Source: Arthrobacter pullicola (GTDB lineage Bacteria; Actinomycetota; Actinomycetes; Actinomycetales; Micrococcaceae). From it: a stretch of 39,989 nucleotides of DNA. Location: NCBI RefSeq assembly GCF_014836875.1, contig NZ_JACSQC010000003.1, forward strand, positions 1 through 39,989. Reading direction: 5' to 3'. The first letter of the stretch is position 1, and each line of letters opens with the position of its first letter. The notes beneath the pieces are model-generated. The model searched no databases, was not told the origin of the DNA, and worked only from the letters and a program-made list of their open reading frames with translations. This document shows positions 1 through 39,989 of this stretch, in pieces. Both the position numbers and the translations under genes were made by a program.

Positions 1-141
1 GCCTTCAGGCCTTGCGGCCTTCAGGCCTTGCGGCCTTCAGGCCTTGCGGCCTTCAGGCCTTGCGGCCTTCAGGCCTTGCGGCCTTCAGGCCTTGCGGCCT
101 TCAGGCCTTGCGGCCTTCAGGCCTTGCGGCCTTCAGGCCTT
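1..141. repeat. 16-bp tandem repeat array (8 full copies plus partial)
   Basis: Eight perfect copies of GCCTTCAGGCCTTGCG fill bases 1-128, and 13 bases of a ninth follow (129-141). Each unit is two 8-mers (GCCTTCAG, GCCTTGCG), and the GGCC blocks are self-complementary, so either strand could fold into short hairpins. The array is cut by the window edge, so its true length is unknown. It lies about 33 bp past the stop codon of the DUF4397 gene. Because 16 is not a multiple of 3, it opens spurious repetitive reading frames in all phases, which should not be annotated as proteins. Confidence 0.95.
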
Positions 142-173
142 CCAGACGGCAGCTGGCCTGGTGCCGGAGGCCG

Positions 174-1013
174 TCAGCGGGAGACGGTCCCCGCTGCCTC
201 TGCCTTGGCGGCGCTGCGCCGGCGGACCAGCACGGCGCTTCCGGCCAATGCCATGAGGGTCAGGCCACCCGCGGCAGCGAGCACCGTTCCGTCGGGGGCA
301 GTGTCTGCGGCCAGTGCTCCGGGAACAGCGCTGGGGGCGCTCTCCATGCCGGCGATAGTCTGCGTGGCCAGGGCCAGATTGCCTTCCTCAAGGGATCCCC
401 ACGCATAGACGATCGTGTGGACACCTTCAGGAAGCGTGAGATCGGCCGGGCCGATCACCGGCTCCGTGGTGCCTGCGGCGGCAACGGAAGCCGAGATTGT
501 TCCGGCGTCGACCGGGAGGGTCTTCTCCTCGGGGTTGGCCAGATTCGTGATCACCGGAGTGCCGTTGGCCAGGACATCGACCGCCGGAGCGGCCGCGACG
601 TGGCGGACAGTCAGGTGGGCCTTGCCCGCCGCGATGGTGGACGTATCGTTGGTGTACACATTCGCCGTCGGGGTGCCGTCCGCACTCAGATTGGCGACAG
701 CGGTGAAGTTGCCGCCAGCCGTAAGGTTGGCCGAGACCGGGCCGATGATGGGGGCGGAAGCATCAGCGGCATCCGCTGCGGTAATCGCCAGCTCGTAGCT
801 TCCGGCCGGCAGGGGCAGGGGTCCGGCCATGGAGCCCGGAGTGAAATCGTCAAGGGTCAGGGCACCGTTGACGTACACGTCCACGGTGGTGCCGGGAACC
901 GCATGGAGAACTGAGAGCTGGGCGTCATCCGCAGCTGATGCTGCGGGAGCCGCTGCGAGTCCTGCTCCGGCTGCCAGTCCTGCTGCGGCGAATAGTGTGG
1001 CGGTCCTGCGCAT
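174..1013 (-). CDS. Secreted, membrane-anchored DUF4397 domain protein
   Basis: 279 aa. The N-terminus is a classic Sec signal peptide: MRRTA, then an Ala/Gly/Leu-rich core and an A-x-A cleavage site near residue 27. Two tandem beta-rich repeats follow (about 30-120 and 130-225). Each begins with a motif of the type L-x-V-x-H-x-x-P-x-x-x-V-D-V (LSVLHAVPGTTVDVYVNG and LTVRHVAAAPAVDVLANG), which is typical of DUF4397. The C-terminus has a hydrophobic segment at about 241-263 followed by RRR, so the protein should be anchored with its repeats outside the cell. No LPXTG sortase motif is seen. A good Shine-Dalgarno (GGAGAAAG) precedes the ATG. Family members are cell-surface proteins of unknown role. 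It ends next to the tandem repeat array at the left edge. Confidence 0.88.
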   Translation of the reverse strand: MRRTATLFAAAGLAAGAGLAAAPAASAADDAQLSVLHAVPGTTVDVYVNGALTLDDFTPGSMAGPLPLPAGSYELAITAADAADASAPIIGPVSANLTAGGNFTAVANLSADGTPTANVYTNDTSTIAAGKAHLTVRHVAAAPAVDVLANGTPVITNLANPEEKTLPVDAGTISASVAAAGTTEPVIGPADLTLPEGVHTIVYAWGSLEEGNLALATQTIAGMESAPSAVPGALAADTAPDGTVLAAAGGLTLMALAGSAVLVRRRSAAKAEAAGTVSR

Positions 1014-1302
1014 GGCTTTCTCCTCTGGTTTTTGCCGGTCTGAGGTCCGGCTTTGTTGTGGTCTACATCTCCTTTACTTCCGGGCACCCGTATTTGGATG
1101 CAGCAGCATCGAAATATTTTCCTCCGGCCTTCTTGCCTGCCCGTCCGGGGTTCCGCCAGAGAGCAGGACGATGCGGCGAATCCGCCTGCGGTTGGAGGAG
1201 GTGAAGCCGTGGCAGCCTTCCGGACGCAGGGCAGCAAAGCCCCAGCGGTGGCAGCCGTCCTGCGGCCTGGGCCGGCAGGTGCGTAGTATCATCGATTGGT
1301 CT

Positions 1303-1375
1303 GCCCTCGTAGCTCAATGGATAGAGCAACGGCCTTCTAATCCGTAGGTTGCGCGTTCGAGTCGCGCCGGGGGCA
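1303..1375 (+). tRNA. tRNA-Arg (anticodon TCT)
   Basis: A cloverleaf can be drawn by hand. Acceptor stem GCCCTCG (1303-1309) pairs with CGGGGGC (1368-1374), with one U-G pair. The D-arm is GCTC...GAGC. The anticodon loop CTTCTAA gives TCT (reads AGA). The T-arm is GCGCG-TTCGAGT-CGCGC and the discriminator is A1375. The last anticodon-stem pair (C1333/T1341) is mismatched. CCA is not encoded. A TAGTAT hexamer at 1284-1289 is a plausible -10 element. Confidence 0.95.
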
Positions 1376-1380
1376 CGCCT

Positions 1381-1425
1381 TGAAGCCTCCCGCCCGGCAA
1401 CGCCGTGGCTGGAGGCTTCAGTTTT
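1381..1425 (+). terminator. Rho-independent terminator after tRNA-Arg
   Basis: A perfect 10-bp inverted repeat, TGAAGCCTCC (1381-1390) and GGAGGCTTCA (1411-1420), is followed by GTTTT. It begins six bases after the tRNA 3' end, so it should terminate the tRNA transcript. Confidence 0.85.
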
Positions 1426-1633
1426 AAGGTCTCAAGGCGGCGGGCAATGCCCCGCGCGGCAACTTGTCCTCCCCAGCCGTGTACAGGGGACTGCTGACTC
1501 GCCCCCATCCACATTGCGGCTGCTGCCGCGCAAGGGCCCCGCCCCGGACCAGCACACTGGCTGAACCGGCCAACCGTGCCGGCATCATTCCGGCGTTGGG
1601 TACCGGCGCCGACAGCAGCAGAAGGGGAAACCC

Positions 1634-2182
1634 ATGAATGACACCATTACCCTCCGCGGTTTTGTTGCAACTGAGATCCGGACCACCACGGCAGAGAGTG
1701 GCCTGGCGATAGCCGGTTTCCGGATGTGCACCACAGAGAGGCGATTCGACCGGGAAACGAGTCTCTGGGCAGACGGGCATACGAACTGGTACTCCGTCTC
1801 AATGTTCCGGCAGCTGGCGACCAACGCCGGCGTGAGCATCCACAAAGGGGACCGCGTCATCGTTACCGGCCGGCTCCGCGTCCGGCAGTGGGCCACTGAA
1901 GGCGGACGCAGTGGAACGTCCGTTGATATCGACGCGGATTCGATCGGGCACGATCTGATGTGGGGAACGGCCAATTTCCGCAGAAATGTCAGCGCCGCCT
2001 CGTCGCTCCGGGATGTCCCCGGCGACAGTGCAGGGGACATGCCCGGTGACGTGGACCCGGAGACCGGGGAGCTGCTGACAGCAGGAACCGATGACTTCAG
2101 TGGGGGATTGGGCACCAGCCTCGGATTCAGTCCGGACGGTGTTGAAGCAGCAGAAGGGAGCGAGCCCGCACCCGCTTACTGA
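1634..2182 (+). CDS. ssb: Single-stranded DNA-binding protein paralogue (SSB OB-fold)
   Basis: 182 aa. Residues 1-115 read as an SSB-type OB-fold: ITLRGFVATEIR at the start, a W-YSVSMFRQLA segment, and KGDRVIVTGRLRVRQW. The remaining ~65 residues form an acidic, Gly/Asp-rich, probably disordered tail. It ends in EPAPAY and lacks the acidic DDDIPF-type tip by which housekeeping SSB recruits repair and replication proteins. It is therefore more likely the second SSB (SsbB, Rv2478c-like) than the replicative one. AAGGGGAA lies 5' of the ATG as ribosome binding site. In M. tuberculosis the same paralogue also sits beside ettA, which supports the assignment. Confidence 0.85.
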   Translation: MNDTITLRGFVATEIRTTTAESGLAIAGFRMCTTERRFDRETSLWADGHTNWYSVSMFRQLATNAGVSIHKGDRVIVTGRLRVRQWATEGGRSGTSVDIDADSIGHDLMWGTANFRRNVSAASSLRDVPGDSAGDMPGDVDPETGELLTAGTDDFSGGLGTSLGFSPDGVEAAEGSEPAPAY

Positions 2183-2283
2183 GCTTCAGCTGCCGGGGAC
2201 AACTGCACAACCGCACCCGCAGAGGGGACCCGGGGCGCCTCTCTCCGGCTCTTCGAGCACCCGGTGCATGGCAGAATGACGGG

Positions 2284-2808
2284 GTGAATGCACAGAGGCA
2301 GGCAGCGGAGTCCGGGTTTGCGGGGATGGCGTCCCCGGTCCGGACAGGTTCGGACATCCGAATTCGCAGGCAGATGGGGCTTGCAGGCGCGGCTGCGCTG
2401 GCGTTTCTGGTGCTGGGGCTGTCCGGCTGCGCGGCTGCAGGGCCCGCCGCGGAAGGACAGCAGCCGATCCCGGCAAAATCCAGCAGCGGGGAAAGCGCAG
2501 CAGGTCCGGCCCGGGCCTGGATTCCTGAAGCCGATGCCGTGCAGACACAGCTCGAGGCTCTCGCCGCACAGGCTCCTTCGCCCTCCCGGAACGCCGTCCG
2601 GGAGGCCTACGCAGCTGCGGGGTTCAGCCCCGACGCAGTCGAGGTATCCCAGGACATCACCCCCACCGGGCTCGCCGTGGACTCCATCGTCGCAGGGGCC
2701 CCGGTGGCCGGGCAGTGCGTGCTTGGAGAAGTTCGCAGCGGAAGCGCTACGGTGACAGTGGTTCCGGCGCTTTCAAGCGGTCAGTGCCTCATCGGAGACG
2801 ACAGATAG
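2284..2808 (+). CDS. Small lipoprotein of unknown function
   Basis: 174 aa from a GTG at 2284; an ATG at 2326 is an alternative start and neither has a convincing Shine-Dalgarno. Basic residues (RIRR) are followed by a hydrophobic stretch and the lipobox LSGC (Cys49), so it should be an extracytoplasmic lipoprotein. A low-complexity linker follows. The C-terminal ~90 residues contain a helix region and a beta-rich end with two cysteines (GQCVLGEVRSG and GQCLIGD). This is reminiscent of a small actinobacterial lipoprotein domain family (possibly DUF6993, unconfirmed). No enzymatic motif is visible. It lies between ssb and ettA on the same strand but need not be co-transcribed. Confidence 0.72.
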   Translation: MNAQRQAAESGFAGMASPVRTGSDIRIRRQMGLAGAAALAFLVLGLSGCAAAGPAAEGQQPIPAKSSSGESAAGPARAWIPEADAVQTQLEALAAQAPSPSRNAVREAYAAAGFSPDAVEVSQDITPTGLAVDSIVAGAPVAGQCVLGEVRSGSATVTVVPALSSGQCLIGDDR

Positions 2809-2932
2809 GTCCCGGCTTTCGGGGCCGAGGGACGTTGAAGGAGCAGCGAGCCCAGGTTTCCGGGGATCCGCCTGCCGATCCGGGCTGTGGACCAAATGGC
2901 ACTTAGTGGCATCGACACACTAGCCTGAGAAC

Positions 2933-4615
2933 ATGGCGGAATTTATCTACACGATGACCAAGGCCCGAAAGGCCGTTGGCGACAAAGTTATTCTCGACGA
3001 CGTAAGCATGTCCTTCTACCCCGGCGCCAAGATCGGCGTGGTGGGGCCTAACGGTGCCGGTAAGTCCACCATCCTCAAGATCATGGCCGGACTGGATACC
3101 CCTTCCAACGGTGAGGCCCGGCTCAGTGCTGGATACTCCGTGGGCATCCTGCTCCAGGAACCGCCGCTGAATGAGGAAAAGACCGTACTCGGCAACGTCC
3201 AGGAGGGCGTTGGCGAGATCTACGCAAAGATCCAGCGCTTCAACGAAATTTCCGAGGCAATGTCGGAGCCCGATGCGGACTTCGACAGCCTGCTGGAGGA
3301 AATGGGCAAGCTGCAGGAGGCCATTGACGCTGCCGATGCCTGGGACATTGATTCCCAGCTCGAACAGGCCATGGATGCCCTGCGGTGCCCGCCGGCCGAC
3401 GCCGACGTTACCCTCCTTTCGGGTGGTGAGCGGCGCCGCGTCGCGCTGTGCAAGCTTCTGCTGCAGAAGCCTGACCTCCTGCTCCTCGATGAGCCCACCA
3501 ACCACTTGGACGCGGAGAGCGTGCTTTGGCTCGAGCAGCACCTGTCCGCCTACCATGGCGCCGTCCTGGCCGTGACCCACGACCGGTACTTCCTGGACCA
3601 CGTGGCCCAGTGGATCGCCGAAGTAGACCGCGGACACCTCTACCCGTACGAGGGTAACTACTCCACCTATTTGGAGAAGAAGCGCGCGCGCCTCGAAGTG
3701 CAGGGCAAAAAAGACCAGAAGCTGGCCAAGCGCCTCACGGAGGAACTGGACTGGGTCCGCTCCAACGCCAAGGGCCGCCAGACCAAGTCCAAGGCCCGCC
3801 TGGCCCGGTATGAGGAGATGGCTGCCGAAGCAGACCGCACCCGCAAGCTGGACTTCGAGGAGATTCAGATCCCGCCGGGCCCGCGCCTGGGTTCGCTGGT
3901 GCTGGAAGCCAAAAACCTGCAAAAGGGTTTCGGCGACCGCAAGCTGATTGACGGCCTGTCCTTCTCGTTGCCGCGCAACGGCATTGTTGGCGTGATCGGC
4001 CCGAACGGTGTGGGTAAGTCCACGCTCTTCAAGACGATCGTTGGTATGGAAGAGCTCGACGGCGGAGAGCTCAAGATCGGTGACTCCGTCAAGATTTCCT
4101 ATGTGGATCAGTCACGCGGCGGAATCGATCCGGAGAAGAGCCTGTGGGAGGTTGTCTCCGACGGACACGACTGGATTCAGGTCGGACAGGTCGAAATGCC
4201 GTCCCGCGCCTACGTCTCCGCGTTCGGGTTCAAGGGGCCGGACCAGCAGAAGAAGGCAGGTGTGCTCTCCGGTGGTGAGCGTAACCGCCTGAACCTGGCC
4301 ATGACCCTGAAGCAGGGCGGAAACCTGCTGCTGCTCGATGAGCCCACTAACGACCTCGACGTGGAAACGCTCTCCAGCCTGGAGAACGCACTCCTGGAGT
4401 TCCCGGGCTGCGCCGTCGTCGTATCGCACGACCGCTGGTTCCTGGACCGCGTGGCAACCCACATCCTTGCGTGGGAAGGCACCGACGAGAATCCCGGCAA
4501 CTGGTACTGGTTCGAAGGCAACTTTGAGTCCTACGAGGAAAACAAGGTGGAGCGGCTGGGCGCTGATGCAGCCAAGCCGCACCGCGTGACGCACCGCCGC
4601 CTGACCCGCGACTAG
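2933..4615 (+). CDS. ettA: Energy-dependent translational throttle protein EttA (ABC-F ATPase)
   Basis: 560 aa, the usual EttA length. Two ABC ATPase cassettes are present with no membrane segments. Cassette 1 has Walker A GPNGAGKST (38-46), signature LSGGERRR (from 162) and Walker B LLLLDEPTN (182-190). Cassette 2 has GPNGVGKST (356-364), LSGGER (445-450) and LLLLDEPTND (465-474). The charged linker at about 243-305 corresponds to the P-site tRNA interaction motif. EttA binds the ribosomal E site and gates the first elongation steps according to ATP/ADP level. The Shine-Dalgarno is weak (GAGA three bases before the ATG). A TAGCCT hexamer ends seven bases before the start codon, so a leaderless transcript is possible but unproven. 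Confidence 0.96.
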   Translation: MAEFIYTMTKARKAVGDKVILDDVSMSFYPGAKIGVVGPNGAGKSTILKIMAGLDTPSNGEARLSAGYSVGILLQEPPLNEEKTVLGNVQEGVGEIYAKIQRFNEISEAMSEPDADFDSLLEEMGKLQEAIDAADAWDIDSQLEQAMDALRCPPADADVTLLSGGERRRVALCKLLLQKPDLLLLDEPTNHLDAESVLWLEQHLSAYHGAVLAVTHDRYFLDHVAQWIAEVDRGHLYPYEGNYSTYLEKKRARLEVQGKKDQKLAKRLTEELDWVRSNAKGRQTKSKARLARYEEMAAEADRTRKLDFEEIQIPPGPRLGSLVLEAKNLQKGFGDRKLIDGLSFSLPRNGIVGVIGPNGVGKSTLFKTIVGMEELDGGELKIGDSVKISYVDQSRGGIDPEKSLWEVVSDGHDWIQVGQVEMPSRAYVSAFGFKGPDQQKKAGVLSGGERNRLNLAMTLKQGGNLLLLDEPTNDLDVETLSSLENALLEFPGCAVVVSHDRWFLDRVATHILAWEGTDENPGNWYWFEGNFESYEENKVERLGADAAKPHRVTHRRLTRD

Positions 4616-4628
4616 CACGCACGAAAGT

Positions 4629-4659
4629 AAAACGCCCCCGTCGCTGACGGGGGCGTTTT
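4629..4659. terminator. Bidirectional terminator between ettA and tesB
   Basis: A perfect 14-bp stem has arms 4629-4642 (AAAACGCCCCCGTC) and 4646-4659 with a 3-base loop. The A4 on the left and T4 on the right give a U-tract on both strands. It sits exactly between two converging genes. Confidence 0.93.
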
Positions 4660-4688
4660 GCTTGCCGGGAAGGCCGGAGGCGAGGCTT

Positions 4689-5585
4689 TTAGGCTTCGGC
4701 AGATTCCGGCAGCCGGATCATGCCCTCCTGCGCGATCGTGGCGACAAGCTGGCCTGCTCGGTTGAAGATCCTGCCCGTGGACAGGCCGCGGGCGCCGGAA
4801 GCGCTGGGGGACTCCTGGACGTAGAGCATCCATTCATCAACACGCACCGGCCGGTGCCACCACATGGCATGGTCCAGGCTCGCCACCGACATGCCGGGGG
4901 TGGCCCAGGAGACGCCGTGGCGGCGGAGGACAGGCTCCAGGATAGTGTAATCGGTGGCATAGGCCAGGGCGGCCCGGTGCAGGTTCTGGTCATCGGGCAT
5001 GGGACCGAAAGTCTTCATCCAGACAGCGTTGCGTGCCGTCCGGTGAGGGTCGGTTTCGAAGTACACGGGCTTGTCCACATGGCGGATGTCCATGGGCCGG
5101 TAATAGGACCAGGCCTTGGCCACCGGATGGTCGAAGGACGCCAGCAGATCCGCCGTCGTTGGCAGGCTCTCAGGATCCGGAACGCCCTCCGGCATAGGTT
5201 CCTGGTGGGCGAGCCCTTCGTCCGGAACCTGGAAGGAGGCAATCAGGGAGAGGATGGGCACGCCGTTCTGGTAGGCGTGGGTGCGGCGGGCAGAGAAGGA
5301 CCTGCCGTCGCGGAGCCGCTCCACTCCGAAAGTGATCGGCACTTCGGTGTCACCCGGACGGAGGAAGTAGCCGTGCATGGAGTGCATCAGCCTGTCGGTC
5401 GGAACTGTCCGGGCGGCGGCCACGAGCGACTGTCCAAGGACCTGCCCGCCGAAGACCCGCTTGCGCGGCTCGTGCTGGGAACCGCCGACGAAGATGTCCT
5501 CGTCGGTCTTTGCCCCGCCCGCATTGCTGAGATCCAGAAGGTCAATCAGCGCGGCCGTCGGATCAAAGTTGTCGGCTGATGCCAT
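4689..5585 (-). CDS. tesB: Acyl-CoA thioesterase II
   Basis: 298 aa from the ATG at 5585, chosen because AAGGAG lies 9 bases upstream; the frame is open further to 5651 without such a site. It is a double-hotdog TesB. The N-terminal half carries FVGGSQHEPRKRVFGGQVLGQSL and MHSMHGYFLRPGD. The C-terminal half carries SLDHAMWWHRP, whose Asp corresponds to the catalytic Asp of E. coli TesB, and a TIAQEGMIR segment with the conserved Gln. It hydrolyses medium and long acyl-CoAs in the cytoplasm. It is divergent from a second, unrelated small hotdog thioesterase about 190 bp away. Confidence 0.94.
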   Translation of the reverse strand: MASADNFDPTAALIDLLDLSNAGGAKTDEDIFVGGSQHEPRKRVFGGQVLGQSLVAAARTVPTDRLMHSMHGYFLRPGDTEVPITFGVERLRDGRSFSARRTHAYQNGVPILSLIASFQVPDEGLAHQEPMPEGVPDPESLPTTADLLASFDHPVAKAWSYYRPMDIRHVDKPVYFETDPHRTARNAVWMKTFGPMPDDQNLHRAALAYATDYTILEPVLRRHGVSWATPGMSVASLDHAMWWHRPVRVDEWMLYVQESPSASGARGLSTGRIFNRAGQLVATIAQEGMIRLPESAEA

Positions 5586-5778
5586 GGGTAGTTGCTCCTT
5601 GAAGGCAGTTTCTGAGGCTGTGAAGGTACCGGTCCCGGCACGGGGACCCATCTTTGAGATTAGACGTACCTGCGGTCAAGGCCCAACATTCGCAGCCGCG
5701 GCGGTGGAGGGGGCTGCGGCCACGGACGGTGAGGCCCGCTTTCGTGCTTGCCTGAACCTTCCTGAGAAGATGGATGCC

Positions 5779-6273
5779 ATGGCTATCCACCGCTTTCCCA
5801 TCCAGCTGCGCTTTGGCGACGAGGACTCCAACGGTCACGTCAACAATGTCCGGTACGTTCAGTTCCTCGAGGAAGCCAGGGTCCGCCTGTCGCTTCTGCC
5901 GCTGCCGGGCGCCGGTGCGGACGGCGGGCCGCAGAACTTCCGGTCGCTGACGGCCCAGGCCGGGGTGACACTGGTGGCACGGCAGGAGATCGAATACCGC
6001 ACGCCGCTGACCTACCGGCAGGAGCCGGTCTGGATCGAGATCTGGGTCACCAGGATCGGTGGAGCAAGCCTCGCCTACGGGTTTCGGCTCACCGACGCCG
6101 ACGCCGGCGGCGGAACAGTCTTCGCCCTTGCCGAAGCGGACATGGTGATGGTCAGCCGGGAAACCGGAGCGCCCCTGGCCCTCTCCGCCCGGCAGCGGGA
6201 GATCCTGGAAGGATGGCGGGATGGGCCCGTCCCGTTCCGGCGCGCCGCTGCCGCTGCCGGGGCGGTGAACTGA
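5779..6273 (+). CDS. Small hotdog-fold (4HBT-like) acyl-CoA thioesterase
   Basis: About 164 aa. It could begin at ATG 5770 or ATG 5779; 5779 is preferred because a GAGAAG lies at a workable distance. The signature RFGDEDSNGHVNNVRYVQ with FLEEAR is typical of the YbgC/4-hydroxybenzoyl-CoA thioesterase hotdog family, with the Asp and His of the active-site loop intact. The M. tuberculosis counterpart by position is Rv2475c. Its stop overlaps the next start (TGATG at 6271-6275), so the downstream unknown protein is translationally coupled and may share the same pathway. The physiological substrate cannot be read from sequence. Confidence 0.85.
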   Translation: MAIHRFPIQLRFGDEDSNGHVNNVRYVQFLEEARVRLSLLPLPGAGADGGPQNFRSLTAQAGVTLVARQEIEYRTPLTYRQEPVWIEIWVTRIGGASLAYGFRLTDADAGGGTVFALAEADMVMVSRETGAPLALSARQREILEGWRDGPVPFRRAAAAAGAVN

Positions 6274-6941
6274 TGCCGGCGCAGAACCTCGTGCTGGGCG
6301 ATCCCCAGGTCAGGGCAGATTTGAAGAACTTTGTGTCCAGGGCACGCAGTGCCGACGACGGCGCAATCCGGCTGCAGGCGGTTGGAAACACCCTGGCTGC
6401 GTATGTCTGTGTGCTGCGCCCACGCGTCCTGGGCGAAGGGATGCCCACCATCCTCGGCATGCGTGCCATGCCGCTGGCCGAACCGGCCGAGCTGGACACC
6501 ACGGTAGCCCTCGCGGCAGTCGCAGACAGGCTTGCGCGGATGGCGGAAACAGACACGCAGCTGCCCGTGCCTCCCATGACGGTCTCTGAGAGCTGGGCCG
6601 GTATCGCCGCCCCGCGGAGCGGCTGGCAGCGGGAGGCAGACGTGCCCGTTGCCCTGCTGGAGCAGACAGCGCACCGGGGCATCCTGGAAGTAGCCGCCAG
6701 GCTGCCCGGCCAGCCCGGCGCCGCCGTCGTCAGCAGCGTCCGGGGGCCGGTGTGGAACGAAACGATCCCCGGCCTCGGGGCGCCGCTGCCGACAGGTGCA
6801 GCCTTTGCGGCATTGACCCTGGGGTTCCTTCCGCAATCCGCCGGAGCCGCCACGGCCGCATTGTTCAGCAACGGCAGATGGCTGCGGCTTTCCACCGAAC
6901 GTGGTCACATCCTGGTGCGTCCGCCGTCACTCCTGTTCTAG
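6273..6941 (+). CDS. Conserved actinobacterial protein of unknown function (Rv2474c-like position)
   Basis: 222 aa, starting at the ATG that overlaps the stop of the thioesterase gene. I do not recognise a characterised domain. It is soluble, with no signal peptide or membrane helix. The N-terminal ~90 residues are predicted alpha/beta (DLKNFVSRARSADDGAIRLQ, TLAAYVCVLRP, ILGMRAMPLAEP). The C-terminal ~80 residues have a second similar-looking module ending in RLSTERGHILVR. The same neighbour of the thioesterase occurs in M. tuberculosis as Rv2474c. Coupled translation suggests a partner or regulator of acyl-CoA hydrolysis, but that is inference only. Confidence 0.75.
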   Translation: MPAQNLVLGDPQVRADLKNFVSRARSADDGAIRLQAVGNTLAAYVCVLRPRVLGEGMPTILGMRAMPLAEPAELDTTVALAAVADRLARMAETDTQLPVPPMTVSESWAGIAAPRSGWQREADVPVALLEQTAHRGILEVAARLPGQPGAAVVSSVRGPVWNETIPGLGAPLPTGAAFAALTLGFLPQSAGAATAALFSNGRWLRLSTERGHILVRPPSLLF

Positions 6942-6954
6942 GCCGGAGAGCCGG

Positions 6955-7401
6955 TTACGCGGAGTTCACCATGGAGTGCGCAGCGCGGTCCAGATAATCC
7001 CAAAGCGTCGCCTCGTGCAGGGGAGCAAGTTCCAGCGAGTCGACAGCGGCGCGCATGTGCCTAAGCCACGCATCCCGTGCAGCAGGTGTTACCTGGAACG
7101 GCATGTGCCGCATCCGCAGCCGCGGATGCCCGCGCTGCTCGCCGTAGGTCTTGGGCCCGCCCCAGTACTGTTCCAGGAACATCAGCAGCCGCTCCTTCGC
7201 CGGCCCGAGGTCCTCCTCGGGGTACATGGGCCGCATCAGCGGATCCTCCGCTACGCCCTCGTAGAAGACATCCACCAATTTCACGAAGGTGTCATGGCCG
7301 CCGACCGCCTCGTAGAAGTTGTACTCCGGCTGGGAAAAGCCGGTGCCGGGATTGGCTGACGTCAACGGCAGAGATGCCGGGCGCTGGGGTTGTTCGCTCA
7401 C
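6955..7401 (-). CDS. glbO: Truncated hemoglobin, group II (trHbO)
   Basis: 148 aa with a ~25-residue N-terminal extension ahead of the globin core. Key positions match M. tuberculosis trHbO by spacing: B10 Tyr47, CD1 Tyr60, proximal F8 His99 and G8 Trp112. The block [20 protein letters not shown] is nearly diagnostic. Group II globins bind O2 very tightly and are linked to O2/NO/peroxide chemistry near the membrane. The GTG start overlaps the mscS stop (GTGA, 7398-7401), so the two are co-translated. The spelled-out distal Tyr pair suggests a normal, functional heme pocket. Confidence 0.95.
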
Positions 7402-8066
7402 TTCATGTCCTCTTCCTTGGCCGTCCCGGCCGGTGCGCTGCTGAGTTCCGCAGCAGCCGGGTCCACAAACCGTCCCTGGGAACGGTTGCCAACCTTGGCG
7501 AACTCGCCGTTGCGGATGTACCAGATCACTCCCCGCTCATCGACGATCCGGGTGATCCTGATGCCCACGGACTGGACGGTGCCGGTGGTGTCACCGACTT
7601 CGATGACGTCGCCGATACCGTACTGGTCTTCCATGGTGATGAAGAGCCCGGCCAGCGCGTCGCGGATGATTTCCCGCGCACCGAAGCCCAATGCGATGCC
7701 GACGATTCCCACGCTGGCCAGCAGGGGAGCGATATCGATGCCGACCGCGCCGAGGACCATGATGACAACGATCGTCCAGATCGCCACGGAGACGGAGCTG
7801 CGCAGCAAGGCGCCAATGGTGTCAGCGCGCTGAGCCCGCCGCTTGGAATCGAGGTTCCGCATGACCGGCTGGGCCCAGCGGAGCCGGCCGGTTCGGAACA
7901 GCGCCGATCCCCTCTGCGCCCGCGCAACGACCTTGGAAATCAGGTAGCGGGCAATGAGCCAGGCCACGAGGCCGACCAGGAGAATAATTCCTGCTTCCAG
8001 AAGCCCGGAGAAATCGAACTCGCTTACGTCAATGGCTGCAGGTTCTACGGTTGCGGGAAAGTGCAC
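7398..8066 (-). CDS. mscS: Small-conductance mechanosensitive channel, MscS family
   Basis: 222 aa, short for MscS (E. coli 286). Transmembrane helices lie at about 21-44 and 88-109. The pore-lining TM3 (112-144) is followed by the beta-domain: [20 protein letters not shown], then [20 protein letters not shown]. The C-terminal alpha/beta cage is truncated after the middle beta domain. The GTG start has AAAGGA about 12 bases upstream. It should be an inner-membrane channel relieving hypo-osmotic stress. Overlap with glbO puts a globin and a membrane channel in one translation unit, a pairing I would not predict from function. Confidence 0.9.
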
Positions 8067-8126
8067 GGGTGGGCGCCGTCCTTTGAAATCGGGGAGGGGG
8101 TGTAGTCCCCAGATTACCCGTTCCCG

Positions 8127-8594
8127 CTAAGGTTCAATCGAGGCTTCGTGCCGGACGGGGAAGTTTACGCTGCGGGCGATGAAGCACACCCGGTTCGCTT
8201 CTTCGTGCAGGGTGTTTGCCAGCTCAGCATCTCCGGAGGCGATGCGGACCCGGGGCCGCAGCAGCACGGAGGTAAATTCCCCGCTGCCGTCGCGGTTGAG
8301 CCGGAGCGTTCCTTCCGCATCGTCTTCGTAGGAAATCACGCTGATTCCGTGCTTCACTGCCACGTGCAGGTAGGAGAGCATATGGCACTGGGACAGCGCC
8401 GAGAGCAGGAGCTGCTCCGGGTTCCACCGGTCCCGGTCGCCGTGAAACGTTGGGTCGGCGGTCCCGGCCAGATCGGGCAGCCCCGGGGCACGCAGCACAT
8501 GGTCGCGCCCGTAGCCGCGGTAGGTCTGCGTGCCGGTGCCGCGGTTGCCGGTCCATTCCAGGGAGACACCGTAGCGGTGTTCAGAGAGATTCAC
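8127..8594 (-). CDS. OsmC/Ohr family peroxiredoxin-like protein
   Basis: 155 aa. Two cysteines at the expected spacing, Cys70 (ALSQCHML) and Cys137 (NRVCFIARSV), are 67 residues apart as in OsmC (C59/C125). The motif WNPEQLLLSALSQCHMLSY is characteristic. Family members reduce organic hydroperoxides with a Cys pair at the dimer interface. The GTG at 8594 is the only in-frame start after a stop four codons upstream. The Shine-Dalgarno GGAG is very close (two bases), so a leaderless or weakly translated message is possible. Confidence 0.9.
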   Translation of the reverse strand: MNLSEHRYGVSLEWTGNRGTGTQTYRGYGRDHVLRAPGLPDLAGTADPTFHGDRDRWNPEQLLLSALSQCHMLSYLHVAVKHGISVISYEDDAEGTLRLNRDGSGEFTSVLLRPRVRIASGDAELANTLHEEANRVCFIARSVNFPVRHEASIEP

Positions 8595-8677
8595 AGCTCC
8601 AAACTACCGTGCGGGGTCCGTGGGCGGGACAGGCAGCCGCGGCACCGTGTTTAACCTTTCGGGCCAACAGGCCGGTC

Positions 8678-11230
8678 TTAGCGGTCTGCGGCCTGCGCCC
8701 TCAGCGCGCGGACGACGCCGTCGCGGCTTTCCAGCAGCAGCCTGCGGAGAGCCGGTGCTTCCTCCCCGAGGGAGTCCAGGAAAGCATCGGTGCGGTCCAC
8801 CGTTTCCTGGGTGGTCAGGCGGGAGGGGTAGAGCCCGACGACGATCTGCTGCGCGATCTCGTGGGTGCGGGAGCCCCATACCTCGCGGAGGGAATCGAAG
8901 TAGCGGTCTGCGTAGGGCTCCAGCAGGGACGTGTCATGGACCCGGCTGAACCCGCCGATCGCTGCGCGCTGGGCTGCGTTGGGCAAGTCGGAACGGACCA
9001 CAATGGTGTCCCAGGCAGCCGCCTTGGCTTCGGCGGTGGGCAAAGCCGCGCGGGCTCCGGCAGCCGCGAGCTGACCGGTGGCGGTTGCGTCACGTTCGAG
9101 TTCTGCTGCGATATCAGGTTCGCCCATCCGCCCTCCGGCCACCAACGCTGTGAGCAGCTCCCAGCGCAGGTCGGAACCTACCTCCAGCCCGTCCAGCGTG
9201 AGGTCGCCGGAGAGGAGGGATGCCACCGTATCAAGCTGCTCAGGGGATTCCGCGTGGGAGGCAAAGGCCTTGACGAACTGGAGCTGTGAATCCGATCCGG
9301 GGGCTGCTTCACGGCTGAGGTCCCACAGGCTGTCCGCGGCGGCAGCGGTCATCGCCTGCCGGTCAACGGGTGCCACGTAGAACGTAAGCGTGGTGGCAAG
9401 CTGCCGCAGCAGCACCTGCACTACCGAGGAATCTGATTCAGAGGCGATGTTCTGCAGGACCAGTTCAACATAGTTGCGGGCGGGGATTTCGCCGTCGCGC
9501 GCTGCGTCCCATGCGGAGGCCCACACCAGGGTGCGGGGCAGGGAATCGGCGATGTCGCGCAGCCTGCGGGTGGCCAGGCGCCAGGAAACGTCGTCGAGCC
9601 GGATCTTGGCGTAGGCCAGGTCGTCGTCGTTCAGCAGCAGCAGGTCCGGGCGGGCACGTCCGGCCAGTTCAGGCACCTCGGTGCGTTCGCCGTCGACGTC
9701 AAGTTCAATGCGGTGGCTGCGGCGCAGCTTTCCATCTTCGTCCGCATCATAGAACCCAATGGCCAGACGGTGCGGGCGAAGCGTGGGGTACTCCGCGACG
9801 GCGGTCTGCCGGACCGCGAAGGAGGTGATGACGCCGTCGCCGTCCACCTCCAGCTCCGGGCGCAGGGTGTTGACCCCGGCCGTCTCGAGCCACTTGGCAG
9901 ACCATTCGCCGAGGTCCCGGCCGCTGGCCGCCTCAAGTTCGGAGAGGAGATCGGAGAGCTCGGTATTGGCCCAGGAGTGCTTTCCAAAGTACTCGCGAAC
10001 ACCCTGCATGAATTTATCCTGGCCAACCCAGGCCACCAGCTGCTTCAGGACGGAAGCGCCCTTGGCATAGGTGATGCCGTCGAAATTCACCAGGACGTCT
10101 TCGAGATCGCGGATCTCAGCGACGATGGGGTGCGTGGTGGGCAGCTGGTCCTGCCGGTAGGCCCAGGCCTTTTCCATTGACGCGAACGTGGTCCACGCCT
10201 GTTTGAACTCGGTAGCCTCCGCCGCTGCCAGCGCGGACATGAACTCGGCGAAGGACTCGTTGAGCCAAAGGTCGTTCCACCAGCGCATGGTCACCAGGTC
10301 CCCGAACCACATGTGGGCGAGCTCATGGAGGATCGTGATGGCGCGCCGCTCCACCGTGGCATCCGGAACGCGGGAGCGGAAGACATAGCTTTCCAGGAAG
10401 GTGACTGCCCCGGCGTTCTCCATGGCTCCGGCGTTGAATTCCGGCACAAACAGCTGGTCGTACTTCTCGAAGGGGTAAGGCGTGCCGAACTGGGCTTCGT
10501 AGAAGGCAAAGCCCTGCCGGGTGAGTTCGAAGATGTTCTCGGCGTCGAGGAATTCCATCAGGGAGCGGCGGGCGAACACACCAAGCGGAATGGTTCGCCC
10601 GTCGGAGCTGGTGAGCTCGGACCGGACGGACTGGTAGGGGCCGGCGATCAGGGCGGTGATGTAGGAAGAGATCCGCGGAGTCGGCTCGAAGGACCAGGTC
10701 GCGCGCGGGTGCTCGTTGTCTGCGGCGTCGGCCGCAACCGGCTCGGGGGTGGGGGAGTTGGAGATGACGTCCCAGTGGGCCGGGGCCGTGACGGTGAACC
10801 GGAAGGTGGCCTTGAGATCAGGCTGCTCGAAGACGGCGAATACGCGCCGTGAATCCGGGACCTCGAACTGTGAGTAGAGGTAAACCTCGTTATCCACCGG
10901 GTCCACGAAGCGGTGCAGGCCCTCACCGGTGTTCATATAGAACGCCTCGGCTTCCACCACCAGTTCATTGGACGCGGCAAGATCGGGCAGCTGGATACGC
11001 ACCCCGTCAGAAACGGTTTCAGGATCCAGGCTGACGCCGTTAAGCGTGATCCGGTGAACGTTCGCCGTGACGGCGTCGATGAAAGTGGAGGCGCCCTGGG
11101 CCGCGGAGAACCGCACCACGGTTGTGCTTCCGAAGACTTCGTCGCCACGGGTCAGATCCAGGTTGATGTCGTATGACTCGACATCGATCAGTTCTGCCCG
11201 GACACGTGCTTCAGTGCGGGTGAGATTCAT
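8678..11230 (-). CDS. pepN: Aminopeptidase N (M1 zinc metallopeptidase)
   Basis: 850 aa from the ATG at 11230; the frame extends 9 bases further to a TTG that is less likely. The exopeptidase motif GAMENAG begins at 268. The zinc site HELAH at 302-306 with the third ligand Glu325 (LWLNESFAEF) is intact. An ERAP1-like helical C-terminal domain completes a full-length actinobacterial PepN. It trims N-terminal residues from peptides in the cytoplasm, and works downstream of Clp-type proteases encoded about 7 kb away. No signal peptide is seen. Confidence 0.96.
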   Translation of the reverse strand: MNLTRTEARVRAELIDVESYDINLDLTRGDEVFGSTTVVRFSAAQGASTFIDAVTANVHRITLNGVSLDPETVSDGVRIQLPDLAASNELVVEAEAFYMNTGEGLHRFVDPVDNEVYLYSQFEVPDSRRVFAVFEQPDLKATFRFTVTAPAHWDVISNSPTPEPVAADAADNEHPRATWSFEPTPRISSYITALIAGPYQSVRSELTSSDGRTIPLGVFARRSLMEFLDAENIFELTRQGFAFYEAQFGTPYPFEKYDQLFVPEFNAGAMENAGAVTFLESYVFRSRVPDATVERRAITILHELAHMWFGDLVTMRWWNDLWLNESFAEFMSALAAAEATEFKQAWTTFASMEKAWAYRQDQLPTTHPIVAEIRDLEDVLVNFDGITYAKGASVLKQLVAWVGQDKFMQGVREYFGKHSWANTELSDLLSELEAASGRDLGEWSAKWLETAGVNTLRPELEVDGDGVITSFAVRQTAVAEYPTLRPHRLAIGFYDADEDGKLRRSHRIELDVDGERTEVPELAGRARPDLLLLNDDDLAYAKIRLDDVSWRLATRRLRDIADSLPRTLVWASAWDAARDGEIPARNYVELVLQNIASESDSSVVQVLLRQLATTLTFYVAPVDRQAMTAAAADSLWDLSREAAPGSDSQLQFVKAFASHAESPEQLDTVASLLSGDLTLDGLEVGSDLRWELLTALVAGGRMGEPDIAAELERDATATGQLAAAGARAALPTAEAKAAAWDTIVVRSDLPNAAQRAAIGGFSRVHDTSLLEPYADRYFDSLREVWGSRTHEIAQQIVVGLYPSRLTTQETVDRTDAFLDSLGEEAPALRRLLLESRDGVVRALRAQAADR

Positions 11231-11391
11231 ACCTGGCAAGGTAGAGCCTTTCGAAGTGGAGAGTGCAGCCGCCGGTCCTTCTGGAACCCGGCGGCGTCAA
11301 GTGAACAATTGCAACATTCTCTCACTCTTCGACGCAACAGGTGGAAGCAAGGATATGGCTAGCGGCCGGTCCGTGGCTTGCTTTACGGAAG

Positions 11392-14349
11392 TCAGCGCGC
11401 GCCTGCAATGCGGAGATTCGTCCAAGTCTCGCCAAGCTTTTGGACCGTTCCCCAGCGCCCTGACCCCAGTATTGCGTAGTTATACAGGTCGCCCTTTTTG
11501 CTGCGGGCTACCAGACTCATCCCGCCGTTGCCCGTGAGATCCGTTCCAACCGAAATGCTGTTCATGCTGTCCCAGCCGGAGCCGATTGTCTGGGCTCCTT
11601 GAATGAAATAGCCGCCCACCGTGCGCCGGTAGAAACGCATGTCACCGTTGGGGGCAGCTGCAAGTACATCGCTAATGCCGTCCCCGTCCCAATCAAGCAC
11701 CTGGATGCGCAAACCAGACCAGCCAACTCCCACAATGCCGCCGCCTTGCAGCAGGGAAACACCATCAACATTGACGTAACTGCGGAGATTGCCCATTGCA
11801 TCTATCCCAAGAATTCCGGGCAATCCGTTGGCCGGACGGTCCAATGAAATTGTCAGGCCTCCCCATCCCACGCCTACGGTCCGGGACGAGGCGAATCCGC
11901 CAGTCGCTGCTCCATAGAAAACGGTCAGAGTGCCTTCCTCCCACTGGACTAGGACATCCATCACGCCGTCCCTGTTCCAATCAACCGTGTGAAAGGACTG
12001 CACGGCGTGGAAACCCTCACCGATTCTTACCGGTTTGTCCAAGACCCCATTCAGTTTGGCGGCGTATCGCTGAAGGTATCCCCCTGTAAGGGTGACGATG
12101 TCTGCTGCAGCAATTGATGGACCCGGCCCCGGGGCACGCTGCGTGCCGAGAGGGAGGAAGCCGTTCCAGCCGGTGCCGGCAGTCCAGGATCCCGACCAGC
12201 CGGTGCCGTTGGAGTTGTAATAGGCGAGCTTGCCGTCGGTGAACGTTGCCAGCAATCCACGGCTACCCTTGCCGTTAAAATCAACTGCAGCCCTAATGCT
12301 CGTCGCATTGTGCCAGCCGACCCCGATCTGGACCTGCGCTCCGGCAGCCCCGGCCGAGGTCCTTTTCCTGGAGACAAGGGTCCCGTTATTCATCGTGGAC
12401 ACGAGTTCTGGGACGCCGTCTTTATTCATGTCCGTAATTGCGAAATTCTTTGGGTCGTATCCAGTGGCAATGACGGAACCGGGAGATAGGTAGCCGCCGG
12501 ACCTATTGCGGTAGGACCACGCCCGCCCGCGAGTGTCCACCGCGATCACGCCGGGCAGGGAATCGCCGGCAGCCCACTTGCCAACCGTAATGCGGAGGCC
12601 TGACCAGCCTTCCCCGATGGTGGCGGGACCGCTGAAGCCACCCGTCTTGTAGCCGTAGTAGACATTGAGCGTCCCGCCGGAGGTCTGGGCCACCAGGTCC
12701 AGAACGCCGTCACCGTTCCAATCGACGGAATGAGCTGAGACGGTTCCTGACCATCCGGTACCGATCTGACGAGTCCCCGAGAACCCTCCGCTGGCATTGG
12801 ACCGGTAGTTCACCAGGTTTCCCGACGGATCGATGGCCACGAGGTCCGCTACGGACGGAATCGAAGGCTCCGTGCCGATTGTCACCGAGGCGGAGTCCGC
12901 AGTTACCGAGTTGATCCTGATGATCGTCCCCGTATGGGTTGTGAAGGTCTGCCCCGCCTGCCACGCATGGTTGGTGTTGTAGTAACCGGCGAAGGGACGG
13001 GTGGACGGTGGAATGATGAGGGAGAAGACGGACCACGTGTTGACTGCGTCAGCCTTGACGATTTTGACGCCGCGGTTGCCTGCAGGCCCCCACTGAAGAT
13101 ACTGGTCGTAGCCAGCCGGCTGGCGCAGTTCCAGGTAGTACACCTCACCGGATACGGGGTCGGTGAACTTCACCGCGCGGTTCGTGCCCGACCCGCCCCA
13201 CGGGCGGAGAGTATAGGTTTTGGAGCCGGAGATCCGGCCGGCGTTCAGAACCTCGTTGCCGTTGCCGAACTTGCCGACATCCCAGAAATACGAGTTGATC
13301 ACCGGCTGGTTGTACTGGGCCGAGCCCATCAGATCCGTGGTGTCGCCGTATTCCCGGCTGCTGCAGGCTCCGTCGCTCCAGCGCCCGTTCGCGGCCCGGC
13401 TGACGTCTGACCTCCCGTTGGTGCACTGCAGGCTATTGGCATGCAGCAGCCCGAGCACATGCCCCACTTCGTGGGTGACAACGTTGTTGGTGAAGGCGGA
13501 CGGAGCGGGCATCAGGATCCGGCCCGCAGTACCACCGACGGTCCAGCCGCCTCCGAGAATGCCGCCGTAGCCGCCGGATTTCAGATCCGCAGTCGGCACG
13601 AACACCACCAGCGCGGTGTAGGGGTTATCCACCCACTTCAGCTCACGGGCAATCTTGTTCATCATGGTGGCGTAGTCGTCGTTGGCATATGCCGAGGCAC
13701 TGTAATGCACCTTCTCCGACGCGATCGACATGGATAGCCGGTTATTGGACATGGCACGCCAGTAGGAACTGGCACTCGAAATGGAGTTCCTCGCGGCAGT
13801 CAAATCCACCAGGTTCCCGTTGCCGTGCACTGTGGCCCGGACGAGAGTCACCTTGATGTTTCCAGCCCTGGCCACTGCCGAGAGCATACTGGCCGGATCC
13901 TCCGCGCTTCGGGCAGACGGTGCGTGCTCATTCTCCCCGGATTCGACGGCAGGGTGAACGCTTCCGTCCGCTTCGGTAATCAGCGGCGAATCCGGTCCCG
14001 GAACCACATGGCCCTCACCTACGGGAACATATTCGTACCCGTCATCCTCCGCTTCGCCGGAACTCTCGCCGGACTCTGACGGGACGGCTTCCACCGGAGG
14101 AAGGGAAACCTCAGGTGAGGGCAGAACCGTCGCTTCGGGGGCTGTATCCGGGTCGCTGACTGCCGAGGGCAAGGACTGCAGCGGTGCTGACTGATCCTGC
14201 GCAGGTGCCGGTTCGCTACCCGGTGCTTCGGCCGCCGGGGACACTGTCTCCTGAACCGGCTGCTCCGCTGCTGCGGCCGGCGGCACCAGGCTGCCCAGCG
14301 TCAGCGCGGACAGCAGCGTCGCAAGTAGGGCGAGTTTTCCGGTTTTCAT
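11392..14349 (-). CDS. Secreted metzincin-type zinc protease with C-terminal FG-GAP/VCBS-like repeats
   Basis: 985 aa. A Sec signal peptide (MKTGKLALLATLLSALTLGS, cleavage near residue 28) is followed by a Glu/Pro/Ser-rich spacer to about 150. The protease domain spans roughly 163-365. The zinc motif HEVGHVLGLLH (293-303) has the full HExxHxxGxxH metzincin form, and TTDLMGSA around Met341 fits the Met-turn. An intermediate beta domain (370-495) precedes about ten repeats of 45-50 residues (500-985). Their recurrent WNGDGVLDLV-like and IGxGW motifs are typical of FG-GAP/VCBS beta-propeller repeats. No sortase motif is present. AAGGA lies 6-7 bases before the ATG. The substrate is unknown; an extracellular nutritional or matrix protease is likely. 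Confidence 0.9.
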   Translation of the reverse strand: MKTGKLALLATLLSALTLGSLVPPAAAAEQPVQETVSPAAEAPGSEPAPAQDQSAPLQSLPSAVSDPDTAPEATVLPSPEVSLPPVEAVPSESGESSGEAEDDGYEYVPVGEGHVVPGPDSPLITEADGSVHPAVESGENEHAPSARSAEDPASMLSAVARAGNIKVTLVRATVHGNGNLVDLTAARNSISSASSYWRAMSNNRLSMSIASEKVHYSASAYANDDYATMMNKIARELKWVDNPYTALVVFVPTADLKSGGYGGILGGGWTVGGTAGRILMPAPSAFTNNVVTHEVGHVLGLLHANSLQCTNGRSDVSRAANGRWSDGACSSREYGDTTDLMGSAQYNQPVINSYFWDVGKFGNGNEVLNAGRISGSKTYTLRPWGGSGTNRAVKFTDPVSGEVYYLELRQPAGYDQYLQWGPAGNRGVKIVKADAVNTWSVFSLIIPPSTRPFAGYYNTNHAWQAGQTFTTHTGTIIRINSVTADSASVTIGTEPSIPSVADLVAIDPSGNLVNYRSNASGGFSGTRQIGTGWSGTVSAHSVDWNGDGVLDLVAQTSGGTLNVYYGYKTGGFSGPATIGEGWSGLRITVGKWAAGDSLPGVIAVDTRGRAWSYRNRSGGYLSPGSVIATGYDPKNFAITDMNKDGVPELVSTMNNGTLVSRKRTSAGAAGAQVQIGVGWHNATSIRAAVDFNGKGSRGLLATFTDGKLAYYNSNGTGWSGSWTAGTGWNGFLPLGTQRAPGPGPSIAAADIVTLTGGYLQRYAAKLNGVLDKPVRIGEGFHAVQSFHTVDWNRDGVMDVLVQWEEGTLTVFYGAATGGFASSRTVGVGWGGLTISLDRPANGLPGILGIDAMGNLRSYVNVDGVSLLQGGGIVGVGWSGLRIQVLDWDGDGISDVLAAAPNGDMRFYRRTVGGYFIQGAQTIGSGWDSMNSISVGTDLTGNGGMSLVARSKKGDLYNYAILGSGRWGTVQKLGETWTNLRIAGAR

Positions 14350-14566
14350 GGCGGTCCTTGCATAGCGGGTTAAATCCGGGTCCGGGCGCAGTGGTCAGGC
14401 CGGGGCTTTCCACCTACCGGAGGAAAGCCCATTTCCAGCGAAACCACCTGCACCCTCCGCTATCGGCCGTCATCGCGTCAGCGTTACCGGTTTCGAAGAC
14501 ACAGCGGCAAAAAAGCTAGGCTTGATGTGGCAGTCCCGCCAACGTCCTTCCAATGAACGGAAACCA

Positions 14567-15043
14567 ATGCGCGTCCACATCGCAACCGACCATGCCGGAC
14601 TCGAACTTTCAGCACACCTGCAGGAGCACCTCGCCGCCAAGGGCTACGACGTCGTAGACCACGGACCCCGGGAGTATGACGCGGAAGACGATTACCCGGC
14701 CTTCTGCATTAATGCGGCAGCCGCCGTCGTCGTGGATCAGGAGTCGGGTGTCAGCGCCTTGGGCATTGTTCTGGGCGGGTCGGGCAACGGCGAACAGATC
14801 GCTGCGAACAAGGTCCGGGGTGTCAGGGCGGCGCTGGCCTGGAACCTGGACACGGCACGGCTGGCACGCCAGCACAATGACGCGAACGTCGTGGCGGTGG
14901 GCGGACGCCAGCATTCCCTGGCCGAGGCAACGGAAATCATTGACGCGTTCCTGGAAGAACCCTTCAGCGAGGCAGAACGGCACATCCGCCGCATCGCGCA
15001 GATCGCTGAGTACGAGGTCACCGGCAGCATCGCCGCAAGCTGA
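14567..15043 (+). CDS. rpiB: Ribose-5-phosphate isomerase B
   Basis: 158 aa from the ATG at 14567 (MRVHIATDHAG). The phosphate/active-site loop GGSGNGEQIAANKV has Glu at the position of the E. coli catalytic Cys66, as in the M. tuberculosis enzyme. The RQHNDANVVAVGGR block is also present. It interconverts ribose-5-P and ribulose-5-P in the pentose phosphate pathway. It overlaps nei by one base (TGATG), so the two are translationally coupled, as is their order in mycobacteria (Rv2465c-Rv2464c). Confidence 0.95.
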   Translation: MRVHIATDHAGLELSAHLQEHLAAKGYDVVDHGPREYDAEDDYPAFCINAAAAVVVDQESGVSALGIVLGGSGNGEQIAANKVRGVRAALAWNLDTARLARQHNDANVVAVGGRQHSLAEATEIIDAFLEEPFSEAERHIRRIAQIAEYEVTGSIAAS

Positions 15044-15933
15044 TGCCCGAAGGTCATTCCATTCACCGCCTCGCCCGGCAGTTCACCTCGGTGTTTGCCG
15101 GGCAGCAGCTCTCCGTTTCCAGCCCCCAGGGCAGGTTCGCCGCTGGTGCGGCACGGCTGGATGGACAGGTCCTGGTGGGTGCCACGGCCCACGGCAAGCA
15201 GCTGTTCCTGGAATTCGACAATGAACTCTTCCTGCGGATCCACCTGGGACTCTATGGTGCCTTCGACTTCGGCGGGGACCAGACCTTCCGCGGTGCCTCC
15301 AGCATCGGCGCCCCGCGCCGGGTGGGGGAGCGGGAGGTGGCTGACGACGGCGGCGGCGGTGACACCTACGCTGGTCCGCCGCCGCCCAAGGGCGCCGTCC
15401 GGGTCCGGCTGGTCTCCGGACACGGCTGGGCGGACCTCCGCGGTCCGACAGCCTGCGAGGTCATCACGCCCGGGGAGCAGCGGGCTGCCTTGGCAAAGCT
15501 GGGGCCGGATCCGCTGCAGCCGGAGGCAGATTCCGATGAATTCGTGCGGCGTCTGACTGCGCGGGCCTCTCCTGTTGGCCTGCTGCTGATGAACCAGGAG
15601 GTGCTTGCCGGCGTCGGCAACGTCTACCGGGCCGAAGTCCTGTTCCGCCAGCAGGTCTCTCCGTGGCGGACGGGGAAAACCCTGCGCCGGGACCAGGCAC
15701 TGGATTTATGGAACGATGTTGTCTCGGTCATGGCCGACGGCGTCGCTGCGGGCCGGATTATTACGACCCGGCCGGAGCACCGGAATGATGACTCCGCGCC
15801 GGTTCCCGCAGCGGAAGCCCACTATGTCTACAAACGCCAGGGCCTGCCTTGCCGGATCTGCGGCACGGAGGTTGCCATGACTGAGATGGCTGCGCGGAAA
15901 CTGTACTGGTGCGTGTCCTGCCAGGAACGGTAG
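15043..15933 (+). CDS. nei: Fpg/Nei family DNA glycosylase (endonuclease VIII-like)
   Basis: 296 aa. The N-terminal PEGHSIHRLA gives the catalytic Pro2 and Glu3, and Lys52 (HGKQLF) matches the conserved beta-hairpin Lys. The helix-two-turn-helix region contains LLMNQEVLAGVGNVYRAEVL. The C-terminus has a four-Cys zinc finger (CRICG...CVSC). His5 instead of Asp marks the actinobacterial Rv2464c-type branch rather than MutM. A ~40-residue low-complexity insertion (about 78-120) precedes the central strand. It excises oxidised bases by beta,delta-elimination. It ends before a bidirectional terminator facing tRNA-Gly. Confidence 0.92.
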   Translation: MPEGHSIHRLARQFTSVFAGQQLSVSSPQGRFAAGAARLDGQVLVGATAHGKQLFLEFDNELFLRIHLGLYGAFDFGGDQTFRGASSIGAPRRVGEREVADDGGGGDTYAGPPPPKGAVRVRLVSGHGWADLRGPTACEVITPGEQRAALAKLGPDPLQPEADSDEFVRRLTARASPVGLLLMNQEVLAGVGNVYRAEVLFRQQVSPWRTGKTLRRDQALDLWNDVVSVMADGVAAGRIITTRPEHRNDDSAPVPAAEAHYVYKRQGLPCRICGTEVAMTEMAARKLYWCVSCQER

Positions 15934-15953
15934 GACGCCTGCATGCAAAAAAA

Positions 15954-15997
15954 TCCCGGCACACCCTTGAGCTCTCGCTCAATCAGGTGGTCCGGGA
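15954..15997. terminator. Bidirectional terminator between nei and tRNA-Gly
   Basis: A long imperfect hairpin: TCCCGG (15954-15959) pairs with CCGGGA (15992-15997), with an inner TTGAGC-TCTC-GCTCAA stem-loop. A7 lies on the left and CCTTTTT on the right, so it can end transcripts from either side. Confidence 0.8.
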
Positions 15998-16019
15998 CCT
16001 TTTTCTGGTTTTTATTTGG

Positions 16020-16090
16020 AGGGGATGACGGGAATCGAACCCGCGTAATCAGTTTGGAAGACTGAGGCTCTACCATTGAGCTACATCCCC
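16020..16090 (-). tRNA. tRNA-Gly (anticodon TCC)
   Basis: On the minus strand, acceptor GGGGATG pairs with CATCCCC. The D-arm is GCTC...GAGC. The anticodon loop CTTCCAA gives TCC (reads GGA). The T-arm is GCGGG-TTCGATT-CCCGT and the discriminator is T. It is 71 nt with no encoded CCA. A TAAAGT hexamer at 16111-16116 (minus strand) may be its -10 element. Confidence 0.94.
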
Positions 16091-16195
16091 GGCGCCGTAA
16101 GGCAGGATTTACTTTACACGGCTTTTCGGTGGATGAATAATCGGTGGCGTCACCACCGGTATCAGGCGTTCAACATGGGGTTCGGCATCCCGGAA

Positions 16196-16226
16196 TTGTG
16201 CATCGGACTTGCAATGCCGGTAGGCT
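16196..16226 (+). promoter_or_regulatory. Putative promoter of tRNA-Pro
   Basis: TTGTGC (16196-16201) and TAGGCT (16221-16226) with a 19-base spacer lie 15 bases before the tRNA 5' end, which is the expected distance for a tRNA promoter. Matches to the sigma-70 consensus are partial. Confidence 0.35.
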
Positions 16227-16240
16227 GTCAGGTGCACTGA

Positions 16241-16314
16241 CGGGGTGTAGCTCAGCTTGGAAGAGCGCCTGCTTTGGGAGCAGGAAGTCGCAGGTTCAAA
16301 TCCTGTCACCCCGA
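16241..16314 (+). tRNA. tRNA-Pro (anticodon TGG)
   Basis: Acceptor CGGGGTG pairs with CACCCCG (16307-16313). The D-arm is GCTC...GAGC. The anticodon stem CCTGC/GCAGG encloses the loop TTTGGGA, giving TGG (reads CCA). The T-arm is GCAGG-TTCAAAT-CCTGT and the discriminator is A16314. It is 74 nt. It lies 55 bp upstream of tig. Confidence 0.95.
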
Positions 16315-16369
16315 CTCTGTATAAACGACGGTGCAGATCAACCCCAGACCCCTCAGGAGAACTAACGCT

Positions 16370-17734
16370 GTGAAGAGCGCTGTAGAAAACCTCACACCCA
16401 CGCGGGTAAAGCTCAACGTTGAAGTTCCGCTTGAGGAACTGAAGCCGAGCATCGACGAGGCCTACAAGACCATCGCCACCCAGGTGCAGGTCCCGGGCTT
16501 CCGCAAGGGCAAGGTCCCCAACCAGCTCATCGATCAGCGCGTTGGCCGTGGCTACGTCCTGGAAACCGCCATCAATGACGGCCTCAACGGCTTCTACCAG
16601 GCAGCTGTCCAGGAAACGGGCATCCGTCCGCTCAGCCGCCCCGAGGTGGAAATCAGCGAAGTACCGGATCCCACTTCCGATGAGGGCCAGCTGGTCTTCA
16701 ACGTCGAGCTGGACATCCGCCCCGAGATCGAGCTCCCGGACTACGCCGGCATCGAGGTCACCGTCGAGGCCGCAGAAGCCGGCGACGCCGACATCGAGAA
16801 GGCACTGGATGAACTGCGCGGCCGCTTTGGCACGCTGAAGTCCGTCGACCGCCCGGCCGCCGAGAACGATTTCCTCACCATGGACCTGGTTGCCAAGGTT
16901 GACGGCGAAGAGGTCGATTCGGCCGCAGACCTGTCCTACCAGGTTGGTGCCGGAACCATGCTCGAGGGCATGGACGAGGCTGTCACCGGTCTGTCCACGG
17001 ATGAGTCCGCTACCTTCAACACCAAGCTGGCCGGCGGCGAGCACGCAGGGTCCGACGCCGAGGTCACCGTCACCGTCAAGGCCGTCAAGGAGCGCGAACT
17101 CCCCGAAGCCAACGACGATTTCGCCCAGCTCGCCAGCGAATTCGACACCATCGCTGAACTCCGCGAAGACCTGGCCAAGCGCGCTGCTGAGTCCAAGGTC
17201 ATGGAGCAGGGCGTCGAAGCCCGCGACAAGGTTCTGGAAAAGCTCCTGGAAATGGTCGAGGTTCCGGTTCCGGAATCCGTCATCGAAGAGCAGCTTGAGC
17301 AGCACTTCAACTCTGACTCCGAGCACGCCGCAGGCGAGGACCACGACACGGAAGAACACCGTGCCGAGATCCGCACCAACACGGAGCAGGCCTTCAAGAA
17401 CGAAATCATCCTTGACGCAGTAGCGGACAAGGAAGAGGTCGGAGTCAACCAGAACGAGCTCATCGACTACATCGTCTCCATGGCCAGCCAGTACGGCATG
17501 GATCCGAACCAGTTCGCCCAGCTGATCGACCAGGGTGGCCAGGTTCCGATGATGGTTGGCGAAGTCCGCCGCCGCAAGGCACTCGCCAAGGTCCTCGAAC
17601 TCGCCAAGGTCACCGACACCACCGGTGCCGAGGTCGACCTCAGCGCATTCGTCCGCCCGGAAGGTGAAGAAGCAGCAGCAGAAGCCGCCGATTCCGCCGA
17701 GGCCGCCGAAGAAACCACCGAGGACAAGGCTTAG
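16370..17734 (+). CDS. tig: Trigger factor (ribosome-associated chaperone and PPIase)
   Basis: 454 aa from the GTG at 16370, supported by AGGAGA about 9 bases upstream. The protein starts [20 protein letters not shown]. The ribosome-binding tail signature is [12 protein letters not shown]. The FKBP-type PPIase domain is around 155-240 ([32 protein letters not shown]). The long helical C-terminal arms end in an Ala/Glu-rich acidic tail. It folds nascent chains at the exit tunnel. The tig-clpP1-clpP2-clpX order is conserved in actinobacteria and couples folding to degradation. Confidence 0.97.
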
Positions 17735-17763
17735 CCTTCCCTCCGCCGGGCTGTCCGGCAGTC

Positions 17764-17805
17764 CACGAAGCACCGCAGCACTGGCTGCGGTGCTTCGTGC
17801 TTTAA
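17764..17805 (+). terminator. Strong rho-independent terminator after tig
   Basis: A perfect 15-bp stem, CACGAAGCACCGCAG (17764-17778) and its complement at 17785-17799, has a 6-base loop and is followed by CTTTAA. It separates tig from the clpP1 promoter region. Confidence 0.88.
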
Positions 17806-17857
17806 CGCGCAGGCCGGAGGGGGGCTGGCGCTGCCTGCTCGCCACGGAGCCACCGTG

Positions 17858-17871
17858 CGCCGTCAGCGAAC
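17858..17871 (-). promoter_or_regulatory. Candidate ClgR operator upstream of clpP1-clpP2
   Basis: Read on the minus strand the site is GTTCGC-TGACG-GCG, an exact match to the GTTCGC-N5-GCG box reported for the actinobacterial activator ClgR. The flanks also fit the longer corynebacterial consensus well. It lies about 125 bp before the clpP1 start and after the tig terminator, where an activator site for the clpP1P2 operon would be expected. No clgR gene is in the window. Confidence 0.72.
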
Positions 17872-17993
17872 AGCGCGCGTAACGGGAGCAAAAGCCGCAT
17901 CGGAGAGGTTAGTGTCCAAGGAGAGATAAACGGCGGACGCCGGCCCGGTGCACAGCGGGCCCGTTTTACCGCCAGAGCGAGAGGTCACTCAGT

Positions 17994-18632
17994 ATGGCAA
18001 ATGCACCCAGCACACCCACTATGGCTACTGTGGACCCGGCCAGCCGGGATGACTACATCTACAACCGGCTGCTGAAGGAACGGATCATCTGGCTCGGCTC
18101 GGAAGTCCGGGACGATAACGCCAACGCGATCTGCTCCCAGCTCCTGCTCCTCTCCGCCGAGGACCCCGAAAAGGACATCTTCCTCTACATCAACTCTCCC
18201 GGCGGGTCCGTGACTGCCGGCATGGCGATCTACGACACGATGCAGTTCATCCCGAACGACGTCGTCACGGTCGCTACCGGCCTGGCCGCCTCCATGGGCC
18301 AGTTCCTGCTCTCCTCCGGCACCAAGGGCAAGCGCTACGCCACCCCGCACGCACGGATCCTGATGCACCAGCCCTCCGGCGGCATCGGCGGCACCGCATC
18401 GGACATCCGCATCCAGGCCGAACTGATCCTGCACATGAAGCAGGTCATGGCCGAGCTCACCGCCGAGCAGACCGGCCAGAGCGTGGAGACGATCCTGAAG
18501 GACAATGACCGCGACAAGTGGTTCACCGCAGAAGAGGGCCTTGCCTACGGCTTCTTCGACAAGATCTCGGCCCACGCCGGCGGCGTTACCGGCGGCGGCG
18601 GAACCAACCAGGAGCAGGGCGAGCAGGAATAA
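17994..18632 (+). CDS. clpP1: ATP-dependent Clp protease proteolytic subunit ClpP1
   Basis: 212 aa. The catalytic triad is Ser100 (GLAASMGQ), His125 (LMHQPSGG) and Asp174 (DNDRDKWF), each offset by three from E. coli S97/H122/D171. The hydrophobic helix and glycine-rich [18 protein letters not shown] block are intact. An in-frame Met10 might be an alternative start. Actinobacterial ClpP1 and ClpP2 form mixed two-ring tetradecamers that work with ClpX or ClpC. A 44-base gap separates it from clpP2, so the two should be one operon. Confidence 0.97.
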
Positions 18633-18676
18633 CCCCCGCTTCCGCCCAGCGCATCTCAGACTTCAGGAGTAAAGCA

Positions 18677-19348
18677 ATGAACCACAATTTCGGAACCCCC
18701 GGCAGCACGGCATCGCAGATGCCGTCCAGCCGCTACGTACTGCCCCAGTTCGAAGAGCGCACGCCGTACGGCTTCAAGCGCCAGGACCCGTACACCAAGC
18801 TCTTCGAAGACCGCATCATCTTCCTGGGCGTCCAGGTTGACGACGCATCGGCCGATGACGTCATGGCTCAGCTGCTGGTGCTGGAATCCACTGACCCGGA
18901 CCGGGACATTACCCTGTACATCAACTCTCCCGGCGGATCGTTCACGGCCATGACGGCCATCTACGACACCATGCAGTACATCCGGCCGGAGATCCAGACC
19001 GTCTGCCTGGGCCAGGCAGCCAGCGCCGCCGCCGTCCTGCTGGCCGCCGGTACGCCGGGCAAGCGGCTGGCCCTTCCGAACGCACGTGTCCTGATCCACC
19101 AGCCGGCCCTTGGCGGCGGGGAGCGCGGGCAGGCCTCCGACCTGGAAATCCAGGCAGCAGAGGTCATGCGCATGCGCACCTGGCTGGAGGACACCCTGGC
19201 ACTGCACTCGAACAAGACGTCCGAGGAAGTGAACCGGGATATCGAGCGCGATAAGATCCTCACCGCGGCCGGCGCCCTGGAATACGGTCTGATCGACCAG
19301 GTGCTCGACTCCCGCAAGATCAAGACCCCGGCAATCAACAAGGCCTGA
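18677..19348 (+). CDS. clpP2: ATP-dependent Clp protease proteolytic subunit ClpP2
   Basis: 223 aa from the ATG at 18677 with AGGAGT six bases upstream. The triad is Ser116 (GQAASAAAV), His141 (LIHQPALGG) and Asp192 (IERDKIL). A two-residue insertion after His141 ([10 protein letters not shown]) is typical of ClpP2. The longer N-terminal extension (residues 1-40) fits a propeptide removed on ring assembly. It functions with ClpP1. Confidence 0.97.
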
Positions 19349-19417
19349 TAAGGGTTAGCGGCACCGTTTCGGCCGGACCACCGGCGGCGCGGCACCAGCC
19401 CTCCGGGCTGCACCGAG

Positions 19418-19454
19418 GAAGCCCGTGGCGCGGAAAAACCGCACCACGGGCTTC
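19418..19454 (+). terminator. Hairpin between clpP2 and clpX, possible attenuating terminator
   Basis: An 11-bp arm GAAGCCCGTGG (19418-19428) and its complement (19444-19454), plus an inner GCGG/CCGC, enclose AAAAA. No clear T-tract follows, so it may be a weak terminator or an mRNA processing/stability element. Confidence 0.55.
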
Positions 19455-19578
19455 TGGGTTGCTGATTACCTCACCCAAGTGTCCTAGAGTGGAACATGGT
19501 TGACTGGCACGCTTTTCCTTCCGGCACGTCATTCGTACGAGAACCGCTGACGAAGGACCATCTAAAGGGGACAGAATT

Positions 19579-20871
19579 ATGGCTCGCATTGGTGAGAGCG
19601 CAGATCTGCTCAAGTGCTCTTTCTGCGGAAAGAGCCAGAAGCAGGTGCGCAAGCTCATTGCCGGCCCCGGCGTCTACATCTGCGATGAGTGCATCGAACT
19701 CTGCAATGAAATCATCGAGGAAGAACTCTCCGAAGTAGCCGAGGGTGATTCCTTCGTCCTGCCCAAGCCCCGAGAGATTTTCGACTCGCTGCAGGAGTAC
19801 GTGATCGGCCAGGAACCGGCCAAGCGCTCCCTCGCCGTCGCCGTGTACAACCACTACAAGCGCATCCAGTCGGGTCACGCCAGCCGTGGCCCCGGCAACC
19901 TCGCCGATGCCGTCGGCACTGAAGACGTGGAGATCGGCAAGTCGAACATCCTGCTGATCGGCCCCACCGGCTGCGGCAAGACCTACCTGGCCCAAACCCT
20001 GGCCCGCCGGCTGAACGTGCCGTTCGCCGTCGCTGATGCCACGGCCCTGACCGAAGCAGGCTACGTCGGTGAGGATGTGGAGAACATCCTGCTCAAGCTC
20101 ATCCAAGCCGCGGACTACGACGTCAAAAAGGCCGAGCAGGGAATTATCTACATCGATGAGATCGACAAGATCTCGCGGAAGAGTGAAAACCCGTCCATCA
20201 CACGGGATGTCTCCGGCGAAGGCGTGCAGCAGGCGCTGCTGAAGATCCTGGAAGGTACCGTCGCCTCGGTTCCGCCGCAGGGCGGGCGGAAACATCCGCA
20301 CCAGGAATTCATCCAGATCGACACGACCAACGTGCTCTTTATTGTGGCCGGTGCCTTCGCAGGCCTGGAAGAAATCATCGGTTCGCGTTCCGGCCGGAAG
20401 GGTATCGGCTTCGGTGCGCCCCTGAATGAAGCCAGTAAGGGTACCGATTCCTACGCGGAGGTGATGCCGGAGGACCTGCTGAAGTTCGGGCTCATCCCCG
20501 AATTCATCGGGCGGCTGCCGGTCATCACCACCGTCTCCAACCTGGACCGCACCGCGCTGATCCAGATCCTCACGGAACCCAAGAACTCCCTGGTCAAGCA
20601 GTTCCAGAAGATGTTCCAGCTGGACGGCATCGAACTGGCCTTCGATCCCGAAGCGCTAGAGGCCATCGCGGATCAGGCACTGGAGCGGGGCACCGGAGCC
20701 CGCGGCCTGCGCGCCATCCTCGAAGAGGTGCTCCTGCCGGTCATGTTCGACCTGCCGAGCCGTGAGGACATTGCCCGCGTCGTCATCAGCCGCGAAGCGG
20801 TGACGGAGAAGGCAGAACCCACCCTGATATCCCATGACGTGATCGCCAAGCGGAGGAACAAGTCCGCCTAG
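19579..20871 (+). CDS. clpX: ATP-dependent Clp protease ATP-binding subunit ClpX
   Basis: 430 aa. The N-terminal zinc-binding domain has Cys13, Cys16, Cys35 and Cys38. The AAA+ module has Walker A GPTGCGKT (128-135), pore-1 loop GYVG (161-164), Walker B IIYIDEID (189-196) and sensor/arginine features near [11 protein letters not shown]. It unfolds substrates and feeds them to ClpP1P2. It starts at ATG 19579 with AAAGGGGA upstream, about 230 bp after clpP2, so it may have its own promoter. Confidence 0.97.
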
Positions 20872-20926
20872 CGCCGCCCGCGCCTGCCACCGCTAAACCA
20901 TGAACACCGTTCCTAGGAGTGTCTAC

Positions 20927-21538
20927 GTGCCCGAAAATACTGCGACAGCCGACTTTTGGTTCGACCCGACCTGCCCGTTCGCCTGGATCACTTCCCGCTG
21001 GATGGGCGAAGTCGAAAAGGTCCGCGATGTGCGGACCGAGTGGCACGTTATGAGCCTTTCCGTTCTCAACGAGGGCCGCGACCTGCCGGAGGCCTACCGG
21101 AAGCGCATTGACCGGGCCTGGGGTCCGGTACGCGTGATCATTGCTGCCGCTGAGCTGCATGGAACCGAATACATCAAGAAGCTCTACGATGCGATGGGCA
21201 CCCGGATCCACGAACAGGGCATCAGCGACTATGACGAAGTGATCGCCAAATCCCTGGCTGAAGTAGCCCTGCCCGCGGATCTGGCCGCCTTTGCTGCAAG
21301 CGACGAGTACGATGCCCAGCTCCGTGCTTCACACCAGGAAGCGATCGAGAAGGTGGGCGACGACGTCGGAACCCCCGTGGTGGCGTTCAACGGTACCGCG
21401 TTCTTCGGCCCGGTCCTCACCCGCATTCCGCGCGGGGAGGACGCTGGCAAGATGTTCGACGGCGCCCTGCTGCTGGCTTCGAACCCGCACTTCTTTGAAA
21501 TCAAGCGCAGCCGCACCGAGGACCCTGCCTTCGATTAG
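20927..21538 (+). CDS. DsbA-like, Rv2466c-type mycothiol-linked oxidoreductase
   Basis: 203 aa from the GTG at 20927, chosen because AGGAG lies 7 bases upstream; an ATG at 20900 in the same frame has no such site. Sequence blocks [16 protein letters not shown], FHVMSLxxLNE-like, [24 protein letters not shown] and [13 protein letters not shown] are those of the M. tuberculosis mycothiol-dependent nitroreductase Rv2466c. The active site is C16-P-F-A19, where Rv2466c has CPWC, so the resolving cysteine is missing. It should act on thiols or nitro-compounds in the cytoplasm. It follows clpX by 55 bp and may be co-transcribed. Confidence 0.88.
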
Positions 21539-21545
21539 TCCCGTC

Positions 21546-22043
21546 TCACGAGCCCGGGCGGGATTCCTCACGGATGATCTCGGCTATCCGGGTGTAACCC
21601 AGCCGCACCGCGTTCTCCAGGGCCGTCCGCCCCTGGGGATCGCGGATGCCTGGGTCGGCCCCTGCTGCCAGGAGCTGCCGGACAACGTCCTGCTGGCGGG
21701 GACCGCCGTTGTTGAGCAGGATCGCCTCCTGCAGGGCCGTCCAGCCCAGGTTGTTGACGTGGTTCACCGGCACACCGGCGCCTAGCAGGATCCGCACCGT
21801 CTCGGTGTGGCCGTGTTCGCTCGCAGGAATCAGCGCGGTCCCGCCGTAGCGGTTGGTGCTGGCCACGTCAGCTCCCGCCGCGAGAGTCAGCTGCAGGACC
21901 TCGTTGAAGCCTTCCGCCCCGGCATAGAGGAACGCCGAATCCTGCAGCGAATCCTTGGCATTAACATCAGCTCCGGCGGCGATGAGCTCGGAGGTCCGGG
22001 CGGCGTCGTTCGCCTTGGCCGCCCGGATAAGCTCTGCGTCCAA
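21546..22043 (-). CDS. Ankyrin-repeat domain (C-terminal part of a frameshifted lipoprotein gene)
   Basis: 165 codons of open frame encode about five ankyrin repeats of ~33 residues, for example LIRAAKANDAARTSELIAAG, GGTALIPASEHGHTETVRIL and GRTALENAVRLGYTRIAEII. The only start is a TTG with no Shine-Dalgarno, and repeat 1 begins almost at once. This is what one expects for the downstream part of a longer gene. The upstream part (lipoprotein signal and Pro-rich linker) is open in the neighbouring frame. Ankyrin repeats bind proteins; exported bacterial examples sit beside catalases or redox genes. Its stop is seven bases from that of the Rv2466c-like gene. Confidence 0.8.
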   Translation of the reverse strand: MDAELIRAAKANDAARTSELIAAGADVNAKDSLQDSAFLYAGAEGFNEVLQLTLAAGADVASTNRYGGTALIPASEHGHTETVRILLGAGVPVNHVNNLGWTALQEAILLNNGGPRQQDVVRQLLAAGADPGIRDPQGRTALENAVRLGYTRIAEIIREESRPGS

Positions 22044-22342
22044 AACAGCCTGCTGCCCGGGGACAGAACCGGCGCCGGTCCTGGCGCCGGTCCTGTGGTA
22101 GGTCCGGACGGCGCTGGTCCGGTGGGCGCTGGACGAGTTGGTGCAGGCCAGGCCGGGGCCGGCGTTGGTTCGGGTGCTGCGGATGCGCTGCCTTCTGCTT
22201 CCACTTCCTGCGTCCCGGCCGATTCCGGCTGTGATGAGCGCGGTTGCGGTGTGCCCTGGCTGCAGGCCGAAACCGCGATCAGTAACGTGAGCACGGCGCC
22301 GCAGAACAGGAGGAGCGTCCGGGTGTTCCTGTTGAAGGACAT
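21546..22342 (-). pseudogene. Frameshifted lipoprotein with Pro-rich linker and ankyrin repeats (whole locus)
   Basis: Translation should start at ATG 22342, which has AGGAG close upstream and lies seven bases after the stop of the HbpS-like gene. The first 27 residues form a lipoprotein signal with lipobox VSAC (Cys27). A linker rich in PAP/TGP repeats follows. The ankyrin domain is in the -1 frame. Adding one C to the CCCC run (G4 at 22059-22062 on the plus strand) would join linker and ankyrins as ...PVLSPGQQAVLDAELIRAAK without a break. So this is either a true recent frameshift, a phase-variable tract, or a base-calling error. If intact the product would be an exported ~264-aa lipoprotein. 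Confidence 0.72.
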
Positions 22343-22349
22343 TACGCTC

Positions 22350-22979
22350 CTATTTCTCGATGCCGTTCCCGCCGGCGCCGGCGGCAGCCCCGGCGATGGT
22401 TTCGGCTCCGGCTGCCGCGCAGGCTTCATCCAGCATGCCATCCGGGGCACCTCCCACGCCGATGCCGGCAACGGAAACCCCGTCAACTTTCAGCGGCACT
22501 CCGCCGGCCAGGAACAGCGTCCCCGGCAGGTCGGCGATGCCGGGACCGCTGCCGGTCACCCGCTGGGACAGCTCGCTGGTCGGCGCTCCGAAGGCGGCGG
22601 CGGTGTAGGCCTTCTGCTGGGCAGCTTCGATGGTGTGTTCTGCGGCGTTGTCCCCGCGGAGGAGGGCCTGCACCGTGCCGAAACGGTCCACCAGCGCCAC
22701 CGTCACGAAGGGCAGCTTCCCGGCCACGCAGCTGCTCAGCGCTGCCTGGACCGCGGCTGCCGAGGCCTCGGCGGTGATGCGGTTCTGGGCAACCGTCGTC
22801 TCCGGAGCGGGCTGAATATCGACTACGGACACTTCTGCCGCGGCCGGCACCGCGGGTGCGGAGCCCGGGCCGGCGGCAGCGACGGGGGTGTTCACTGTGT
22901 TCGCTGCGGCCGTCAGCGCTCCGGTCAGCAACAACGCCCCGGCGGCGGCGGCGGTTGTGATCTTCGCTGATTTCTTCAC
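22350..22979 (-). CDS. Secreted HbpS/GlcG-like (DUF336) heme-binding-type protein
   Basis: 209 aa from the GTG at 22979, preceded by AGAGGAGA; the longer open frame upstream has no such signal. The N-terminus KKSAKITTAAAAGALLLTG is a Sec signal peptide. Residues about 60-200 form a DUF336 (PF03928) domain: VTVALVDRFGTVQALLRGDNA, AAQQKAYTAAAFGAPTSEL, LFLAGGVPLKVDGVSVAGIG and VGGAPDGMLDEACAAAGAE. Two cysteines (Cys84, Cys187) could form a disulfide outside the cell. In Streptomyces the secreted family member HbpS binds heme and modulates the kinase SenS encoded next to it. Here too a kinase/regulator pair is divergent from it. Heme binding itself is not shown by sequence. Confidence 0.85.
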   Translation of the reverse strand: MKKSAKITTAAAAGALLLTGALTAAANTVNTPVAAAGPGSAPAVPAAAEVSVVDIQPAPETTVAQNRITAEASAAAVQAALSSCVAGKLPFVTVALVDRFGTVQALLRGDNAAEHTIEAAQQKAYTAAAFGAPTSELSQRVTGSGPGIADLPGTLFLAGGVPLKVDGVSVAGIGVGGAPDGMLDEACAAAGAETIAGAAAGAGGNGIEK

Positions 22980-23103
22980 GGGTTCTCCTCTATGGGGTGG
23001 GGCCGGTGCTGGATGCCCGGGTTCTCTTTCCATGGTTCCCGGCGGCTGAGAAGGGGGCATCGGGCCTTCGCCTGCCGATGTCTGCGCCAAAGGGCCAGCC
23101 ATG

Positions 23104-23119
23104 TCAGCCAAAAGGCTGA
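23104..23119. promoter_or_regulatory. Palindrome in the divergent hbpS-like / kinase promoter region
   Basis: TCAGCC-AAAA-GGCTGA has perfect 6-bp arms around a 4-base spacer. It lies midway between the two divergent genes, 125 bp before the HbpS-like start and 65 bp before the kinase start. A TAGGAT hexamer at 23142-23147 may be a -10 element toward the kinase. It is a candidate operator for the adjacent NarL-type regulator; it could also simply be a small RNA hairpin. A second perfect palindrome, GGAGTACTCC, is at 23153-23162. Confidence 0.4.
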
Positions 23120-23183
23120 GGGGGCCTGGAAGCGCGGCGAATAGGATGGAAAGGAGTACTCCATCCACCGGAACCGGAACCCT

Positions 23184-24380
23184 ATGCCTTCGTCTACAAC
23201 CGTCCGGCCGCAGTCCGCTGCTGCCGCTGCCCCCGCCACCGGAACCGGTACGCTCAGCCGGATCGACGCCGTCGTGCATCTGGGGTTTGCCGTGCTGCTG
23301 GTGGCGTCCGCCGTCCGCTATGTGATGCGGCACAGCCCGGCGGACAACGTGGGTGTGCTGGTGCTTGCCGCGGCTGCCTGCGGACTTTATGCCCTGATCG
23401 CGGTGCTGTCGCGGCGGTCCCGGCCGTGGGCCGTCTGGCTGTTTGTCCTGGTGGGACTCTGGGCGCTGCTGGTGGTGGTGGCCCCGAGCTTCGCCTGGGG
23501 TTCCTTCGCGGTGTTCTTTCTGTGCCGAACGGCTTTCACCGGATGGGTCTCCTATGTCACCGGCGGTGCGACGGCGGCAGCAACGGCCGCCGGACTGTTC
23601 CGGCTCAGCGGCGGCAGTGACGTTGCCATGCTCCTGGGTCCGCTGGTGGTGGGGGTTATGCTGACGCTCATCTACGACCGCATTGAGCACGACGCCGCCG
23701 AGCAGCGCCGTTTGCACGCGGCAGTCTCGCAGGCGCAGGAGAGGCTTGCTGCCACCGAACGCCGGGCCGGGATCGTTGAAGAACGGGCACGGGTGTCACG
23801 CGAAATCCACGACACAGTGACGCAGGGCCTGGCGAGCAGCCTGCTGCTGCTGGAAGCCGCCCACCGGTCCTGGCCCGATCCGGCGGCCCGCGGGGAGGTG
23901 CGCAGCGCCAACGTTATGCTGCGCCAGAACCTTGCCGACACCCGCAGCCTGGTCCATGAACTGGCGTCCCCCGGGCTGGAGAGCGCACCGCTTCCGGACG
24001 CCCTGCACCAAGCTGCCTCGCAGTACGTGCCAACGGTCCGGCTGTGTGTCACGGGCGAACCGCGCGAGGTTGGTGCCGAAATCCGGCATGCCCTGCTGCG
24101 GATGGTTCAAAGTGCCGCCGCCAATACGGCGCTGCATGCCTCTGCGGCCAGCGCCACGCTCACCTTGGGTTTCCTGCCCGAAACCGTCACGCTCGATTTC
24201 CATGACGACGGCGCGGGCTTCGATCCGGAGTCGGTCCCGCCTCCGTCCGACGCCGGCGGTTACGGACTGCGGGCAATGCGGCAGCGGGTGGAACAGCTGG
24301 GAGGCGAGTTCTCGCTGGAAAGCAGCCCGGGAGCGGGAACCATCGTCGCCGCTGCCCTTCCCGCCGGGATCACTCGATGA
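23184..24380 (+). CDS. Two-component sensor histidine kinase (HisKA_3 / SenS-like)
   Basis: 398 aa. About five to six membrane helices occupy residues 27-164, with little extracellular loop. A coiled-coil linker (168-200) follows. The dimerisation/phosphoacceptor motif is REIHDTVTQGL with His209. The catalytic domain has G1 DDGAGF (341-346) and G2 GYGLRAM (359-365). The N-box reads MVQSAAANTALHASA: Asn314 is present but the acidic residue usual in QEALxN is Ser310. It overlaps the regulator gene by four bases (ATGA). Architecture and the divergent DUF336 gene resemble Streptomyces SenS, which senses redox/heme state through HbpS. No convincing Shine-Dalgarno is seen before ATG 23184. Confidence 0.88.
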   Translation: MPSSTTVRPQSAAAAAPATGTGTLSRIDAVVHLGFAVLLVASAVRYVMRHSPADNVGVLVLAAAACGLYALIAVLSRRSRPWAVWLFVLVGLWALLVVVAPSFAWGSFAVFFLCRTAFTGWVSYVTGGATAAATAAGLFRLSGGSDVAMLLGPLVVGVMLTLIYDRIEHDAAEQRRLHAAVSQAQERLAATERRAGIVEERARVSREIHDTVTQGLASSLLLLEAAHRSWPDPAARGEVRSANVMLRQNLADTRSLVHELASPGLESAPLPDALHQAASQYVPTVRLCVTGEPREVGAEIRHALLRMVQSAAANTALHASAASATLTLGFLPETVTLDFHDDGAGFDPESVPPPSDAGGYGLRAMRQRVEQLGGEFSLESSPGAGTIVAAALPAGITR

Positions 24381-25003
24381 ACCCGATTACCGTGCTGCTT
24401 GTGGATGATCATCTGGTGGTCCGCAGCGGCCTGACGGCGCTGCTGGCAACGCAGCCTGACCTGGAAGTGGTGGCCGGGGCAGCCTCGGGGGAGGAGGCCC
24501 TTGCCCAAGTGGAAAAGCATTCCCCTGCGGTGGTCATCATGGACCTCGCAATGGGCGCCGGAATGGACGGAATCGAAGCCATCCGGCAACTGCGCCGGCG
24601 CAACAACTCCCAGGCGATTATCGTCTTCACCACGTACGACTCCGATGCCGACATTGTCCGTGCCGTGGATGCCGGAGCCATGGGCTACCTGCTCAAGGAC
24701 GCCTCACCGGAGGAGATCTTTGCGGCCGTGAGGGGTGCAGTGCAGGGCCGCAGCATCATGAGCCCGCCGGTGGCCTCCCGGCTGTTCCAGCAGCTGCGCA
24801 ACCCGGAAGCCGTGCTGACCCCGCGCGAGGCGGAACTGCTGAGCCTGCTCACCGAGGGGCTCAGCAACCGGGACCTGGGCCGACGCCTGTCCATCTCCGA
24901 AGCCACGGTGAAGACGCATCTGGCGCACATTTACGCGAAACTGGGGGTGGAGACCCGGGCAGCAGCGATCTCCACCGCCATCCGCCGGGAGGGCATGCGC
25001 TGA
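24377..25003 (+). CDS. NarL/LuxR-family response regulator (SenR-like)
   Basis: 208 aa. The receiver domain has acidic pocket Asp10/Asp11, phosphoacceptor Asp56 (VVIMDLAMG), Thr85 and Lys107. The C-terminal LuxR-type helix-turn-helix is LTPREAELLSLLTEGLSNRD and SISEATVKTHLAHIYAKLGV. It is translationally coupled to the kinase by a 4-base overlap. It probably controls the divergent secreted-protein genes, and the palindrome at 23104-23119 is a candidate target. It converges with the ribokinase gene, with only 23 bp between stops. Confidence 0.93.
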   Translation: MNPITVLLVDDHLVVRSGLTALLATQPDLEVVAGAASGEEALAQVEKHSPAVVIMDLAMGAGMDGIEAIRQLRRRNNSQAIIVFTTYDSDADIVRAVDAGAMGYLLKDASPEEIFAAVRGAVQGRSIMSPPVASRLFQQLRNPEAVLTPREAELLSLLTEGLSNRDLGRRLSISEATVKTHLAHIYAKLGVETRAAAISTAIRREGMR

Positions 25004-25026
25004 CCTCCCGGCGAAGGTGTCCCGGC

Positions 25027-25956
25027 TTAGTGCCCGGCAGGCTGGCTGGCCAGGGCGGCCAGGGCGGTGTAAGAGGACTGCGCGCCCGGAAGCGTCGCAG
25101 CCAGCGCCCCGGCCCGGGCGGCAAACCCGGCTGCGGCGGGCAGAGCGTCGCGGGCCGCGAGCCGGGCGGCAGTGGCCGCCGTGAACGCATCGCCGCAGCC
25201 GGTGGTGTCCACCGCGCTCACCCGGGTGGGGGCCACCGGCACGATGCGGTCTTCACCGGCAGCCGTACCATCCAGTACGACGGCGCCGTCCCCGCCCAGG
25301 GTGATGACGGCGCGGTCAATGCCCAGGCGGGCAAAAGCCCCGATGACCGCCTCCCAGTCAGCGGCAGGATCGGCCAGGCCGCAGACCTGGGCCGCTTCAT
25401 GTGCATTGACCAGCAGCACATCGGTGAGTGCCAGCAACTCGGCCGGAACTTCACGGTAAGGCGAGAGGTTCAGCAGTACCGCGGCACCGGCGTCGTGCCC
25501 TGCCTTCGCAGCGGCGGTCACCGTTTCCAGCGGAACCTCCAGGCTCAGGCAGAGCACAGCTGCGCCGTCGAACAGATCGTCCGGCAGATCGGCGCCGCTG
25601 AGCGTGCCGTTGGCGCCGGGGGAAACAATAATGGTGTTCTCCCCGGCAGCATCCACCACGATCATGGCTGTACCCGTGGCCGTGTCCGGACGCCGCAGCA
25701 CGCGGGAGGCATCCACGCCGGCGTCGGCCGCCGCCTTGAGCAGCAGGTCCCCGTGTCCGTCGGCCCCGACCGCCCCGAAGAGCCGCACATCGGCGCCCAG
25801 GATGGCGGCTGCGGCCGCCTGATTGGCGCTCTTGCCGCCGGGGACAATAACCAGTTCCGAGCCGTTGAGCGTCTCCCCGGGGGAGGGGAAACGGTCGGTG
25901 CGGACAGTCAGGTCAGCATTCAGCGAGCCTACAACTACAACTTTTCCGGCGGACAT
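25027..25956 (-). CDS. rbsK: Ribokinase (PfkB family)
   Basis: 309 aa from the ATG at 25956, supported by AAGGAG 10 bases upstream. Sugar-binding motif PGGKSANQA begins at 39. The PfkB signature DTTGCGDAF (250-258) includes the catalytic base Asp256. It phosphorylates ribose to ribose-5-phosphate. As the third gene after a nucleoside hydrolase and a transporter, its substrate should be the ribose released from nucleosides; rpiB for the next step is elsewhere in the window. Confidence 0.94.
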   Translation of the reverse strand: MSAGKVVVVGSLNADLTVRTDRFPSPGETLNGSELVIVPGGKSANQAAAAAILGADVRLFGAVGADGHGDLLLKAAADAGVDASRVLRRPDTATGTAMIVVDAAGENTIIVSPGANGTLSGADLPDDLFDGAAVLCLSLEVPLETVTAAAKAGHDAGAAVLLNLSPYREVPAELLALTDVLLVNAHEAAQVCGLADPAADWEAVIGAFARLGIDRAVITLGGDGAVVLDGTAAGEDRIVPVAPTRVSAVDTTGCGDAFTAATAARLAARDALPAAAGFAARAGALAATLPGAQSSYTALAALASQPAGH

Positions 25957-25981
25957 GCGCAGGACTCTCCTTAGTGGGGGA

Positions 25982-27412
25982 TCAGCGGGTGGCGGTGGCT
26001 GCGTCGGCGTGAACCTCAGCGTCAACCGGCTTGGGGATCAGGAAGGACGCGGCCAGAGCCAGCACCAGAATCACCAGACCGGTAATAATACCGCCGTAGT
26101 AGCCTTCTGTGCCGGAGCCGTCCGCAGCGGTTGTCGCCGTCTTGACCGCGTAGATCACCGCAAAGCTGAGGCCCGCGCCCAGGTTGAAGGCACCGGCGTT
26201 GAGGCCCGGAAGGAAACCGGGGTTCTCCTTGGGGGAGAGCACAATGCCCAGTCCGTTGAGCATGATGTTGCCAATGCCGGCATAGGTGATGCCGACCAGG
26301 AGGGAAACGCCCAGCAGCCCAAGCCTGGAGTCGCTGCCGACCACCAGCAGCATCAGCGCCAGGGCGATCACGGAGCCGATCATGCCGATCCGAAGCACCT
26401 TGCCGTAGCCCCAGGTGGCAGCGAGGCGGCCGGCGATCGGGCCCATCACCAGTCCGGCGATGGCATAGGGGGTGAGTGTCCACCACGCGGACTCTTCGGC
26501 GCCCATGCCAAAGCCCACAGCCCCATCCTGGGCCAGCGCGGGAATGATCCCGTTCATCACGGCAAACACGCCGGTCATGGTCAACAGGGTGGTCAGCAGC
26601 AGCGACCAAGTGGAGCGCTGTTTGAGCAGATGTGTGGCCACGAGCGGATGGTCGCTGCGGTTTTCCACCTTCCAGAAGACCGCAAACGCGACGACGGAGA
26701 TAACGATGAGTCCGATGACCAGCGGCCAGTTGGCGTCCGCGAGTTTGCCGGCCTCGTTGAAGGCAGTCAGCAGGGTGCCCACCGAGATGACCAGGGGAAC
26801 CACACCCACCCAGTCCATCTTTTCCTTCTTCTCGGCGGTGGACTCCGGCGCCAGCGCAAGCAGCAGGACCGACGCGATGGCACCGACGACGGCCATGGCC
26901 CAGAAGACCGAGGCGAAGCCGTGGTTCTGTGCCAGGTAGCCGCCAGCCAGGGCGTCCACTCCGGCAATGCCGCCGTTCACGGCGGTAATAACGCCCATCA
27001 GGGTGCCGTAGAGCTTCGGTTCACGGATCTCCACGCGGAGCATGATCAGGGCCAGCGGAACCACGGGGCCGGACACGCCCTGGATCAGGCGGGCAATAAA
27101 CAGCACCTCGATGCTCGGCGCCAGCGCTGCGACCACGGAACCGATGGTCAGGATCACCAGCATGCCGCCGAGGACCTTCTTGCGGCCGATGATGTCACCG
27201 AGCCGGGGGAGGAACAGGGAGAACAGCGCTGCGGAGGTGAAGAACGCCGTCTGGCTCAGGCCAACTGCCGCCGATGTGGTGTTCAGTTCCTCTTCGATCG
27301 TGACCAGGGCTGGGGACAGCATGGAAGCGTTCAGCTGGAAGGCCACACAGGCAGCCAGCAGTGCTGTCATCAGCACCGCCACGTTTACGCGGCGCTGGGA
27401 TGTTGCGCTCAC
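25982..27412 (-). CDS. MFS transporter, probable nucleoside/ribose uptake (UriT-like)
   Basis: 476 aa with 12-14 predicted membrane helices. The conserved loop between helices 2 and 3 is GDIIGRKKVLGG. The DHA2-like motif RLIQGVSGPVVP is also present. The GTG start overlaps the nucleoside hydrolase stop (GTGA, 27409-27412). In Corynebacterium glutamicum an MFS protein UriT is encoded with UriH and RbsK1 and imports uridine and ribose; the gene set here is the same. The substrate is inferred from context, because the sequence itself resembles drug exporters. Confidence 0.85.
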   Translation of the reverse strand: MSATSQRRVNVAVLMTALLAACVAFQLNASMLSPALVTIEEELNTTSAAVGLSQTAFFTSAALFSLFLPRLGDIIGRKKVLGGMLVILTIGSVVAALAPSIEVLFIARLIQGVSGPVVPLALIMLRVEIREPKLYGTLMGVITAVNGGIAGVDALAGGYLAQNHGFASVFWAMAVVGAIASVLLLALAPESTAEKKEKMDWVGVVPLVISVGTLLTAFNEAGKLADANWPLVIGLIVISVVAFAVFWKVENRSDHPLVATHLLKQRSTWSLLLTTLLTMTGVFAVMNGIIPALAQDGAVGFGMGAEESAWWTLTPYAIAGLVMGPIAGRLAATWGYGKVLRIGMIGSVIALALMLLVVGSDSRLGLLGVSLLVGITYAGIGNIMLNGLGIVLSPKENPGFLPGLNAGAFNLGAGLSFAVIYAVKTATTAADGSGTEGYYGGIITGLVILVLALAASFLIPKPVDAEVHADAATATR

Positions 27413-28356
27413 AGGTCCACCTCGCCAATCCGCTCCAGGGCGTCCACGATCAGGTCCCAGAACTTCTGGTGGTCCAGGTCGACGGCCACGGAGGTGGTGC
27501 AGTCATCGGGTGCCGGTGCACGGAAGTCCGCCACCGTCATGCCCAGGGTCAGGGTGCCGGTCAGCTCGACGTCCAGCGGAACCCGCCGGGTGGTCATCAC
27601 GGAAGGGTCGATCACGTAGGCAACGGCACACGGGTCGTGGACCGGCGGGAAGTCGAAGCCCTGAGCATCCTTGTACGTCTTGCCGAAGAACTCCAGGAGC
27701 TCGCCGACAAACTTTGCCGGCTTGGTGCCGACGGCGGCGATCCGGGCGGCGACCTCGTCCGTCGCCAGGGCCTGGTGCGTCAGGTCCAGGCCGACCATGG
27801 TCAGCGGCCACTTTTCGTTGAAGACGATGTGCGCGGCTTCCGGGTCAATGATGATGTTGAATTCGGCCACTGCGGACCAGTTACCCACGTGGTATCCGCC
27901 GCCCATGAGGACAACTTCCTTCACGCGTTCGGCGATGCGCGGTTCCTTGCGCACTGCCAGCGCAATGTTGGTCAGGCCGCCGGTGGGGACCAGCGTAACG
28001 GTGCCCGGCTCGTGTGCCATGACGGTGTCAATGATCAGGTCGACGGCGTGCCGCGGGTCCAGCTCGATGGCGGGCTCCGGCAGCTCGGGGCCGTCCATGC
28101 CGGATTCGCCGTGGATGTCCGGAGCGTTCTCGATGGTCCGGACCAGCGGACGGTCGCAGCCGGCGGCGAACGGCACGCCTGTGATATTTGCAACACGGGC
28201 AATGGCCAGCGCGTTGCGGGTCACCTTCTCCAGTGTCTGGTTTCCGACGACGGTGGTCACCGCCAGAAGATCGATCTCCGGGCTGCCGTGTGCCAGCAGC
28301 AGGGCGACCGCATCATCATGGCCGGGGTCGCAGTCCAGGATGATTTTGGTGGGCAT
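27409..28356 (-). CDS. Inosine/uridine-preferring nucleoside hydrolase (UriH-like)
   Basis: 315 aa. The calcium-binding and catalytic cluster DCDPGHDDA places Asp10, Asp14 and Asp15 exactly as in IU-nucleoside hydrolase. The C-terminal PVHDPCAVAYVIDP supplies His240/Asp241. EFNIIIDPEAAHIVF is the usual ribose-binding loop. It splits ribonucleosides into base and ribose. It is first of a three-gene operon with transporter and ribokinase. GGAGAAG lies just before the ATG. No signal peptide is present, so it acts in the cytoplasm. Confidence 0.94.
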   Translation of the reverse strand: MPTKIILDCDPGHDDAVALLLAHGSPEIDLLAVTTVVGNQTLEKVTRNALAIARVANITGVPFAAGCDRPLVRTIENAPDIHGESGMDGPELPEPAIELDPRHAVDLIIDTVMAHEPGTVTLVPTGGLTNIALAVRKEPRIAERVKEVVLMGGGYHVGNWSAVAEFNIIIDPEAAHIVFNEKWPLTMVGLDLTHQALATDEVAARIAAVGTKPAKFVGELLEFFGKTYKDAQGFDFPPVHDPCAVAYVIDPSVMTTRRVPLDVELTGTLTLGMTVADFRAPAPDDCTTSVAVDLDHQKFWDLIVDALERIGEVDL

Positions 28357-28778
28357 AACTTCTCCGCTTCGTTGAGGTTCCAGCTGGGGGACCCTTGGGT
28401 CCCGTGGTGCAGTGCCCCGTCCTGGCGTCCGGTTCCGGGCCGCAGCGGTGCGGTACAGGCCGGGCCACGGCGGAGTGCAGCACGCGGCGGAACGGGATCA
28501 GGCGGAAGCCGGAAGACGGTTCGGAGGGCGGCACTGGCCCCTGGCGGGGCGGGCACTGTCTTAAAGATAGCGACGTTTCCTGCGCCGGATTTCACCCTGC
28601 TGTCCGGGCAGACCGGGCCGATTTGTCCCCGGACCGGAAGACGCTTAACCTGTCCGCTGCAGCTTGCCGGACCGTTTTCACGAGCCTGACCCGGCACCGG
28701 TCTCATTTGTCCGGTACCCGTCTGTCCGGTACCCATCTGCCCGGACCCATCTGTCCGGTTGCAGGTGCAGCAGACAGC
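28357..28778. other. Intergenic region upstream of the nucleoside operon
   Basis: About 420 bp without a supported gene. It must hold the promoter for uriH-uriT-rbsK (minus strand), but I cannot point to a convincing -35/-10 pair; TATCTT near 28571 (minus) is only a weak guess. The left part is very G/C-rich. The right part holds the short imperfect repeats described separately. Confidence 0.5.
28705..28762. repeat. Four imperfect 14-15-bp direct repeats
   Basis: Units at 28705, 28720, 28735 and 28749 share the core TCTGTCCGGTACCC with one to four differences. They sit between the valS terminator and the nucleoside operon, about 350 bp upstream of uriH. They could be operator half-sites in phase (about 1.4 helical turns apart) or a neutral tandem duplication. 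Confidence 0.7.
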
Positions 28779-28812
28779 AAAGCCCCCGGCCGGATCTCCG
28801 GCCGGGGGCTTT
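28779..28812. terminator. Hairpin terminator downstream of valS
   Basis: A 16-base arm AAAGCCCCCGGCCGGA (28779-28794) and its exact complement (28797-28812) form an almost loopless palindrome. On the minus strand, which carries valS, the stem ends in CTTT. The U-tract is short, but the stem is very stable. Confidence 0.75.
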
Positions 28813-28830
28813 GCTGGTGTGGCTGGTTCC

Positions 28831-31452
28831 TTACTGCTCCGCGGGAGCCAGTTCCACGCCGCTCACGGTGAGTTCGCCGTCGGCGGCCACCAGATCCAGG
28901 TTGCGGACGTTGCCCGCCGCCAGCAGATCCGGGAGGCCGGCACGGAGGCGTTCCACCTGCGGTGCGGGAGCGCTCACCGTGGCGGTGAGCACCTCGGTGC
29001 GCTGCTTGACCTTGGCTTCGGACTTGGCCTTGCGGATGCCGCCCAGTGCCTGGGCAACGGTTCCAAGAATGGCCGCATCGGCGCCGGCTGCGCTGCCGCC
29101 CAGGCCGTCAGCCGAAGGCCACGCGGCGCGGTGCACGGAACCTGCGCGCCACCAGCTCCAGACCTCTTCGGTGGCGAAGGGCAGGAACGGTGCGAACAGG
29201 CGAAGCAGGGAATCCAGGGTCGTCGCCAGCGTTGCCAGGACGGAATCCTTTTCGGCGTCCCCTGCGGCTCCATAGGCGCGGTCCTTGATCAGCTCCACGT
29301 AATCGTCCGTGAAGGACCAGAAGAAGGACTCGGTGATCTGCAGGGCCCGGGCGTAGTCGTAGCTCTCGAACGCCTTGGTGGCGTTGTTGATGACGTCCAC
29401 CAGCTGGATCAGCAGTGACTTGTCCAGCGGGTTCGTGATCACGGCACTGTCTCCCGTGACCACGTTGGCTTCCGTGGCGCCCAGGTTCAGCACGAACTTG
29501 GAGGCGTTGAGCAGCTTGATGGCTAGGCGGCGGCCGATCTTCATCTGCGCGATCTCGTAGGCCGTGTCAGCACCGAGCTTTGCCGACGCTGCCCAGTAGC
29601 GGACGGCGTCGGACCCGTAGTCGTTGAGCACATCGGTGGGGACCACCACGTTGCCCTTGGACTTGGACATCTTCTTGCGGTCCGGGTCCAGGATCCAGCC
29701 GGAAATGGCGGCATGCTTCCACGGAGCGGCGTGCTGCAGTGCATCGGCGCGGACCACGGAGGAGAACAGCCAGGTCCGGATGATGTCGTGGCCCTGCGGG
29801 CGCAGGTCGAACGGGAAGACCTTGGCGAACAGGTCCTCATCCACGCCCCAGCCGCCCACGATCTGCGGGGTGAGGGAGGAGGTGGCCCAGGTGTCCAGCA
29901 CATCGGCGTCGCCGATAAAGCCGCCGGGCTGGTTGCGCTGGGACTCTTCGTAGCCCGGGGCCGGATCAGCGGCCGGGTCTGCCGGCAGCGACTCGAAGGA
30001 CGGCAGGATCGGGTTGTCGTAATCCGGGTTGCCGGAGGCATCCAGCGGGTACCAGACCGGCACGGGCACACCGAAGAACCGCTGGCGGGAAACCAGCCAG
30101 TCGCCGTTCAGGCCCTCAATCCAGTTTTCGTAGCGGGAGCGCATAAACGCCGGGTGGAAGTCGATTTCCTTCCCGCGTGCGATCAGCCGTTCGCGGCGCT
30201 CGGCGTCGCGTCCGCCGTTGCGGATGTACCACTGGCGGCTGGTGACGACTTCAAGCGGCTTGTCGCCCTTTTCGAAGAAGTTCACCGGGTGGGTGATCTT
30301 CTTCGGCTCGCCGTCCAGGTCGCCGCTGGCGCGCAGCAGCTCGACCACGGTTTCCTTGGCGCTGAAGACGGTCTTGCCGGCGATGGCAGCGTAGTTTCCC
30401 TTGGCGCCCGGCGTGGCGATCCACTCCGGGGTGTCGGCCAGGATGCGGCCGTCACGGCCGATCACGGCGCGCGTGGGGAGGTTCAGCTCACGCCACCAGG
30501 TCACGTCGGTCAGATCGCCGAAGGTGCAGATCATGGCGATGCCCGAGCCCTTGTCCGGCTTGGCCAGCGGGTGCGCCTTAACCTCGACCTCGACGTCGAA
30601 CAGCGGGGACTTCACCGTGGTGCCGAACAGGCGCTGGTAACGCTCGTCGTCGGGGTGGGCTACGAGAGCCACGCAGGCCGGGAGCAGCTCCGGGCGGGTG
30701 GTTTCGATCAGGACCTTCTCGCCGTCCGGGGCGTGGAAGCTGATCCGGTGGTACGCGCCGGGCTGCTCACGGTCCTCAAGCTCGGCCTGGGCGACGGCGG
30801 TGCGGAAGGTGACGTCCCAGAGGGTCGGTGCTTCGGCCATGTAGGCGTCGCCGGCCTTCAGATTTTCGAGGAACGCGCGCTGGCTGACGGCGCGGGAGTG
30901 GTCGTCGATGGTCCGGTACGTCCGCTTCCAGTCCACGGACAGGCCCAGGGTGCTGAAGAGGTTCTCGAAGACCTTTTCGTCCTCCACGGCCAGCTCTTCG
31001 CAGAGTTCGATGAAGTTGCGGCGGGAGACGACGTCGAAGTCACGCTGGTTCTTCGGTGCGGTGGCCGGCGGGCGGTAGTCCGGGTCGTACGGCTTGGTCG
31101 GGTCGCAGCGGACACCGTAGTAGTTCTGCACGCGGCGCTCGGTGGGCAGGCCGTTGTCATCCCAGCCCATCGGGTAGAAGACGTTCTTGCCCTTCATCCG
31201 CTGATAGCGGGCCAGGACATCGGTCTGCGTGTAGGAGAACATGTGTCCCACGTGGAGCGAGCCGGACGCCGTCGGCGGGGGAGTGTCGATCGAGTAGACC
31301 TCGTCCCGGACGGTGTCCGGGTTGAAGGCATAGGTTCCCTCTTCGCGCCAGCGGCGGCTCAGGGACTCTTCCAGCCCCTCCAGGGCGGGCTTGTCAGGAA
31401 CGGAAACGGTGACGGGTGCGGGCGTGTCTGTGCCCGGGGTATTTTCAGCCAT
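28831..31452 (-). CDS. valS: Valine-tRNA ligase
   Basis: 873 aa from the ATG at 31452 ([10 protein letters not shown]), the usual start and length for the actinobacterial short-type ValRS; the frame stays open far upstream but with non-homologous sequence. Class I motifs: HVGH at 67-70 ([14 protein letters not shown]) and KMSKS in [11 protein letters not shown]. The CP1 editing domain and anticodon-binding domain follow, and a C-terminal coiled region ([15 protein letters not shown]) is present. It charges tRNA-Val in the cytoplasm. No T-box is seen upstream, unlike ileS. Confidence 0.96.
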
Positions 31453-31546
31453 ACGGCCTATTGTCCCATGTGCGGCCTTTCCTCCGGCATCTGTGTCGGG
31501 CGCTGTGAACTGCCTTTCCGTCCCGTGCCCGGCTACCACCCGGTGT

Positions 31547-31880
31547 TTGGCCGAGGGCAGTTCGAATGTCCGGATCCGGCGGGTCTCTGCGGAGCCCGAC
31601 GTCGGCTGCCGGGTTCTGGTGGACCGGCTCTGGCCCCGCGGGGTCTCCAAGGAGCGGGCGCGCCTCGTCGATTGGCTCAAGGACGTGGCTCCCAGTACGG
31701 GCTGCGCCGGCGGTTCGGGCACCGGCCGGAGCCCTGGGACAGGTTTGCCGAGCGGTATCTGCAGGATGTGGCGCAACCCCGTGGTTGGTTCCTTTACTGC
31801 GCAGTGCCGGTCCCGGCCGGGCCGGGTGTGCATGCAGTCCTCCACCGGGCGGCGGGGCATCGGAGTTATGCACAAACTGG
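31547..31880 (+). pseudogene. Decayed DUF488 family gene
   Basis: Frame one reads [30 protein letters not shown] and WLKDVAPST, the highly conserved start of DUF488 proteins. It then runs into nonsense. The match resumes in the -1 frame as [20 protein letters not shown]. One missing G in the GGG run at 31699-31701 would restore the frame. After this, ~20 residues normally present are lost before a degenerate [16 protein letters not shown] end. The combination of frameshift and internal deletion argues for a true pseudogene. No proper start codon with a Shine-Dalgarno is seen; TTG 31547 is a guess. It lies divergent from valS. Confidence 0.75.
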
Positions 31881-31925
31881 GCCCGCCCCGGCTCAGGCTG
31901 TCAGGGCTGACCAAAAGTGTTCCTT

Positions 31926-32747
31926 ATGGACCGAGTCGAGGCGTTTGTCCGTGCGCATCACGGCGTCATCCGACATAGAGTCTTCGCCGCAAACGGTTTT
32001 AAGCGTGCCGAGATCCAGCGGGCGGTGCACTTGGGCGTTATCCGCCATGCCGGGCGGGGAACGTATGCAGTAGAGGGCGCGCCAGAGGAGTTATTGGCCG
32101 CGGCTCGGATGGGTGTCTCGCTGACCTGCGCGTCTGCGGCGTGCGTTCTCGGGTGGTGGGTCTTAGAACGACCGGACAGAATTCACGTCTGCATCGATGC
32201 TGGGAGGGCCGTCCCCGGTGTGGTGGCCCACCGGGGGCCAAGGCTTGCCGTTCGCCTCATTGCTCCCCGGCAACAGGTGGTAGTTGCAGCTTTTCGATGC
32301 CTGCCGCCTATCCAAGCACTGGTTATTGCGGAGTCGGCCCTCGCCAGGAACCAGGTGCGTTTGGGTGAACTAAGAGAGGCTTTCCACGGGCCCAAGGATT
32401 GGAAGATCAGGGGTCTGCTGGAACAGGTAAGGGGCAACGCGTCCTCGCCGCTGGAAGTCTGCGCTGAATACTGGTTACGGACAACTGGCCTCACAGCCGA
32501 GTCTGAGGTATTCCTGCCGGGCATCGGCCGTGTGGACTTCCTGGTTGAGGGTCGTCTGATCCTGGAAATAGACGGCTACAGCTTTCACAGCAGCCGTGAA
32601 CACTACCGCCGTGACCGTAGACGCTGGAACGCGGCGACATCGTCAGGATTTGAGACCCTGCGGGTGACAGCGGAGTTGGTGCTTTACCAGCCGGAGCAAT
32701 TCCTGCAACTGGTCCGGGCGGCCCTCAGGGCAGGAGACCCCAGGTAA
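31926..32747 (+). CDS. AbiEi-like / DUF559 (Vsr-type nuclease fold) protein
   Basis: 273 aa from ATG 31926 (a GTG at 31917 is possible); no clear Shine-Dalgarno. The N-terminal ~50 residues look like the winged-helix domain found in type IV AbiEi antitoxins ([29 protein letters not shown]). The C-terminal ~100 residues form a DUF559/PD-(D/E)XK-like nuclease module: SPLE (Glu177), [19 protein letters not shown] (Asp204, Glu214, Asp216), [10 protein letters not shown]. Such two-domain proteins are common orphans in actinobacteria. No AbiEii-type nucleotidyltransferase toxin is adjacent. The gene is somewhat less G/C-biased than its neighbours, consistent with transfer. Its biochemical role is unknown. 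Confidence 0.78.
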
Positions 32748-33219
32748 GCGCATGTCGTGTGACTGCCCCGGAGGCGACTCGGGGCGGCAGGACTCAGGGC
32801 GGCGGGGACGCCGGCCGCTCTCTGGAGTCCGTCATCCGTCCTAAAGGTTGTGGTTTTGCTGGGGTTCGGGGTTGCCGTCAGCATGCCGGGCGACACGGGT
32901 TCCCACTGTTTGTTATCTGGAGTGGCTGGTGTGACCTCATCTGTCACAGAAGGCTACATAGAGTGGGAACGCGTGTCGGGGCATGGGCGTGAACGTGGGT
33001 GCGGATGTGGACCGTCCCGAAGTCCTGACCGCGTGGTACGCCGTCCTGCCCGCCGCCGCCTCAGCTCGTGCAGCCCGCCACCGCCGCCCCACTCCCGTCC
33101 AGCTCGCAGCCTCACCCCGGGCAGCCGCCGGCGCCCGCCCCCACCAACAACCAGACGCGGGACGCAACACCACGACTCCGGGTTCAGGCCAGGAAAAGCC
33201 GAGCGGATAGTCTGACGCC
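32748..33219. other. Intergenic region between the DUF559 gene and the SDR gene
   Basis: About 470 bp with no gene I can support. A 75-codon plus-strand frame at 32983-33210 has no Shine-Dalgarno and ends in low-complexity Arg/Pro/Ala, so I leave it out. The notable content is the long inverted repeat at 32882-32987. The right part is C-rich and featureless. The promoter for the SDR gene should lie near 33180, but no clear elements are visible. Confidence 0.6.
32882..32987. repeat. Long imperfect inverted repeat
   Basis: The left arm (32882-32911) carries CATGCC, CGACACG and GTTCCCACT blocks. The right arm (32957-32987) read on the minus strand carries the same three blocks in the same order, with only a 2-base gap and single mismatches between them. 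Nested inside, TGTGAC (32930-32935) faces GTCACA (32943-32948). The whole can fold into one ~106-nt hairpin. There is no T-tract. It may be a small mobile repeat (REP/MITE-like) or a structured RNA. Confidence 0.75.
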
Positions 33220-33963
33220 ATGACGAAAAAGCGCGTGGTCGTAACCGGAGCCAGCTCGGGAATTGGTGCAGCGGCGGTGCGTGCGCTGCGCAAGAGCGGA
33301 TGGGACGTGGTTGCCGTCGCCCGGCGGGAAGACCGGCTGCAGGACCTGGCCGCTGAAACCGGCGCCGAAACCATAACCTGTGACATCACGGACAAGGCCT
33401 CGGTGGACGCCATGGCGCAGAAGGTCCTGGCCGGTGGGGGAGTGGACGCCCTGGTAAACAACGCCGGAGGCGCGTTCGGCATGGATTCAGTAGCCGGAGG
33501 CAACCCCGAAGACTGGACCCGTATGTACAACGTCAACGTGCTGGGCACGCTCTACGTGACCCAGGCGTTCCTGCCATCGCTCCGGGAAAACGGCCACGGC
33601 TCGATCCTGATGCTGACCTCCACCGCCGCGCTCGCCGCCTACGAAGGCGGAGCCGGGTACTGCGCGGCGAAGGCCGGCGAAGAAGCCATGACTCAGGCGC
33701 TGCGCCTCGAAGAAGCTGAGAACAATGTGCGGGTCATCGAGATCCTGCCGGGCATGGTGAAGACGGAAGAGTTCGCCGTAAACCGCCTCGGCGACGCCGC
33801 GGCTGCCGCACAGATCTACGCGGGAGTCGAAAAACCGCTCACGGCAGAGGACGTCGCCGATGTAATGGCCTACGCCCTCAATGCCCCGCACCACGTCAAC
33901 CTGGACCAGGTGGTCATCCGTCCCGTCGCCCAGGCGGCACAGCACAAGGTGATCCGCCGCTAG
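33220..33963 (+). CDS. Short-chain dehydrogenase/reductase (SDR)
   Basis: 247 aa. The NAD(P)-binding glycine motif TGASSGIG starts at 9. NNAG is at 80-83. The catalytic Ser134, Tyr147 and Lys151 (YCAAK) are in the classical arrangement. ARRED after the second strand suggests preference for NADPH. The overall sequence is closest in feel to the YdfG/serine-3-dehydrogenase-like clade (EILPGMVKTEEF, NAPHHVNLDQVVIRP). The substrate cannot be fixed from sequence. A monocistronic unit upstream of the ileS promoter. Confidence 0.9.
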   Translation: MTKKRVVVTGASSGIGAAAVRALRKSGWDVVAVARREDRLQDLAAETGAETITCDITDKASVDAMAQKVLAGGGVDALVNNAGGAFGMDSVAGGNPEDWTRMYNVNVLGTLYVTQAFLPSLRENGHGSILMLTSTAALAAYEGGAGYCAAKAGEEAMTQALRLEEAENNVRVIEILPGMVKTEEFAVNRLGDAAAAAQIYAGVEKPLTAEDVADVMAYALNAPHHVNLDQVVIRPVAQAAQHKVIRR

Positions 33964-34012
33964 CGGAACGCGCCGGCCCGCGCCACCCCCACGCCCCCGC
34001 CCCGCGCCGGCT

Positions 34013-34042
34013 TCGACATCCGCCCCGGGGGTGGCCTAAACT
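34013..34042 (+). promoter_or_regulatory. Putative sigma-70-type promoter of ileS leader
   Basis: TCGACA (34013-34018, five of six matches to TTGACA) and TAAACT (34037-34042) with an 18-base spacer. The predicted start near 34049 coincides with the first bases needed by the T-box, which supports it. Confidence 0.6.
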
Positions 34043-34047
34043 GGCCC

Positions 34048-34314
34048 AAGCAGCTTAGACCCGGCTATCACCGGCGAGCTTCCGGAAGAAAAGTGCCGCC
34101 GGCCGTACGGACAGGGCGGCACCCAGTAGAACCGGACGGGTAAGCCCGTCACAGCAGTCAACGAGCGGCAGCTGTCGCGCGCACCAGCAGTCTCAGGGCG
34201 CACGACGGCGGCAAGCGAGGTGGTACCGCGGTTTCCTCCGGCGTCAGCCGGGCTGGAGGCTCGCCCTCGCATCCTGTATTACACGAGCCAGATTCACTTG
34301 CCGCTACCAGGATG
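34048..34314 (+). promoter_or_regulatory. T-box riboswitch (translational, ultrashort stem I) for ileS
   Basis: Stem I is minimal: CCGG-CTATCA-CCGG (34061-34074) with the isoleucine codon ATC (34067-34069) in the terminal loop as specifier, then GAGCTTCCGGAAGAA, typical of actinobacterial T-boxes. The conserved T-box bulge TGGTACC (34221-34227), whose TGGT pairs with the tRNA acceptor end, is flanked by GCGAGG (34215-34220) and GCG (34228-34230). These pair with CCTCGC (34265-34270) and CGC (34262-34264) to form the antisequestrator. The alternative fold pairs CATCCTG (34270-34276) with CAGGATG (34308-34314), burying the Shine-Dalgarno. Uncharged tRNA-Ile should thus open ileS translation. 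Confidence 0.92.
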
Positions 34315-34320
34315 ACGAAT

Positions 34321-37300
34321 ATGCCACAGATCTACCCCAAGGCCTCCACCGGCGATGCCGCCGAAGCTGCAGCATCCTCACCGAAGTTTCCGGAACTCGA
34401 AGAACGGGTTCTGAAGTACTGGGAGAAGGACGGCACTTTCCAGGCCTCCATTGACGCCCGCCCCGCCGGGCAGGACGGCTCCAACGAGTTCGTCTTCTAC
34501 GACGGCCCACCCTTCGCCAACGGCCTGCCGCACTACGGGCATCTGCTCACCGGCTATGTCAAAGACCTGGTGGCCCGCTACCAGACGCAGCGCGGACACC
34601 GGGTGGAGCGCCGCTTCGGCTGGGATACCCACGGCCTGCCCGCCGAGCTCGAAGCCATGAAGCAGCTGGGCATGAGCGACAAGGTCCAGATCGAGAAGAT
34701 GGGCATCGACAAGTTCAACGATGCCTGCCGCGCCTCGGTCATGAAGTACGCCGGCGAATGGCAGGACTACGTCACCCGCCAGGCCCGCTGGGTGGACTTC
34801 GAGAACGACTACAAGACGCTCAATGTCGAGTACATGGAATCGGTCATCTGGGCCTTCAAGACCCTGCATGAAAAGGGCCTGACCTACAGCGGTTTCCGGG
34901 TGCTCCCGTACTGCTGGAAGGACGAGACCCCGCTGTCCAACCACGAGCTGCGCATGGACGACGACGTCTACAAGATGCGCCAGGACCAGACGGTCACGGC
35001 CACCTTCCCGATCACCGCCGGAGACCATGCGCTCTCCGCGGAGCTCGAGGGCGTCAACGCCATCGCCTGGACCACCACGCCGTGGACGCTGCCCACCAAC
35101 ATGGCCCTCGCCGTCGGGCCCGAGGTCCGCTACGCCGTCGTTCCGGCCGGCCCCAACGGCACGGCAGCGGGGGAGGGCCGCTTCCTCCTCGCCGAGGACC
35201 TGGTTGCCTCCTACGCCAAGGACCTGGGGTACGACGACGCCGAGGCGGCACGTGCCGCCGTCACCTCCGTCCACACGGGCAAGGAACTCGAGGGGCTGCG
35301 TTACCAGCCGCTGTGGAACTACTACGCCGACGCCGAGAAGTGGGGCACGGAAAACGCCTGGCGGATCGTGGTGGCTGACTACGTCACCACCACCGACGGC
35401 ACGGGCATTGTCCACCAGGCGCCGGCCTACGGTGAAGATGACCAGAAGATCTGCGAGGCCAACGGAATCCCGGTGATCCTCTCCGTGGACGAGGGCGGCA
35501 AGTTCCTGCCCATGTTCGGCGAGGGTCCGCTGTCCGAGATCGCCGGACTGCAGGTCTTCGACGCGAACAAGCCGATCACCCGCGAGCTCAAGGCCGAGGG
35601 CCGGCTGCTGCGCCAGGCCAGCTACGAGCACAGCTACCCGCACTGCTGGCGCTGCCGGAACCCGCTGATCTACAAAGCGGTTTCCTCCTGGTTCGTGGAG
35701 GTCACCAAGATCAAGGACCGCATGGTCGAACTGAACCAGGAAATCAACTGGATCCCGGAGAACGTCAAGGACGGGCAGTTCGGCAAGTGGCTGGAAAACG
35801 CCCGTGACTGGTCGATCAGCCGCAACCGCTACTGGGGCAGTCCCATCCCGGTCTGGGTTTCGGACGATCCAAACTACCCGCGCACCGACGTCTACGGCTC
35901 CCTGGCGGAGATCGAAGCGGACTTCGGCCGCCTGCCCCTGAACAAGGAAGGCAAGCCGGACCTGCACCGTCCGTTCATCGACGAGCTCACCCGGCCCAAC
36001 CCGGACGATCCCCGTACCCCGGAAGAGGGCCAGTCCACCATGCGCCGCGTGGAGGACGTCCTGGATGTCTGGTTCGACTCCGGTTCCATGCCGTACGCCC
36101 AGGTGCACTACCCGCATGAGAACGCGGACTGGTTCGAGCACCACAACCCGGGCGACTTCATTGTGGAGTACATCGGCCAGACCCGCGGCTGGTTCTACAC
36201 ACTGCACGTGCTGGCCACGGCGCTCTTTGACCGGCCGGCGTTCCGCAACGTCATCAGCCACGGGATCGTCCTGGGCTCCGACGGGCAGAAGATGTCCAAG
36301 TCGCTGCAGAACTACCCGAATGTTTCCGAGGTCCTGGACCGTGACGGTTCCGACGCCATGCGCTGGTTCCTGATGGCTTCCCCCATCCTGCGCGGCGGCA
36401 ACCTGGTCGTCACCGAGCAGGGAATCCGCGACGGCGTCCGGCAGGTCATCCTGCCGCTCTGGAACGTCTGGCACTTCTTCACCCTCTACACCAACGCCGC
36501 CAACAACGGCGCCGGCTATGAGGCGACGCTGCGCCACGAGTCCACCGAGCCGCTGGACCAGTACATGCTGGCCGCCACCGGGGACCTGATCCGGAACATG
36601 ACGACGGCGCTGGACACCTATGACGTGTCCGTCGCCTGCGAGATGCTGCGGGCGTACATGGACACGCTGACCAACTGGTACGTCCGCCGCAGCCGCACGC
36701 GCTTCTTTGACGAAGACACCCAGGCCTTCGACGTGCTCTACACCTGCCTCGAAAGTGTCTGCCGGGTGGCAGCTCCGCTGCTGCCGCTGGTCTCGGAGGA
36801 GATCTGGCGCGGACTGACCGGCGGGCGCTCCGTGCACCTGACCGACTGGCCCGAAGCCGGGGCCTTCCCCCGGGACGCTGACCTGGTGGCCCGGATGGAC
36901 CTCACCCGCAAGATCGCCTCCGTCGGCTCCTCGCTGCGCAAGGGCGCCAACCTCCGGGTCCGCCTGCCGCTCTCCGGTATGACGGTGGTTGCACCGGATG
37001 CGGAAAAGCTGGAAGGGCACTTCGCGGGCATCATTGCCGACGAGCTGAACCTGAAGTCGGTCCGGCTGATCGACGCCGGTGCTGCAGATCCGGCCGAGTT
37101 CGGCATCACCCAGAAGCTGGTCGTCAACGCCCGGGCCGCCGGCCCGCGCCTGGGCAAGAATGTGCAGACGGCCATCAAGGCGGCTAAGTCCGGTGACTGG
37201 TCAGTGGCCGACGACGGCGCTGTCACCGCCGGAGGACTGGGGCTGGAACCGCACGAATACACCCTGGAAACCGTGGTGGAGTCCGGCGACGGCGAATCCT

Positions 37301-37608
37301 CCAAGGCTGTGGCCGTCCTTCCGGGCGGCGGTTTCCTGGTCCTGAACACCGAGGTCACGCCCGAGCTGGCTGCCGAAGGCACCGCACGCGACGCCATCCG
37401 CGCCATCCAGCAGGCACGCCGCGACGCGGACCTGCACATCAGCGACCGGATCCGGACCACGGTGGCCACCGGCGCTGAGGAAGCTGCCGCTCTGGAAGCC
37501 AATGCGGACCTCGTCAAGGGCGAAACCCTGACCGATGATCTGGTTCTCACCGTCGTCCCCCGCGGGGCCAATGATGAGCCCTTCGATGTAACCGTGGAGA
37601 AAATCTAA
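34321..37608 (+). CDS. ileS: Isoleucine-tRNA ligase (type-2-like, long form)
   Basis: 1095 aa from ATG 34321, seven bases after AGGATG; the ATG at 34312 in the same frame lies inside that Shine-Dalgarno. Class I motifs: PHYGH (70-74) and KMSKS ([13 protein letters not shown]). [17 protein letters not shown] and the long C-terminal region with DUF5915-like sequence ([16 protein letters not shown]) point to the eukaryote-like type 2 IleRS that actinobacteria often use, a group frequently less sensitive to mupirocin. The CP1 editing domain includes TTPWTLPTN. Its stop overlaps the folC start (TAATG). Confidence 0.96.
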
Positions 37609-38987
37609 TGAACAACGCGGACAGCCCTTCGGGGTCCATCGACGGCTTCTCCGTCGAGAGCGTCTATGCGGAACTGCTCAGCCGTGCGCCTGAGAACAAA
37701 ATGGAGCCGCGCATGGCTCCGCTGTTCCGCGCCATGGAACTCCTGGGCGAGCCGAACAAGGCTTTTCCGATCATCCACATCACCGGCACCAACGGCAAGA
37801 CGTCGACGGCGCGGCTGATCGAGGGCGGACTGCAGGCCTACGGGCTGCGCACCGGCCGCTACACCAGCCCGCACCTGAGCAAGGTCACCGAACGCATCAG
37901 CATTGACGGTCAGCCGGTAACGGACGAGACCTTTGTCCGGATCTGGGATGAAATCCACCCGTATCTGCAGATGGTCGACGCCGAACTGGACGCCGCGGGG
38001 GAGCCCCGGCTGACGTACTTCGAATGCGTGACCATCCTGGCGTTCGCCGTGTTTGCCGACGAACCCGTGGACGTGGCCGTGATCGAAGTTGGCCTCGGCG
38101 GGATCACTGACGCAACCAACGTCGGCGACGGCCAGGTTTCGGTGGTTACCCCGATTTCCCTGGACCACACCGAGCTGCTCGGTGACGACGTCGCGGACAT
38201 CGCGCTGGAGAAGGCCGGAATCATCAAGGAGAACGGCTTCCTCATCAGCGCCGCCCAGCCGGTGGAGGCCGCACAGGTACTGCTGGAGAAGGCCAACGAG
38301 GCCGGCGTCCCGTTCCGCTTCGAGGGCGTGGAGTTCGGTATTGAGTCCCGCACCATGGCCGTCGGCGGGCAGATGGTGACCATCAACGGACTGGCCGGCC
38401 GTTACGAGGACCTGCTGGTGCCGCTGCACGGGGCGCATCAGGCGGAGAACGCGGCCCTCGCCGTCGCCGCTTTGGAGGCCTTCATTGGCGGCGGCACCAA
38501 GGAACTCGATGTGGAACTCCTCCGCACCGGCTTCCAGACGGTCACCTCTCCCGGGCGCCTGGAAGTGGTCCGCACGGCGCCGACCATCATTGTCGACGCC
38601 GCGCACAACCCCGCCGGGGCGAAAGCCAGCGCCCAGGCGGTGCTGGAGTCCTTCAACCTCTCTTCCCTGGTCATCGTCGCCGGGATCCTGGCGGAGAAGG
38701 ACGCTGTTGGCATCCTCACCGAGCTTCGGGAAACGCTGGGCGACATTGTCTCGGGCATCTGCCTGACGCAGTCCAGCTCGCCCCGGGCCATCCCCGCGGA
38801 GGAACTGGTCCAGGACGCCGTGGACGCCGGTTTCGCCGACGCTGATATCCAGGTGGAGCCCGCCCTCGACAACGCGATCGAGTGGGCTGTTGCCAAGGCA
38901 GAGGAAAACAATGACCTCGCCGGCGGCGTGCTCATCATCGGCTCCATCACGGTGGTCGCGGAAGCGCGCACCCTTCTCGGAAAGTAA
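37608..38987 (+). CDS. folC: Dihydrofolate synthase / folylpolyglutamate synthase
   Basis: 459 aa. The Mur-ligase-family P-loop is GTNGKTST (60-67). The omega-loop/folate region is YTSPHLSKVTERI. Further motifs are EVGLGGITDATN with SLDHTELLG, and VDAAHNPAGAKA in the C-terminal domain. It adds glutamate to dihydropteroate and to folates. It is translationally coupled to ileS by one-base overlap and is followed after four bases by the DUF4233 gene, the same order as folC-Rv2446c-ndkA in mycobacteria. Confidence 0.96.
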   Translation: MNNADSPSGSIDGFSVESVYAELLSRAPENKMEPRMAPLFRAMELLGEPNKAFPIIHITGTNGKTSTARLIEGGLQAYGLRTGRYTSPHLSKVTERISIDGQPVTDETFVRIWDEIHPYLQMVDAELDAAGEPRLTYFECVTILAFAVFADEPVDVAVIEVGLGGITDATNVGDGQVSVVTPISLDHTELLGDDVADIALEKAGIIKENGFLISAAQPVEAAQVLLEKANEAGVPFRFEGVEFGIESRTMAVGGQMVTINGLAGRYEDLLVPLHGAHQAENAALAVAALEAFIGGGTKELDVELLRTGFQTVTSPGRLEVVRTAPTIIVDAAHNPAGAKASAQAVLESFNLSSLVIVAGILAEKDAVGILTELRETLGDIVSGICLTQSSSPRAIPAEELVQDAVDAGFADADIQVEPALDNAIEWAVAKAEENNDLAGGVLIIGSITVVAEARTLLGK

Positions 38988-38991
38988 TCCC

Positions 38992-39459
38992 ATGGCACGA
39001 ATGACCAAGGCCCAGCGCGAGTGGCGTCCCGGCATGCCCAAGAAGCGCCGCTCCATCCGCGTGATGTTTGCGTCCACCGTCCTGAGCCTGGAGGCCTTTG
39101 TGGTGCTGTTCGGCACCCTGGCGGTTTTTGGCCTGCAGCGGGACCGGGTGGCACCGGTGGCGATCCTGGCCGGCGGCGTACTCCTGGCCGCCGCGCTGGT
39201 GGCGGCGTGCGCATTCCTGTCCAAGCCGGCAGGTCCGTGGATCGGCTGGATCCTGCAGCTGGCCATCATCGCAACCGGGTTCCTGGAACCGATGATGTTC
39301 CTGGTCGGCGCTCTGTTTGCCGGCACCTGGTGGTACGCGCTGCGTACCGGAGCCCGGCTGGACCGGGAAAACCGGCAGCGCGACCGGGAGCAGGCCGAGT
39401 GGGAGGCAACCCACGCAGTGGACACCGGCGGGCAGGAATCAGGCGAAGCCAGCAGCTAG
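38992..39459 (+). CDS. DUF4233 integral membrane protein
   Basis: 155 aa. A basic N-terminus (MARMTKAQREWRPGMPKKRR) is followed by four hydrophobic helices (about 22-48, 53-76, 80-100, 102-118) and a charged, acidic cytoplasmic tail. The motif PWIGWILQLAIIATGF and LEPMMFLVGALFAGTWWYAL are typical of DUF4233. The family is almost always encoded between folC and ndk in actinobacteria (Rv2446c), and its function is unknown. It might act in folate or nucleotide-related membrane processes, but only position suggests that. Confidence 0.88.
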   Translation: MARMTKAQREWRPGMPKKRRSIRVMFASTVLSLEAFVVLFGTLAVFGLQRDRVAPVAILAGGVLLAAALVAACAFLSKPAGPWIGWILQLAIIATGFLEPMMFLVGALFAGTWWYALRTGARLDRENRQRDREQAEWEATHAVDTGGQESGEASS

Positions 39460-39510
39460 GCTTATGTGCAGTTAATCCCGATCAACCCCAACTTCAAGGA
39501 GATACCAAGC

Positions 39511-39930
39511 GTGAGCACCGAGCGCACACTCGTCCTGATCAAGCCCGACGGCGTCAGGCGGAACCTTACGGGAGCCATCCTGGCCCGCGTCGAAGCCAAG
39601 GGCTATGTCCTGGCCGAGTTGAAGAAGATGGACGCCACCAGGGAACTGCTTGAGGCGCACTACGCCGAGCACGTTGGCAAGCCGTTCTACGAGCCGCTGG
39701 TTGAGTTTATGCTCAGCGGCCCGATCGTGGCTGCGGTCTTCGAAGGCCAGCGGGTCATCGAAGGTTTCCGCTCCCTGGCCGGCACCACCGAGCCGACCAC
39801 TGCCGCTCCGGGAACCATCCGCGGCGACTTCGGCAGGGACTGGGGCACGAAGGTCCAGCAGAACCTGGTCCACGGGTCGGACTCCGCAGAGTCCGCGGAA
39901 CGCGAGATCGGTATTTGGTTCGGTAACTAG
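39511..39930 (+). CDS. ndk: Nucleoside-diphosphate kinase
   Basis: 139 aa from the GTG at 39511, nine bases after AAGGAG. The phosphoacceptor His121 sits in the signature NLVHGSDSAESAEREI. TLVLIKPDGVRR at the N-terminus and the Kpn-loop region (RSLAGTTEPTTAAPGTIRGD) are intact. It equilibrates NTP pools using ATP. It is the last gene of the ileS-folC-DUF4233-ndk cluster. Confidence 0.97.
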   Translation: MSTERTLVLIKPDGVRRNLTGAILARVEAKGYVLAELKKMDATRELLEAHYAEHVGKPFYEPLVEFMLSGPIVAAVFEGQRVIEGFRSLAGTTEPTTAAPGTIRGDFGRDWGTKVQQNLVHGSDSAESAEREIGIWFGN

Positions 39931-39950
39931 TCCGGAGCAACCACCTGCGC

Positions 39951-39987
39951 CAGGAAGCCGGCACCCTCCACGGGCGCCGGCGTCCTG
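39951..39987 (+). terminator. Possible terminator after ndk (cut by window edge)
   Basis: CAGGA-A-GCCGGC (39951-39962) can pair with GCCGGC-G-TCCTG (39976-39987), one mismatch in 12, around a 13-base loop. Whether a T-tract follows cannot be seen because the window ends two bases later. Confidence 0.5.
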
Positions 39988-39989
39988 TG

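Follow-up and report, generated by a model that had tools for sequence, protein, structure and literature searches.

A candidate Micrococcaceae variant of the HbpS-SenS-SenR two-component system with an invariant cysteine pair in HbpS and a frequent ankyrin lipoprotein neighbor

Analysis of a 39,989-nucleotide stretch of Arthrobacter pullicola DNA (hereinafter the window; contig NZ_JACSQC010000003.1) revealed a conserved cassette that encompasses genes for an exported DUF336 protein, a sensor kinase and a response regulator, along with parts of an ankyrin repeat protein gene, which we interpret as a Micrococcaceae variant of the HbpS-controlled SenS/SenR two-component system. Judging from sequence comparison, this explanation in full, that is, including a thiol switch in HbpS, an operator in the divergent promoter and an ankyrin tether, has in our estimate a probability of about one half. 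The cassette consists of the following features:

21546..22066 (upper limit approximate), minus strand: ankyrin repeats (Ank_2, 7.5e-31), in a frame other than that of the signal peptide
21887..22342, minus strand: frame for a lipoprotein signal peptide (lipobox VSAC) and a proline/alanine-rich linker (open reading frame list, translation)
22350..22979, minus strand: hbpS-like gene, with the protein at 22353-22979 (Pfam PF03928 at 1.1e-25; GTG start at 22979)
22980..23183, no strand: divergent promoter region separating the hbpS and kinase genes (sequence)
23104..23119, no strand: palindrome TCAGCC-TTTT-GGCTGA, predicted response regulator operator (comparative evidence)
23184..24380, plus strand: SenS-like HisKA_3 and HATPase_c sensor kinase with a short-looped membrane domain (Pfam, loop signature)
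24377..25003, plus strand: SenR-like NarL/LuxR-type response regulator with receiver and GerE domains (Pfam)

The Pfam matches and the coordinates bear out the initial annotation of an exported DUF336 protein encoded divergently from a HisKA_3 kinase with its NarL-type regulator: the starts of hbpS and the kinase gene are 204 bp apart, and the kinase and regulator genes overlap by 4 bases. The cassette as a whole is real and conserved, except that the ankyrin lipoprotein lacks a single open frame in the window.

The genes of the cassette co-occur across genomes, the check initially proposed, and do so more often than expected by chance, both in a sample of 197 genomes of the family and in 80 named loci, the set retrieved via HbpS. 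In the family sample, searched at E<=1e-75 for the kinase and E<=1e-15 for hbpS, the two were found in 17 and 18 genomes, respectively; hbpS adjoins the kinase gene in all 17, and the ankyrin gene adjoins hbpS in 14 of the 18. Among the named loci, the kinase and regulator genes are divergent from hbpS in 77 of the 80, the remaining three being truncated at contig ends, and an ankyrin gene follows hbpS in 70 of 79 and is missing in 9. The clpX, nitroreductase and rbsK genes are found within the examined stretch in just one of the 80 loci, so that conservation of the module does not extend to these neighbors. An operon with the Rv2466c-like gene was ruled out, given that this gene converges on the ankyrin gene and adjoins only one of the 80 modules. 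The same divergent order is present in Streptomyces-type loci (23 of 23 strong HbpS matches). One family genome, G476, carries hbpS with no kinase match, and in other actinobacteria the stretch examined around weaker HbpS relatives (L170/L195, L173, L174, L175) showed no kinase.

Within the genus of the window, hbpS is present in 2 of the 39 genomes searched, its own included. Horizontal gain was rejected as the full account of this distribution: in G017, fragments of the ankyrin, kinase and regulator genes persist between the same neighbors, which indicates that loss from the shared ancestor of G000, G024 and G017 explains at least part of the pattern. A plasmid search with Rhodococcus HbpS matched one Arthrobacter record.

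The N-terminal membrane domain of the kinase was initially described as consisting of five to six helices with almost no extracellular loop. The loops are indeed short; the helix count holds by eye only (six), with four clear hydrophobic cores detected by rule. At the predicted outer loops, the kinase carries the signature R45xxxR49H50, A100PSFAW105 and D146. The combination of R...RH and APSF[AS]W is found in 75 of 82 HbpS-linked Micrococcaceae kinases and in all 19 Streptomyces-type kinases with fuller sequence but in none of 21 paralogs. Kinases with 35-40% identity, encoded in the genome of the window and in a further 19 of the 39 genomes (G024 counted), were considered as SenS orthologs and rejected: they lack the joint signature, and genomes that carry solely such kinases gave no hbpS match, so we treat them as paralogs. 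The claimed relation to SenS/SenR is upheld by adjacency, divergent order and the loop signature but not by the kinase tree alone, a midpoint-rooted tree with no outgroup in which Streptomyces-type SenS groups with the paralogs and the window kinase and SenS are no closer to each other than either is to the paralogs.

The HbpS protein of the window contains an N-terminal signal peptide (identified by eye), a DUF336/HbpS domain (E 1e-27 against PDB 3fpv), the heme threonine (T154) and two cysteines, C84 and C187. Comparison of 84 Arthrobacter-type with 23 Streptomyces-type HbpS sequences showed that the mature domain of the former contains exactly two cysteines, at identical positions in 84/84, located at or beside the two surface D/EXXE motifs. 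The pair is also present in 224 of 224 homologs among the matches listed; of the Streptomyces-type proteins, 22 are cysteine-free and one has a single cysteine. Most of the known sensing residues are replaced in the Arthrobacter-type sequences. The equivalent of Tyr77 is I in all 84; that of Lys108 is A in 79 and D in 5 (K in 22/23 Streptomyces-type sequences); that of E81 is K, Q or R in all 84 (E in only 13/23); and, in the N-terminal region where the alignment is less certain, Ser26 corresponds to Q throughout and His28 to R in 83 and W in one. The equivalents of T113 (T154 in the window), K83 and D143 are kept in 84/84, and those of E78 and E144 in 83/84. With Y77, K108, E81, S26 and H28 replaced and the cysteine pair new, transfer of the Streptomyces chemistry to the window protein is unsupported; of the initial interpretation, the link to SenS/SenR stands, as does the widespread occurrence of a conserved ankyrin gene. 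An AlphaFold model of HbpS built from a 15-row alignment is weak (mean pLDDT 39).

The absence of the iron-site and tyrosine residues known from S. reticuli, along with the invariance of the cysteine pair, suggests that the HbpS input of the Arthrobacter-type branch is probably switched by thiol chemistry, with the redox reaction itself a prediction. Because the heme threonine is kept, heme or another tetrapyrrole might still bind. It is quite conceivable, albeit not probable, that the two cysteines serve only as a structural disulfide, with heme or iron still sensed via T154 and the charged residues that remain. Structural disulfides are common in extracellular proteins, and the conserved T113, K83, D143, E78 and E144 equivalents fit such sensing. 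The replacement of K108 speaks against it: this lysine is needed for heme-based activation of SenS in S. reticuli, where its change to alanine abolishes the response, as stated in the introduction of PMC3754957. In the two HbpS papers found for HbpS, cysteine and Arthrobacter, the cysteine passages (12 of 14 in one search) deal with matters other than cysteines of HbpS.

With respect to export, the HbpS signal of the window, (V/M)KKSAKITT, contains no twin arginine, and RR is missing also from the HbpS signals of 11 loci that lack the ankyrin gene; it is found in 33 of the 84 sequences, a count that takes in the upstream frame. HbpS itself passes the lipobox rule in 38 of the 224 homologs among the matches listed, and also in G476 and G537, both devoid of the ankyrin gene. 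However, HbpS is unlipidated in the other 11 loci without this gene (nine named loci, G597 and G609), which weakens the notion that one tether is swapped for the other. One locus (L042) contains two hbpS copies, and the ankyrin gene follows the soluble one.

A lipoprotein with ankyrin repeats had been placed seven bases after hbpS. The seven-base gap (ATG at 22342), the lipoprotein signal MSFNRN...LLIAVSAC and the strong repeats are all present but in different frames: the signal peptide and linker frame runs into a stop at 21887 without reaching the repeats, with the break near 22050-22070 in this one assembly. The break is either a natural mutation or a sequencing error. In the nearest relative, A. 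gallicola Sa2CUA1, the signal and the repeats share one frame (L004:2126-2902; also L036). The rule for lipoprotein signals was satisfied by 58 of 70 ankyrin genes versus 8 of 174 control frames (63 of 70 once five cases recognized by eye are added); the other 7 are broken or signal-less. Together with the loci without the gene, this makes 16 of 79 in which it is missing or defective; it is hence non-essential. We regard the ankyrin lipoprotein as a frequent but dispensable putative membrane partner of HbpS, with tethering as its predicted role. Ankyrin neighbors in 3 of 23 Streptomyces-type loci were ruled out as the same component, given that they lack a signal peptide and belong to a separate branch. 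A literature search for ankyrin linked with HbpS yielded no on-topic paper by title and opening of the abstract, and the listing for ankyrin, lipoprotein and Arthrobacter contained nothing on topic.

It appears rather unlikely that the ankyrin protein is a frequent neighbor with no signaling role, an independent envelope protein on a shared promoter. Its dispensability and its disrupted frame in the window would agree with that, as would the wider spread of its relatives, which stand away from hbpS in many family genomes (the ankyrin search matched 42 of the 197 genomes versus 18 for hbpS). Nevertheless, the ankyrin proteins linked to HbpS cluster in a single supported group (98/99; G559, which has lost hbpS and the kinase, falls inside and G536 outside), the gap to hbpS is often about 10 bases, and G503 has a gene for a related ankyrin lipoprotein lined up instead with those of a related kinase and regulator. 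We are more doubtful still that the protein handles heme or iron for HbpS, like the catalase-serving AnkB and Cj1386. Catalase activity requires ankyrin proteins in Pseudomonas aeruginosa and Campylobacter jejuni, and Cj1386 binds heme (passages of PMC7567364, PMC11442138 and PMC9426514), which, with the heme threonine retained in HbpS, gives this role some appeal. However, a Pfam scan of 17 window sequences, of which two are ankyrin gene parts, found no catalase, none was recognized by eye in the 16 most common flank families of the other loci (3 Pfam-checked), and Cj1386 is counted as cytoplasmic in the part of PMC11442138 concerned, whereas the window-type protein bears a lipoprotein signal.

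The divergent promoter of both Arthrobacter-type and Streptomyces-type loci contains a palindrome with the consensus TCRRCC-N4-GGYYGA. Of 77 sequences (76 loci and the window), 68 contain the extended motif with at most 3 mismatches; when each sequence was shuffled once, the best match had 8 mismatches. In 18 of 20 genomes, the motif occurs exactly once. Streptomyces-type promoters carry the palindrome with a GATC spacer (at most one mismatch in 18 of 19). It also precedes the genes of paralogous kinases (19 of 21 loci at no more than one mismatch; 0 of 21 for the reversed pattern) and thus is not private to this regulator. The published site III of S. reticuli SenR, CCGGGCCGCGTCCCGT (PMC4991794, Table 3), differs in sequence from the palindrome. 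It is improbable that the palindrome acts as a hairpin in RNA or as a bidirectional terminator instead of an operator: the six-base arms flanking TTTT could pair, but pairing of at least 5/6 is kept in only 54 of 77 sequences, the GATC spacer of the Streptomyces-type copies is self-complementary, and copies precede related two-component genes in other contexts.

Under the HbpS-SenS-SenR interpretation, exported HbpS would provide the input to a kinase that is nearly devoid of a sensing domain of its own, presumably via the short outer loops, a contact suggested by the conserved linkage and loop signature. The kinase would then phosphorylate the NarL-type regulator, which, on comparative evidence, could act on the palindrome and so set the expression of hbpS, with or without the ankyrin gene, and of senSR. 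The ankyrin gene follows hbpS closely and is probably on its transcript; its product most likely serves to retain soluble HbpS at the membrane, or to present it there, beside the kinase, and in some relatives HbpS is itself a lipoprotein by the lipobox rule. The strain of the window, if the sequence is right and the ankyrin gene is out of frame, probably has the system without the tethered partner or is losing it. More tentatively, and with doubts about the whole, one may envisage a four-part envelope thiol sensor, in which a dedicated ankyrin lipoprotein, or a lipid of its own, anchors a disulfide-switched HbpS to the membrane, HbpS signals through a sensor-domain-free kinase, and the system controls its own expression via a palindrome that sister systems also carry; if so, sensing chemistry would have been swapped inside one conserved signaling module. 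HbpS-SenS-SenR is a studied example of a sensor outside the kinase, and the module retains the kinase loop signature and the promoter palindrome while most known sensing residues are replaced; the comparison yields exact residues, a predicted operator and a fourth protein as objects for testing in soil bacteria that are harmless.

With HbpS-SenS-SenR of S. reticuli and S. coelicolor, the cassette shares the secreted DUF336 protein, whose gene diverges from those of the HisKA_3 kinase and NarL-type regulator, as well as the heme threonine; the loop signature and the palindrome are common to Streptomyces-type genomes. Unlike S. reticuli HbpS, Arthrobacter-type HbpS lacks K108 of the iron site, Y77 of the dityrosine, E81 of E78XXE81 (E78 is kept) and S26/H28, which in S. 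reticuli are involved in oligomer and SenS contacts, and has two invariant cysteines. The window also differs in a signal peptide that does not match the Tat export of Streptomyces HbpS, in the ankyrin lipoprotein after hbpS and in the lack of cpeB among the window genes scanned. hbpS-senS-senR clusters in Arthrobacter have already been published: PMC4991794 names A. aurescens, the text of that paper, figure apart, containing no occurrence of ankyrin. The A. aurescens cluster belongs to the same branch as the window cassette, and Paenarthrobacter aurescens TC1 (L065) encodes the kinase, the regulator, HbpS and the ankyrin lipoprotein. AnkB and Cj1386 are likewise ankyrin-repeat proteins in peroxide- or heme-linked gene sets but are tied to catalases rather than HbpS, with no lipidation mentioned in the passages concerned; the ankyrin gene of the window is flanked by hbpS and the Rv2466c-like gene, with no adjacent catalase. 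The HbpS lipoproteins of Rhodococcus and Prescottella are DUF336 proteins with the same cysteine pair but bear the lipobox on HbpS itself.

In the window, the HbpS-like gene is divergent from a coupled kinase and regulator pair, as follows:

22353-22979 plus stop, minus strand: hbpS (Pfam HbpS-like, 1.1e-25)
23184-24380, plus strand: SenS-like kinase (Pfam HisKA_3, 5.4e-13, with HATPase_c)
24377-25003, plus strand: SenR-like regulator (Pfam Response_reg with GerE)

Among solved structures, HbpS of Streptomyces reticuli is the best match to the HbpS protein (3fpv, 1e-27); no NCBIfam model scored above cut-off for any window protein submitted. The cassette is surrounded by clpX, an Rv2466c-like nitroreductase gene and a sugar-kinase gene that we call rbsK by eye. 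About 15 kb away, the window encodes a bacterial-like globin (6958-7401, minus strand; Pfam Bac_globin, 3.5e-36). The same genome contains a second DUF336 gene (L220 4261-4803, minus strand, contig C15); the 9 kb retrieved around it gave no kinase match. According to PMC4991794, hbpS, senS and senR genes are present in actinobacteria including A. aurescens; the word ankyrin is absent from the text of that paper.

Linkage of the DUF336 gene to the predicted SenS-like system, as proposed in the initial annotation, is shown by genome comparison. In a sample of 197 family genomes (own genome included), with separate kinase, ankyrin and HbpS searches and the first 9-18 candidates per genome scored, the kinase (1e-75) was found among these candidates in 17 genomes and HbpS (1e-15) in 18, and the two genes are adjacent by coordinates in 17 of 17. 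A contig scan yielded 105 confirmed loci, the best 80 of which (L036-L115) were taken; because these were fetched through HbpS, their kinase counts are conditional on it, and 77 of the 80 encode both kinase and regulator, the other three (L041, L076, L114) being cut by contig ends. On the downstream side of hbpS (e.g., in L073), these 80 loci also include thiolase-like genes (56), CoA-transferase genes (50 and 36) and IclR-type genes (49), none of which had a match among the genes scanned beside the window's module. When 394 genomes of the class were searched with S. reticuli HbpS, 34 were positive; at each of the 23 strongest extra-family matches (L146-L168, E 3e-43 or better; 22 from one genus), the strand opposite hbpS encodes a related kinase, and kinase and regulator are both visible in the 19 fuller stretches. 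No kinase match was found in the stretches covered around the weaker HbpS relatives L170 (refetched as L195), L173, L174 and L175. Closer to the window, a search of 39 genomes, 25 of them from the same genus and counting the window's own, detected hbpS in 2. In one genome (G017), fragments of the ankyrin, kinase and regulator genes lie between the nitroreductase gene and rbsK and are a scar of the module; the remaining 22 rbsK loci in the genus yielded no module piece in the 1.5 kb examined on either side.

A fixed hydropathy rule detects four hydrophobic cores in the kinase, the membrane domain of which we read as six helices. Comparison of alignment columns between 20 Arthrobacter-type and 19 Streptomyces-type HbpS-linked kinases and 20 paralogues (35-40% identical kinases without a link to HbpS) identified R45, R49, H50, A100, S102, A104 and D146 as retained in both HbpS-linked groups and not in the paralogues; these residues map to predicted outer loops, and more such columns, e.g., L68, V90, V97, A155 and T161, fall within helices. 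In a pattern search, both loop motifs were present in 75 of 82 Arthrobacter-type kinases, all 19 Streptomyces-type kinases and none of 21 paralogues (R...RH occurs somewhere in frame in five of these 21, the second motif in none). Among the seven misses, L036 and L096 are one letter off, the N-terminal frame is broken or masked in L043, L070 and L106, and L218 and L223 are divergent. In a tree of 59 kinases, the window kinase belongs to the HbpS-linked Arthrobacter group (100/99) and the Streptomyces-type SenS form a separate group (100/100); at the midpoint root, which is not an established root, SenS is placed beside the paralogues (96/90), and this placement would speak against a close relationship between SenS and the window kinase.

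The ankyrin component is less constant. The initial annotation described a single ankyrin lipoprotein gene following hbpS; as sequenced, no such protein is encoded, given that the ATG at 22342, 7 bases past hbpS, starts a lipoprotein signal (lipobox VSAC) and a proline-rich linker in a frame that never reaches the repeats, which are in frame from 21546 to about 22060. In A. gallicola Sa2CUA1 (L004, L036), the gene is a single frame. The break may be a mutation or a sequencing error; a mutation is believable because the gene has been lost elsewhere: it is missing from 9 of 79 named loci (L044, the eightieth, ends too early to judge), and 7 of 70 ankyrin genes (L043, L045, L070, L077, L086, L095, L115) have no intact signal-to-repeat frame. 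In the family sample, the gene adjoins hbpS in 14 of 18 genomes (a truncated copy in G060), with no adjacent copy in G597, G609, G537 and G476, the last of which lacks the kinase too. The ankyrin search was positive among scored candidates in 42 of the 197 genomes, and therefore relatives of this protein also stand elsewhere. In G503 (L206 4293-7026), an ankyrin lipoprotein gene precedes a HisKA_3 kinase gene and a NarL-type regulator gene without hbpS, and the kinase has neither loop motif. In a tree of 41 rows (from L036-L115, every locus numbered by fours plus L036, if at least 140 residues), in which bootstrap values had not settled, HbpS-linked ankyrin proteins group at 98/99; G559, which retains regulator and ankyrin genes with no hbpS or kinase match, falls within, and the HbpS-linked G536 (L223) outside. 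An ankyrin gene without a signal peptide follows hbpS in three of the 23 Streptomyces-type loci (L155, L159, L161).

Using a rule that combines a lipobox, a hydrophobic stretch and positive charge, an in-frame lipoprotein signal was detected in 58 of 70 ankyrin genes vs 8 of 174 control frames; five more (L050, L059, L078, L101, L114) are clear by eye. The ankyrin lipoprotein may tether the sensor, as the initial annotation suggested. HbpS itself passes a lipobox rule in 38 of 224 listed homologues, including those of Rhodococcus, Prescottella and the ankyrin-less G476 and G537 (P0284 and P0310 look similar and are unflagged). Among the 80 loci, it is flagged only in L042 (5001-7026), where a first hbpS with a lipobox is followed by a second, soluble one and then the ankyrin gene. 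Alternation of the ankyrin gene with HbpS lipidation is a lead only, because 11 other ankyrin-less loci have unlipidated HbpS. Ankyrin proteins (AnkB, Cj1386) assist catalases, according to PMC7567364, PMC9426514 and PMC11442138.

The divergent promoter contains a palindrome, TCRRCC-N4-GGYYGA (in the window, TCAGCC-TTTT-GGCTGA at 23104-23119), the prediction of which as an operator is well supported by sequence conservation. Across 77 promoters (76 loci plus the window; L062 omitted for distance), CTCAGCCTTTTGGCTGATACGG occurs between hbpS and kinase with 0-3 mismatches in 68 and 0-6 in 76; the best match among one shuffle of each promoter has 8, and L042, with its doubled hbpS, has 11. With up to 3 mismatches, the 21-base form was found in 19 of 20 genomes chosen from the 80 loci (once in 18, twice in one, absent from G041); the window's genome has one perfect copy of the 17-base form and 12 more sites at 3 mismatches (reversed control, 5). 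With at most one mismatch, TCRRCC-GATC-GGYYGA is present in 18 of the 19 Streptomyces-type promoters, the exception being L176, the closest to S. reticuli. Of these 19 genomes, 14 contain exact copies, 21 in total, whereas the reversed control gave 0. Twelve of the copies are at hbpS; seven of the nine others (L254-L262) have a related two-component kinase in the stretch fetched, and ABC transporter genes (Pfam) flank the palindrome on both sides in L254, with similar genes seen by eye in several others. Upstream of paralogous kinases of relatives, the palindrome occurs with at most one mismatch at 19 of 21 loci (9 exact; reversed pattern 0 of 21); it is weak at L022, a paralogous-kinase locus. 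These distributions fit an autoregulatory site that would be shared by this regulator subfamily. In the window's genome, TCAACC-AAAC-GGTTGA (L219 4321, equivalent to L033 1435) precedes the aligned start of a paralogous kinase by about 54 bases, and cross-regulation through it is possible.

C84 and C187 (window numbering) are the only cysteines past residue 60 in all 84 Arthrobacter-type HbpS rows; none occurs in 22 of the 23 Streptomyces-type rows, and the remaining row has a single cysteine. The pair is present in all 224 listed homologues, which are close relatives since they come from the top 120 of 574 hits and the top 120 of 1153 hits, and in the more distant proteins of G476 and G537, and is absent from L170 and L173. 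C84 aligns with A45 within E43XXE46 and C187 with Y146 just past D141XXE144, motifs placed at the HbpS surface in PMC3754957; we infer that HbpS might undergo thiol switching.

Compared with S. reticuli HbpS (in its numbering), the Arthrobacter-type proteins keep T113, K83 and D143 (84 of 84 each), together with E144 and E78 (83 each), and lack Y77, K108, E81, S26 and H28 (each 0 of 84). In the 23 Streptomyces-type rows, these five are found in 20, 22, 13, 17 and 22, respectively, so that E81 is variable there too. According to PMC3754957 and PMC3184428, K108A is unable to mediate haem-based activation and Y77 is a dityrosine site. The predicted operator differs from SenR site III of S. reticuli as given in Table 3 of PMC4991794.
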